The notes beneath the pieces are model-generated. The model saw only the letters and a program-made list of their open reading frames with translations, was not told the DNA's origin and ran no database searches. This document shows, piece by piece, positions 1 through 43,909 of a stretch of DNA of 43,909 nucleotides (the first letter of the stretch is position 1; each line of letters starts with the position of its first letter). The position numbers were made by a program, and so were the translations under genes. This stretch comes from Ardenticatenales bacterium (GTDB taxonomy: Bacteria; Chloroflexota; Anaerolineae; Promineifilales; UBA4811): the NCBI GenBank assembly GCA_030593075.1, contig JAUVHW010000003.1, positions 1-43,909 on the forward strand, in the 5' to 3' direction.

Positions 1-554
1 TCACTGCGAAGCGCTCTGATGCGATGTGGTGTCCTGAGTATCGTGTGGCCAACGCGAAGAAGTATGTGCGCCAATACGATGCAAAGGATAAGCGTTCAGG
101 AAAGACTCGGTGCATGGACTGCGGGACGCCCATCGGGCGTAACGCGAAGCGTTGCCGTGTCTGCGACAACAAGTGGCGTAGTACTCGCTACCGAGGCGAA
201 GGGAGTCCCAATTGGAAACAGGGGCGGATCGTTGATAGGTGGGGCTACGTGCTCATTCGAGTTAAGCCAGGCACGCACAAAGGTGGGTCTGGCGCTTATC
301 GCCGAGAGCACCATGTTGTCTGGGAAAAGGCTCACGGAAAGCCTGTGCCGAAGGGGTGGATCATTCATCACCTCAATGGCATCAAGGACGATAATCGCCC
401 TGAGAACCTGGCGGCGGTTTCTCGCCGAGAGCATCATGTGCGCCACGCCGAACCTTACGAGCGGCGCATCAAGGAACTTGAAGCACGAATTCGCGAATTA
501 GAAGCTAGCATCCATAGCCAAGGCCTGCCGGCAGGTGGGTACGGGAAAGGATAA
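1..554 (+). CDS. HNH endonuclease, 3' portion (gene opens at 43867 across the circle junction)
   Basis: The frame is open from base 3 and has an ATG at 24, but the codons before it read AKRSDA, which fit the usual zinc-ribbon lead-in of phage HNH proteins. A start outside the window edge is therefore likely. It joins in frame with 43867-43909 to give a 198-residue protein. Visible parts are CMDC...CRVC zinc knuckles, then an HNH core with HHVVW, IIHHLNG and N-R-PENL motifs, then a helical tail (ERRIKELEARIRELEA). These enzymes nick or cut DNA, either as homing endonucleases or during packaging. The gene lies between the large internal virion protein and the beta-rich virion genes. It belongs to a different subfamily from the two HNH genes at 16618 and 31850. 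Confidence 0.85.
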   Translation, partial: TAKRSDAMWCPEYRVANAKKYVRQYDAKDKRSGKTRCMDCGTPIGRNAKRCRVCDNKWRSTRYRGEGSPNWKQGRIVDRWGYVLIRVKPGTHKGGSGAYRREHHVVWEKAHGKPVPKGWIIHHLNGIKDDNRPENLAAVSRREHHVRHAEPYERRIKELEARIRELEASIHSQGLPAGGYGKG

Positions 555-564
555 GGGAAAGTAA

Positions 565-1314
565 ATGGCAGAATCAGGACCCGGCAAGATCAGGCTCTTT
601 AACGAGTTCACGGGGGTCACTTCACTCTTGGCGGATACGGTGGACGTGTTCCCACTTCAGGACTTCTACGCTGGCGGCGAGGGCTTCGAGGATAGCGACG
701 CCGGACTCGCTCCGAGCACCGCCGCACCCTTGAGTGGTGCCGTCTCGCTTGTCGGCGCGGACACTGACGCCGACACGTCGTTCATTGGTACGCATCTATT
801 CTTGGATGTCGGGCTGATGGGGACGCTTGTGCTCGAAGCGCGGGTGCAACTGCCCGACCTCGACACCAAGGAAATCTTCTTCGGGCTTACCAGCATCCTC
901 TCGATTGACGAGCAGCTTGAAGACATCATCATCAATGCGTCGGCCACGGCTGTCACGATGCCAGCCGAACTCTGTGCGTTCTATCTGAGTGACGAACTCA
1001 CAGCATCGGCAACTGAGTGGCACGGCATGTACAACGGCGGCTCCGCCGCTGCCTCAACGACCGTCGCGGACGTGAACCTCGGCTCGGCGTCCGGCCCCAC
1101 TGCCGGCGAGTGGCAGCAACTACGCATAGAGGTGGACACCAACGGGACGGTTCGCTGGTACGTAGATACCGTTCTGTTGCAGACCGTGGTGGGCGCTGTC
1201 TCAACGACTACCAACTTCGCTGTGATGCTAGCCTGCGCGGCTAACACCACCGAGTTGGTCATCATGGAAGTGGACTACCTGAAGGTCAAGGCCAACAGGG
1301 ACTGGACCGTCTAA
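565..1314 (+). CDS. Putative virion protein with a lectin-like beta-sandwich
   Basis: The 249-residue protein is rich in Ala, Thr, Val and Asp, with no cysteine cluster or enzyme motif. The middle and C-terminal part (LVLEARVQLPDL, GEWQQLRIEVDTNGTVRWYVD, ELVIMEVDYLKVKA) has the alternating pattern of concanavalin A/LamG-like jelly rolls often used in phage capsid decorations and fibres. It follows the HNH gene by 10 bases and ends just before a GC hairpin. Its place in the virion operon supports a structural role. Which particle part it forms cannot be told from the sequence. Confidence 0.7.
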   Translation: MAESGPGKIRLFNEFTGVTSLLADTVDVFPLQDFYAGGEGFEDSDAGLAPSTAAPLSGAVSLVGADTDADTSFIGTHLFLDVGLMGTLVLEARVQLPDLDTKEIFFGLTSILSIDEQLEDIIINASATAVTMPAELCAFYLSDELTASATEWHGMYNGGSAAASTTVADVNLGSASGPTAGEWQQLRIEVDTNGTVRWYVDTVLLQTVVGAVSTTTNFAVMLACAANTTELVIMEVDYLKVKANRDWTV

Positions 1315-1326
1315 CTAGCTGAGTAG

Positions 1327-1350
1327 GGGGCGGGGCTTCGGCTCCGCCCC
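1327..1350 (+). terminator. UUCG-tetraloop GC hairpin between virion genes
   Basis: A 10-base-pair stem (1327-1336 with 1341-1350, one G-U pair) closes on a TTCG loop. It lies 12 bases after the stop of the 565-1314 gene. No T-tract follows, so it may be a processing site, a partial terminator or an RNA-stabilising end rather than a strong intrinsic terminator. It would let the next gene be expressed differently from the one before. Confidence 0.6.
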
Positions 1351-1394
1351 ACGCTCCTTATCAGTTGCGGCACTAGCCGCTAAGGAGGATCACA

Positions 1395-2201
1395 ATGGCA
1401 AAGACATCAGCGACCCACAAAGGCTTCCGCCGGAATCACAAAGCCAAGACTCTCGATATTGTTTTCGACGGGGAGACAGCCACAGGCTTCGCCTCTTTCG
1501 AGACTCTGTATGCAGCCCCGACCACAGTTCAAAAGGCCCCGCTAGGGCATGGTGTGACCGACCCTATGGGCGGGAAATGGCGATACTGTAAGGCCGGAGC
1601 AGCTCTCACCAATCCGCTTCTCGCTGCGGGTGGCAATGCAGGGTGGACAAGCATCACCCCTGCGGTCACTGCCGTAGGCGCCCTGGAGATTGCCTACACT
1701 GCCTCCAGTGACGCATCCGCTACGGTAGACCAGTACGCCAACGGGGCGGTCATTATCGGTGCTGCCGCTGCAAATAGGCGGTTCTACCACATCAAGGGCA
1801 ATGATGTAAGCGCGACCACCACAGGTACGCTGCGTCTATTTCACCCTGTGCGATTCGCCATCGCCGGCACCGAGTGGGCGACCATCAATCCCTCTCCCTG
1901 GGCTGATGTGCGAATCCTCTCCACTGCTTCAACCAAGATGAGTGCGTGTTGCATGCCGCTCCAGCCTGTCGATAGCGGCTCATACTTCTGGGGCAAAACC
2001 AGAGGGCCAGTCTTCGGCACCGTTGCGGCCACCGTTCCTGGTGAGGCTGCCGACGACAGAGTAGTAGTCTTCAACAGTGACGGCGCTTTCATCATGGCCG
2101 ATGAGTCATGGAACGCAGGCAAGTCGGGTCAGGTCGCTGGGTATGTGATGCTTAACACTAACGCCGGTGGAGACCAGGCCATTTGGTTGCAGCTTGAATA
2201 A
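1395..2201 (+). CDS. Major virion protein candidate (capsid or capsid decoration)
   Basis: The 268-residue protein starts after a near-perfect ribosome binding site (TAAGGAGG, 1381-1388), among the strongest in the virion operon and typical of an abundant product. The motif GGKWRYCKAG near residue 55, followed by alternating Thr/Ala/Val beta strands (residues 80-260), resembles a family of unnamed virion proteins common in viral metagenomes (recalled, not searched). A hairpin just upstream could isolate its transcript. No protein with a clear HK97 capsid signature was recognised elsewhere, so this is the best major-capsid or major-decoration candidate. That assignment is inference. Confidence 0.65.
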   Translation: MAKTSATHKGFRRNHKAKTLDIVFDGETATGFASFETLYAAPTTVQKAPLGHGVTDPMGGKWRYCKAGAALTNPLLAAGGNAGWTSITPAVTAVGALEIAYTASSDASATVDQYANGAVIIGAAAANRRFYHIKGNDVSATTTGTLRLFHPVRFAIAGTEWATINPSPWADVRILSTASTKMSACCMPLQPVDSGSYFWGKTRGPVFGTVAATVPGEAADDRVVVFNSDGAFIMADESWNAGKSGQVAGYVMLNTNAGGDQAIWLQLE

Positions 2202-2500
2202 TGAGCATCGATATCGGCATTGTGGTTGTCAGTGAGGCGACCCCTTCGGGGAGCATAAGCTCTGATCCATCAATGAACGACTGGCTTTGGCTAAAGCCGA
2301 GCACAGGAGCATTCCACAACTATGATGGCGCTACGGGTCAGTGGGTGGAGGTAACACACCTCCACCCCAGCCTCGGCGACATTGAGTTTACAGGCACCAT
2401 AACTGCTGGCGGCGAGTTGGGCCTGACCGGCGAATACGAAGGCACGTTCAAGAAGATCAAAGTCGTAGACGGCATCGTTACCGAGTTGGAACTGGAATAG
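2201..2500 (+). CDS. Small virion-operon protein, beta-rich
   Basis: 99 residues; the start overlaps the previous stop by one base (TAATG), implying translational coupling. The sequence is rich in Gly, Thr and Glu, with a C-terminal beta stretch (TFKKIKVVDGIVTELELE). Similar short proteins in phages often act as decoration or fibre-base proteins, but no family is recognised. Confidence 0.65.
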   Translation: MSIDIGIVVVSEATPSGSISSDPSMNDWLWLKPSTGAFHNYDGATGQWVEVTHLHPSLGDIEFTGTITAGGELGLTGEYEGTFKKIKVVDGIVTELELE

Positions 2501-2503
2501 GAA

Positions 2504-2653
2504 GTGACAGTACGAGTCCGCCAGCCAAAGCGCCCCGGCGAATCTGAGCCCGACTTCAGGAAGCGCGAGGAGCGCTACTGGGTACAGGTGCATCGCGACG
2601 AGGCTAGGCTGCTAGCGGCGCGGGAGCGCCACGCGAAACGGATGGCCAGGTGA
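2504..2653 (+). CDS. 49-residue charged protein
   Basis: The GTG start lies 3 bases after the previous stop, and the stop overlaps the next gene's GTG by 4 bases. The product is highly charged (Arg/Glu-rich, RKREERYWVQVHRDEARLLAARERHAKRMAR) and probably helical. No homologous family is recognised. The perfect fit between two overlapping neighbours supports a real gene. Confidence 0.6.
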   Translation: MTVRVRQPKRPGESEPDFRKREERYWVQVHRDEARLLAARERHAKRMAR

Positions 2654-3111
2654 AGATCGTCACTGACCACGTGCGACCCGACGAACCGGCGCACGGCTTG
2701 CGGGAAGGCGTGCGCCTGATGCCCATGCCGGACGGCAGTACGCAGCGCCGCTGGGTCCAGTCGATCTGGGTGATTCGCGGGGACGCGATAGCCGAGTACA
2801 CGGAGGACTTCGGGCCGGCGCACCGCTTCGAGGGCGATGTGATAGAGCTGGTTATACCGAGCTTCGGCGAGAACTCTGTGGCCCAGCTTCAGGAGCATGC
2901 CGAGAAGAACCGGCACGATCACCACTGGGCGCGGCGACGCGAGGAGATGATGGTCGAAAGCACTCTCATCGAGGATCACGTGGCACAGCTAGAGCGGAAC
3001 CGAGCTATCATCCGCAACCGGAGCCTGATCGGCCCGAATGTCCGAGTGCAACGCAACGGCTATTCGCAAGAGGCGACGCAACGCAAACTGAAGGAGCAAA
3101 CGCATGGTTAA
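2650..3111 (+). CDS. Hypothetical virion-operon protein
   Basis: 153 residues with a GTG start in a 4-base overlap with the upstream gene. The N-terminal half is beta-like (GVRLMPMPDGSTQRRWVQSIWVIRG); the C-terminal half is a charged helix (NSVAQLQEHAEKNRHDHHWARRREEM). No catalytic motif is visible. It forms a coupled unit with the 2504 and 3104 genes. Function unknown. Confidence 0.65.
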   Translation: MKIVTDHVRPDEPAHGLREGVRLMPMPDGSTQRRWVQSIWVIRGDAIAEYTEDFGPAHRFEGDVIELVIPSFGENSVAQLQEHAEKNRHDHHWARRREEMMVESTLIEDHVAQLERNRAIIRNRSLIGPNVRVQRNGYSQEATQRKLKEQTHG

Positions 3112-3778
3112 CCCGACCGCAACCGCCCAGCGAGCACAAGAAGTCCGCGACCTGAAGACACAGGTGGCCGAGTTGGCGGGAGAGAGCGACCAAGAGATCG
3201 TCTTCAAGGAGACCTCGCCGCGCAAGAAGATGGTGCCGATCTTCTCTATGGTGGACGGCGAGCCGCTGAGCATCCCTGAGGCGCAGATGGAACGGATACT
3301 GGGCAAGCCGCTGCCGGGCGGGGGATTCATGTTCACGTCACATCAAGAGGAGGCGCCACCGTACATTCGGGGCAAGGTCAAGTGCTTCCTACACGAGGAG
3401 AGCCCGGAGCGCGAGATGCTGAAGCAGATCGGGCTGGGTGGCAAACGCTGCCCCGCGGCCGGCTTGGCCAGCGGCTTCTCGAAGCGCATCCACGCGCAGC
3501 ACCGGCACCACCAGGAGTGGGAGGCGCTTCAGGAATATCTGCGTGAGGGCAGGGAAGAGACGCAGCGCGACCAACAGAAGCAACAGACAGACGCGATGAT
3601 CCGGCTCGCCGACAACGCGCAGGCGTCGGAGCCAGTGTTCACGCTGGGCACCGCGACTGCGAGCGCTGACACGCCAGAGGAGCAGGCCGCAGATCCGATG
3701 GTGTCCTGTGATCACGAAGACTGTGCCTACGAAGGAAGTAGGAGTCAGGTGCAGGGCCACCAGTCAGCACACAAGTAA
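3104..3778 (+). CDS. Putative zinc-binding protein with C2H2-like C-terminus
   Basis: 224 residues, overlapping the previous gene by 8 bases. Two potential zinc sites are visible. The first lies around residues 93-140 (a Cys and His after VK, then KRC, then IHAQHRHH). The second is at the extreme C-terminus, where CDHEDC and HQSAH have the spacing of a C2H2 finger. A Gln/Arg-rich helix joins them. C2H2-like tails on phage proteins usually mediate nucleic-acid or protein contact. Its position among virion genes could mean an assembly or packaging accessory. Family not recognised. Confidence 0.65.
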   Translation: MVNPTATAQRAQEVRDLKTQVAELAGESDQEIVFKETSPRKKMVPIFSMVDGEPLSIPEAQMERILGKPLPGGGFMFTSHQEEAPPYIRGKVKCFLHEESPEREMLKQIGLGGKRCPAAGLASGFSKRIHAQHRHHQEWEALQEYLREGREETQRDQQKQQTDAMIRLADNAQASEPVFTLGTATASADTPEEQAADPMVSCDHEDCAYEGSRSQVQGHQSAHK

Positions 3779-3789
3779 GGGGGCGCAAC

Positions 3790-4248
3790 ATGGTACGACT
3801 CGGCAAGAACCTAGGTGCGCAGCTCCTGAACGGCCCTGCGCTCATCACGAAGACCATCACTTTCACTGCCGCTGGCACGGGCCTCCAGGGTGCGAGTACG
3901 ACCATCTTCACGGTAACAGGTGAGGTGCTCGTGGAGTCGGTGTCGGGATTCTGCACAACCTCGCTGGAGGAGAGCGCAGGAACGCCGGCCTTGATACTCG
4001 GCGTGGTGGGTAGCACCGCGCAGTTCATTTCCTCTACGACAGCTACGGCTATTGACGCTAATGAATTCTGGGTAGATGCGACTCCCGATGCCTTCGCAAT
4101 TGCGCTCCCCGCTAAAGTCAAAGAGATACTTATCACCGCGAACATTGCCTGCGAAGTCGGTGGCTCGAACAACATTAGCGCTGGAGTCATCCGCTTCGAT
4201 TTGTGGTGGCGGGCGCTGAGTCCGAATGGGCTAGTAGTGCCCGCCTAG
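3790..4248 (+). CDS. Beta-rich virion protein
   Basis: 152 residues preceded by a TAAGGGGG ribosome site. The sequence is a run of short hydrophobic/Thr strands (TITFTAAGTGLQGASTTIFTVTGEVLVE, EILITANIACEVGGSNNISAGVIRFDLWWRALSP). This pattern is common in small phage decoration and fibre-base proteins. No enzyme motif. Confidence 0.65.
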   Translation: MVRLGKNLGAQLLNGPALITKTITFTAAGTGLQGASTTIFTVTGEVLVESVSGFCTTSLEESAGTPALILGVVGSTAQFISSTTATAIDANEFWVDATPDAFAIALPAKVKEILITANIACEVGGSNNISAGVIRFDLWWRALSPNGLVVPA

Positions 4249-4257
4249 GAGCTGCTG

Positions 4258-5514
4258 ATGGCCACCACCACGCTGCAAGCCATCCGCGAGCTGATGATCG
4301 ACCGCTACGAGCTGGGCCGGCGGGGCACGGCTACGGCGATCTCCTCCACTGCGATCACGGATGATGTGCGCTTCGGTGGTCACAGCGCCGCGGAGGACAT
4401 CATTCCCGGCTGCTACGTGCGCATTACAAGTACCGGTAGCGACGACACCGGCACGTCGGATGAAGTAGTCACGCGCCTCTCTAGTCAGCCTGTTCGTACG
4501 ACGGGTGTGATGAAGGTGGATCCCGACATCACGGGCACGCCGAAAGGCGACGAGACCTTCGAGCTTCTGTTCAAGCCATTCTCCTATAGTGACCGCTTCG
4601 GGATGCACGACCGTATCAACGAGGCTTTGCAGATCATCCCGGAGAAGCTGATGGTGCCCATCACGCTGGTGACGGACGGCGACATGCTCGCGAGCGGCGT
4701 GACGACTTGGGGCACTGTGAGCAACGCTGCCGCGGCGAAGAGTGCAGCCTCCTTTCCTTACGGCCTGCGGGAGCTACAAGTCACCAACTCCGCTGCGGCC
4801 GGCTATCTACCCTCTGCAGCTATTCCTGTGGACTTTGACTCCGGCTACTACCTGGAAGCCACGGCGCGGGTGACGGACGCGGTAGCGACCGCCACGGCGC
4901 GGCTGCGCTGCGTTGACCTGATAAGCAACGTATTCCTGACTGTGGATAACGATAACACCACACAGCAAGAGCCCGAAGTGCTAGCTAGTACCGTGCAGAC
5001 TGGCAGCGAGACCGAGCGGGTGCAGATAAACTGCGGCGCGGACGAGAACAGCGTCGTGACTCTCTGGTCCAACGTCATCTTCCTCAAGAACGGCCTGCGG
5101 GAGTTCACCGTCCAGGACCGCGCTGAGGTAGACCGGCTGGGTAAGCTGTTCGTGGCCACTCGCAACACCTGGGGCCGTAGGGACTTCCTGGAGATAGGGG
5201 GCGCCCCTGAGCAGCTAACCGAGGGATTATGGCGCTGGCAGGTCTCTGAGTACGTCTCTGGGCGCTCTGTGTGGTACGAGGAGTTCCGCAAGGCGGCGAG
5301 CCTGAGCGCAGACGCGGATACTACCAGCGCTCCGGTAGAGCATGTCGCCGCGATCGCAGCCGAGCTCCTGCTGCAACCTCTGGCCGATCAGGATGAGTGG
5401 CGTGCGCGCTACTTCCGGGCTGCCCGGGACTCGGCTGAGGCCAGGGATAAGTACGAGCCGCAACGCACCTACGTCAATCGCGCAGCCAAAGATGTCCCGC
5501 TACCACTCGTCTAG
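4258..5514 (+). CDS. Virion protein with inserted beta-sandwich, possible connector
   Basis: 418 residues. The N-terminal part (residues 1-130) is mixed alpha/beta. Residues about 150-290 look like a carbohydrate-binding-module-type sandwich (GYYLEATARVTDAVATATARLRCVDL, ERVQINCGADENSVVTLWSNVIFLK). The C-terminus (residues 345-418) is helical with many charged residues. It precedes the 683-residue protein with only a 2-base gap. Position and architecture suggest a head-tail adaptor or neck protein, but no diagnostic motif is seen. Confidence 0.6.
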   Translation: MATTTLQAIRELMIDRYELGRRGTATAISSTAITDDVRFGGHSAAEDIIPGCYVRITSTGSDDTGTSDEVVTRLSSQPVRTTGVMKVDPDITGTPKGDETFELLFKPFSYSDRFGMHDRINEALQIIPEKLMVPITLVTDGDMLASGVTTWGTVSNAAAAKSAASFPYGLRELQVTNSAAAGYLPSAAIPVDFDSGYYLEATARVTDAVATATARLRCVDLISNVFLTVDNDNTTQQEPEVLASTVQTGSETERVQINCGADENSVVTLWSNVIFLKNGLREFTVQDRAEVDRLGKLFVATRNTWGRRDFLEIGGAPEQLTEGLWRWQVSEYVSGRSVWYEEFRKAASLSADADTTSAPVEHVAAIAAELLLQPLADQDEWRARYFRAARDSAEARDKYEPQRTYVNRAAKDVPLPLV

Positions 5515-5516
5515 CC

Positions 5517-7568
5517 ATGCCAGCGGGAACAGACCCCATCACACTCTTCGCCGGAGGCGATGATGGCTACGGTGATGCGCGAGCGATAGGCCGCAACTCC
5601 TACGCCTGGGCGCTGAACATGGACTGCCGTGGCGTGGGCAAGGCGGCACCGTCTATCACGCCGACGCTTATTATCGCCCAGCTTAGCTCCCCAGCGCCAA
5701 CCATTATCGAGTGGGAGGATGCGAACGGTATCCCGATATTGCTGGTCGCGACTGGGGTGGTGAACTCTACCGGGCGCGTGTTGAAGATCGCGGATAACGC
5801 TGTAAGCACGGACAACTCGGACGCAGGGACGCGCTTCACGGACGCCGTGCTCTTTCGCCATGATGGCAGCGACCAGGACGCCGAGATGGCCTTCTTCTGT
5901 CGGGGCGGTGGCAGCGGCGACGACGTGTTGCGGGGGCGAACAAAGGCGGGTGCCTACAGCGAGAACGATGCAAAGGCAGATCACCTGGCCGTAGTGGGCG
6001 GGGATCTCTGGCGCAGCAAGGGGTATAGGGTATCAAAGCTGACGCTGGACACCGACCCCGACACTGAGAGCAACTGGGCGACGGTCACAACGCCAGTTGG
6101 CAGGCCGACTTATCCAGTGAACAAGATCCTGGACTTGGGCGGCTCGCCACTGATCCTCGCAGGCGACGGCATCTTCAAGTACAACACCGCTCCGAGCGCC
6201 AATCGCTTCGAGAACCAGACGCCATTCATTCACCGCGACAAAGACAACGGCAAGGCCGGGTTCATGGACGGGCGGGGGCGGGTTTACTACGACACGGACG
6301 AGGACTTCCTGGTCTTCACCTTCGGGGCGCTCTCGCAGCAGGGACCGGGGTTGCCCCGCTTCAACACTATTGACCGCAACACACCCTGGGGCCGCATCAG
6401 CGCTCTCACTGCGGACTCCCACCACGTCTATGCTGCGGTGGAACCCGGCGCTGTTAGGACGCAGCAGCTTGGGTTGACCGTTAAAAAGGATCTCAACGGT
6501 TCGTTCACCGATTACACGACGGAAACGACAGACCAGAAGTATAGCACCGAGGCGGACTTTACCGATATCGACTCACCGACTGCGGACTTCATCTACGTAG
6601 GTGCGGATGAGCCTTTCTGGGGTATCTATTTCCAACTAACTTCGGTTGCGACATCTACTACCGAGACGACTCTATTGGCGCAGTATTCTAGGGCGGCTAC
6701 TTTTACCACACTCCTGACGCCTCAGGATTCGACCGCCCGGCTGTTCCAAGACGGCCTGTTTTCTATTACGCCCGGCACGGACATCTTTGCCGGGGGCCTC
6801 TGGGAGAAGCAGACGGTGGACGGGGACAGCAAATACTGGATTCGCCTTACACCGACCGCCAGTACGCTTGCGGGCGTCAAGGCGTGGGCGATTCACATTG
6901 TCCCGTACCGCCCACCCATCGACCCGGACCTGTTTCCCTCGGTCGTAGCGAGAGCGCACTCAGGGGTTATGCCCAAGATACTCGTGGGCACATGGGTAGG
7001 TGAGCGCATCGTCTGGCAGGATACCTGGACCGTCGAGACGAGCAAGATTGAGGCGCTGATCATAGGCCGTGCGACAGCGACGAACAGCACCAGCCTTCGC
7101 ACGCTCTGGACCATCAGCCGTGAGGGCGTGACATACATACCTGTGGGTGGGGACATGCACCCCGCGCGCGCGACGTGGCCGCTGACGCACGGCGCTGCTG
7201 TGCCGCATGCGCTTATGTGCTCCTACCACGACTTCTTCTTGCCGGGGAACATAAAAAGCGTCCCCGGTAAAGTGGTGATACGCGGGCAGTGGCTCCAAGC
7301 TGACGATGAGTTCTGGTTCTACTACCGCTGGGACAACGAGCCGGAGTGGCGGAAGGCTGGCCCGTTCGACAGCGGCTTCCCGGTGGTGCTGAAGGGGCTG
7401 GAAGGCCAGGGCCTCATCCTGCACACGGCGTTTCAGCTAAAGGACGCAACGCGGGACGCGGTAGCCCCGCAAGTGGAGTACATCGGCATCGCGGCGGGCG
7501 AGTGGGAAGACCTGGGGCCGGCGGAAGAGGGCCTGGAGCAGGACATAGAATCGCCGCAGCTCAACTGA
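5517..7568 (+). CDS. Large beta-rich virion protein, possible tail or propeller
   Basis: The 683-residue protein is dominated by short beta strands and Gly/Asp turns throughout, for example DLWRSKGYRVSKLTLD and GSPLILAGDGIFKYNT. This is the texture of a beta-propeller or tubular tail protein. No signal peptide, membrane segment or catalytic triad is seen. It sits between the connector candidate and fibre genes, where short-tailed phages usually encode their tail or nozzle. The tail/nozzle call is inference from position and length. Confidence 0.65.
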   Translation: MPAGTDPITLFAGGDDGYGDARAIGRNSYAWALNMDCRGVGKAAPSITPTLIIAQLSSPAPTIIEWEDANGIPILLVATGVVNSTGRVLKIADNAVSTDNSDAGTRFTDAVLFRHDGSDQDAEMAFFCRGGGSGDDVLRGRTKAGAYSENDAKADHLAVVGGDLWRSKGYRVSKLTLDTDPDTESNWATVTTPVGRPTYPVNKILDLGGSPLILAGDGIFKYNTAPSANRFENQTPFIHRDKDNGKAGFMDGRGRVYYDTDEDFLVFTFGALSQQGPGLPRFNTIDRNTPWGRISALTADSHHVYAAVEPGAVRTQQLGLTVKKDLNGSFTDYTTETTDQKYSTEADFTDIDSPTADFIYVGADEPFWGIYFQLTSVATSTTETTLLAQYSRAATFTTLLTPQDSTARLFQDGLFSITPGTDIFAGGLWEKQTVDGDSKYWIRLTPTASTLAGVKAWAIHIVPYRPPIDPDLFPSVVARAHSGVMPKILVGTWVGERIVWQDTWTVETSKIEALIIGRATATNSTSLRTLWTISREGVTYIPVGGDMHPARATWPLTHGAAVPHALMCSYHDFFLPGNIKSVPGKVVIRGQWLQADDEFWFYYRWDNEPEWRKAGPFDSGFPVVLKGLEGQGLILHTAFQLKDATRDAVAPQVEYIGIAAGEWEDLGPAEEGLEQDIESPQLN

Positions 7569-7570
7569 TC

Positions 7571-8707
7571 ATGGCTACGCTAGAACAACTAGAAGCGCAG
7601 ATCGCCAGCCTACGAGAGGAAGTCACGCAGGCGAAGCAGATCACATCGCGCCACGGGGACGAGCACACAGGCGAGGGCCTCGACCCGTACAGCCCTCACG
7701 GCAGGAACACGCTACTCCCTATCATCGGTGAGCCGACATACGATGACGTGGAGGACGCCAACACCCTATTCCACTCGGCGGGCTGGTTCTCAGGCGGGGC
7801 TATCTCGGATGTGGGAGGTGGCAACATCACCATCGCTGCCGGTACGGGCGTGCTGCGCTCCGGGGCTACCGCCACAACCCAGCTCTTGTTCTTCGACTGG
7901 CTGGAACTAGCGACCCAGGCTATCACGGCCAACAGCATCCGCTACGTCGGCGTCGAGTACAACGGAGGGGCACCGCAGGCGACGATCCGCACGACTGACA
8001 ACTTCAACCACTTCACGGACTTCGAGCTGGCCATCGTCGTGAACGAGAGTGGAACCCTTCACATCCAGCAGCATGAACACCACGCGGGGGATACTTCTCA
8101 CACGACTATCGAGAGATTCCACCAGACGATGCACATTGAGCGCGACAACCAGGGCGGGGGCCTCATCCTCTCCGACTCTGCGGACGGCAACAACGACATC
8201 GCTGTGACCGCAGGCGCCCTCTGGATAGCGCTGGACAGGTTCGTCATCAGCGCGATAGATACCAGCGGCGCGAGCACCTTCGACGGGTACTCCTCGCAGG
8301 GCAAGGAAGACACGGGCATTGGGGCTTGGCCAAACACACTGTACGACAACGGCTCTGGCGGGACAGGCAGCCTGCAAACGATGGGGAACAACCGCTGGGC
8401 GAACCTCTGGTGGTACATGGAGACGGACGGCGATTTGGTGATGGTCTATGGCTCCAACCACTACGCCTCGGAGGCGCAGGCCGAGGGCGAGGCCCTGCCT
8501 ACTACCTTACCCAACCGCATTCAGGTTCATGGCCTGCTCATCGGGCGGTTCATCTTCCAGAAGGGCGAGGACGCCTCGCAGGTACTGACCGCGTTCACGG
8601 AGACGTTCACTGTCGCAGGTGTCACGGATCACGGCACCCTGGTTGGACTGCCGGACAATGACCACCCGCGGTATCAAACGTGGGCCTTCTTCATGGGGGG
8701 TGTGTGA
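7571..8707 (+). CDS. Fibre-like protein with N-terminal coiled coil
   Basis: An ATG at 7571, 2 bases after the previous stop, gives 378 residues. The N-terminus (MATLEQLEAQIASLREEVTQAKQ) is a short heptad coiled coil suited to trimerisation. The rest is beta-rich with many His, Gly and Asn residues (HIQQHEHHAGDTSHTTIERFHQTMH). Such a coiled coil plus beta body is usual for trimeric fibres or receptor-binding proteins. A longer frame upstream of 7571 overlaps the previous gene and is rejected. Confidence 0.65.
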   Translation: MATLEQLEAQIASLREEVTQAKQITSRHGDEHTGEGLDPYSPHGRNTLLPIIGEPTYDDVEDANTLFHSAGWFSGGAISDVGGGNITIAAGTGVLRSGATATTQLLFFDWLELATQAITANSIRYVGVEYNGGAPQATIRTTDNFNHFTDFELAIVVNESGTLHIQQHEHHAGDTSHTTIERFHQTMHIERDNQGGGLILSDSADGNNDIAVTAGALWIALDRFVISAIDTSGASTFDGYSSQGKEDTGIGAWPNTLYDNGSGGTGSLQTMGNNRWANLWWYMETDGDLVMVYGSNHYASEAQAEGEALPTTLPNRIQVHGLLIGRFIFQKGEDASQVLTAFTETFTVAGVTDHGTLVGLPDNDHPRYQTWAFFMGGV

Positions 8708-9030
8708 TGGCCGACGCCTTCAAGAAGCTCGCCCAGGCAGAACTAGCCCAGGCCGCTTCTACGACTACGCTCTACACGGTTCCCGCCGCCACGGAGGCCA
8801 TCATCAAGCACATCAGGGCCGTGAACACAACAGCCGGGGCCGTCACGGTCAAGCTGTGGCATGACGGCACGGCGGACGTGAACCTGATCCTGCCGGAAGT
8901 GGAAATAGAGGCGGGGGCGTGGGGCGAGTTCGATGGCGCGATCCTCATGGAAACCGGAGACACCCTGGTGGGGCAATCCGACACCGCTACCGCCGTCACC
9001 GTCACCGTCTATGGAGATGAGGTGAGCTAG
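8707..9030 (+). CDS. Small beta-sandwich virion protein
   Basis: 107 residues; ATG at 8707 overlaps the previous stop by one base (TGATG). The N-terminal LYTVPAATEAIIKHIRAVNTT segment and the alternating strands that follow match a small jelly-roll type widespread in phage fibre and decoration modules (family recalled, not searched). It is directly followed by the collagen-like fibre gene, so both may form one appendage. Confidence 0.7.
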   Translation: MADAFKKLAQAELAQAASTTTLYTVPAATEAIIKHIRAVNTTAGAVTVKLWHDGTADVNLILPEVEIEAGAWGEFDGAILMETGDTLVGQSDTATAVTVTVYGDEVS

Positions 9031-9792
9031 ATGTCCTGGAAGTTCTACACCTCAGATGGGGAAGTCAAGGGCGTTGGTGCTGACGGCCCTACTGGTCCCA
9101 CGGGAGCCACGGGTGCTCAGGGCACTTCAGGCACGGCAGGCACAGGGCCAACTGGACCGACGGGAGCGACCGGACCGACGGGGGCGCAAGGCACATCTGG
9201 TACGGCAGGTACAGGTCCGACAGGTCCGACAGGTCCACAGGGAACTGCGGGAGCCCAAGGTACGGCGGGAGCTCAGGGTTCTCAGGGCACTGCTGGAGCC
9301 CAGGGCACCGCTGGTGCTACAGGAGCGCAAGGCCCTACTGGGCCAACGGGAGCGACGGGGGGGACAACTGCTGGTCCGACGGGCCCCACTGGGGCGCAGG
9401 GAACTGCTGGGAGCCAGGGCACGGCCGGGGCCACCGGTCCAGGGCCGCAGGTAATAGAGTTCGTCATCGACGGCGGCGGGTCAGTCATCGCAACCGGCAT
9501 CAAGGGCGATCTCGAAGTCCCCGGCGCTACTATCGCTGAGGCCCGGCTGCTGGCCGACCAGACCGGCTCCATCGTGGTGGACATCTGGAAGGACACCTAC
9601 GCCAATTACCCGCCCACCAACGCGGACACCATCACCGCCGCAGCGCCGCCCACCATCGCAAGCGGCGTCAAGGACAGCGACGTAACCCTCACTGGCTGGA
9701 CAACGACTCTCACCGCAGAGGACATCTTGAGGTTTAACGTGGACTCCTGCACGACGATCACACGCTGCACGGTGGCGCTGAAGGTGTCGTGA
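9031..9792 (+). CDS. Collagen-like tail-fibre protein
   Basis: 253 residues. After about 19 N-terminal residues comes a stretch of about 120 residues of Gly-X-Y triplets ([12 protein letters not shown]), encoded at 9088-9447, with a few breaks in phase. It forms a trimeric collagen-like stalk. The C-terminal 105 residues (from [10 protein letters not shown]) form a beta-rich head seen at the tips of other phage fibres. The stop overlaps the next gene by one base (TGATG). The Thr/Ala-rich, Pro-poor repeats are typical of bacterial and phage collagens, which trimerise without hydroxyproline. Confidence 0.85.
9088..9447 (+). repeat. Collagen Gly-X-Y coding repeat
   Basis: This is a degenerate tandem repeat of 9-base units encoding Gly-X-Y within the fibre gene. 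Units such as those encoding [10 protein letters not shown] and [10 protein letters not shown] recur as blocks, which is consistent with growth by slippage or unequal recombination. Length variation among relatives would be expected here. Confidence 0.85.
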
Positions 9793-11381
9793 TGAAGGGC
9801 GCAGCATACTACGATGAGGTCTACCGGGGCGAGTACGCGAGGGACGAAGGGCGCGTCCAGTTCGTCGCCGACCTCTGCCGGGGCAAGGTGCTGGACGTTG
9901 GTTGCGGTGACGGCATCCTGGCGACGCGCTGGGGCGGGGCCTATATGGGCGTGGACTTCTCGCAGGAGGCGATCAACAAAGCGCGTAACGGTGGCGATAA
10001 CCGCTTCGTGGTGAGGGACTTCCTGGACGCCCGCCCGCTGTCCGATACAACATGGGACACCATCGTTGTCGGCGAGGTGCTGGAGCATCTGAGCAAGACG
10101 GCCTGCCGGAAGCTGCTCAAGAAGGTCAAGGCTGCGCTCGCACCCGGAGGGCAGGTCATCGCCACCGTGCCCAACGGGGCATCCATCCCTGACCCGTCGC
10201 ACGTCCGAACCTTTGAGAACGGATCACTCGAAGAGGCCATCAAGGGCATCGGCCCAACGTGCGGCCACGCCTACTCCGACCGCTACGCCATCGCCACGGC
10301 TCATGCGGGCGGGCGCCCGAAGCTCTCCTGCGTCCTCATCGTCAAGAACGAGGAGGAGCTGCTGGGCAAGTGCCTAGAGTCCATGAAGGATCTCTGGGAT
10401 GAGCTGGTCATCGTGGACACCGGCTCGACCGATGGCACCGTGGAGATCGCTGAGTCCTACGGTGCGCGGATGGGGCGCTTCGCCTGGCGTGACGACTTCG
10501 GCGCGGCGCGGCGCTACGCCGAGGCGCTGTGTGCCGGCGAGTACGTCTACTGGCAGGACGCGGACGAGGTGCTGCTGGAGGGCCACGACATCATCCGCGA
10601 GATCGTAGAGGCGGGCGCGCAGGACGGGATCGCCCCATACCTCATCATGCGCCGTGACAGCGAAGGGCGTGCGGTGGACGGCTTTGTGCGCCAGGAGATG
10701 CTACACAAGAACGATGGGTCTTGGAAGTGGCATGGAGCCGCGCACAACTGGCTGAGCGGGACGGGTCGCACGGAAGACAGGCGCATCGTTATCGAGCACC
10801 TTGCGCGGCCCAGCGGTGACAGGCCGAACCACACCGACATCTTCGAGGCGCTTCGGGCGAACTTCACAGAGGACGCCACGATGGAGGAGCGCAACCTGTT
10901 CTACCTGATGCGTGAGCACCGCGACAAGGGACATTATCGAGAGGCCATCGCGCTTGTCGCGCTGATGATGCAGACGCCGCCGGCCTGGCCCCTCCAGCGC
11001 TCACGGGCCTGCATCATAGCCGGAGACTGCTGGAGGGCGCTGGGCAATGCTGAGAACGCGGCTCAGGCGTACCACAAGGCACTCGTGGAGTGCGCCGACT
11101 GGGCCGAGCCGTACTTCTGTCTCGGGCGGCTGCGCTATGAGCAGCAGAGGTGGCGTGAGGGAGCCGCGTGGCTGCACGCCTCGACCGGCTTCGAGCCGAC
11201 ATCCTACTTCACCGACCTGACGATCTACGACTGGCTCCGCTACGACCTCCTGGCCGTGTGCCTGTCCAAGCTGGGCCGGAACGAAGAGGCGCGGCTATGG
11301 GGTGCGAAGGCGCTGGCGGCACGGCCCGACGATGAGCACCTGAAGACGAACATGGTCTACTACCAGGAGGCTGCGGGCTGA
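9792..11381 (+). CDS. Methyltransferase / GT2 glycosyltransferase / TPR fusion
   Basis: 529 residues from ATG 9792 (a GTG one codon earlier is possible); coupled to both neighbours by TGATG overlaps. Residues 1-172 are a class I SAM methyltransferase with motif I VLDVGCGDG (33-41) and GGQVIATVPNG. Residues 178-400 are a GT-A family 2 glycosyltransferase (LSCVLIVKNEEE, VDTGSTDGT at 208-216, DAD at 256-258). Residues 395-529 look like TPR helices (DCWRALGNAENAAQAYHKAL). It probably transfers and methylates a sugar on a virion or host-surface glycan. GT2-TPR proteins are known in bacteria. The added methyltransferase is unusual. Confidence 0.85.
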   Translation: MKGAAYYDEVYRGEYARDEGRVQFVADLCRGKVLDVGCGDGILATRWGGAYMGVDFSQEAINKARNGGDNRFVVRDFLDARPLSDTTWDTIVVGEVLEHLSKTACRKLLKKVKAALAPGGQVIATVPNGASIPDPSHVRTFENGSLEEAIKGIGPTCGHAYSDRYAIATAHAGGRPKLSCVLIVKNEEELLGKCLESMKDLWDELVIVDTGSTDGTVEIAESYGARMGRFAWRDDFGAARRYAEALCAGEYVYWQDADEVLLEGHDIIREIVEAGAQDGIAPYLIMRRDSEGRAVDGFVRQEMLHKNDGSWKWHGAAHNWLSGTGRTEDRRIVIEHLARPSGDRPNHTDIFEALRANFTEDATMEERNLFYLMREHRDKGHYREAIALVALMMQTPPAWPLQRSRACIIAGDCWRALGNAENAAQAYHKALVECADWAEPYFCLGRLRYEQQRWREGAAWLHASTGFEPTSYFTDLTIYDWLRYDLLAVCLSKLGRNEEARLWGAKALAARPDDEHLKTNMVYYQEAAG

Positions 11382-11893
11382 TGCGACGTGCCTACCTCAT
11401 CCTCGGTCCAGAGTCCAGCGGGACGCGGATGGCCACTCAGATGCTCCTGGCCGCCGGCTGCATCGGGGACGGCGAGCACGAGCAGCGATGGGATGATACG
11501 TGGCCGGACGGAGAGACGCCCATCGTCTGGCGGCGCAGCATCCCTCATGGGGGCGAGTGGCCGCCGCTCGACCTCATGATCTTCCGGCTCAGCGAGCGCG
11601 GGTACAAGGTCTACGCGCTGGTGATGTCGAGGGACTGGACGGCGATGGCGCGGTCCCAGGTGGAGCACTGGGATCACTCGTTCGACACGGCACTCAACAA
11701 CCTACGGACAGCCTACCCGTACATCATGTCGGCGCTCCTGAAGTTCCAGACACCCTACGTCATGGTGAGCTACGAGAGCGTGACGCGGTACGGCCCCAAC
11801 GTCCTCAAACCGCTGCTGGAGGAGATCGGCCTGACCGTCCCTGACTTTGAAGTGCGCGACGCAAACAAGAAGCGCCTGGAGGTGCCGGAATGA
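11381..11893 (+). CDS. Sulfotransferase-like P-loop protein
   Basis: 170 residues starting in a one-base overlap with the fusion gene. The N-terminal YLILGPESSGTRMATQML has the strand-loop-helix form of the PAPS 5'-phosphosulfate-binding loop of sulfotransferases. The C-terminal YVMVSYESVTRYGPNVLKPL matches the conserved region that follows in small sulfotransferases. It lies between two glycosyltransferase genes, which suggests sulfation of the same glycan. A kinase-like P-loop protein is the alternative. Confidence 0.6.
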   Translation: MRRAYLILGPESSGTRMATQMLLAAGCIGDGEHEQRWDDTWPDGETPIVWRRSIPHGGEWPPLDLMIFRLSERGYKVYALVMSRDWTAMARSQVEHWDHSFDTALNNLRTAYPYIMSALLKFQTPYVMVSYESVTRYGPNVLKPLLEEIGLTVPDFEVRDANKKRLEVPE

Positions 11894-12351
11894 AAGCAGT
11901 GAAAGTACGAATTAGGAGGGGCGGTGAGGGCGAGAACCTGATGCTCTACCCAGCAGCCTACAAGGGCAGTGAGGTGGGCCGGAGCGGCCTGCAAGGCCCC
12001 ATCGCCTACTCAGGCCACATCGCCCGCGGAGGCGCTGAGGCGTGGTGCATCATCGTTCTCGACAACGCGCTGGCCACGACGTATGCGGCTGACCCCGACA
12101 TGGAGATCGTCACCAAGACGGACGCGCAGGCGCTCTTGGAGGAGTGGCGCATCGCGAAGGGCGAACCGGAGGAAGTCGTCACTAACCCTGATCGGCTAAC
12201 CGCTATCATCGCCAAGAACGGGGCCGGCGTGGCGCTGAGCGCCGAGGATCAAAAGGCGCTCGACCCCGACGATGCGACGGGGGGCGTGACTAAGCAGAGC
12301 GTCACCTTCGCGACCAAGCTGAAAGGCGTGTCGAACGTTGCAGCCACCTAG
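11890..12351 (+). CDS. Hypothetical protein in the glycan-modification cluster
   Basis: 153 residues, overlapping the sulfotransferase-like gene by 4 bases (ATGA). The N-terminal half is beta-rich (VKVRIRRGGEGENLMLYPAAYKG); the C-terminal half is charged and Ala-rich. No motif is recognised. Its operon position suggests a role with the flanking glycosyltransferases or as a small virion protein. Confidence 0.55.
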   Translation: MKAVKVRIRRGGEGENLMLYPAAYKGSEVGRSGLQGPIAYSGHIARGGAEAWCIIVLDNALATTYAADPDMEIVTKTDAQALLEEWRIAKGEPEEVVTNPDRLTAIIAKNGAGVALSAEDQKALDPDDATGGVTKQSVTFATKLKGVSNVAAT

Positions 12352-12922
12352 GGTCTGCATCTCTATCCCGACGAAGGGCTCCGTCCGAGCTGAGACGATG
12401 GCCTGGACGGTGAGGGCGTACACCCAACTAGCGCCCAATGTTGAGGTGCATATCGTTCAGGAGAACATCCCGCTGGACGCGGCGCGGAACGTGCAGGCCG
12501 AGCGTTTCCTGGCCTCTAAGTGTAGCCACCTGTTCCTGCTGGACGCCGATTGCAACCCGCAGGACGAGACGATCCAGAAGCTGCTCGCTTGGGAACTGCC
12601 GTTTATCTCCGCGCCCCATCCGACGCGAAAGGGGGCCGACCGGATCATCATGGCGCTGGTGCGCAATAGCGAGGGCTACACGCCCCACCTGCCCGCGTTG
12701 GGGCTACAGATGGTAGACGCGGTGGGCGGCTCCGGCATCCTCATGGAGCGGCGGGTGCTGGAATGCTACGGCCCGCCGTGGTTCCGCACCCTCTACGATG
12801 AGCGGGGTGGGCTGGACAAGACTGAGGACTTCTGGGTGTGCGAGCGAGCCAAGGAGCACGGCTTCCAGGTGTGGGCCGACTTCAGCTTGGTGCAGCAGCA
12901 CATCCGGGAGGTGCCGGTCTAG
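12338..12922 (+). CDS. GT-A fold glycosyltransferase
   Basis: 194 residues with a TTG start at 12338. The upstream position is preferred because the first strand (RVCISIPTKG) is needed for the nucleotide-binding fold. LFLLDADCNP carries the DxD metal/UDP-sugar motif (residues about 67-72), and VGGSGILMERRVL is a typical acceptor-side strand. It probably works with the fusion protein at 9792 on virion or cell-surface glycans. It overlaps the previous gene by 14 bases and the next by 1. Confidence 0.7.
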   Translation: MQPPRVCISIPTKGSVRAETMAWTVRAYTQLAPNVEVHIVQENIPLDAARNVQAERFLASKCSHLFLLDADCNPQDETIQKLLAWELPFISAPHPTRKGADRIIMALVRNSEGYTPHLPALGLQMVDAVGGSGILMERRVLECYGPPWFRTLYDERGGLDKTEDFWVCERAKEHGFQVWADFSLVQQHIREVPV

Positions 12923-13605
12923 TGACGAATGTAATCTCGGCAGCCGACCCAGATGCAGGGGACAGGCATTATCTGCACTCAGGGTTCTCAGCTACGATTA
13001 CGACCAGCTACGCTCCTGGCTATACCCAAGTTGAGGGAATCACCTGGGATGGCAGCGACGTACTGGGCGTGTCAACTGCTACCAACAAGCACCACAAGCA
13101 CTCAGGGTTCTCGTCCACTATTACTAGTAGCTACGCGAGCCCCAATAGTTCCCCGACTGGTATTACCTGGGACGACGCCAACGTACTGAGCGCAGACGAC
13201 ACCTTCCTGGCCGATAAGCATTTCAAGCACTCAGGGTTTTCGAACACCATTGACGCTAGCTATAGTTCCCCGGCGGGTACCCCGAATGGCATCACCTGGG
13301 ACGATTCGGATGATGTACTGAGCGCGGATGCCGTAGCCGACAAGCACTATCAGCACTCCGGCTTCTCGGCGACGATTAGCAGTAGCTATGCCTCTCCATC
13401 AAGCATCCCTGAGGGAATCACGTGGGACAGCAGCGACGTACTAAGTGCAGACGATAACGCCGACAAGCACTATCAGCACTCCGGCTTCTCGGCGACGATT
13501 AGCAGTAGCTATGCCTCCCAGCAGTTTCCAAGAGGTATCACCTGGGACGGGCGTGGGGTCGCTGCACCGCCGGGCTTCATTCACGTGCAGGGCACGGTCA
13601 TCTAG
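12922..13605 (+). CDS. Five-blade beta-propeller-like repeat protein
   Basis: 227 residues with a GTG start overlapping the previous stop by one base. It contains five copies of a roughly 41-residue unit: H-SGFS-TI-SSYASP...GITWD-SDVLSADD-ADKH. The spacing and the WD, HSGFS and D-K-Y positions resemble NHL/SMP-30-type propeller blades. Five units make a small propeller or an open repeat. The protein ends in GFIHVQGTVI. The place after the fibre/glycan genes and before lysis genes suggests a virion or tip protein that binds a surface ligand. Confidence 0.75.
   Translation: MTNVISAADPDAGDRHYLHSGFSATITTSYAPGYTQVEGITWDGSDVLGVSTATNKHHKHSGFSSTITSSYASPNSSPTGITWDDANVLSADDTFLADKHFKHSGFSNTIDASYSSPAGTPNGITWDDSDDVLSADAVADKHYQHSGFSATISSSYASPSSIPEGITWDSSDVLSADDNADKHYQHSGFSATISSSYASQQFPRGITWDGRGVAAPPGFIHVQGTVI
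13336..13394 (+). repeat. 59-bp perfect direct repeat, copy 1
   Basis: The stretch encoding ADKHYQHSGFSATISSSYAS is repeated base for base at 13459-13517, an offset of 123 bases or 41 codons. Other blades are diverged, so the last two blades arose by a recent duplication or were homogenised by conversion. Confidence 0.9.
13459..13517 (+). repeat. 59-bp perfect direct repeat, copy 2
   Basis: Identical to 13336-13394. The identity ends at the boundary into the protein's C-terminal tail. Confidence 0.9.
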
Positions 13606-13633
13606 GTGGGGATCTTGTAGGAAGGGTAGGGAC

Positions 13634-13831
13634 ATGAACAGACAAGCGACGCAGTTCTGGGTAGGGGTGATCGGGATGTCCGGGCTAGTCTTGGTCACCA
13701 TCATTGCGGTAGCGGGCACCGCCTTCGGGGACGTGCCGATGGAGCTGACGTTCGCGTTGGTTACGGGCATGGTATCGGTCACCAGTACGGCCGTCGCCTG
13801 GCTGTTCCGGCTGAACGGTACGAGCAAATGA
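13634..13831 (+). CDS. Two-helix membrane protein, holin candidate
   Basis: 65 residues from ATG 13634 after GGAAGGGTAGGG. Two hydrophobic segments (residues about 9-30 and 38-58) are separated by a short Asp/Pro turn, and the C-terminus is short and positive (FRLNGTSK). Size, topology and the position upstream of the amidase fit a class II holin that opens the inner membrane for the endolysin. It overlaps the next gene by 4 bases. Confidence 0.7.
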   Translation: MNRQATQFWVGVIGMSGLVLVTIIAVAGTAFGDVPMELTFALVTGMVSVTSTAVAWLFRLNGTSK

Positions 13832-14034
13832 CACGCGCACCCAACGGCCACACCACCTGCGCCGACACTGCCGAGTTCGTGGAGTGGACGCCTGCCGCGT
13901 CCCTGCCGGCACTGCCACCCCTGGCTGGGGTGAACCCAGGCGAGGCCGTGGTCTACGTCCTGGGAGCCGTGTCGCTCCTCGTGCTGGCGGCGATGATCTG
14001 GACGCACGAGGCCGGCAAGGGAGCGAGGAAGTGA
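13828..14034 (+). CDS. Single-pass membrane protein in the lysis cassette
   Basis: 68 residues: a soluble N-terminus (residues 1-37) with two acidic residues and a Pro-rich hinge, one transmembrane helix (AVVYVLGAVSLLVLAAMIW), and a basic end (THEAGKGARK). It lies between the holin candidate and the amidase. It may be a second holin, an antiholin or a spanin-like partner. No lipobox is seen. Confidence 0.65.
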   Translation: MTRAPNGHTTCADTAEFVEWTPAASLPALPPLAGVNPGEAVVYVLGAVSLLVLAAMIWTHEAGKGARK

Positions 14035-14279
14035 TGGACATCGTAGAGGTCGAGTGGGAAGACTCGGCAGCCGATGATGGCTGGTGTTCCACGCTAGTCA
14101 AGCGCAAGAAGCACATCCGAACCTGGGGCGCAGTGATGCAGGATGATGAAGAGGGCATGGCGCTCGTGTTCGGCCTCGATCCCAATGAGAACAGCGGCGC
14201 TCCGTACCTGTGCCCGCTGTTCATCCCCCGCTCCGCCATCCGCAAGGTGACGAAGCTGGGGCCGAAGAGGGGGAAGTGA
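14034..14279 (+). CDS. Small acidic protein in the lysis cassette
   Basis: 81 residues; start and stop both overlap neighbours by one base (TGATG). The sequence (MDIVEVEWEDSAADDGWCSTL..., RSAIRKVTKLGPKRGK) has an acidic N-terminus and a basic C-terminus. No family recognised. Tight coupling with the amidase gene supports expression. Confidence 0.6.
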   Translation: MDIVEVEWEDSAADDGWCSTLVKRKKHIRTWGAVMQDDEEGMALVFGLDPNENSGAPYLCPLFIPRSAIRKVTKLGPKRGK

Positions 14280-15043
14280 TGGCACTTCACTGGGACGACA
14301 ACCTATGGTCACAGGTTAAGCCACACGCCTGGAAGTACCGGCGACGCACCGTGACGCCGCGCCTCATCGAGATCCACGCAACGCGTTCCGGCATCCCCGG
14401 CCGGACGGCGGCACAGGAGTACACCAGCACGAAGAACTGGTTTCTCTCGGCGACCAACTACGTGGACGACTGGCCTGGGGTGACTGATGACTGGGCCAGC
14501 ATGGCATCCGCGATCGTGGGCGGCGGGAAGCTCTGCATGGTACTCCCCGAGGACGTTTACCCGCACTACTCGCTGGGCCACGCGGACTACGAAGCCTTCA
14601 GCCTGGAGATCGCGCAGGCGACGAACACCACGCCGTTCCTGGACGAAGACCTGGACCTGGCCGCGGCGTACTGCGCTGACATCTCCGAACGCTACAACAT
14701 CCCGGTGCGCGTCCTGCCCTACCTGAGCGGGGACAACCACGAGGCTCCGGGCTACGTGCGGCATGACCGGAGCGCCAACGGAACGATCTGGGGCAAGACA
14801 GACCCCGGCGACCAGTTTGACGATCGCGACTTTGAGGAGAGAGTAGAGGTACACATGGGACTGCAAGAGATCAAGGACGAACTGGCGAAGCTGAGGCAGA
14901 CCGATGAGGCGATGCGTGCGATCATCTGGAACCAGGCGGTGAAGCAGACCTACCTGGGCCGGAGCCACAAGGCGCTGCAGGGAACGGTGTACGACCAGGC
15001 GGTGAAGCTGGCGACGCACGAGCACGAGGAGGACGGCGAGTAG
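14279..15043 (+). CDS. Endolysin, N-acetylmuramoyl-L-alanine amidase
   Basis: 254 residues. The catalytic domain (1-190) is of the amidase_2/PGRP type. H33 in IEIHATRSG, H101 in YSLGHADYEAFSLEIAQ, and H162 with K173-T-D-P-G in the last motif provide the zinc ligands and catalytic residues. It cleaves the bond between muramic acid and the stem peptide. The C-terminal 60 residues are helical and charged and probably form a wall-binding or oligomerising tail. Upstream membrane proteins complete a lysis cassette. Confidence 0.85.
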   Translation: MALHWDDNLWSQVKPHAWKYRRRTVTPRLIEIHATRSGIPGRTAAQEYTSTKNWFLSATNYVDDWPGVTDDWASMASAIVGGGKLCMVLPEDVYPHYSLGHADYEAFSLEIAQATNTTPFLDEDLDLAAAYCADISERYNIPVRVLPYLSGDNHEAPGYVRHDRSANGTIWGKTDPGDQFDDRDFEERVEVHMGLQEIKDELAKLRQTDEAMRAIIWNQAVKQTYLGRSHKALQGTVYDQAVKLATHEHEEDGE

Positions 15044-15069
15044 TTGAGGCAGTAACAACTACCTCAACT
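15042..15069 (+). terminator. Hairpin at the end of the lysis operon
   Basis: An 8-base-pair perfect stem (15042-15049 with 15062-15069) with a 12-base loop begins inside the amidase stop codon. No T-tract follows. It separates the virion/lysis operon from the promoter at 15111, so a weak or factor-dependent terminator is plausible. Confidence 0.4.
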
Positions 15070-15110
15070 TGGCGGCTGGAAAATAGTTCCGAAATAGGCG
15101 GCCTACCCTC

Positions 15111-15139
15111 TTGACGCGGGGTACCCTGTGGGATATCCT
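15111..15139 (+). promoter_or_regulatory. Sigma-70 promoter for the small-gene operon
   Basis: TTGACG (15111-15116), a 17-base spacer and TATCCT (15134-15139) make a near-consensus promoter. Transcription would be expected to start 6-7 bases after the -10 box, at or next to the ATG at 15146, so the first mRNA would be leaderless. It is placed to drive the whole 15146-29317 array. Confidence 0.7.
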
Positions 15140-15145
15140 AGTCCC

Positions 15146-15265
15146 ATGCCCAAAGTAGAATTGCCGACAAGAAAGTGTAAGCGGTGCAAGCATGAATGGG
15201 TGCCGCGCCAAGCAGAGACTCGGCTGTGCCCAAACTGCAAAAAGGTGACGTGGAACGATGACTGA
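15146..15265 (+). CDS. 39-residue zinc-ribbon protein, possibly leaderless
   Basis: The product has two CxxC pairs (CKRC...CPNC) between a short basic N-terminus and the end TWNDD. This type of tiny single zinc ribbon is common in phage early regions, probably for DNA or protein contact. It has no ribosome binding site, and the promoter's expected start falls on its ATG. The stop overlaps the next gene by 8 bases. Confidence 0.7.
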   Translation: MPKVELPTRKCKRCKHEWVPRQAETRLCPNCKKVTWNDD

Positions 15266-15632
15266 ACTAATCACTGGCTGCGCTCGCTGTGGTCGCACCT
15301 CCTCTCATCATCAGCGCTACGTGGTTGCTGACTGCGAGAAATGGGTGGGTGCGAAATGCGGCGATTGCGGCGAGTGGTGCTTCAGCATACGCGGTCAGTG
15401 TCGGCCCTGCTATCAGGCGGAAGCTACCCAAAAGAACGAGAGAGCGAAGCGCATGTACAACAGTCCGGGAGAGATTGCAGAACGGGAAAGGAGAACACAG
15501 AAACGATGGCTGAAGAAGGGAAAGAGAACACTAACCGAACTACGGAAGTATCTCCGGGAGCCCGAAGCACGCCCATCGCGGAGGGTGGCGTTCACACTGG
15601 AGAAGACTTTGCCCGCCTCATGTCGGCGCTAA
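15258..15632 (+). CDS. Zinc-ribbon protein with basic C-terminus
   Basis: 124 residues. The N-terminal 55 residues carry CARC, CGDCGEWC and CRPC, enough for two zinc sites; the C-terminal part is a Lys/Arg-rich helix (ERRTQKRWLKKGKRTLTELRKYL). Its last 127 bases overlap the 15506 gene in another frame. Within the overlap 27 of 41 third codon positions are G or C, so the tail may be real. A frameshift that lengthened it cannot be excluded. Confidence 0.6.
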   Translation: MTELITGCARCGRTSSHHQRYVVADCEKWVGAKCGDCGEWCFSIRGQCRPCYQAEATQKNERAKRMYNSPGEIAERERRTQKRWLKKGKRTLTELRKYLREPEARPSRRVAFTLEKTLPASCRR

Positions 15633-15802
15633 TGAGCGACGTGATCGAGGGGCGGATCGCTCCTGAGATCGCGAACGCAACGTGCAACGCAGGCGGCAAG
15701 CTCTTGAAGGTTGTCGAGATGCAGTACAAGTACGCGGGCCAAGGGGACACGGCCCAACCTTTGGCCGCACCGACACTGGTACTGGCGCGAGAGAAGGTGT
15801 GA
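15506..15802 (+). CDS. Hypothetical phage protein starting inside the previous gene
   Basis: 98 residues from ATG 15506, with AAAGGAG (15487-15493) upstream. The second half (FARLMSALMSDVIEGRIAPEIANATCNAGGKLLKVVEMQYKY) is a clean amphipathic helical segment resembling a small unnamed phage family. The first 40 residues are low-complexity and lie over the 15258 gene. A one-base overlap (TGATG) couples it to the next gene. Confidence 0.7.
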   Translation: MAEEGKENTNRTTEVSPGARSTPIAEGGVHTGEDFARLMSALMSDVIEGRIAPEIANATCNAGGKLLKVVEMQYKYAGQGDTAQPLAAPTLVLAREKV

Positions 15803-16056
15803 TGGCTGAGGTGGAAGGCACGACGCTGAAGTGCGCTGGTTGCGGCGTAGAGTGGGTCGCGGAGATGTGGCGCGACTACGACGATCCCTGTCGCGACGGT
15901 GAATGGTACTGCGTCCCCTGCCTCCTCGCTAACAAGTGCGGGTGTCCGCACCGCCTGAGGGTCAAGGACGCGGAGGCTGCCATTGCCGCGTACTGCAACG
16001 ATGTCCTCAAGACCTCGCCCATGCGTAGCCGCGCCGTGAACGAGGTGCTGCCATGA
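15802..16056 (+). CDS. Zinc-finger protein
   Basis: 84 residues with CAGC, a Cys after DDP, CVPC and CGC-H, enough for two treble-clef-like zinc sites, then a short helix (KDAEAAIAAYCNDVLK). No enzyme motif. Start and stop overlap the neighbours by 1 and 4 bases. Confidence 0.65.
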   Translation: MAEVEGTTLKCAGCGVEWVAEMWRDYDDPCRDGEWYCVPCLLANKCGCPHRLRVKDAEAAIAAYCNDVLKTSPMRSRAVNEVLP

Positions 16057-16172
16057 CCTTCTCCGACCAAATCATCAGCATCCTGTTCCACTTCTGGCGG
16101 GCGGGTGCGTTTGGAACTTTGGACTTCCTGCGCATCCTGTGGGAGCTGGGCAGGAATTGCAGTGCGTGCTGA
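16053..16172 (+). CDS. 39-residue hydrophobic microprotein
   Basis: ATGA overlap with the previous gene. The sequence (SDQIISILFHFWRAGAFGTLDFLRILWEL) is an amphipathic/hydrophobic helix that could lie on or in the membrane. Too short to assign; kept because of the coupled start. Confidence 0.45.
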   Translation: MTFSDQIISILFHFWRAGAFGTLDFLRILWELGRNCSAC

Positions 16173-16180
16173 GGAGGCCC

Positions 16181-16225
16181 ATGCGTAGCCACATCGGTGT
16201 GTGGGTGCTGAGAGGAGGGGAGTGA
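16181..16225 (+). CDS. 14-codon ORF, possible leader peptide
   Basis: ATG 16181 follows a GAGGAG ribosome site and the stop overlaps the next ATG by one base (TGATG). It may only hand ribosomes to the 16225 gene. No conserved sequence is recognised. Confidence 0.25.
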   Translation: MRSHIGVWVLRGGE

Positions 16226-16407
16226 TGGCGCACCGAACGGCAGAGACGTATCGGCGCCTTCGCCAGAGGGATGAGGCTGTGAAGCAGATCCCGTGCGGCG
16301 AGTGCGGCGTACCGCTGTGGAACCATGACGAACGCACGGCGGGGCATCGTTTCGTGAACAGCGTAGAGCCCCCGCCTATGCCTAGCGCGGGGCCGGGAGG
16401 ACGGTGA
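16225..16407 (+). CDS. 60-residue zinc-knuckle protein
   Basis: ATG 16225 follows AGAGGAGGGG. The product carries one CGECG pair plus two later His residues (WNHDERTAGHRF), a minimal CCHH zinc site, and a Pro/Gly tail. Function unknown. Confidence 0.6.
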   Translation: MAHRTAETYRRLRQRDEAVKQIPCGECGVPLWNHDERTAGHRFVNSVEPPPMPSAGPGGR

Positions 16408-16411
16408 GGCG

Positions 16412-16618
16412 ATGGGTGAGGTAATTATTGTCGGTGCCATCTGTGGGAACTGCGGGGTGGCAACCGCTCTCCGCATCACCAGGGAAGCTGAACCGCAGCA
16501 ATTCCCCGTGGTTGTTCCTGTTGAGTGGGCACGGCAAGCGCTGGAGTGTCGGCGGTGCGACGGCCGTGTCCGCATCGCCACCGAGCCGGTAGCCCCCACG
16601 CCAGCGGAGGCGAGCTGA
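16412..16618 (+). CDS. 68-residue zinc-ribbon protein
   Basis: Two CxxC pairs (CGNC near residue 11 and CRRC near residue 46) flank a beta-like middle. This is a rubredoxin-like zinc ribbon. Coupled to the HNH gene by a TGATG overlap. Confidence 0.65.
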   Translation: MGEVIIVGAICGNCGVATALRITREAEPQQFPVVVPVEWARQALECRRCDGRVRIATEPVAPTPAEAS

Positions 16619-17055
16619 TGAGAACGGCCCAAGACGTGCGGTTCTGGTCGAAGGTGGCGAAGGGCACAACCGATGAGTGCTGGCCTTGGCAAGGCTACAC
16701 CGTCAAGGGTTACGGGTACTTCTCATTGGGCGGCTACGCCAAGGTAAGAGCGCACCGCTACAGCTATGAGCAGTTGGTGGGGCCCATCCTTGAAGGGCTA
16801 GAGATAGATCACCTTTGTCGGGTGCCAGTCTGTGTAAACCCCGCCCACCTAGAAGCCGTGACTCATCGCGAAAACGTGCTACGCGGTAATAGCCCGAGTG
16901 CGTTGGCCTCAAAGGTCACTCATTGCCCGCAGGGGCATCCATATGACGAAGTGAATACCCTGTTCCGGACTTTGGGCTGGCGGGAGTGTCGCATCTGTCG
17001 TCGCGGGCGGCGGCGAGAGTGGTGGCAACGCCGAAAGGAGAAGCTGGTCGCATGA
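16618..17055 (+). CDS. HNH homing-type endonuclease
   Basis: 145 residues. A FW-KV...CWPW...GYGYFS opening and AHR are followed by the HNH core: IDHLCRVPVCVNPAHLEAVTHRENVLRG (residues about 60-90). The C-terminal zinc site is HCPQGHPYDE...CRIC. This is the HNH_3 arrangement of free-standing phage homing endonucleases. A paralogue with the same layout is at 31850. It sits 352 bases upstream of the structured RNA region, which deserves attention since such enzymes often accompany mobile introns. It overlaps the next gene by 4 bases. Confidence 0.85.
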   Translation: MRTAQDVRFWSKVAKGTTDECWPWQGYTVKGYGYFSLGGYAKVRAHRYSYEQLVGPILEGLEIDHLCRVPVCVNPAHLEAVTHRENVLRGNSPSALASKVTHCPQGHPYDEVNTLFRTLGWRECRICRRGRRREWWQRRKEKLVA

Positions 17056-17246
17056 CCGAGCTAGAGCCGACGCTGAAGGAGTTACTAGAGCGCGAGCTGA
17101 GGGGCGTCTTTGGAAGCCACCCGATCCCCAGTTCCGCTCCCCTGTCACGGCGACGGGGGCTAGAGCAGAAGTACGCCGAGCTGTACCAGCGGTTGGTGGC
17201 CATTGGGGCCAAGCCACAACTGAGAAGGAGGTATCGGCATGCCTAG
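17052..17246 (+). CDS. 64-residue helical protein
   Basis: The charged helix-forming sequence (MTELEPTLKELLERELRG, LEQKYAELYQRLVAI) has no cysteines. It begins in an ATGA overlap with the HNH gene and ends in the recurring ATGCCTAG stop/start overlap with the next gene. Function unknown. Confidence 0.6.
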   Translation: MTELEPTLKELLERELRGVFGSHPIPSSAPLSRRRGLEQKYAELYQRLVAIGAKPQLRRRYRHA

Positions 17247-17406
17247 CTGCCGGCACTGGTGGATCATCGCCACCCCGAACGGCGTCACCAGCCGCGGGAT
17301 CTGCAAGCGATGCGGGGCAGAGCGCGACTACCCCAACGCCGGCCGGGACCTGTCCCCGCGCAACCGGCCCTCACAGGTCGAGCGGGTGCTGGAGGTGGCA
17401 CCATGA
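17239..17406 (+). CDS. 55-residue CRHWW zinc-finger protein
   Basis: The sequence (SCRHWWIIATPNGVTSRGICKRCGAERDYPNA) has three cysteines plus His for one zinc site. It matches a small family common in phages and some high-GC bacteria, with the signature H-W-I-PNG-TS-G-CK-CG. It starts in an ATGCCTAG overlap. It is the last protein gene before the structured RNA region. Confidence 0.7.
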   Translation: MPSCRHWWIIATPNGVTSRGICKRCGAERDYPNAGRDLSPRNRPSQVERVLEVAP

Positions 17407-17980
17407 CGTTCCTCAGAGATCCCGTAGGTCGGAGGCTTGCCTCCTGTTTACCTGCGTGGCCTGCGGGATCTCTCGGTTGCGTCAAGGATGACGCCTCCGC
17501 AGTCTGGCCCCCCGGCGGGTCTCCCCCGCCACCAGTCCCCGCTGGGGGGTCGCTTGGGACATGGACGGGAGAGGACATGCGATGAGAGCCGTTGTCGTGC
17601 AGGACCCAGCGAAGCCGCGGCAATGTTCCTGCCCACCGATAAGGGGAGAGATACCCCACCGCGCTCATCGTCCTCTCCCGCCCGCGCCTCAGGCTTGGGA
17701 CTTAGACGCCGGGGAACAACACGAGAGGCCACCTGCCCCCGTGCACACGGCGGGCTTACTCGTGCCCCGGCGTCTGCGTCTCAGGCTCAGAGCGGAGGGC
17801 GTGATGGGGTTAGCTGATGGGTTCCCCTCGTTCGGCCAGCCTACACACGCTCTCCGCCCTGCGCCCGAAGGCTCGGGCCAGAGCGTGGGAGGAGGGTACA
17901 GGTATGCGCAGGCGGTGAAACCCGCCAGAGACAGCAGAAGGCCCGGCACCACTCGGGCGTCGGGCCTCCACATCCACTAC
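17407..17980 (+). ncRNA. Large highly structured noncoding RNA (about 570 nt)
   Basis: No convincing protein is found here, but most of the sequence folds locally. Helices: 17415-17430/17458-17473 (16 pairs, two G-U) capped by hairpin 17431-17444 with a CUUG loop; 17479-17483/17490-17494; 17506-17513/17544-17551 capped by 17514-17519/17525-17530; 17566-17576 plus 17581-17586 with 17664-17680 (17 pairs, 4-base bulge) enclosing 17599-17604/17627-17632 and 17643-17646/17654-17657; 17703-17714/17765-17776 enclosing 17720-17725/17759-17764 and 17735-17742/17747-17755; 17792-17803/17846-17857; 17863-17868/17873-17878; 17911-17915/17922-17926; 17939-17947/17959-17967. A possible pseudoknot pairs 17451-17456 with 17907-17912. 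Size and ornate fold recall phage RNAs such as GOLLD and ROOL; membership is untested. Confidence 0.75.
17939..17967 (+). terminator. 3'-terminal GC hairpin of the structured RNA
   Basis: Seven perfect pairs plus two (17939-17947 with 17959-17967) close a GC-rich loop. This is the last strong helix before the ribosome binding site at 17983. No T-tract follows, so it is more likely an RNA 3' boundary or processing signal than an intrinsic terminator. Confidence 0.35.
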
Positions 17981-17995
17981 CTAGGAGATTAGCAG

Positions 17996-18217
17996 ATGGA
18001 GACTGAGAATGGAACCCCCCGCGTACCTGATGCCCATCGTGTTCGCCTTCCTCGGGTGGGCGTTCGTAATGCGCGACTTCGTGCGAGGGCGCTAGGCCTC
18101 CTCGCCGCCACTGCCGCCGGAGTCCACCTGGGCTTCCTGGGCGGTGGCCCGCGCAGGCGCAACCGTGAGGACTGCGGCGAGGGGCGGCTGGAAGATGACG
18201 TGCTGTTCGATGCCTAG
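17996..18217 (+). CDS. Alternative 73-codon ORF after the RNA
   Basis: The ATG has AGGAG (17983-17987) at ideal spacing, and the stop forms the recurring ATGCCTAG overlap with the next gene. Third codon positions are unbiased in the first half and GC-rich only after about 18096. The first half therefore looks non-coding and is probably a shadow of the 18009 microprotein. Either this or 18009-18095, or both, may be translated. Confidence 0.3.
   Translation: METENGTPRVPDAHRVRLPRVGVRNARLRARALGLLAATAAGVHLGFLGGGPRRRNREDCGEGRLEDDVLFDA
18009..18095 (+). CDS. 28-residue membrane microprotein
   Basis: The sequence (MEPPAYLMPIVFAFLGWAFVM then RDFVRGR) is a single hydrophobic helix with a basic tail, like the 22802 microprotein. 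25 of its 28 sense codons end in G or C, matching the genome's coding bias, whereas the overlapping 17996 frame does not. It lies directly downstream of the structured RNA. Confidence 0.5.
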   Translation: MEPPAYLMPIVFAFLGWAFVMRDFVRGR

Positions 18218-18404
18218 CCGCAAGGCCCAGCGCGACGCAGAACTCGTGCGGCAGGGTGCCGAGCGGCGGCTGGCGAAGAAGCCGAAGGCCTGCGAGTGCG
18301 GGCATGGGCGCGGGGCGCACGCCATTCTTACCGCTAAGTGCCAAAGTGGGCGAGGTCGCCGCACTCTCTGCGACTGCCCCGGCTACCAGGAGGCGAAGTC
18401 ATGA
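18210..18404 (+). CDS. 64-residue Cys-rich basic protein
   Basis: The start is in an ATGCCTAG overlap. An alternative ATG at 18195 or GTG at 18144 would lengthen it. A basic helix is followed by CECGHGRGAH...C...CDCPGY, which gives one zinc site. The end overlaps the next gene by 4 bases. Function unknown. Confidence 0.6.
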   Translation: MPSRKAQRDAELVRQGAERRLAKKPKACECGHGRGAHAILTAKCQSGRGRRTLCDCPGYQEAKS

Positions 18405-18976
18405 CGAACGGTGAAGCGACGCCAACATACACCAAGCGCACAGAAGGCGGCTCCTGTGCCGACGGCCCGGCCACCGGCTTGGCCTCGCGCAGGGACGGCA
18501 GAGATGGGCGTACCGTGCTGCTCGTTGCAGAGATGGTGGGCACCGCCAGCCAGGGAGATCGCGGCAAGGTGGGCAACGAGCTACTCGACCACCTCGACAC
18601 CCTGCCGCAGCCTGCGGTGGACGTGGACGCGCTGAAACAGGTGCAGCGAGCCTTTGCTGCCGCAACGGAAGAGGGCATCACTGAGAAGGGGCGGCTGGAG
18701 AATGTCTGCCTAGTGCTGGCAGAGATGCGCTGCGACCTAGAAGCCCAGCAGCCCCCGGCCCCTGGCGTGGTGGAGGCGCTGGAGAATATCTACAAGAAGG
18801 CTGAGATGTGGGCGTCACCTTGGGGCACGTTGCCGAGCGCTTGGGGGAGCGTGCGTGACTGGGCTGACGAAGCACTGGCCGCCCTCCGCCCCGCCCAGGG
18901 TGCCAGCCTGCAACGCTCTAGTTGTCCGGGCTGTGGGCACCCGGAGTGCGACGCAGAGCCGAAGGGTGCCGAGTGA
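18401..18976 (+). CDS. Hypothetical protein with C-terminal zinc knuckle
   Basis: 191 residues: a low-complexity N-terminus, a helical middle (residues 60-160, including VDALKQVQRAFAAATEEG and VVEALENIYKKAEMW), and a terminal CPGCGHPEC zinc motif. Coupled at both ends (ATGA, TGATG). No family recognised. Confidence 0.6.
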   Translation: MTNGEATPTYTKRTEGGSCADGPATGLASRRDGRDGRTVLLVAEMVGTASQGDRGKVGNELLDHLDTLPQPAVDVDALKQVQRAFAAATEEGITEKGRLENVCLVLAEMRCDLEAQQPPAPGVVEALENIYKKAEMWASPWGTLPSAWGSVRDWADEALAALRPAQGASLQRSSCPGCGHPECDAEPKGAE

Positions 18977-19185
18977 TGGAGGCGCCCAAGGCCGAGCGCG
19001 TCGAGGAACTCTGGGTAGATCGGGCGGAGCGCCTGAGCGATGAGATGCAGCGTGCGGATCACTACGACCTCTACGACGCAGAGGAGAACGAGCGCGTGGC
19101 CCGCGAGCTATGGGCCTCGCTGCCTGCGTCCTTCCACAAGCACGTCAAGAAGATACTCACGGCAGAGACAGGAGGAGAACGATGA
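18976..19185 (+). CDS. 69-residue acidic helical protein
   Basis: Charged helices (KAERVEELWVDRAERLSDEMQ, ENERVARELWASL). It overlaps the annealing-protein-like gene by 4 bases and may be its small partner. No motif recognised. Confidence 0.6.
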   Translation: MEAPKAERVEELWVDRAERLSDEMQRADHYDLYDAEENERVARELWASLPASFHKHVKKILTAETGGER

Positions 19186-19973
19186 CGACTGATCAAGAAG
19201 CATTGGTGGTTCGCCCAACGGGTGAACAGGGCCTGGTCAACGTGGAGTTTGCCATGCAGGAATGGGAGGCGTATCAAGAGCTCACCCGCCGCCTGCTAGA
19301 CAAGAAGACCGACTACCAGAAGATCGGCAAGGGCGAGTTCAAGAAGAAGTCTGCGTGGCGGAAGTACGCCCGCGCCTTCAACCTCTCATCCGAAGTGGTG
19401 AGAGAGGAGATAGAGCGGGACGCGGATCACTACCCCGTCTTTGCCAGAGTGGTAGTGAGGACAACCGACCCCGCTGGACGTTTCCAGGAAGCCGACCAGG
19501 AGTGCCATATCACGGAGCGGTGCTGCGATGGGCGTGTTGGCAAGTCCTGCTACAAGGCGCGGTACGATAGCCACACCTGCTGTACCTCGACGTGCGATGG
19601 CAAGACCCACTTCTCTCATCCGGGAGACTTGGTAGCCACGGCCACTACTCGCGCAAAGAACCGCTCCATCAGCGACCTCATTGGCGCTGGCGAGGTGAGC
19701 GCCGAGGAGATGACGGACCCCCCGAACGGTAGCGCCACCCCTAAAAAGGCGGCTCCCCGTGAGGCAGAGCCGGTTGACGCTGCCGCCGACCCCAACAAGG
19801 CGCGGCACGATCTCAAGCAGATGCTGGACGCCAAGTACCCCGACGAACAGGAGCGCGTGCAGTGGATGGAGGAGAACGCGCCGACCGGGGTACGCGGCAC
19901 CAACGTCATGATCGGCGACATGAGCGACGCCGGGGTGGACGCTGCCCTGGCGGTGCTGGGCAACGCCGACTAG
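19182..19973 (+). CDS. Putative DNA-recombination protein, single-strand-annealing-like
   Basis: 263 residues after an AGGAGG site. KKSAWRKYARAFNLS (residues about 50-65), the region VFARVVVRTTDPAGRFQEADQEC, and the motif TRAKNRSISDLIGAGEVSAEEM (residues about 162-185) follow the order and feel of Rad52/ERF/RecT-type annealing proteins. In those the last motif helps bind DNA. It has an extra Cys cluster (CC...SC...CCTSTC) that may bind zinc. RusA, encoded nearby, would resolve the products. The family link is by motif similarity only. Confidence 0.5.
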   Translation: MTTDQEALVVRPTGEQGLVNVEFAMQEWEAYQELTRRLLDKKTDYQKIGKGEFKKKSAWRKYARAFNLSSEVVREEIERDADHYPVFARVVVRTTDPAGRFQEADQECHITERCCDGRVGKSCYKARYDSHTCCTSTCDGKTHFSHPGDLVATATTRAKNRSISDLIGAGEVSAEEMTDPPNGSATPKKAAPREAEPVDAAADPNKARHDLKQMLDAKYPDEQERVQWMEENAPTGVRGTNVMIGDMSDAGVDAALAVLGNAD

Positions 19974-19999
19974 CCCGCGAAAGGAGCGGCACGGATGCC

Positions 20000-20227
20000 A
20001 TGACACGCTGGAAGACGTACAAGTGCGGTAGCTGCCGGGGCTACGGCGTCGTCTCTGTTTACTCAGCCGAGGACTTCCTAGGGGCCGGCGACTGTGAGTG
20101 CAACGGCGGCACCGTCTCGGTATCCGAGAACGACCGGCTCGCTGTGTACCCCGGCGGCCCGTTCCTAGGCTCCTGGCCGGGCAAGTTCGCGGAGCTACCG
20201 GAGTCCGCGCTGGTGCGTAATGCCTGA
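20000..20227 (+). CDS. 75-residue zinc protein of a common phage family
   Basis: ATG 20000 after AAAGGAG. CGSCRGYGVVSVYS...CECNGG is a DnaJ-like zinc knuckle, followed by the typical end SENDRLAVYPGGPFLGSWPG. It ends in an ATGCCTGA overlap with the next gene. The family is widespread in phages, function unknown. Confidence 0.7.
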   Translation: MTRWKTYKCGSCRGYGVVSVYSAEDFLGAGDCECNGGTVSVSENDRLAVYPGGPFLGSWPGKFAELPESALVRNA

Positions 20228-20459
20228 GACCCAGCGTACCCCCGCCGAGCTGCTGGCCGCGGTGCAGGAGCTAGATGGCCCGCTGCGCGAGTTCCGGCGG
20301 TTTCTCCACATCGCCGAGGCCGTCCTGCTCCCGCTGCTGGAGTATGCAGCGCACACCTGCGCCGCCTGCGAGGTGGGGCTGTGCGAGGAGAAGCTGCGGC
20401 TACGCGCCACCGCCCTGCGCGCCGTGGACGCCGCACTGGGGGCGCCTGATGGCAGCTGA
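20220..20459 (+). CDS. 79-residue helical protein
   Basis: A Leu-rich helical protein (ELLAAVQELDGPLREFRRFLHIAEAVLLPLLEYA) with CAAC and a later Cys. Starts in an ATGCCTGA overlap and overlaps the next gene by 11 bases. Function unknown. Confidence 0.6.
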   Translation: MPETQRTPAELLAAVQELDGPLREFRRFLHIAEAVLLPLLEYAAHTCAACEVGLCEEKLRLRATALRAVDAALGAPDGS

Positions 20460-20784
20460 GTCATTCACCGTGAGAACCCAGACCAACACGGAGACCTGTG
20501 AGCACTGCGACGGCCACGGCACGATCTCCCGCAAGTGCTGTACCCCCGCAGACCTGGAGAGCGCCCCAGAACACCCGCTTAATGATGACGACCTGTGGCG
20601 GAGCGGCATCACCTTCCGAGTTAAGCAGTGCAAGGAGTGTGGCCAGTTGTGGGGCATCCGCCACCAGTACGACCCAGGTTCTGGCTCCGATAACATCGTG
20701 GCGCCGCTGAACAACGACGACCCTCGTGCGTTCTTCCACCACGGAGAAGAACCCCGGCGCAGACCGGACGGGCGCTATGCCTAG
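20449..20784 (+). CDS. 111-residue zinc-binding protein
   Basis: Has CEHCDGHGTISRKCC and CKECG, a DnaJ-like zinc arrangement similar to the 20000 gene. A charged tail ends in the ATGCCTAG overlap with rusA. Probably structural or regulatory; no enzyme motif. Confidence 0.6.
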   Translation: MAAESFTVRTQTNTETCEHCDGHGTISRKCCTPADLESAPEHPLNDDDLWRSGITFRVKQCKECGQLWGIRHQYDPGSGSDNIVAPLNNDDPRAFFHHGEEPRRRPDGRYA

Positions 20785-21217
20785 GCTGCCGTTCACCGCG
20801 TTCGTTCGCGGCGTCCCTGCGCCGAAGGGGAGCGTCAGCGGCTTCGTCAACAAGAAGACGGGCGGCGTCAACATCACAGAGAAGCGCGGCTCGCCACAAA
20901 AGACATGGCAGGCGGCGGTCCAGTTCGTTCTCGGTGAGGAGTGGGCCGGCCCACCGCTGGATGAGGCGGTCGCCGTGACGCTGGCGTTCGGCTTCCAGCG
21001 ACCCAAGAGCGTGACTGCCAAGAAGCGCCCACACCACACGGTTAAGCCGGACGTAGACAAGCTGGCGCGTGGCTGTCTGGACGCCATGACCGGCATCGTC
21101 TTTAGGGACGACTCTCAGGTGGCCGTCCTGATGAGCAGCAAGAGCTACGACTTCAAGGAGCCGGGGGTGCGCATCGACGTGTACGCGCTGCCCGCGCAGC
21201 CCGCAGAAGGGAAGTGA
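20777..21217 (+). CDS. rusA: RusA-family Holliday junction resolvase
   Basis: 146 residues, near the usual RusA length. The family core reads KPDVDKLARGCLDAMTGIVFRDDSQV (residues about 90-115), with catalytic aspartates D92, D94 and D111/D112. The N-terminal FVRGVPAPKGS strand is typical. It cuts four-way junctions made during recombination-dependent replication or packaging. Starts in an ATGCCTAG overlap. Confidence 0.9.
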   Translation: MPRLPFTAFVRGVPAPKGSVSGFVNKKTGGVNITEKRGSPQKTWQAAVQFVLGEEWAGPPLDEAVAVTLAFGFQRPKSVTAKKRPHHTVKPDVDKLARGCLDAMTGIVFRDDSQVAVLMSSKSYDFKEPGVRIDVYALPAQPAEGK

Positions 21218-21221
21218 GCGC

Positions 21222-21482
21222 ATGGCAACCCCCCAACGCTGGTATGTGGTCTGCTGCGTTCAGCCGTGGTCCTCGCTGGAGGTTATGGCGAGCTTTGGTG
21301 CATGGAAGCACAGCGCTGCGATGCAAGAGCCCGACCACGAACTTGGCCAGCCTGTGGGCTACTTAGCCGTGTTCAACACCAGGGAAGAGGCGGTGCAGTG
21401 GCGTGAAGGCACCCAGGTGCTGGAGATCATAGCCGCCCCGGCGGAGGCGAGGCCAGGGGCCGCTGAAGGAGGTACATCGTGA
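21222..21482 (+). CDS. 86-residue hypothetical protein
   Basis: Mixed alpha/beta (QRWYVVCCVQPWSSLEVMASFGAW, YLAVFNTREEAVQWREG), 4 bases after rusA. It ends inside the ribosome site region of the next gene with a 4-base GTGA overlap. Family not recognised. Confidence 0.6.
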   Translation: MATPQRWYVVCCVQPWSSLEVMASFGAWKHSAAMQEPDHELGQPVGYLAVFNTREEAVQWREGTQVLEIIAAPAEARPGAAEGGTS

Positions 21483-21655
21483 ACATATTCCTGGGGTGCG
21501 TCGCAGGTTACATGGGTATGGCGGCGATCATGGCGCTGCTTCAGCTAGCACAGGGCACGATCCGCGAGCGCACGCGCTGGGATCTAGCGGAGAGCGTTGT
21601 CGTGGGTAGTATCTTCGCGGGCTTCGCCATGGCCCTGTTCTTCGGAGGCCGCTGA
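21479..21655 (+). CDS. 58-residue two-helix membrane protein
   Basis: GTG start after a perfect AAGGAGGT site (21466-21473). Two hydrophobic segments (residues 3-23 and 39-56) are separated by a charged loop (TIRERTRWDLAES). Topology fits a holin or antiholin. It is directly followed by frames for two more membrane peptides and a transglycosylase-like protein. Confidence 0.65.
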   Translation: MNIFLGCVAGYMGMAAIMALLQLAQGTIRERTRWDLAESVVVGSIFAGFAMALFFGGR

Positions 21656-21703
21656 CTGAGTGCCCGCGCTGCGCTCCTGGGCCTGTGCCTGGGAGTGGCG
21701 CTG

Positions 21704-22312
21704 ATGCTGAACGGAGGGAACGATGGAATACCTGGTATTGGGACTGCTCCTCGGGTTCTGTGTGGGGACGGTGACGGGGGGCGAGTACGTGCTGTGGCTG
21801 GTGCGCAAGGCGAACAGGAGGCCCTAGATGTCACCGCTAGAAACTGGGTTTCTGGTCGCATGGACACTGCTGGGCGCGATGATGCTCGCGCAACTCCTGT
21901 TCTCCCTGTTCGTGTGGATCGGGAAGCAGTGGCCGCGACGCCGACGGTGGCCGAAGCAGGAGTTCCCAGGCCGCCTGAAGATCACAATATCAGGACAGCC
22001 AATAGCCCTGACGGGATCGCCGGTGGGGGGGATAGAGACCTCGCCGCCGCCATCCAGTTCTGGGCCGCCCACTATGGGGTCTCAGCCGCCGAGCTCGAAG
22101 GAATAGCATGGTGCGAGTCAACATTTGGCCAAGATCCAGCCGCCTACGCGCCAGGTGCGCTTCACGAGGGCGCTTTTCAATTCGAGCACCAGACCTGGCT
22201 GGGCACCCCGCCGGGACAGCGCGGGGAGAGCGCCTACAACGACTGGTACGCAGCCGAGGGTGCGGCCTACTACCTCTCCATCGGGGAGCGGTGGCGCTGG
22301 CCTCGGTGCTGA
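21704..22312 (+). CDS. Lytic transglycosylase-like protein (start uncertain)
   Basis: The domain occupies the last 95 residues: AAIQFWAAHYGVSAAELEGIAWCESTFG (catalytic Glu expected in CESTF), then HEGAFQFEHQTW and AAYYLSIGERWRWPRC. This is the SLT/lysozyme-like pattern of enzymes that cut peptidoglycan glycan strands. ATG 21704 has GGGAG at 21691. A CTG at 21656 with GGAGG seven bases upstream would add a signal-peptide-like stretch (SARAALLGLCLGVALML). ATG 21857 is another option. The first part overlaps two membrane ORFs in another frame. Confidence 0.65.
   Translation: MLNGGNDGIPGIGTAPRVLCGDGDGGRVRAVAGAQGEQEALDVTARNWVSGRMDTAGRDDARATPVLPVRVDREAVAATPTVAEAGVPRPPEDHNIRTANSPDGIAGGGDRDLAAAIQFWAAHYGVSAAELEGIAWCESTFGQDPAAYAPGALHEGAFQFEHQTWLGTPPGQRGESAYNDWYAAEGAAYYLSIGERWRWPRC
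21723..21827 (+). CDS. 34-residue membrane microprotein nested in the transglycosylase frame
   Basis: ATG 21723 follows GGAGGG. The sequence (MEYLVLGLLLGFCVGTVTGGEYVLWLVRKANRRP) is one hydrophobic helix with a basic end. It is directly followed by the next ORF's ATG in the same frame. It would be a lysis accessory or small holin. Confidence 0.55.
   Translation: MEYLVLGLLLGFCVGTVTGGEYVLWLVRKANRRP
21828..22106 (+). CDS. 92-residue single-pass membrane protein nested in the transglycosylase gene
   Basis: ATG 21828 is preceded by AGGAGG (21816-21821). A transmembrane helix (TGFLVAWTLLGAMMLAQLLFSLFVW) is followed by a basic stretch and a Pro/Ser-rich tail. It reads in a different frame from the transglycosylase over nearly its full length. 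Spanin-like nesting is known in lysis cassettes, but no lipobox is visible. Confidence 0.6.
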   Translation: MSPLETGFLVAWTLLGAMMLAQLLFSLFVWIGKQWPRRRRWPKQEFPGRLKITISGQPIALTGSPVGGIETSPPPSSSGPPTMGSQPPSSKE

Positions 22313-22324
22313 TAGGAGGATGAG

Positions 22325-22495
22325 ATGTACAGACTGACACCCACGGGCCGTGTTCGGCACATGGTGGACGACGGTAGCATCGCGCTTTGTGGCGTGTACG
22401 CGGCGTGGACGCCCATTGCCAATGAGCGCGACTACTCCGTCTGTCGGCGCTGCCTTGCCCGCGCCCCGCAGCCTGCCACGGAGGAGGGGGCATGA
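22325..22495 (+). CDS. 56-residue zinc protein
   Basis: ATG 22325 after AGGAGG. A Cys near residue 22 and CRRC at residues 40-43 give a partial zinc site; the sequence (RHMVDDGSIALCGVYAAWTP) resembles small phage HNH-associated or DUF-type zinc proteins. It overlaps the next gene by 4 bases. Confidence 0.6.
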   Translation: MYRLTPTGRVRHMVDDGSIALCGVYAAWTPIANERDYSVCRRCLARAPQPATEEGA

Positions 22496-22716
22496 GCGAA
22501 TTCAACCAACTAGCTGGCACAGTCGAGGCATATCTCAGCGATAATACGGGGCGCTCGGAGAGGTGGCCCATTGTGGAACGAGAAGATGGGGGCCTTCTGG
22601 TCGATCACCGCCTGATGAGGCGCGGCTTTCCGTATGAGGCCACCATGGCTGGAGAGCGCGTGGTACTTGTCAGCCCAGCGGACGGTGTTGTGGACATGTA
22701 CGAGGATGGGCCATGA
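22492..22716 (+). CDS. 74-residue hypothetical protein
   Basis: A beta-rich acidic protein (RWPIVEREDGGLLVDHRLMRRGFPYEATMAGERVVLVSPADGVVDMYEDG). Coupled at both ends by ATGA overlaps. No family recognised. Confidence 0.6.
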   Translation: MSEFNQLAGTVEAYLSDNTGRSERWPIVEREDGGLLVDHRLMRRGFPYEATMAGERVVLVSPADGVVDMYEDGP

Positions 22717-22805
22717 TCCGCATCCCACCGCCGCACGATGTCCGAGTCGCCCGTGGCCTGCGAGGCTGGCTGCTCCGGCTGCTGTACCGGGTGTTCGGGC
22801 CATGA
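22713..22805 (+). CDS. 30-residue basic microprotein
   Basis: ATGA overlaps at both ends. The product (VRVARGLRGWLLRLLYRVFG) is an amphipathic basic helix that could bind membrane or nucleic acid. Kept because of its tight fit in the operon. Confidence 0.45.
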   Translation: MIRIPPPHDVRVARGLRGWLLRLLYRVFGP

Positions 22806-22882
22806 GCGAACTAGAGTTCCTCGCCGCCGCGATCGCCGCGTTCGGCCTACTGCCCCTGGCGCTGTGGGCCTGGAGGATGTGA
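22802..22882 (+). CDS. 26-residue membrane microprotein
   Basis: The sequence (MSELEFLAAAIAAFGLLPLALWAWRM) is a single hydrophobic helix. Its stop overlaps the next ATG by one base. One of several one-helix microproteins in this operon. Confidence 0.5.
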   Translation: MSELEFLAAAIAAFGLLPLALWAWRM

Positions 22883-23127
22883 TGGGGGAGCAAAGTATCG
22901 AGGAGGCGTGGGCTGCGCTGAACCAAGAATTGCGTGACGCTTCGCTGACAACGTGGCCTGCTGTCACCGTCTCAACGGTGCGCCACAAGGCCCGCGAGTT
23001 TGCTCTGGCCGTGTTAGCTGAAGGCACGCCACCTAAGCATCGCAACATCATCGATAAGTCTCCGCCCACTTACGAATGGCGCAACGAACTCCGCGCCCGC
23101 ATCGAAGCCCTAGGAGGCAAGCAATGA
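22882..23127 (+). CDS. 81-residue helical protein
   Basis: Charged helical sequence (IEEAWAALNQELRDAS, VRHKAREFALAVLAEG, YEWRNELRARIEALGG). No zinc or catalytic motif. It overlaps the next ORF by 4 bases. Confidence 0.6.
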   Translation: MGEQSIEEAWAALNQELRDASLTTWPAVTVSTVRHKAREFALAVLAEGTPPKHRNIIDKSPPTYEWRNELRARIEALGGKQ

Positions 23128-23222
23128 CCCCACTACTACTCCGCATCGCCGTCCTGCTCGGCCCTTGGGTGCTGAGCGTGGCCATGCCCGGCCTCACGGC
23201 CCGGTGCTACTGGATCCCATGA
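23124..23222 (+). CDS. 32-residue membrane microprotein
   Basis: A hydrophobic helix (LLLRIAVLLGPWVLSVAM) with a short polar end, joined to both neighbours by ATGA overlaps. No family can be assigned. Confidence 0.45.
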   Translation: MTPLLLRIAVLLGPWVLSVAMPGLTARCYWIP

Positions 23223-23788
23223 GCGAGGAGACTACGCCCACGACGGCTGAGACGGAACCCACGACAGTCGAGGAGCGGGCCTTCTATCTCAAGCGGCTCG
23301 ACGTAATTCGGGCGATGATGGACTCGCAATTCAGCGACGAACCGCCCCCGAGCAATGAGGACTGGAAGAAGTACGTAGGCGACTACGCCAACGAGTCGGC
23401 GCTGCTCTTTGAACGCCGCCTCATCGCCGACGTCGCCCGCCTGGAGCAGAAGTGCGAGGCGCTGGAGGACAGCCTGCTTTCCAGCGTGGACGGCGTGTGG
23501 ACAGACTACGAGGCGGAGAAGTTCGACAACGGCGTGCTGCGATGGAGGGTAGCTGTCCTGGAGACCGAGCTGGCCGCGGCACGGGAGGCGCTGAAGGGGC
23601 GGAGCCTCATGGTTCACGTCTATATCGGCAAAACGCACAGGGGCCGCTGGGACGGCTGCGACAAGGAGCCGTGCGTCAGCGACCGCGCCGCCCTTGCGCC
23701 CCAGGAGCCCGGCGCGATGGGCCAGGAGGCGCCGCTCAGCCAGGACGACTTCGACAAGCAGGAGGAGCGGGCCCGCCATGGACGCTAG
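23219..23788 (+). CDS. 189-residue coiled-coil protein
   Basis: A Thr/Glu-rich N-terminus, then helices (residues 20-125) including VARLEQKCEALEDSLLSSV and VAVLETELAAAREAL, then a short region with two Cys. It overlaps the Dam-like gene by 11 bases. Function unknown. Confidence 0.6.
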   Translation: MSEETTPTTAETEPTTVEERAFYLKRLDVIRAMMDSQFSDEPPPSNEDWKKYVGDYANESALLFERRLIADVARLEQKCEALEDSLLSSVDGVWTDYEAEKFDNGVLRWRVAVLETELAAAREALKGRSLMVHVYIGKTHRGRWDGCDKEPCVSDRAALAPQEPGAMGQEAPLSQDDFDKQEERARHGR

Positions 23789-24332
23789 GGGCTACATGCC
23801 GGTGTCCAAGACCACGGAGTATGAGACGCCGCACGATCTCTTCGACCGGCTGGACGCAGAGTTCGGTCCCTTCACCCTGGACCCGTGCGGCCAGCGCGAG
23901 CACAACTCAGCTTCCCGCATCGTGGGCAACGGCGGGCACTTCTATGATGGCAGCACGGAGGCGATGGATGGGCTGCTCCAGCCGTGGGACGGGCGCGTGT
24001 TTATGAACCCACCTTACGGGAAAGAGATCGCCAAGTGGGTAGAAAAGTCAGTCCAAGAAGTCTACGTCGAGGAGCGAGCCGAGATCGTCGTGGCGCTGCT
24101 GCCGGTGCGAACCGATACTGCCTGGTGGCAGGGCTACGTCAACCGTGGGAACGCAATGACTCAAGCCCTAGCGGACAAGCTACTCAGAATTACACTGGCC
24201 CGCCGCAAGGTGAGGCCGCACTACGCAACGGTGACGGGTACCCGCTATCTCCCTGGGCGCGTGACGTTCCACGGCATGAAGGCGTCTGCGCCGTTCCCGA
24301 GCGCCGTCGTGGTGTGGAGAAACGATGCCTAG
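23778..24332 (+). CDS. dam: Dam-like DNA N6-adenine methyltransferase
   Basis: 184 residues (ATG 23796 would give a slightly shorter form). The phage Dam-like family is recognised by YETPHDLFDRLDAEFGPFTLDPC near the N-terminus, catalytic motif NPPY (77-80) and KWVEKSVQE. It methylates adenine in a short DNA site, usually to protect phage DNA from restriction or to time packaging. The target site cannot be read from the sequence. Ends in an ATGCCTAG overlap. Confidence 0.88.
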   Translation: MDARGYMPVSKTTEYETPHDLFDRLDAEFGPFTLDPCGQREHNSASRIVGNGGHFYDGSTEAMDGLLQPWDGRVFMNPPYGKEIAKWVEKSVQEVYVEERAEIVVALLPVRTDTAWWQGYVNRGNAMTQALADKLLRITLARRKVRPHYATVTGTRYLPGRVTFHGMKASAPFPSAVVVWRNDA

Positions 24333-24489
24333 CCGGGTCCCCATGCGCTACGCGGCCCCCGTCTGGTGTGGGGCGATGCCCCGCAGGGGGAGCGGCCAGA
24401 ACGCAGGCTGGCACATGCTGATCTGCCGGGACTGCCAGGCCAAGAAGGACCTGCTGGACGAGGTAACGAGGGAGCAGAGCGGATGCTAG
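24325..24489 (+). CDS. 54-residue CxxC protein
   Basis: Starts in an ATGCCTAG overlap. One CRDC pair plus an earlier Cys suggest a minimal zinc site; otherwise basic. Its stop overlaps the LuxR-type gene by 7 bases. Confidence 0.5.
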   Translation: MPSRVPMRYAAPVWCGAMPRRGSGQNAGWHMLICRDCQAKKDLLDEVTREQSGC

Positions 24490-24809
24490 ACCTGACGCGG
24501 CCTGAAGTCGAGGTGCTTAGGTGCATGGGCCAGGGCCTTACCGAAGGGGACACTGCCCTACGGCTCTACGTCTCACGGGCCACGGTTGACGGCCGGCTTT
24601 CCGATGCCCGGAAGCGAAACGGCGTTACCACCTACGCCCTCATGTACGAGGTGGGCCAGTTGGTGGCGCGGAACAGTAGCACAAAGCCGCAATCCCTTCG
24701 TGCGCTTTTCACCCCCGTCTCCTGGCTCCCTGCGCCTAAGCGCTGCGGGCCCGGCCGCTGGGTGCCGATGGCAGTGGGCCGCGTCTTCGTGGCCGAGGAG
24801 GGCGCGTGA
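24483..24809 (+). CDS. LuxR/GerE-type helix-turn-helix regulator
   Basis: 108 residues. The first 60 form a LuxR-type DNA-binding domain: LTRPEVEVLRCMGQGLTEGDTALRLYVSRATVDGRLSDARKRNGV. This has the usual LT-x-x-E-x-E-V-L and S-x-x-T-V landmarks. No receiver or autoinducer domain is present. The C-terminal 45 residues are basic and aromatic. It is the clearest transcription-regulator domain in this operon. Confidence 0.75.
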   Translation: MLDLTRPEVEVLRCMGQGLTEGDTALRLYVSRATVDGRLSDARKRNGVTTYALMYEVGQLVARNSSTKPQSLRALFTPVSWLPAPKRCGPGRWVPMAVGRVFVAEEGA

Positions 24810-24964
24810 GAGCCCGTAGCCCGCACAGAGGGCACCAGCGCTCGAAGGCCGCCGATGAGCGCCACAGGGCACGCCAGCGTCAGCGTGGGCCGAACAACGG
24901 GCGCCGCAAAGTAGGAGCGAAGTCGAAAGCCAGGGGCTTCCGGCAGTACGTAGTTAGCAGATAG
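24806..24964 (+). CDS. 52-residue highly basic protein
   Basis: GTG start overlapping the LuxR-type gene by 4 bases. Arg/Lys/His make up a large part of the sequence (RHRARQRQRG, GRRKVGAKSKARG). It probably binds nucleic acid, as protamine- or ribosomal-protein-like phage peptides do. Confidence 0.5.
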   Translation: MRARSPHRGHQRSKAADERHRARQRQRGPNNGRRKVGAKSKARGFRQYVVSR

Positions 24965-24974
24965 GAGCAAGAAC

Positions 24975-25358
24975 ATGACTTACGAGGACATGGAAGCAGC
25001 GCTGCAGGACTGGATCGCGGACACGACGCCTTGGTCGCGGCATGGTGGGTATGACGGATGCTTTCGCTTCAGCCGCAGGGCGCACGGCGAGGAGGACGCT
25101 GGAAGGCTCATCTTCTGTACGGCCAAGAACACTTACACGGTGAACTTCAGGTCGTCTTACTTGCAGTGCGGTGCTACCTCGCGGACCGTTCAGGCCGGGG
25201 AAGACTGGCACCGCGGCAACGATCTACCAGATGGGGACTTCAGCCGACACACCTGGGATCGCATCATCCGAGCCGTCTTCGGCTATGAGGTGGTCCGCCT
25301 AGTGGAAGAGCGACCGCCTGTCTCTGTTGAGCAGGAGCCAGCGGCTGTCCCGGGGTAG
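24975..25358 (+). CDS. 127-residue hypothetical protein
   Basis: ATG after TAGGAG. Mixed alpha/beta, with YEDMEAALQDWIADTTPWSRHGGYDGCFRFSRRAHG near the N-terminus and a beta segment LIFCTAKNTYTVNFRSSY. No zinc pair or catalytic motif stands out. Confidence 0.6.
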   Translation: MTYEDMEAALQDWIADTTPWSRHGGYDGCFRFSRRAHGEEDAGRLIFCTAKNTYTVNFRSSYLQCGATSRTVQAGEDWHRGNDLPDGDFSRHTWDRIIRAVFGYEVVRLVEERPPVSVEQEPAAVPG

Positions 25359-25370
25359 CCAGCCGGAGGG

Positions 25371-25547
25371 ATGGCTGAGTACGTCGAGCGTCGGTGCAAA
25401 TGTTGCAGCGGCTTGGTGCTCTGGCCAAAGAACGATGCTCAGTACCAGCCGCGCTGTGATCACTGTCGGCGCTGGTGCGCGGGTAAGAAGTACCACCAGA
25501 GCGAGGACGGGTACCACGGGCATCCAGCCGCCGCACGCAGGGACTAG
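25371..25547 (+). CDS. 58-residue zinc-ribbon protein
   Basis: ATG 25371 after GGAGGG. CKCC and CDHC with an extra Cys form a zinc ribbon, followed by a His-rich end (YHQSEDGYHGHPAAARRD). One of the many CxxC micro-proteins of this operon. Confidence 0.6.
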   Translation: MAEYVERRCKCCSGLVLWPKNDAQYQPRCDHCRRWCAGKKYHQSEDGYHGHPAAARRD

Positions 25548-25555
25548 GAGGAGAG

Positions 25556-25882
25556 ATGACGCCAGAACAAGATGCGCGGGAGTGCTTCGTTTGCCCCCCT
25601 TGGGTGGTGGCATGCGCCCATTTGGACGGCCTCATCGCCTGGACAGCAGACATGCTCGGCGTGCCAAGTGATCAGAGGATGTCGGATCGGCGCTTCATTG
25701 TCCACGGCCCCACCACCATAACGAACGACTCAACGGAATTTAATAAGCGCTGGCACAAGGGCTGCGCTGCCTCGCCGGGGGGCGACTGCCTCTGCACCGA
25801 CGACCTGGCCGCAGCCCAGCAGGACTTAGCCCGCCGCTCCGCCATCCTGATGGGCCGAGAGCCGGAGCCTGCGCTGCCATGA
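25556..25882 (+). CDS. 108-residue Cys-containing protein
   Basis: ATG after AGGAGGAG. CFVC near the N-terminus and a CAA...CLC segment near residue 70 could bind zinc; the middle is alpha/beta (HLDGLIAWTADMLG). It overlaps the next gene by 4 bases. Confidence 0.55.
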   Translation: MTPEQDARECFVCPPWVVACAHLDGLIAWTADMLGVPSDQRMSDRRFIVHGPTTITNDSTEFNKRWHKGCAASPGGDCLCTDDLAAAQQDLARRSAILMGREPEPALP

Positions 25883-26094
25883 GGCCCGAAGGAGAGCAGG
25901 CGATCAAGGCCCAGTACCGTGAGGCGACGGAGTACCTGGTTGAAAACGAGTACACGGACATCGTCCCAGCGATCCGGGACCTCGCAGAGATCGTGCTGCA
26001 TGAGTGCGAGATCGCGGCGGCTGACCTCTTCGAGGATGAGCGCATGGTTGTATTCGGCGACATCCGGGCGGTGCTGGAGGAGCTGGTGACATGA
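25879..26094 (+). CDS. 71-residue acidic helical protein
   Basis: Glu/Asp-rich helices (IKAQYREATEYLVENEYTDIVPAIRDLAEIVLHE, FGDIRAVLEELV). No motif recognised. ATGA overlaps at both ends. Confidence 0.6.
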   Translation: MRPEGEQAIKAQYREATEYLVENEYTDIVPAIRDLAEIVLHECEIAAADLFEDERMVVFGDIRAVLEELVT

Positions 26095-26150
26095 TCCCGC
26101 ACACTGGGGCCTGCCCGGCGGGCGGTGGAGATATTGGAGGTGGGGGATGA
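26091..26150 (+). CDS. 19-codon Gly-rich ORF
   Basis: Linked to both neighbours by ATGA overlaps, but too short and Gly-rich to be certain. It may serve only to couple translation between flanking genes. Confidence 0.25.
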   Translation: MIPHTGACPAGGGDIGGGG

Positions 26151-26506
26151 GAAGGCCACGTCACAAGGGAATGCACTGGGTGCCCGATCCAGAGTGGGGG
26201 AACCCCTATCGTGTCGCTGAGCTTGCGGGTGAAGAAGTCTCAGAGGGCGGCTGGTACTACGGACGATGCTGGCTGACCGGGCCAAAGGCCGACGCTGCCG
26301 AGGATCGCTGGCTCAAGGTGCGCCACGAAGCCTCGCCGACGGATAAGGACGACTGGGTTGCACACCAGTGCGGCGGGTGTCGCTACTTCGCAGCATTGAA
26401 TGCTGACTGGGGCATTTGCTGGTGCGAGGCGAGCCCGTGGGACGGACACGTGATGTTCGAGCATGTCGGGTGCGAGCAGCACTCGGACCTGGAGCCTGCG
26501 CCATGA
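26147..26506 (+). CDS. 119-residue zinc-binding protein
   Basis: The N-terminus (WVPDPEWGNPYRVAELAGEEV) precedes a second half with CGGCRYF, CWCEAS and a final C-x-x-H: four to five potential zinc ligands in a pattern seen in small phage and bacterial proteins. The end overlaps the initiator gene by 4 bases. Confidence 0.6.
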   Translation: MRRPRHKGMHWVPDPEWGNPYRVAELAGEEVSEGGWYYGRCWLTGPKADAAEDRWLKVRHEASPTDKDDWVAHQCGGCRYFAALNADWGICWCEASPWDGHVMFEHVGCEQHSDLEPAP

Positions 26507-27333
26507 CGAAAGCATGGTTCCGGGCCTACGTAAATGCGCGGCACAACGCGAAAGTTCAGCGGCTTCCCGCGCCGCTTTTTCGGTATTGGTTCAACATTCT
26601 GTGTTTTGCTGGCGAACTTGATGATGCAGGACGGCTGCCGGATGTAGATGAGTTGGCCTATGATCTGCGCGTATCACGAACAAAAGCTGAGCGCATTGTG
26701 ACGGACTTGGTAGCTGCGGGCCTCCTTGATCAGACTCGGAAAGGGCTCCGAGCGCACAATTGGAACAAGCGCCAGTACGTTTCAGACAACGTTACACAGC
26801 GCGTTCAGAAACACCGCAAGGGCGTTACCGGAAACGTTCCTGAAACGTTACATGGAACACCCCCAGAACAGAACAGAACAGAAACAGATCCAGAACAGAG
26901 CAGATCGGGTTCGGTGTCGTCGGAGATAGAATCTCCTCCTCCACCGGCGTCAGGCGCCGCCGTGCAGCGCTTTTACAAGGCGACGAAGGCGAACGAGCAG
27001 GTAGCGGCGCTCGTGGACTACGCCAGGCAGAACGGAGTGAAGCTAGATGGCGGCCGGGCCGCGGCGTGGGTGAGGGACCACCAGAAGACGGCCGTGATGA
27101 CGGCGCTGGCGGACGGGATAGCCCGCAACGCGGCGGGCCTTGAAGACTACGTGACGAAGGAGTTGAGCAATGCGAAGAGTGGGAGAGATACTAGCCGATG
27201 GGCAAAGCCCGAAGGGGCCAGGAATCCCGAAGGGGGGAGCCGCATCTACACTGCGGAGGAGTACGAAGAAGCCCAGCGAGAGGTACAAGCCTCTGGCGCT
27301 GGAGATGGGCCTAAAGCCCAGCCCGGGTCATAG
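26503..27333 (+). CDS. Winged-helix protein, replication-initiator candidate
   Basis: 276 residues. Residues 1-100 match a common phage winged-helix N-terminus (KAWFRAYVNARHNAKVQRLP, FGELDDAGRLP-like FAGELDDAGRLPDVDELAY, TKAERIVTDLVAAGLL, LRAHNWNKRQY). It is the type linked to DnaD-like or O-protein initiators. A Pro/Ser/Glu linker (115-155) follows, then a helical C-terminus (YARQNGVKLDGGRAAAWVRDH). It probably binds an origin and recruits host helicase. The last 164 bases overlap the next gene. Confidence 0.65.
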   Translation: MTKAWFRAYVNARHNAKVQRLPAPLFRYWFNILCFAGELDDAGRLPDVDELAYDLRVSRTKAERIVTDLVAAGLLDQTRKGLRAHNWNKRQYVSDNVTQRVQKHRKGVTGNVPETLHGTPPEQNRTETDPEQSRSGSVSSEIESPPPPASGAAVQRFYKATKANEQVAALVDYARQNGVKLDGGRAAAWVRDHQKTAVMTALADGIARNAAGLEDYVTKELSNAKSGRDTSRWAKPEGARNPEGGSRIYTAEEYEEAQREVQASGAGDGPKAQPGS

Positions 27334-27529
27334 GGGTTACTACTACCGCGAGGGAGAGCCGGAGACGCTGTACGACAGCATGGGCCAGGGAACGAACGAG
27401 CCGGAGTGCTGGACGTGCAAGGACCTGGGCTTCGTCAGCGTCAGGCCAATACACAGGGCCTCGAAGGGGGCCTGGGATAGCGACCTGGCGATGTGCCCGG
27501 AGCGATGCAGAGAGGAGGCCGGAGGGTGA
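27170..27529 (+). CDS. Zinc-binding protein, possible helicase-loader partner
   Basis: 119 residues. AAGGAG (27157-27162) sits seven bases before ATG 27170, so the start inside the initiator gene is supported. ATG 27305 is a shorter alternative. The second half has CWTCKDLGFVSVRP and a CPERC end. This C-x-x-C-x-D/G-x-G-F/W form is typical of zinc domains next to or fused to DnaC/IstB loaders, but no AAA ATPase follows. A replication accessory role is inference. Confidence 0.6.
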   Translation: MRRVGEILADGQSPKGPGIPKGGAASTLRRSTKKPSERYKPLALEMGLKPSPGHRGYYYREGEPETLYDSMGQGTNEPECWTCKDLGFVSVRPIHRASKGAWDSDLAMCPERCREEAGG

Positions 27530-27873
27530 GAGTGATAGTCTGCGGAGACCGGCGCTGGGAGAACTACGAAGCGATCTTGGGGCGCCTGCGGCAACTTCCC
27601 GAAGGCTCCGTCATCATCGAGGGTGAGGCGCAAGGCGCAGACAAGATGGCGCGGCGGGCAGCAGAGGAGCTGGGCCTTTCGTTCGCCTCGTATCCCGCCA
27701 ACTGGGACCGTTACGGTCGGGGCGCGGGAAGGATGCGAAACCGCCAGATGTTGCGGGACGGGCTGCCCGAGCTAGTGCTGGCTTTCCATGCCAGGCTGGA
27801 GGACAGCAAAGGGACGCTGAACATGGTTGCCATCTCGCTGCAGGCAGGCGTCGCCGTCGAGGTGATCGGATGA
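27526..27873 (+). CDS. DUF2493/YspA-type SLOG-fold protein
   Basis: 115 residues from GTG 27526, in a 4-base overlap. The family signature is clear: RVIVCGDRRW at the N-terminus, VIIEGEAQGADKMARRAAEELG, and PANWDRYGRGAGRMRNRQML. SLOG proteins bind nucleotides or nucleotide-derived ligands. Phage members are common but their function is not established. Confidence 0.85.
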   Translation: MRVIVCGDRRWENYEAILGRLRQLPEGSVIIEGEAQGADKMARRAAEELGLSFASYPANWDRYGRGAGRMRNRQMLRDGLPELVLAFHARLEDSKGTLNMVAISLQAGVAVEVIG

Positions 27874-28001
27874 GCGAGCAAGAGTACGTCTGCGCTGAGT
27901 GCGGCGAGAGCGTCAGCCTCGTGGTGTTCACCTGCGGGGAGTGCCGGCGGATGCTCTGCGGGCCGTGCTACCGGGAGTGCTGCGAGGAGGTGCGAGGGTG
28001 A
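27870..28001 (+). CDS. 43-residue Cys-rich zinc protein
   Basis: CAECG, CGEC, CGPC and a CC pair give eight cysteines in 43 residues, enough for two zinc ions in a B-box/RING-like cross brace. ATGA and GTGA overlaps flank it. Function unknown. Confidence 0.6.
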   Translation: MSEQEYVCAECGESVSLVVFTCGECRRMLCGPCYRECCEEVRG

Positions 28002-28270
28002 GTGAGCCATTGTGGTGCAGCCTGTGCAACGACTGGATGACGGAGAAGGCGCTGACGATCTTGGTGGACACGGAGCCTCCGTCGAAGATAATCAACGTCC
28101 CGGGCCATGAATGCGAGGCGTGCGGGGAGCGGCTTTACAGCGGTGAAGTCTCGATTAAGTTGGATGACATTGGGGAACGCATCAGGGCTCGCAAGTTTGA
28201 CAGCGAGGTGACAGCGTACGTGTACAACTTCGATAAGCAACCCGCAAAGGAGGCCGGCGATGGTGAGTGA
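27998..28270 (+). CDS. YgiT/MqsA-type zinc-finger protein
   Basis: 90 residues with a GTG start. CSLC, then the strand IINVPGHECEACGERLYSGEV, matches the N-terminal zinc finger of MqsA/YgiT-type antitoxins. The helix-turn-helix antitoxin domain is missing and replaced by a short helix (LDDIGERIRARKF). No toxin gene neighbours it. Confidence 0.6.
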   Translation: MSEPLWCSLCNDWMTEKALTILVDTEPPSKIINVPGHECEACGERLYSGEVSIKLDDIGERIRARKFDSEVTAYVYNFDKQPAKEAGDGE

Positions 28271-28523
28271 GAACACGAAGCAGCTAGCAGCGTCACTGGA
28301 CAACTCAGAGGAGTTACATGGCATCGACATCTACGCGATGGGCCCACTGTCTGCGTCGATATGCTCGCCGTTCGATGGGCCAGAGACGGAGCGGCGCTTC
28401 AACATGGCTAACTGCGGCGTGACCACCTGGCAGTTGTCGCGGGAACCGAAGTTCGCGGATGGCCTGCCTCAGCCGACGCCTTGCGAGAGGAGGGACGGAT
28501 GGACGCACTACCTGTTCGAGTGA
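28260..28523 (+). CDS. 87-residue hypothetical protein
   Basis: The first part is helical (TKQLAASLDNSEELHG), the second polar with two Cys. Overlaps the previous gene by 11 bases and the next by 4. No family recognised. Confidence 0.55.
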   Translation: MVSENTKQLAASLDNSEELHGIDIYAMGPLSASICSPFDGPETERRFNMANCGVTTWQLSREPKFADGLPQPTPCERRDGWTHYLFE

Positions 28524-28753
28524 GTGAGACGCAGCGGGCGGTGCTCAAGGCACTGGTGACTGGCGGCGAGATCATCCAGCCCAGAAATGGCTGGACTGCG
28601 TGGCTGAGCGTGAAGGGTCCGCGCTTCGGGGATCACGTGAGGCGTAGCACGTGGGCAGTGCTGTTACGCGAAGGCTACCTCGCGCCCTCGACGGGGACTA
28701 CGTGGTCGCGCCGCTACCGCCTCACCCCGGCAGGCCGGGATGTGGTGTCATGA
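28520..28753 (+). CDS. Small winged-helix-like protein
   Basis: 77 residues with a GTG start in a 4-base overlap. SETQRAVLKALVTGGEI, RRSTWAVLLREGYLAP and RRYRLTPAGRDVV have the helix-helix-wing order of small winged-helix DNA-binding proteins (PadR/MarR-like). A local regulator is plausible. Confidence 0.6.
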   Translation: MSETQRAVLKALVTGGEIIQPRNGWTAWLSVKGPRFGDHVRRSTWAVLLREGYLAPSTGTTWSRRYRLTPAGRDVVS

Positions 28754-28932
28754 CGATGCCAGGAGGCCCGACAGCCAGAGAGCGTGCGGCAGCCAAGTGG
28801 TTCGGTGAGCAAGAGGCCAAGCGCGTAGGAGCCAAGCGCCTGTACCGGGAGCGCCTGAAGTGCCCGCAGTGTGGGCCGCAGATCAGGTTGGCGCTAGGCC
28901 TGGACGCGCTGGAGCAGGAGGTGGGCGAGTGA
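28750..28932 (+). CDS. 60-residue basic protein with CPQC
   Basis: A basic helix (ARERAAAKWFGEQEAKRVGAKRLYRERLKC) is followed by one CxxC pair. ATGA and TGATG overlaps. Function unknown. Confidence 0.55.
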   Translation: MTMPGGPTARERAAAKWFGEQEAKRVGAKRLYRERLKCPQCGPQIRLALGLDALEQEVGE

Positions 28933-29129
28933 TGGAGGAGCAAGCGATAGCATGCCTGTCATGTGGCGCGGCGGAGTTAATACGAGAGGATAGCCCACGC
29001 CTTCCAGGGGGCCACTGGCCTGCCTGGGAACCAGGCGTCGCGCCGTTTCCGTGCCCGAACTGCGACAAAGAAGGCGAGGTCTGGGTGGCTGAACCCCGGA
29101 TGAGCGAGGAAGCAGAGGCCCAGCCATGA
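28932..29129 (+). CDS. 65-residue zinc-ribbon protein
   Basis: CLSCG and CPNC, about 30 residues apart, make a standard zinc ribbon with a Trp/Pro-rich middle. It overlaps the next gene by 4 bases. Confidence 0.6.
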   Translation: MEEQAIACLSCGAAELIREDSPRLPGGHWPAWEPGVAPFPCPNCDKEGEVWVAEPRMSEEAEAQP

Positions 29130-29317
29130 GCGAGTCCCCCGTAGCAGCCGCGTGCCGGCGGGTGCTGGCGCTGGAACAGACTGCCGCGTGGTGGTGCTCT
29201 AAGACGCCAGGTGCGCCGCCCTATACGATCCACAAGTTCGGCCGTCATGGGAAGATCTGCATGTTCTGTGGCGACGAGCGGCGCGGGGGGGCAGGGCAGG
29301 GCAGGCCGGCCTCGTAG
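29126..29317 (+). CDS. Last gene of the small-gene operon
   Basis: 63 residues with one CMFC pair and an earlier Cys (WWCSKTPGAPPYTIHKFG). The Gly/Arg-rich end is encoded across a G-rich tract. It runs head-on into the leftward operon, 71 bases away. Confidence 0.55.
   Translation: MSESPVAAACRRVLALEQTAAWWCSKTPGAPPYTIHKFGRHGKICMFCGDERRGGAGQGRPAS
29285..29301 (+). other. G-quadruplex-type tract
   Basis: G7, GGG and GGG separated by CA dinucleotides give four G3 runs with 1-2 base loops on the plus strand. The tract lies at the 3' end of the rightward operon near the convergent junction, where it could slow RNA polymerase. Confidence 0.5.
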
Positions 29318-29388
29318 CGGCGTCCTGGCGGCGCTCAGGGCGTTTGCTACTTCTGGGTGGCGGATACCTCACCTTCCCCGCTCTCAGC

Positions 29389-29850
29389 CTACTCAGGGTC
29401 CTCTCCCACAATACGGCGGAGGGCACACTTATCGCACTGGCATTCTATCTGCTCAGCGTGCTCTGAGCCCTTGGCGGCAGCGATGGCGGCGGTAGCCCTG
29501 TTGAGTATGGCTTGCTCTCCAGCGCTGGGCTGCCCGCCGTTGCCGTACTCTAGGCTCATGCCCTCGGCGAGCCCTTGGAGTTCTGGCACCACCTCCTCCA
29601 GCGCGGCCAGCATGGTGGGGGCGGCGTTCAGTAGTCGAGCGTTGGCCTCGCGCTCACCTTCCAACGGCATACCTCCAGCCTTCTCATCGAGGCGCAATAA
29701 GGGAATGATGGCGATGGCGCTGTCCTCGTTCGGGCTGGCGTCATCCTGGCGGTAGATGATAGCTTGACCTTGGCTGGTGCCGCCTAGCCACCACTCGTCA
29801 CCGTAGTCATCGAACTGAATGCGCCACGGTCCTGGTGTGTGCTCAGCCAT
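29389..29850 (-). CDS. EHTPGPW-family phage protein
   Basis: 153 residues on the minus strand. The N-terminus MAEHTPGPWRIQFDDYGDEWWLGG, the EREANARLLNAAPTMLAALEEVVP middle and a C-terminal CQCDKC zinc pair match a widespread phage family of unknown function. It is the last gene of the leftward operon and starts in an 8-base ATGGCTGA overlap with the RHH gene. Confidence 0.8.
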   Translation of the reverse strand: MAEHTPGPWRIQFDDYGDEWWLGGTSQGQAIIYRQDDASPNEDSAIAIIPLLRLDEKAGGMPLEGEREANARLLNAAPTMLAALEEVVPELQGLAEGMSLEYGNGGQPSAGEQAILNRATAAIAAAKGSEHAEQIECQCDKCALRRIVGEDPE

Positions 29851-29989
29851 GAATGCGTCCCTCCAGCTCGCGCTTGATAAGCAGCAGCAGCCAGGCGGAG
29901 ACCGAGAGGCCGGCCGACTGCGCGGCCTCGCGGATCTTGCGGTCTAGCGCTGCGTCCGAGTACGTGGCGGTGGCGTTGTATTGCGGCAT
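29843..29989 (-). CDS. Ribbon-helix-helix DNA-binding protein, repressor candidate
   Basis: 48 residues on the minus strand, with AAAGGAG about six bases before ATG. The sequence (QYNATATYSDAALDRKIREAAQSAGLSVSAWLLLLIKREL) has one N-terminal strand and two helices in Arc/CopG order. Its size equals that of minimal RHH repressors, which bind inverted or tandem operators as dimers. It is the middle gene of the leftward operon, whose promoter region (30291-30463) holds inverted repeats, so autoregulation and control of the divergent operon are plausible. Confidence 0.75.
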   Translation of the reverse strand: MPQYNATATYSDAALDRKIREAAQSAGLSVSAWLLLLIKRELEGRIHG

Positions 29990-30006
29990 CTAGGACTCCT
30001 TTCGCT

Positions 30007-30018
30007 GGGGGGGGGGGG
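30007..30018 (+). repeat. Twelve-base poly-G run
   Basis: An uninterrupted run of 12 G on the plus strand (poly-C in the leftward mRNA) just upstream of the RHH ribosome site. Homopolymers this long vary by slippage and are error-prone in sequencing. It might tune RHH translation. Confidence 0.8.
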
Positions 30019-30025
30019 TACTTTG

Positions 30026-30040
30026 CACCCCTCACGGGTG
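30026..30040 (-). terminator. Small hairpin after the first leftward gene
   Basis: Five perfect pairs (30026-30030 with 30036-30040), just past the stop of the 30290-30042 gene in the leftward direction. No T-tract. At most a weak attenuator before the RHH gene. Confidence 0.25.
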
Positions 30041-30041
30041 G

Positions 30042-30290
30042 CTAGGCGGTGCGAGTGGTCTTCAGCCGCTCCGACGCGTACCCTGCGAAGTCCTTATGGG
30101 CCAACTTCCGCAGGCAGTTCTGGCAGGTAGGCCGTGCGCCCGGCGCGGCGAGTGTCGCGTAGGACGGGTTCGGGTGTTCATAGACGCCAGACCCCGGGCG
30201 GTCAACGAAGTGGGTGCGCTTGTAGCAGGCTGTCATGTTGGGCTGCTCGCCCTGGCTGTGGGTCTTAGCGTTGGGGTTCCGGGTAGTCAC
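30042..30290 (-). CDS. First gene of the leftward operon, zinc-type protein
   Basis: 82 residues from a GTG start with AGGAG upstream. Key parts are CYKRTHFVDRPGSGVYEHPNPSYATL and CQNCLRKL. This resembles a small phage family with a partial zinc site. An internal ATG at residue 19 would give a 64-residue form. Transcribed divergently from the virion operon. Confidence 0.65.
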   Translation of the reverse strand: MTTRNPNAKTHSQGEQPNMTACYKRTHFVDRPGSGVYEHPNPSYATLAAPGARPTCQNCLRKLAHKDFAGYASERLKTTRTA

Positions 30291-30402
30291 TTATTTGCAC
30301 TCCTATCTATCCGCGCTCTCTATCTGTACCCCTAGCATAGCTCAGCCTAGGGTAGCGTGTATACTGCCATATGGCCCCCAAAGAGGGGCCGAACGGCAGG
30401 TC

Positions 30403-30431
30403 TTGACGGCACAGCCGTTCTGGTGTAACGT
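30403..30431 (+). promoter_or_regulatory. Rightward promoter candidate 1 of the virion operon
   Basis: TTGACG (30403-30408), 17-base spacer, TAACGT (30426-30431). The -35 box lies inside the 7-base inverted repeat 30391-30397/30414-30420, so an operator-bound repressor would block it. The expected transcript starts near 30438. Confidence 0.5.
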
Positions 30432-30432
30432 A

Positions 30433-30461
30433 TTGACAGCATAGTTATCCTCTCAAAACTA
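30433..30461 (+). promoter_or_regulatory. Rightward promoter candidate 2
   Basis: A perfect -35 TTGACA (30433-30438) with a 17-base spacer to a weak -10 AAACTA (30456-30461). Transcription would start almost at the TTG codon 30464, which has no ribosome binding site, so the message may be leaderless. Confidence 0.4.
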
Positions 30462-30463
30462 AC

Positions 30464-30904
30464 TTGCGCAAGCGTAAGAAGCGAAAGCAGACAACAAGAC
30501 TGTACGACGAAAGCCACCCAGGCCCCGTCATGGTCACCAACAACGACGGCACCAAGCACACTGAACCCCCAGAGCTGAAGCCCCGCTCGAAACACCCCTG
30601 GCGCTACAGCCTCAGAGACGCACCGGAGATCTCCTACACCGAGAAGGCACGTACCGACTTCGCAGCCTTCCTGCGCTTCTACCAGCCGACTTGCCAGCCT
30701 GCGTTCAGAGAGCTGCACCCCGGACAACTCGCAGTCCTCCAGGTGCTAGAGGACAACGACAGCATCGAGGCAGAGCACCACTACGTAGGCGCCGATGAGC
30801 CGATGGGGCCATGTCAGCTTGGCGACCTGCCGCTCTGCGAGAGTGAACTGGAGCGGCGAGAGTGGGACCGCCTACAGCGCCGCATCAAGGCCCTAGATGC
30901 CTAA
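30464..30904 (+). CDS. First gene of the virion operon, hypothetical
   Basis: 146 residues from a TTG start (no Shine-Dalgarno). A very basic N-terminus (RKRKKRKQ) precedes a polar body and a charged helix (ELERREWDRLQRRIKALDA). It ends in an ATGCCTAA overlap with the terminase small-subunit candidate. It may assist DNA packaging, by position only. Confidence 0.6.
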   Translation: MRKRKKRKQTTRLYDESHPGPVMVTNNDGTKHTEPPELKPRSKHPWRYSLRDAPEISYTEKARTDFAAFLRFYQPTCQPAFRELHPGQLAVLQVLEDNDSIEAEHHYVGADEPMGPCQLGDLPLCESELERREWDRLQRRIKALDA

Positions 30905-31400
30905 GCTCCTGCTCCGGCCTACGATACCCCGGCCAGACGACCCAGAGCTGCTGGCGACCTACACCGAGTCTATCGCCCTAGGCCTACCGCTCACCGTCGC
31001 CGCTACCAACGCTCGTATCCACGACCAGACCGCAAGGGACTGGATGAACAAGGGCGAAGCAGAGATGGAAGCCAACAGCGACGACGCACACTGGGAACCT
31101 AGTCCCCATGCTGCGTTTGCTTGGGCCGTGAAGCAAGCCGAAGCCCGTTTCGTGACTGAGAATGTTGGCGTGGTGGCTGCTGATAGAGACGCGAGCCCGG
31201 TAGGCAAGCGCTGGATCTCAGCCATGACGCTCCTAGAGCGCCGTAGGCCGCGGGACTTCGGCAGACAGCAGTACGTGGACATCAAGGAGGAGCGCACGCT
31301 CACACTCAAGCTTGAGCTCCCACCCGGCGCTGTGGCCGCACTCTCCCGGACCCTGAACAACACCAAGCTCCTGGCGGCACCGAGCGAGGAGCAGGACTAG
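30897..31400 (+). CDS. terS: Terminase small subunit candidate
   Basis: 167 residues. YTESIALGLPLTVAATNARIHDQTARDWMNKGEAEM (residues 22-57) is a helix-turn-helix of the type that opens phage TerS proteins and binds the packaging site. The C-terminus is helical/beta (LTLKLELPPGAVAALSRTL), as in the oligomerising part. It is 1.8 kb upstream of the large subunit, separated by small genes and an HNH gene, as is common when homing endonucleases insert there. Confidence 0.65.
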   Translation: MPKLLLRPTIPRPDDPELLATYTESIALGLPLTVAATNARIHDQTARDWMNKGEAEMEANSDDAHWEPSPHAAFAWAVKQAEARFVTENVGVVAADRDASPVGKRWISAMTLLERRRPRDFGRQQYVDIKEERTLTLKLELPPGAVAALSRTLNNTKLLAAPSEEQD

Positions 31401-31401
31401 C

Positions 31402-31515
31402 GTGGAGATCTCGGTGTTCCAGCTGTTCGGGCTACTGGCGGCTGGTGCCCTGATAGGCTGGGGGGCCAACGACCTGGTGACTTGGTGGATAGCCAAGGAA
31501 CTGAGTAATAAGTAA
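31402..31515 (+). CDS. 37-residue membrane microprotein
   Basis: GTG start with GAGGAG 11 bases upstream. The sequence (VFQLFGLLAAGALIGWGANDLVTWWIAKEL) is one hydrophobic helix followed by an amphipathic end. Role unknown. Confidence 0.5.
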   Translation: MEISVFQLFGLLAAGALIGWGANDLVTWWIAKELSNK

Positions 31516-31786
31516 CCATAAGATACATAGTGCGATCATCCCCAGACTCGCTTGTGACGTATAGCCATAGCCGATGGCCCAGAGAGGGTATCCCCCATCA
31601 GCCTTATCAATGCACCAGGGGGGTTGCCGAAGCAACAAGGCCCCCCTGGGGTGTGCTAACAGAAGGTGGGGGTACGGCGGCTGTGGCTGAGTTTGGTCCC
31701 GGCTCGCTAGATGTAGAGTGTGGGACTTACTTCCAGCGGAATATCCGCCAACCGTAAAAAGGGGATTCGCCTTGACCGTGGGTATA
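31516..31786 (+). other. Structured intergenic region upstream of the HNH gene
   Basis: No convincing gene. It folds into separate hairpins: 31564-31568/31574-31578; 31573-31577/31595-31599 (alternative); a 9-pair CCAGGGGGG stem 31615-31623/31641-31649 holding an inner TTGC-CGAA-GCAA hairpin (31624-31635); 31696-31700/31722-31726; and 31736-31740/31744-31748. It may be a terminator cluster, an untranslated RNA or the remains of a mobile element tied to the HNH gene. Confidence 0.5.
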
Positions 31787-31795
31787 TGCTACACT
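31766..31795 (+). promoter_or_regulatory. Extended -10 promoter candidate for the HNH gene
   Basis: TGCTACACT (31787-31795) is an extended -10 element; TTCGCC (31766-31771) is a weak -35 at 18 bases. A TTGACC at 31772 is too close to serve. The expected transcript begins at the hairpin that starts at 31800. Confidence 0.4.
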
Positions 31796-31799
31796 GAGA

Positions 31800-31828
31800 G
31801 CGGCAGCACCGTAAGTTCGGTCTGCCGC
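31800..31828 (+). promoter_or_regulatory. 5' leader hairpin of the HNH mRNA
   Basis: GCGGCAG/CTGCCGC (31800-31806/31822-31828) stacked on ACCG/CGGT with one bulged C: 11 pairs right at the expected 5' end. It would protect the message or be a regulatory site. The AGGAGA ribosome site at 31837-31842 remains free. Confidence 0.45.
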
Positions 31829-31849
31829 GTGACACCAGGAGAAAACCTG

Positions 31850-32299
31850 ATGTGCTCTAAGTGTACCCACCATACGCGAACAGTGGAAGAGCGGTTCTGG
31901 GAAAAAGTCGGACCCAGTGGTACTGCGGACTGCTGGCCCTGGACGGGGGGTGTAAACAGCCAGGGCTACAGCGCCCTCCGCGTCGGTAAGATGAAGGTCT
32001 ATGCCCACCGCTGGATCTACGCGCACTGGTTCGGGTCCATTCCTGCGGGGCTCACAATCGACCACCTGTGCCGAAAGCGCACCTGCGTCAATCCTACCCA
32101 CATGGAGGTTGTGACTCGGGGCGAGAACGTCTTGCGCGGAATCAGTATTTTCGCCCAGAATGCCCGGAAAACCCACTGCCTCCGGGGGCACCCATTTGAC
32201 GAAGCCAATACGCGCCTGGTCAGGAAAGGCCGGCAATGTCGCATCTGCGCAGAGAGGGCTTGGCGGAAGCGTTATGCTGCCACGAAGGCGTTGCCCTAA
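31850..32299 (+). CDS. HNH homing-type endonuclease, paralogue of the 16618 gene
   Basis: 149 residues from ATG 31850 with AGGAGA seven bases before. An N-terminal CSKCTHH is followed by FWEKVG...CWPWTGG, AHRWIY, the HNH core TIDHLCRKRTCVNPTHMEVVTRGENVLRG and the C-terminal zinc site HCLRGHPFDEANT...CRIC. It shares layout and many residues with 16618-17055. Its own promoter and leader and its position splitting the packaging genes are typical of a mobile, self-expressed homing gene. Confidence 0.88.
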   Translation: MCSKCTHHTRTVEERFWEKVGPSGTADCWPWTGGVNSQGYSALRVGKMKVYAHRWIYAHWFGSIPAGLTIDHLCRKRTCVNPTHMEVVTRGENVLRGISIFAQNARKTHCLRGHPFDEANTRLVRKGRQCRICAERAWRKRYAATKALP

Positions 32300-32550
32300 T
32301 GCCTGCTGAGCAGAGTCCAGAGGAGCCTGAGATGCGCATATTTGGTCCGTTCGACTTCGGGCCCACCCAGCCGTTCCAGCCGCAGAACGCTTTGCCGCCG
32401 GGGTTTCATCCAGGCTGGCCTCCAGGTTTCAGTCCGCTACCCCACGGCATAGAAGCCTGGCTTGCGCCGTTCGTAGACCTCGCCCGAATATACCAGGCGG
32501 AGGGTTGGGAAAAGGCGGAGGAGTGGCTGGAGAGGGGGCCTGATGCCTGA
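32299..32550 (+). CDS. 83-residue Pro-rich protein
   Basis: Starts in a TAATG overlap with the HNH gene. A Pro/Phe/Gly-rich first half (FGPFDFGPTQPFQPQNALPP) and a helical end (LARIYQAEGWEKAEEWLE). Ends in an ATGCCTGA overlap. Function unknown. Confidence 0.55.
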   Translation: MPAEQSPEEPEMRIFGPFDFGPTQPFQPQNALPPGFHPGWPPGFSPLPHGIEAWLAPFVDLARIYQAEGWEKAEEWLERGPDA

Positions 32551-32785
32551 GCAGATCACCAACAGCCCGCCGCAGTTCTGGGCGAAGTTTCGGAGGCGGC
32601 GACTGCGTTCCTCAGAGTACTACCAAGATGCGGGCCTGCGGCTCGTCAACCGCTGGCGATGGCGCAACGACTGGCCTGCAGTAGAGGCTATCCGCGTGTA
32701 CGTGGAGCCAGATGGCCTCGGTGGCGGCGAGGTGGATGTCGCCTGCCGCGTCTGGGGCAAGAAGTTCCTGAGCCATGCTAGCTAG
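32543..32785 (+). CDS. 80-residue basic protein
   Basis: Arg/Trp-rich (FWAKFRRRRLRSSEYYQDAG, LVNRWRWRNDWPAVEAIRVYV). Starts in an ATGCCTGA overlap. A nucleic-acid-binding role near the packaging genes is possible but unproven. Confidence 0.55.
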   Translation: MPEQITNSPPQFWAKFRRRRLRSSEYYQDAGLRLVNRWRWRNDWPAVEAIRVYVEPDGLGGGEVDVACRVWGKKFLSHAS

Positions 32786-33029
32786 GCTGCGCCGAGCGTG
32801 GGCTGCGTTCCGGGCGGAGCCGCCTTCGGCGCAGGGCTGGCTAGCACGCCACCAGAACGAAGTCTACGGGGCATACGCGGGGAAGTGGGTGGCAATTGGC
32901 CGCTTCGGCGTTGTTGCTGCGTCGGTGGACTTCGATGAGATCTATCGGCGGTCGAAGCGGGCCGGGCTTCGTGATCCGGTGGTGTTCAAGGTACCTACAC
33001 AAGACGGCCTACGGCGACGCCATGCCTAG
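32775..33029 (+). CDS. 84-residue basic protein
   Basis: Mixed alpha/beta (RLRRAWAAFRAEPPSAQGW, GKWVAIGRFGVVAASVDFDEIYRRSKRAG). Overlaps its neighbours by 11 and 8 bases. No family recognised. Confidence 0.55.
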   Translation: MLARLRRAWAAFRAEPPSAQGWLARHQNEVYGAYAGKWVAIGRFGVVAASVDFDEIYRRSKRAGLRDPVVFKVPTQDGLRRRHA

Positions 33030-33246
33030 GCGCTACCGTCGCTGGCCGATGTGGGCGCTGAACTTGTACCCGGAGCTGGAAGATACGCCGGTACCTCGTA
33101 GCCTCAAACCGCGCGCCCGGACTGAGCTGTGGGAGGGGCGGCAAATCATCCTCGATGCGCAACTATTCATCTGGGACGGCAAGAAGTGGGACGAATTGCT
33201 CGCAAGGCCGCTGGAAACGCCCCGTGAGTACGAGGGCTTCCCATGA
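33022..33246 (+). CDS. 74-residue protein before the large terminase
   Basis: ATGCCTAG start overlap; ends in an ATGA overlap with terL. Basic N-terminus (RRYRRWPMW), then a beta segment (RQIILDAQLFIWDGKKWDELL). Function unknown. Confidence 0.55.
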   Translation: MPRRYRRWPMWALNLYPELEDTPVPRSLKPRARTELWEGRQIILDAQLFIWDGKKWDELLARPLETPREYEGFP

Positions 33247-34760
33247 CCGCCTTCAAGCGCCTGTCCAAGGACGCGCAGGACCTCGTGCTGATGGCCCGGC
33301 AGCACTTCGGCGTCTACTGCCTGGTGGCGCAGGACACCGACATGAAACACATTGCTGACGGCAAGGCCGCTCTCACGAAGCACCACGAGGTCATGGCGGA
33401 GGCGCTGGTGGACGACAAGCTCGGCCACACGCTCATCCTAGCGCCCCGCGGCAGCGCGAAGACGACGCTTGTGCAGTATTGGTTGGAGTGGAAGCTGGGG
33501 CGGGCTAAGGAGGAGATGGGTGACGGCTGGGAAAACAGGTTCCGCGCCATCTACATCTCAGCGACTGCAGCGCAGGCGTATAAGGTGTCGAACGCCATCA
33601 AGGCTACGATCGAGCACAACGAGTGGTACAAGCTGATCTTTCCTCAGGTGAAGCAGGACAAGAGCAAATGGGCTGAGCCGGAGTGGAAGGTGAAAGGGAA
33701 CCGCATCAAGGACTCGACGTTTCTGGCTGTGGGGCGCAATGGGCCGGTGCTGGGCGCCCGCGGGACTATCGTGGTGCTGGACGATATTGTGGACCAGGAC
33801 GTGCGGAAGTCCCAGAAGGAGCGCGACGACACGATCTTCTGGCTCGACAACACCGTGATGAAGGTGATGGTACCCGGCGGTCGGTTCGTCATGGCCGCGA
33901 CGCGCTGGTACGAGGACGACCCGCCGCAGTGGGCGATGGATCGCGAGTGGCACACCGTTCTGCTTAAGGCGATCACTGTGGCGGAAGGCACGGAGGAGGA
34001 GGTGTCCTTCTGGCCCGAGCGGTTCCCGATGCGGGACTTGCTCAAGGAGCAGAAGGCGGCGCCGATGTCCTTCGCGCTCCAGATGCAGAACGAGATCGTG
34101 CCCTACGCGGGCATCGTCTTCCAGCGCGAGTGGTACAGCAACCGCTTCGACCACGTGCCGCCACCAGAGGAGATCCGCCATGTCTTCGCTACTTGGGATA
34201 CAGCAGGAACTCTTACGGGCCGGTCGTACACTGTCGGCCTTGTCGTCGTTGTTACGCGAGAATGGGATTACTACATCCTCCATCAGTTTCGTGGCAAAGT
34301 GGAGTACCCAGACCTCAAAAGAGTCATCCGTGAAACGGCTAAGCGCTGGCGAGTTTCAGCGTCGGTTATCGAGGCTAAAGCCACCGGCCAGCCCGTCCTC
34401 CAGGAGCTAGCCCAGGAGGGCCTGCGCGTGGTGCCCATCCTGCCCCCAGGACAGCGCGGCGGGCCGGGGCACTTCGAATGGGTGGAGCAGGTAACGATCC
34501 CCTGCGAGGAGCGGCGGGTGTGGCTCCCCAGCTCGGACTTCCTGCGCCGGCACAACGTCGAGGACTGGACCGATACGTTTATCAATGAAATGTTGGCGTA
34601 TCCCGAAGGATCGACGGACGATATCGTGGTGGCGCTCACCCAGCTTCTGTTCCACGTCGAGCGCGAGAAGCCGCAGTGGGACGCGGAGGACGCCTACGCC
34701 CTGGAGCCGCCCATGCGCTACGCAACGCTGCCGAGCGGCGAGAAGAAGGTGGCGGTTTGA
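33243..34760 (+). CDS. terL: Terminase large subunit
   Basis: 505 residues, the usual length. ATPase domain: Walker A LAPRGSAKTT (66-75), Walker B TIVVLDD (175-181), coupling motif ATRW (219-222). Nuclease domain: RNase-H-like ATWDTAG (D319), VIEAKATGQ (E377), and GSTDDIVVA (D459/D460). It powers DNA translocation into the procapsid and cuts the genome. The next gene begins in a TTGA overlap. All key residues are present. Confidence 0.95.
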   Translation: MTAFKRLSKDAQDLVLMARQHFGVYCLVAQDTDMKHIADGKAALTKHHEVMAEALVDDKLGHTLILAPRGSAKTTLVQYWLEWKLGRAKEEMGDGWENRFRAIYISATAAQAYKVSNAIKATIEHNEWYKLIFPQVKQDKSKWAEPEWKVKGNRIKDSTFLAVGRNGPVLGARGTIVVLDDIVDQDVRKSQKERDDTIFWLDNTVMKVMVPGGRFVMAATRWYEDDPPQWAMDREWHTVLLKAITVAEGTEEEVSFWPERFPMRDLLKEQKAAPMSFALQMQNEIVPYAGIVFQREWYSNRFDHVPPPEEIRHVFATWDTAGTLTGRSYTVGLVVVVTREWDYYILHQFRGKVEYPDLKRVIRETAKRWRVSASVIEAKATGQPVLQELAQEGLRVVPILPPGQRGGPGHFEWVEQVTIPCEERRVWLPSSDFLRRHNVEDWTDTFINEMLAYPEGSTDDIVVALTQLLFHVEREKPQWDAEDAYALEPPMRYATLPSGEKKVAV

Positions 34761-35068
34761 AGCTACACGTATATTATCCATCTGGTCAGCACTTCCACCT
34801 AAGCGGGACGTGGAAGGGGCCAGGGCGCGTAAAGGACGAACCCGTGCTACTGTTCGTGCCAGATGCCGATGCCAAGGGGCCTTGGGCTGCCGTGCCGGGC
34901 ATGATCTTCCTAGACCCGCGAGCGGTCTGCGTCGATGAAGATACCGGTCTCGCGGTGTTTGACTCCCGGTCTTTCTACGAAGGGACGGAGGGTTGGGTAG
35001 CGGAATGGCTGGATGGGCACCCTGAGTGGCCAGCCATCCTGGAGGTTAAATACTGGCCCGATGACTGA
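34757..35068 (+). CDS. 103-residue hypothetical protein after terL
   Basis: TTG start overlapping the terL stop by 4 bases. Beta-rich (LHVYYPSGQHFHLSGTWKG, PVLLFVPDADAKGPW, GMIFLDPRAVCVDEDTGLAVFD). No motif recognised. It overlaps the Com-like gene by 8 bases. Confidence 0.6.
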   Translation: MKLHVYYPSGQHFHLSGTWKGPGRVKDEPVLLFVPDADAKGPWAAVPGMIFLDPRAVCVDEDTGLAVFDSRSFYEGTEGWVAEWLDGHPEWPAILEVKYWPDD

Positions 35069-35192
35069 CCACGAGCCGCGCTGCTGGCGCTGTCGCCGCA
35101 AGCTGGCCGAGTCCCTGACGCGCCCGTGGGAGATCGTCTGCCAGCGCTGCAAGGCCACGAACAATAGCGAGCCCATCCCCGCCGTGGTATAA
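35061..35192 (+). CDS. Com-like zinc-ribbon protein
   Basis: 43 residues: CWRCRRKLAESLTRPWEIVCQRCKATN matches the size and C-x-x-C...EI-C-x-x-C pattern of the phage Mu Com family, zinc-ribbon proteins that control translation by binding RNA. Its last codons contain a perfect extended -10 promoter for the structured region that follows, so a protein-RNA pair is conceivable. Confidence 0.65.
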   Translation: MTDHEPRCWRCRRKLAESLTRPWEIVCQRCKATNNSEPIPAVV

Positions 35193-35193
35193 T
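35185..35193 (+). promoter_or_regulatory. Perfect extended -10 promoter
   Basis: TGGTATAAT (35185-35193) has the TG motif and an exact consensus -10 box; no good -35 is seen, as expected for extended -10 promoters. It lies at the end of the Com-like gene and would start an RNA near 35200. Confidence 0.6.
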
Positions 35194-35199
35194 GGGGGC

Positions 35200-35330
35200 A
35201 CAGTGGTGCGCTTCGGTTAGTAGCCTTCGGGAAGAACGCCGATCGCACGCGTTAGCACCGGGAAGCCTAGGGAACATCCGGTGCGGGGCCACTGGGCTAC
35301 GGCCTGGTGGCCCTTCGGCGTCACGCCACC
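35200..35330 (+). ncRNA. Structured RNA between terminase and portal genes
   Basis: About 130 bases without a gene, folding into 35206-35210/35244-35248 extended by 35213-35216/35239-35242 around a C(UUCG)G loop at 35225-35230; 35255-35261/35278-35284 (7 perfect pairs); and 35286-35292/35307-35313 (7 perfect pairs). The last stem competes with 35306-35311/35325-35330, so two conformations are possible, as in riboswitch-like elements. It may be an independent small RNA or a 5' leader. Confidence 0.5.
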
Positions 35331-35335
35331 CCGAC

Positions 35336-35366
35336 TTGACAAAGACGTAGAAGGTGTGCTTAGAAT
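35336..35366 (+). promoter_or_regulatory. Promoter of the portal/virion gene block
   Basis: A perfect TTGACA (35336-35341) and TAGAAT (35361-35366; 19-base spacer) or TTAGAA at 35360 (18-base spacer, with TG one base upstream). The GTG start of the portal candidate is 21 bases after it. No Shine-Dalgarno is visible. Confidence 0.6.
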
Positions 35367-35387
35367 AGCCTAGCTAAGTACACTTTC

Positions 35388-37349
35388 GTGCCCTCGCCGC
35401 ATCGTGGCCCCCACGCGGCACTGGGGGCTTTGTCTTTGCCCGAAGAACCGCTGGACGCAGGAGAACTGCTTAAGCTCGTCTCCGCGCTGGAGAACGACCA
35501 GAGCTTCCGCACCTGGCAGGACCGCTACATCCCCAACTGGCGCGCGCTAAGGTGGCGCACAGAGCCCGTCCAGATCGCGGGCATCTCCGAGAAGCTGGAG
35601 TATCGCAGCCCCGCCATCGCCTCCAACGTAGACCGGTACCGGAACCGGGAGAGGGCGGCGAAGATCCGCATCCTCGTTGCCGCCAAGGACGAGGACCAGC
35701 ATTCGGTCTCCGCAGCCCAGGCGGTCGAGAACTTCGCCTACGCACTCTACGAGGACTTCCGCAGGCAGGGCGACGCCGACGACCGCGCCATCGACTACCA
35801 GGTAGCGGACGGCCTGGGACCGCGCAACATCGCCTGGGCGGACAATGTGCTGGACAAGCTATTCGCTAAGACGCAGCAGATTGACGACATCAAAGAGCGC
35901 GTAACCGCCGTCTTTAAGAGCGGCTTCGACGGCAACCCGTTCAAACTCCGCGTCCCCGACCCGCAGGTCCTCTACTGGGACAAGGACATGTCCTTGGTGG
36001 CGGAGGTGGGACTGGTGCGCATCTCGACGCTCAGGGCCGCGTATGAGGAGGGCCTGAGCCCCGGCGAGCTACACGACTTCAACGAGATCGTCTCCGATGT
36101 CGAGGAGTCTCACAGGCGGCTGCGCCCCCACCACGAGGGTCACGAGCAGCACGACCGCACGGTGCAGTTCTACCACGTTGAGACGAACGGCTGGGTGTAC
36201 GAAGCGATCCTCAACAAAGCGCAGAAGCCCAACCCCCAGCCGCTGATCCTGCGCCGGCACCCGAACCCCATCGGGCGGCCTCGATACGCATTCGCCGCGG
36301 GGCACAAGACATCGGGCCGCGACCCGTGGAAGTCGCACCGGCCTCTGGTCGCCGACCTCTACCCCATCGTCCAGCTCCTGAACATCACTCGCACCCTGCT
36401 CATGACGGGCGGACTCCAGACAGGACGGCCCATGTATCAGGAAGTGGCCGTGGGCGCTGCTGCCGACGACTTCATGACCATTCTCTCCAAGCCTGCCGAC
36501 ACGCGAAACGTCGTCTCTATCGACACGTCCAAGGGCGACTTCCTGCCGAAGCCCCGCAAGGGCCACCGCTGGGAGCCGGTCCCCATCCCCGACACTTCGA
36601 TCCTGGAGAAGGCCGATATCCGCCTGGAGGCCGACCTGGCGAACTACGGGTTCCCGGCCATCCTCTCGCCCGACGCCGCCATCGACGCCACTTCCGGTTA
36701 CGACCGCTCCCGCCAGATGGAGGGCGCGCAGGACTTTCTGGAGCCGCCTCTGGCCAACAACGCCGAGGCGTGGAAGGAACTCTTCCTTATGTGCTTCGAC
36801 GCCATCAAGGAGATGGGCGTCCCCGTCACCATCCGCACGCTGCTCCGCGCCCAGGGTGAGGACTCGCGCATCCAGGATGTGGTTACGATCAGGCCGGAGG
36901 ACATCGATGATGTTCACTTGGAGGTGCGCTTCGAGAGCATCCCGGCCACCGTGCAGTTCGCGATGGACGAGGCGGCCCGCCGCGACGTAGAGGGTGGCTG
37001 GATGTCGCGCAGTCGGTACATGGGCACGAAGTACGATGACCCGGAGCGTGAGGCGGAGCAGATCGCGCTTGACGATATGCGGCTTGCCGGGCAGCAGATG
37101 GCGAAGGACGCCGCGATCTCGTTCATCCAGGTGATGATCCCCCAGGATATGCAGCAAGTGGCTCAGGAACTGGGCGTCACTCTCCCGGTAGGCGGGCAGG
37201 CTGGCAACGGGCAGAACCCTGAGCGTCCGCCCGAAGGGGCGGCGCCGGGCGTCGGTTCGCCACTGGTGCCACCGTTGCAGGGACAACCTGGCGAGGCTGT
37301 GCCGCAGGGCACTCCGGCCACGGGCGGCGGAAGCGTGGGTGTATCGTAA
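35388..37349 (+). CDS. Portal protein candidate
   Basis: 653 residues with a GTG start. Its position just after terminase, length, and mixed alpha/beta body with a long helical region (residues 395-560, including GYDRSRQMEGAQDFLEPPLANNAEAWKELF) fit dodecameric portals of short-tailed phages. A Gly/Pro-rich tail (residues 600-653) is typical of the disordered end. No enzyme motif. It would form the vertex that the terminase docks on and DNA passes through. A one-base overlap joins the next gene. Confidence 0.65.
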   Translation: MPSPHRGPHAALGALSLPEEPLDAGELLKLVSALENDQSFRTWQDRYIPNWRALRWRTEPVQIAGISEKLEYRSPAIASNVDRYRNRERAAKIRILVAAKDEDQHSVSAAQAVENFAYALYEDFRRQGDADDRAIDYQVADGLGPRNIAWADNVLDKLFAKTQQIDDIKERVTAVFKSGFDGNPFKLRVPDPQVLYWDKDMSLVAEVGLVRISTLRAAYEEGLSPGELHDFNEIVSDVEESHRRLRPHHEGHEQHDRTVQFYHVETNGWVYEAILNKAQKPNPQPLILRRHPNPIGRPRYAFAAGHKTSGRDPWKSHRPLVADLYPIVQLLNITRTLLMTGGLQTGRPMYQEVAVGAAADDFMTILSKPADTRNVVSIDTSKGDFLPKPRKGHRWEPVPIPDTSILEKADIRLEADLANYGFPAILSPDAAIDATSGYDRSRQMEGAQDFLEPPLANNAEAWKELFLMCFDAIKEMGVPVTIRTLLRAQGEDSRIQDVVTIRPEDIDDVHLEVRFESIPATVQFAMDEAARRDVEGGWMSRSRYMGTKYDDPEREAEQIALDDMRLAGQQMAKDAAISFIQVMIPQDMQQVAQELGVTLPVGGQAGNGQNPERPPEGAAPGVGSPLVPPLQGQPGEAVPQGTPATGGGSVGVS

Positions 37350-37480
37350 TGCCTGTCCCGCGGGGCACACGCTTTCGCGTGAAGCGCACCAAGAGCGGGA
37401 AGCGGGTAAGGCTTGCCTTCAAGAACGACAAGGTGATCGAGGCGAAGCGACTGAAAGGCAGGCGTCGTGGCCGCCGGTGA
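37349..37480 (+). CDS. 43-residue highly basic protein
   Basis: Starts in a TAATG overlap with the portal candidate. Nearly half its residues are Arg or Lys (RFRVKRTKSGKRVRLAFKN, KRLKGRRRGRR). It may be a DNA-binding internal virion peptide. It overlaps the next gene by 14 bases. Confidence 0.55.
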   Translation: MPVPRGTRFRVKRTKSGKRVRLAFKNDKVIEAKRLKGRRRGRR

Positions 37481-37772
37481 GAAGCTCAGCCCCGGCCTGG
37501 GCGCGGCGTATATCAACCGCTTGGTCGAGCACGGGCGTCTGGCCTTCCGGGAGGACTTCCGCTTGCTCATAGTGAACGCCATGCAGGACGGCTATCTCTG
37601 GTTCACGGAACCGCTCACGCCTGCTGAGAGACAGGCATGGCTCCTCTCGGCGGAGGCCGACCAGCAGGTAGCCGAAAAGATACAGGACCCTGAGGCTTCG
37701 GTGAGAGCGGAGGCGGTGGAACTGGCCCAGGAGATTACGGAGGCCCGCAATGGCAACACGGCGAACGCGTAA
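37467..37772 (+). CDS. 101-residue helical virion-operon protein
   Basis: GTG start. Helical throughout (AYINRLVEHGRLAFREDFRLLIVNAM, LTPAERQAWLLSAEADQQVAEKI, AEAVELAQEITEARNG). Small helical proteins after portal genes often act as scaffold or head-completion factors, but no family is recognised. Confidence 0.6.
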   Translation: MAAGEKLSPGLGAAYINRLVEHGRLAFREDFRLLIVNAMQDGYLWFTEPLTPAERQAWLLSAEADQQVAEKIQDPEASVRAEAVELAQEITEARNGNTANA

Positions 37773-39978
37773 GAAGAACCGTATGCGCGCCGCGCGCGCC
37801 GTGGGCACGATACCTGGGGTGCCGAGTTTCCAGGGGGGCACTGACGAGGGCCTACTTACAGGCCCCGCAACTGGCCCGGTCATAGGTGGCGGTACCGGCC
37901 CCATCAATCTCCCTGGCATGCTCCAGGGAGCTACGGGGGATGGCGGGTTCTTCCGCGAGGTAGGCCCAGAGGGCCCGACCCGTATTAGGGACATGGGCTT
38001 CGGCACAGGGATTGTCGAAGTATGGAATCCTATGACGGGGCGGTACGAGCCGACAGACCAGCTAATCAATTTGCCTGACGTTGGAGGGGCCGGTGCTGGT
38101 GCTGCCGCCGGTCCGCCGCAGTTCCGGCCCGGAGAGCTGGAACTGCTCCAGGAACAGAACGACCTGGAGCGGCGGCAGCAGGATCTCTCCGTACAGCAGG
38201 AGAACCTCAACCGGCAGCAGCGGGAGTTGGAGTCTCAGCGGCAATTCCAGATCGCCCGCGGTCAGCTCCGGCTAGCCCAACAGACCGAACGGCGGATTGG
38301 GGAGATACAGCGTGCCCAGCAGGCGCTGGCTGTGCAGGCGCAGGGTCTTGAGGACCGGCGCTTCGCCCTGGAAGAGGAGGCGACCCGCTTCGGGATGCAG
38401 ACCAGCCTGGCGGCCCAGCAGGGCCAGCTCGCGACAGCCCAGGGCAATATCGCGGCCCGCCGGGCTGAGTTCCTGAGCGGTCTGCTCGCTAACCCGCGAG
38501 ACTTCGTGCAGTCACAGATCGCCCTCGGCGGCGGCAATTCCTTCGTCCAGCAACTGCTGGGGGGTCAGCAGATCGGAGGCCAGAGCACCGGTCTCATCGG
38601 GGAAACGCCGACGCTGGGCCAGGGCTTCGCCAACGCCCTTGCTCAGATCACCGCTCGACCTGAGGAAGACCTGTTCCGTCAGGCCGGTGAGACGCTGGGC
38701 CAGATACCGTCCCAGTTCGGCCCCGCTCAGGAGCTGCAAGCGCTCGGTCGCACCAACCCCGGTGCGCTGCAAGCCTTCTTCCAGCAGGCAGCCCAGAACA
38801 ACCCCCAGGTGAGGGCGCAACTGGGCGAGGCAATGCGGGCGAACCAGGCGTCTATGCGCGAAGCCCTCAGGGGCAGGGCGGGGATGGACCCGAACTTCGC
38901 TCGCCGCTTCGCCGGGAAGGCGAATATCCTCGGCTTCAAGCAGGGTGGGCGCATGGTGCTGGACGAACCCGTGGTCGCCATCGGCATGGCGTCCGGGCAG
39001 CCGCGCTTCACTGCTGGCGAGGACTTCCAGCCGGAGGTCATCGACATCACGCCGCTGAACAAGGTGCAGTCGTTCCAGGAGGGCGGGCGTGTGACGTTCG
39101 GCGGCCTTAAGGCACCCGCCGCTCCGTCGCCTCGGCGCAGCGGGACTGCTTCCGCACTAGGCGCAACGGCGGCCAGGAACTTGTTTAACCGGCGACAGAC
39201 AACCCAGCAACCTCAACAGCGTGGCGGAGGTGGCGGCGGACTGACGGTGAACATCGGCCAGGGCGGCGCGTTCAACGCTGCGCCCCAGACAGGGCTGCCA
39301 ACCGGCCCACCTATGCCGTTTGAGGGTCCCCCGCCAACGGCTCCGACGGCCCCGCCTCTTGGGGGCATCGCCGACCTGATCGGCGGCAAGGGCGCACCGG
39401 GCTTCGGCCCGCCCGTAGGGCCGCTCTTCGGCCCTCAGCCACTACCGGCGCCCCCGCCCCCGCCGCTCGACCTGTCTTCGCTCACAGGCCCGGGCGACTT
39501 CTTCGGCGGAACCGTTACGCCGCCGGAAGCGTTCCAGAACGTGCCCACCGGTCTCATGGCGCTGGCGCAGTTCCTCCTGGGCGATCAGTTCGGGGAGATA
39601 TTCCCCAATCGAGGCGAGATAACGCCGGAGATGGTCGAGTTCATTCAGCGGGGGATGGAGATGGACCCGCAGTTCCAGGCCCGCTTCATCCGTGACGTAC
39701 AGGAGCAGCGCCTGCGCGAGCAGGGAGCGTTCAACCAGTTGCCACAGACGCCGGGCGAGGCGGCCCGGCTGCTCTCGACCTTCTCACCGAGACAGTTCTT
39801 CAACCTGCTCCCTGAGCAGGAGGAGCTGCGGCAGAGCCTCATCAGCGGGATTGGCATCGACCCGCGCAGCAATGTCCAGAGCATCCTGCGACAGATCCCC
39901 ACGGCCCCTAATCCGGGGAGCGTGGCGTTTGGCAATTTCCGAGAGGGTGGGCGCGTGACCGTAGCGCCGTATAGATAA
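37750..39978 (+). CDS. Large Gln-rich coiled-coil virion protein
   Basis: 742 residues, overlapping the previous gene by 23 bases. Residues 130-240 form a long Gln/Glu/Arg coiled coil (QEQNDLERRQQDLSVQQ, NLNRQQRELESQRQ). Residues 250-420 are helical and Gln-rich. A Gly/Pro/Phe linker (470-585) follows, then a helical C-terminal domain. Two GG-R-V/M motifs (FKQGGRMVLDEP, FQEGGRVTFGG) and a final FREGGRVTVAPYR suggest short repeated binding or cleavage motifs. Scaffold or internal ejection protein is likely. Confidence 0.6.
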   Translation: MATRRTRKKNRMRAARAVGTIPGVPSFQGGTDEGLLTGPATGPVIGGGTGPINLPGMLQGATGDGGFFREVGPEGPTRIRDMGFGTGIVEVWNPMTGRYEPTDQLINLPDVGGAGAGAAAGPPQFRPGELELLQEQNDLERRQQDLSVQQENLNRQQRELESQRQFQIARGQLRLAQQTERRIGEIQRAQQALAVQAQGLEDRRFALEEEATRFGMQTSLAAQQGQLATAQGNIAARRAEFLSGLLANPRDFVQSQIALGGGNSFVQQLLGGQQIGGQSTGLIGETPTLGQGFANALAQITARPEEDLFRQAGETLGQIPSQFGPAQELQALGRTNPGALQAFFQQAAQNNPQVRAQLGEAMRANQASMREALRGRAGMDPNFARRFAGKANILGFKQGGRMVLDEPVVAIGMASGQPRFTAGEDFQPEVIDITPLNKVQSFQEGGRVTFGGLKAPAAPSPRRSGTASALGATAARNLFNRRQTTQQPQQRGGGGGGLTVNIGQGGAFNAAPQTGLPTGPPMPFEGPPPTAPTAPPLGGIADLIGGKGAPGFGPPVGPLFGPQPLPAPPPPPLDLSSLTGPGDFFGGTVTPPEAFQNVPTGLMALAQFLLGDQFGEIFPNRGEITPEMVEFIQRGMEMDPQFQARFIRDVQEQRLREQGAFNQLPQTPGEAARLLSTFSPRQFFNLLPEQEELRQSLISGIGIDPRSNVQSILRQIPTAPNPGSVAFGNFREGGRVTVAPYR

Positions 39979-39988
39979 GGAGAGGAAC

Positions 39989-40234
39989 ATGCCACATAGA
40001 GGACTAATACGAGGACGATCCGTTGGAGGCGGCCGCACCCGCACGCGCAGGCGCATACCTCCATTCCGCCCGCCATCTCGCCAAGGAAGCAAGGCCCCGC
40101 CGCGCCCCCGAGGGGGTAGGTCCCGTGCAAGGCGAGTTAGCCGCACAGTGCGGGTTAGGGCGGGCGCAACCCGCGCAGCTCAGACTGCAATTCGCGCACG
40201 CAGGAGGGCAGCAGCGCGGCGCCGGAGGGGCTAG
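39989..40234 (+). CDS. Arginine-rich protamine-like protein
   Basis: 81 residues, 28 of them Arg (35%), with hardly any acidic residue, after an AAGGAGAGG site. Runs such as RTRTRRR and ARRRAAARRRRG resemble protamines and adenovirus core proteins. It sits between two large virion genes, so it is probably packaged with or condenses DNA, or binds RNA during assembly. It ends one base before the next ATG. Confidence 0.65.
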   Translation: MPHRGLIRGRSVGGGRTRTRRRIPPFRPPSRQGSKAPPRPRGGRSRARRVSRTVRVRAGATRAAQTAIRARRRAAARRRRG

Positions 40235-43200
40235 ATGCCCCATACCCTAACCCGTTCTCTCTTCAGCGTACTCAGGCAGCGCGACGATGAAGAACGTCGC
40301 GCCCGTGAAGTGCGCGACCAGGCAGGCTTCTTCCGCCGCTTCGGCCGGCAGGACAACGCCATTGGCCGGGCTGCTGGTGAACTCTTCCCGCTAGGGTTGA
40401 CGTACGAGCGCCAGCGGCTGGAGGATCCCAGTCTCCGGCCCAATAAGTTCGTGCTCCGGTTGCAGGAACTGGCCTTCCGGGGCGAACTCACGCAGCCTCC
40501 GCCGGGTATGGAGCAGCGCGGAGTACCCGCTGAGGAGAAGGGCTTCCCGCCGCTCCGGGCGATCTCCGGTCCTGGCCTCGGTATCAGGTTCGCTGGAGGT
40601 CCGCCTGAGACTGAGGAGGCGGCTATGCAGCAGGCGGTACGTCAGCAGGCGGGCCTGGCAGAGGCAGTGAGGGAGAGACAGCAAGGGCTGCCGACAATCG
40701 ATCCGGTATCTGGCCTACTTCAGCCTGCGCCAAGCGAGTCCGACCGCTTAGAGGCGGCTCGTGTGCAAGCGGGAATCGAAGAGATAGCTGCGGATGTGCG
40801 CCGTAACCTGGAACTGGGCGTATTCACAGAGGAAGAAGCTGAGGCCGCTTTCCAGAGCCAGGTCAACGAATTGCAACGGGGGAATATCAGGGCGAGCGGT
40901 CAAGGGCCGTTTGGTATTCCACTTGGCCCGCTAGGGGCTGACGTGCCGACAGATCCCAGCCCCCTCGGAGGTGTCAGATCATTATTGAGTCCGCAATTCA
41001 AGGTACCATCGGAAGAAACGCTGTCGCCTCTAGGCCCTGCTGCTGGGCCGGTTCACCGAGAACTGACAGCGCTCGCGACGCCCCTGGGATTTAGCACTGC
41101 TATCGGCCTACCATTGGCGCTGGGGCCGCGATTGGCGGCTGCTGAACTCGGTGCAGGCTCTCTCGGCGCTACCGGCCTGGGAACGCTGGGCGAGGTCGCC
41201 GACGTGCCGGAGCCCGTGCAGATCGGCCTGGAGGTGGGCGGGGGCCTGCTGCCCGCCGGTGCGCTGGGGGCGACTAGGCGCATCCCCGTGCCGCAGCCCG
41301 CTCGTGTGGCTGAGGAGGCGGCGGAAGCGCTGCCCGACGTTACGCGCCCTGCCGTGCGTGAGGGTGCGGAGGCGGCGGAGGAAGTGGCTGAGGAGGTAGC
41401 GCCGACTGCTGCTGAGAAGTTGACTGACATCCTGAAGCGCACCACGCGCCCCGCTCGCCGTGAGATGGAAGCGCTGAAGAGCGCAGAACTGAAGAAGAGA
41501 GTGGGTGCGGGTGCGGCGATCTTGGAGCGTGGCGAGGGCGAAGAGGCATTTATACGGGCCACGGCGCAACTTAAGGGTGAGTTCCCCAAGGTCGCTGGCG
41601 TGCCGCGCCAAGAACTCACGCCCGACGACATATTCCAGCTCTATGAGGTCGTCAACAAGAAGCCCGGCGAACTCTTCTTGACGAGGACGCGGGTCGGTAG
41701 TTCGCTCAACAAGGTGCTCTCAGGCGATGTTCCTGGCGGCGCCGACATCGCCCTCATGGAGCGGTTCTTCGGCAAGGAACTCGGCAAGGAACTACGGAGT
41801 GGGACACCTTTGGGCAAGCGTGTGTTCACCAACATACTGAGCGGTGCCAACGCGATCCGCGCTGTCCAGACAGCCTTCGATTTCTCGGCCCCGTTCAGGC
41901 AGGGAATCCTTCTCATCGGCCACCCGAAAGAGTTCTTCAGCAACATGAAGCCGATGTTCAGGGCGTTCTCGAATGATGAGTATTTCAAGCAGTCGATGGC
42001 CGAGCTCGCGACCGGGCCACAGGCCGAGCGTCGCGCTGCCGCGAACCTGTATCAAGCCGATATTACGCCACCAAAAGGTCAGGGCGCACTGGCAGAGATG
42101 TCAGCGCGAGAAGAGGCGTTCATGTCCAACCTCGTTGACCGCATTCCCGGCGTGCGCCGCTCGCAAAATGCCTTCATCCTCTACCTCAACAAACTGCGGG
42201 CCGATGTATTCGATAACACCGTGGCCGGCTGGGACCGGTTAGGTACCACGACGCCCGATCTGGAAGAGGACTTGGCCCGAATGGTCAACATCTTCACGGG
42301 CCGCGGCGACCTAGGCGCGATAGATGACTTCGTGCCGGTTCTGAACCAGGCGTTCTTCTCGGCCCGTCTCCTAGCCAGCCGGGTACAGGCGCCAACGTTG
42401 CTCTTCAGGGGATCGAAGGAAGTCCGACTGCTCGCAGCAAGAGACCTGGCCTCCTTCATCGGCTTTGGCATGGGCATAATCGGCCTTGCCGCCGCCGCCG
42501 CTGAGGCGTTTGAGAGGCAGACGGGCAAGGAGGCGGACTTCAAGGTCGAGATGGACCCGCGATCCACCGACTTTGGGAAGATCAGGGTGGGCCAGACCCG
42601 GCTAGACTTCTGGGGCGGCTTCCAGCCTATCGCACGGTACGCTGCGCAGATCGCCACAGGGCAACGCAAGACTGCTATGGGGGATGTTATCCCCGCCGAT
42701 AGGCTGTCAAGCTTCAGCCGCTTCCTGCGTTCGAAGCTCTCGCCGCAGGCGGGCCTTGCTGTGGATGTGGCTCAGGGCGAGACCTTCCTGGGCGACGAAC
42801 TCACTACCGACCCGACGAGCTTGAAGGAGCAGGCATTCAACCGCCTCACACCTCTCTTCATTCAGGACTTCACTGAGGCGATAACGGAAGGCAATGCGGC
42901 TAGCCCGTTCATGACGATTCCCGCTGCCTTCGGCGCAAGCGCGATGACTTATCGTACATTCACCGAAGAGACGGCCGCGAAGATCGCAGAGGATTTCGAG
43001 ACGGGCCGGCTGGACATTCAGAGGTACGACGAACTGCCGACAAGGCTCGGCGATCTCCTGCCCAGCGATAAAGAAATCTTCAATGCCGCCCACCCAGAGG
43101 TAGAGGAGCATATCTCGCAGTTCGACCGGGGCGAGGATGAAACCTCGCGCTTCTTCCAGCAGATCGAGGTTGGTAAGGAGCGCCTGCGAGGCGAACTCGA

Positions 43201-43864
43201 CCGTATCGATCAATCAGCGCGGCAAGGCCAATTCGGTGACATGGGCGAACAAGATGCTAGAAGTACCTTCTGGGACTCCGTAGGCAAGCAGGAAGACCGC
43301 TACACAGGCGTCATTATCAACGCCGAGGATCAGTTTCCGGCAGCAACGGAAGGCTTGGCCGACCGTGGGCCGACAGGCAGAATCAGCCGCCTCATCAGGG
43401 AATATCGGGAGCTCCAGGACCGCCATCCGGTGCGCGAGACGGAGGAGCAGTGGGAAGCGTACGAAGTCGATCTCAATGGAAACTTCACCGAGCAAGAAGT
43501 TAAGCTGGTGCGGGCTGAACTGGATATCGGGGACCATGATGTACAGCGGGCATGGGCGGAACTGAATGACATACTAGGCGGCACGGGCTACTACGACGTG
43601 CCCGAAGGCCGCGGCCAAGCGCGCCAGCGTGAGCGGATGCGCCGGCAGAGCCCCGAACTAGACGCCGCTCTGTTTCTGCTGGGCCGCGTGAGTACGCTTA
43701 AGACGCCCGCCGCCAGGAACATCGTGGCTCAGCGCTCCCAGGAGATATGGGGGGGCGCTGCTACGCCAGCCCCGACAGGCCCGTTCTCGCCCCTGCAACC
43801 GGGCGGCTTCGACTCGTTGCAGCCTGGGGGCTTTGAGGGCTTGCAGCCGTTGGGGGTGCCCTAG
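40235..43864 (+). CDS. Giant internal virion / ejection protein
   Basis: 1209 residues, the largest gene. Ala/Glu/Arg-rich helices dominate residues 1-430. Residues 440-720 contain a segment (AIRAVQTAFDFSAPFRQGILLIGHPKEFFSNMK...) resembling the C-terminal part of large polyvalent phage virion proteins. Residues about 735-760 form a hydrophobic helix (SFIGFGMGIIGLAAAAAEAF), followed by PRSTDFGKIRVGQTRLDFWGGFQPIARY. The end has three LQPGGF-like repeats. Such proteins line or leave the head and cross the envelope during DNA entry, as gp15/gp16 do in T7. No lytic domain was recognised. Confidence 0.7.
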   Translation: MPHTLTRSLFSVLRQRDDEERRAREVRDQAGFFRRFGRQDNAIGRAAGELFPLGLTYERQRLEDPSLRPNKFVLRLQELAFRGELTQPPPGMEQRGVPAEEKGFPPLRAISGPGLGIRFAGGPPETEEAAMQQAVRQQAGLAEAVRERQQGLPTIDPVSGLLQPAPSESDRLEAARVQAGIEEIAADVRRNLELGVFTEEEAEAAFQSQVNELQRGNIRASGQGPFGIPLGPLGADVPTDPSPLGGVRSLLSPQFKVPSEETLSPLGPAAGPVHRELTALATPLGFSTAIGLPLALGPRLAAAELGAGSLGATGLGTLGEVADVPEPVQIGLEVGGGLLPAGALGATRRIPVPQPARVAEEAAEALPDVTRPAVREGAEAAEEVAEEVAPTAAEKLTDILKRTTRPARREMEALKSAELKKRVGAGAAILERGEGEEAFIRATAQLKGEFPKVAGVPRQELTPDDIFQLYEVVNKKPGELFLTRTRVGSSLNKVLSGDVPGGADIALMERFFGKELGKELRSGTPLGKRVFTNILSGANAIRAVQTAFDFSAPFRQGILLIGHPKEFFSNMKPMFRAFSNDEYFKQSMAELATGPQAERRAAANLYQADITPPKGQGALAEMSAREEAFMSNLVDRIPGVRRSQNAFILYLNKLRADVFDNTVAGWDRLGTTTPDLEEDLARMVNIFTGRGDLGAIDDFVPVLNQAFFSARLLASRVQAPTLLFRGSKEVRLLAARDLASFIGFGMGIIGLAAAAAEAFERQTGKEADFKVEMDPRSTDFGKIRVGQTRLDFWGGFQPIARYAAQIATGQRKTAMGDVIPADRLSSFSRFLRSKLSPQAGLAVDVAQGETFLGDELTTDPTSLKEQAFNRLTPLFIQDFTEAITEGNAASPFMTIPAAFGASAMTYRTFTEETAAKIAEDFETGRLDIQRYDELPTRLGDLLPSDKEIFNAAHPEVEEHISQFDRGEDETSRFFQQIEVGKERLRGELDRIDQSARQGQFGDMGEQDARSTFWDSVGKQEDRYTGVIINAEDQFPAATEGLADRGPTGRISRLIREYRELQDRHPVRETEEQWEAYEVDLNGNFTEQEVKLVRAELDIGDHDVQRAWAELNDILGGTGYYDVPEGRGQARQRERMRRQSPELDAALFLLGRVSTLKTPAARNIVAQRSQEIWGGAATPAPTGPFSPLQPGGFDSLQPGGFEGLQPLGVP

Positions 43865-43866
43865 CT

Positions 43867-43909
43867 ATGTACGAAGGTGGTTCCACCAGCCGTACCAGCC
43901 AGCGAAAGC
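43867..43909 (+). CDS. HNH endonuclease, 5' portion (continues at base 1)
   Basis: ATG 43867 lies 2 bases after the stop of the giant protein, and 14 codons (MYEGGSTSRTSQRK) run to the edge. The last base plus bases 1-2 complete a Leu codon, and the frame then matches the open frame of the HNH gene (1-554). The joined N-terminus looks natural for this family, which supports circularity. Confidence 0.75.
   Translation, partial: MYEGGSTSRTSQRK

Follow-up and report, generated by a model that had tools for sequence, protein, structure and literature searches.

A noncoding gap of 589 nt in a small phage genome very probably gives rise to a large RNA whose structure has been under selection. The window, that is the whole stretch of 43,909 nt that we analysed, is a phage contig inside a metagenome-assembled genome (3.86 Mb, 422 contigs). 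The gap spans positions 17407-17995 on the + strand of the contig. By the tests made, the RNA belongs to no known family, being neither GOLLD nor ROOL nor a member of any intron family, and it is possibly an undescribed RNA class. Its most likely mechanism, to which we give an even chance, is action in trans as a stable RNA after release from the early transcript.

A folded noncoding gap in the early operon

The + strand carries nearly all genes of the phage contig. Recognisable among them are the large and small subunits of the terminase, a RusA resolvase, a DNA methyltransferase and a replication initiator, as well as an endolysin-type amidase whose Pfam match is weak and below the curated cut-off. 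No tRNA gene was found in the window. The tail-side genes include a collagen-like GPTGPT repeat protein (9031-9792), a fused methyltransferase/glycosyltransferase-like ORF (9789-11381) and a tandem HSGFSATI repeat protein (12922-13605). Three HNH-type ORFs are present in the 44-kb phage, at 24-554, 16525-17055 and 31718-32299. The second of these, on the + strand upstream of the RNA, is a homing-endonuclease-type gene of the HNH_3 family (Pfam PF13392, E = 1.3e-11).

The gap extends from the stop codon at 17404-17406, which ends a 55-aa zinc-ribbon-like ORF without Pfam match (17239-17406, + strand), to the first in-frame ATG that follows it, at 17996. The actual start of the following gene may instead be 18009, where the sequence and its translation indicate a possible 28-aa membrane peptide (MEPPAYLMPIVFAFLGWAFVMRDFVRGR, 18009-18095, + strand) with a GGAG of its own. 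The earlier note had claimed that these 589 nt carry no convincing protein, and the length and the claim both hold. On a codon model trained with the phage's own long genes, negative scores were obtained for all ORFs of 40 aa or more within 17407-17992, and no Pfam domain was matched in any tested frame of 17407-17995. By the same two tests, no conserved protein frame with coding character runs across the gap.

The folding energy of the gap was compared with that of 150 dinucleotide shuffles. The minimum free energy (MFE) of the + strand is -315.4 kcal/mol, against -267.5 +/- 7.3 kcal/mol in the shuffles (z = -6.6), and none of the 150 reaches the real energy. The z-score is -7.1 for the slightly longer segment 17400-18000. 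With a G+C content of 67% long helices form more easily, and the shuffles control for this composition. In a scan of the entire 43.9-kb contig, the most extreme 200-nt interval is 17701-17900 on the + strand. The most extreme 400-nt interval is 17601-18000, which lies -30.9 kcal/mol below its shuffles where the contig spread is 7.3. Further noncoding gaps are present in the contig and none of them folds like 17407-17995, the strongest outlier. Several hundred noncoding nucleotides that fold beyond chance are two of the traits that the descriptive term large structured phage noncoding RNA denotes, covariation among homologues and an abundant discrete transcript during infection being the others.

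The head of the operon is marked by an early promoter-like site, TTGACG-N17-TATCCT, at 15111-15139 on the + strand, about 2.3 kb upstream of the RNA. In our consensus scan, a single promoter-like site on the + strand followed the endolysin gene both in the window and in a related phage, G059, which is presented below and in which the site reads TTGACA-N17-TATCCT (L002:3699-3727). The pattern TTGACN-N17-TATCCT has a single match in the window and none in 100 shuffles, and among the loci compared it was found only in the G059 copies. As it was defined after both sites had been seen, we take it as supporting evidence only. A zinc-ribbon-like ORF (MPKVELPTRKCKRCKHEWVPRQAETRLCPNCKK...) starts at ATG 15146, 6 nt after the site in the window, and with this spacing the first of the early mRNAs may have no leader. 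Directly flanking 17407-17995 there is neither a promoter-like site nor a fitting intrinsic terminator, so that a discrete transcript requires processing. The main proposal of the earlier note, that the early operon of a phage contains a large structured noncoding RNA, is supported: the region is noncoding, strongly folded on the transcribed strand and downstream of a promoter-like site recurring in G059.

Predicted anatomy of the RNA

The structure predicted from folding energy comprises 25 helices and 224 pairs. Most pair probabilities are above 0.85, and those of the main helices range from 0.86 to 1.00. The structure is coextensive with the intergenic gap, which it fills and with which it ends. 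The earlier note had counted at least 13 helices, with G-U pairs among them, and had singled out four stems; all named stems are among the 25 helices, and 22 of the 224 pairs are G-U.

An outer closing helix of 13 pairs (17400-17414/17889-17903, + strand; MFE, mean pair probability 0.87) encloses most of the RNA, namely stem A, a small hairpin, stems B and C and a second junction bearing stems D and E and hairpin F. Stem A (17415-17473, pair probability 0.99) contains the 16-pair helix described previously (17415-17430/17458-17473), with the hairpin GGAGG-CUUG-CCUCC at its tip and a small side hairpin. It is followed by the small hairpin GCGUCA-AGGA-UGACGC on a 3-pair base (17474-17499, pair probability 0.85-0.90) and by stem B (17500-17563, pair probability 0.86), a G+C-rich helix of 16 pairs (17506-17522/17534-17551) with a weaker base. 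Stem C (17552-17694) has a branched tip and includes the 17-pair stem with its 4-base bulge (17566-17586/~17663-17680). An alternative fold, in which basal pairing makes stem C longer, lies only 1.1 kcal/mol above the MFE. Stem D (17692-17787, pair probability 0.98-1.00) consists of 22 pairs plus 6 more and carries two apical hairpins; the perfect 10-pair stem extended to 12 is found here, at 17703-17714/17765-17776. The second junction is completed by stem E (17788-17861, pair probability 0.88), a long hairpin of 31 pairs including 6 G-U, and by hairpin F (17863-17878, pair probability 0.93).

Three hairpins lie 3' of the outer helix. Hairpin G (17905-17936) has its core at 17911-17915/17922-17926, with a pair probability of 0.95. 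Hairpin H (17937-17969), which is formed in the fold prediction by the last of the named stems, that of 12 pairs (17937-17950/17956-17969), is a G+C-rich stem that resembles a terminator but has no U tract. It received no intrinsic-terminator call and is a possible 3' end. In hairpin I (17973-18000, pair probability 0.69) a Shine-Dalgarno-like GGAG is partly in the loop and the AUG at 17996 is in the stem.

The adjacent stems C and D (17552-17787) have common arm sequences, GCTTGGGACNTNGACG ... GCGYCTCAGGCT. The basal arms of stem C, GCUUGGGACAUGGACG / GCGCCUCAGGC, are a repeat of those of stem D, and the arm consensus of both stems is GCUUGGGACNUNGACG ... GCGYCUCAGGCU. This arrangement is only suggestive of an origin by internal duplication: considered singly, the two repeats are equalled in 15 and 21 shuffles, respectively, out of 200.

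Searches for homologues and the related phage G059

Covariation is what normally proves that an RNA is structured, and homologues were sought in several collections. At curated thresholds, Rfam gave no match anywhere in the window, GOLLD, ROOL and introns included. At E <= 10 over 17000-18400 nothing relevant was retrieved, with no match to GOLLD, ROOL, an intron or HEARO. The Rfam comparison with GOLLD, ROOL and group I and group II introns that the earlier note had suggested therefore returned no family. The resemblance to GOLLD and ROOL which that note had pointed out stands for size and style; it does not extend to the covariance models, unmatched even at E <= 10, or to the surroundings, where there are no tRNA genes nearby.

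Sequence searches with the RNA were equally negative. No blastn match was obtained against 50,697 phage records and 72,556 plasmids, and nothing was found in the rest of the host bin, in which the segment is single-copy. A search of 1.6 Mb of related loci with nhmmer --max gave none either. Single-sequence covariance models of stems D and A detected only themselves in 0.6 Mb of loci, and the stem D model (R1) run against 298 genomes detected only the window copy. The repeated junction pattern CTCAGGCTTGGGACNTNGAC was absent from IMG/VR. Among the blastn matches, one of 28 nt to L014 in 58 related genomes was attributed to chance, since no neighbouring similarity was present, and one of 34 nt to L060 in 396 genomes of the class was likewise judged to be chance. 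Other strongly folding segments were discarded: the outliers L035 and L027 are either AT-rich sequence from beyond the phage group or coding sequence, and those of G060 to coding or terminator-like sequence. The strongest 200-nt fold outlier among six scanned loci was L008:6301-6500 (z = -10.6), L008 being a relative reached via the protein encoded at 19182-19973.

Searches with the portal, terminase, tail and zinc-ribbon proteins recovered only two other members of the lineage, G059 and G770, the latter a 26-kb fragment in which the RNA region is not covered. G059 is the IMG/VR phage 3300037247_000872 (L002/L016), also reached via the 19182-19973 protein. It is 44 kb long and apparently complete, with a 127-bp terminal repeat. 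Its identities with the window are 54% for the terminase, 50% for the portal, 47% for the tail protein and 51% for the 19182-19973 protein. The HNH ORFs 16525-17055 and 31718-32299 both match one HNH gene of G059, which is located between the terminase and portal genes on the opposite strand.

The strongest 400-nt fold outlier of G059 is a noncoding gap of 570 nt (15414-15983; L002:3594-4163) directly after the endolysin gene, with z = -4.6 on the + strand and -2.5 on the - strand. Its most strongly folded part begins a few bases from the expected start site (z = -5.4 for the 397 nt from there). The two RNAs are found in the same lineage, have similar lengths, are each the top fold outlier of their genome and lie downstream of a shared promoter-like motif that follows the endolysin gene. 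In contrast, they have no detectable sequence similarity, and the G059 RNA stands at the operon start and not 2.3 kb into the operon as in the window. Being unalignable and differently placed, the two RNAs do not demonstrate common descent; they may be one diverged class or two independent RNAs. No Rfam match was found for the G059 RNA. From the position of the motif, both RNAs would be made early, at different positions of their transcripts. The broader idea that the two belong to a single class of large phage RNA, specific to this lineage and diverging fast, is in our view doubtful; such RNAs would always be made early from a TTGAC-N18-TATCCT promoter and would function by shape, perhaps as an RNA-only particle, and not by sequence.

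A second strongly folded segment of G059, L002:5590-5800, has a 22-bp stem (z = -4.2) and lies among small early genes. It was considered as a shorter homologue, which was plausible by eye but yielded no alignment. In addition, a palindrome-like operator, TGTCCTAATGTTAGGACA, is located at L002:4147-4164, where a ribbon-helix-helix-like gene has its start codon (4164); its position suggests autoregulation of the G059 early operon.

Possible roles and comparison with known phage RNAs

In the mechanism that we infer for the transcription, processing, stability and trans action of the RNA, an RNA of ~570-590 nt would be transcribed from the + strand as part of the early operon, starting from the promoter-like site at 15111-15139. 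Host RNases would probably free it from the polycistronic transcript, its rigid helices protecting it. The freed RNA would then persist as an abundant stable species and act in trans during infection, in the manner reported for the ICP1 RNA, GOLLD and ROOL. By analogy only, a scaffold or self-assembling RNA particle would be its most likely form.

The chief rival, which we consider possible although it is not the reading that we favour, is a structure acting in cis within the early operon: it could block RNases, cause transcription to pause, mediate antitermination or slow translation of the next gene, and no separate RNA would matter. The location of the segment inside the operon, with no promoter of its own, is consistent with this, as are the overlap of hairpin I with the next Shine-Dalgarno sequence and AUG and the placement of the G059 RNA as a leader directly after the promoter-like site. 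However, a branched structure of nearly 600 nt with a long-range closing helix far exceeds what an element of this type requires, and the two phages have their RNAs in different positions, mid-operon in the window and as a leader in G059.

It is improbable that the segment functions as DNA, the hairpin array serving in double- or single-stranded form as, for example, a replication origin or a recombination or packaging site. The many inverted repeats would suit such an element, and folding beyond chance is seen for the - strand of 17407-17995 as well (z = -4.2). Yet the + strand fold is clearly better in both phages, and the values for the window (z = -6.6 against -4.2) favour an RNA made from the operon strand over hairpins in DNA. 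Moreover, G-T mismatches outnumber A-C mismatches in strand-symmetric repeat arms, the GC skew does not change sign at the segment, and the segment lies in a unidirectional run of genes far from those for the terminase and for replication initiation.

A decayed gene or a fast-evolving region of small proteins, with an accidental fold, is more improbable still. Open frames of 60 and 143 aa do chain across the gap, but on the phage codon model the ORF 17403-17585 scores -14.4 and the 143-aa frame ending at 17992 scores -0.4 at best, neither has a Pfam match, and the folding energy was attained by 0 of 150 shuffles. A mobile intron or selfish RNA (group I or II intron, IscB/TnpB guide RNA) tied to the HNH_3 gene that ends 350 nt upstream is scarcely credible, given that no intron or HEARO model of Rfam is matched at a threshold as loose as E <= 10, that this gene is outside the folded segment, encodes a small HNH_3 protein unlike what a HEARO/IscB guide RNA would call for and has a relative elsewhere in G059, and that the segment occurs once in the host bin.

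Large ornate phage RNAs such as GOLLD, ROOL and the ICP1 RNA can be abundant, and their functions are unknown; GOLLD and ROOL form RNA cages. If a stable RNA acting in trans is indeed made here, a further RNA without a family would be present in a compact 44-kb phage devoid of tRNA genes, with a different analogue in its nearest relative. Rather than a handful of odd families, RNAs of this kind would then seem to be a recurrent and replaceable component of the early programmes of phages. It would also make a small genome available for testing their role.

Many GOLLD members exceed 800 nt, and a location near phage tRNA genes is frequent among them, though not universal. The window RNA resembles GOLLD in being large, ornate, encoded by a phage (or prophage, for GOLLD) and of unknown function, whereas it is shorter, has no covariance-model match and has no tRNA genes nearby. 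Cages made only of RNA are formed by both GOLLD and ROOL, two phage RNAs without a known function (PMC12286853). The solved ROOL RNA, of 659 nt (PMC12286853), is similar to the window RNA in length, phage origin and multi-helix build, in a comparison made by predicted secondary structure only; unlike ROOL, the window RNA is not near tRNA genes and is unmatched by the covariance model. The lytic phage K also has long noncoding RNAs, which are abundant transcripts encoded beside its tRNA genes (PMC9241854); they differ from the window RNA in this location, in having been seen as transcripts and in showing no sequence match to it. The nearest precedent in setting is the Vibrio phage ICP1, which lacks tRNAs and whose most abundant transcript by RNA-seq is an ORF-less RNA of ~800 nt beside the lysis cluster (PMC7567579). 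That RNA was seen by RNA-seq, whereas the window RNA is predicted from the sequence and has no match in the phage collection, but both are phage-borne and ORF-less, lie in or near the lysis region of a phage without tRNA genes and are of a similar order of size.
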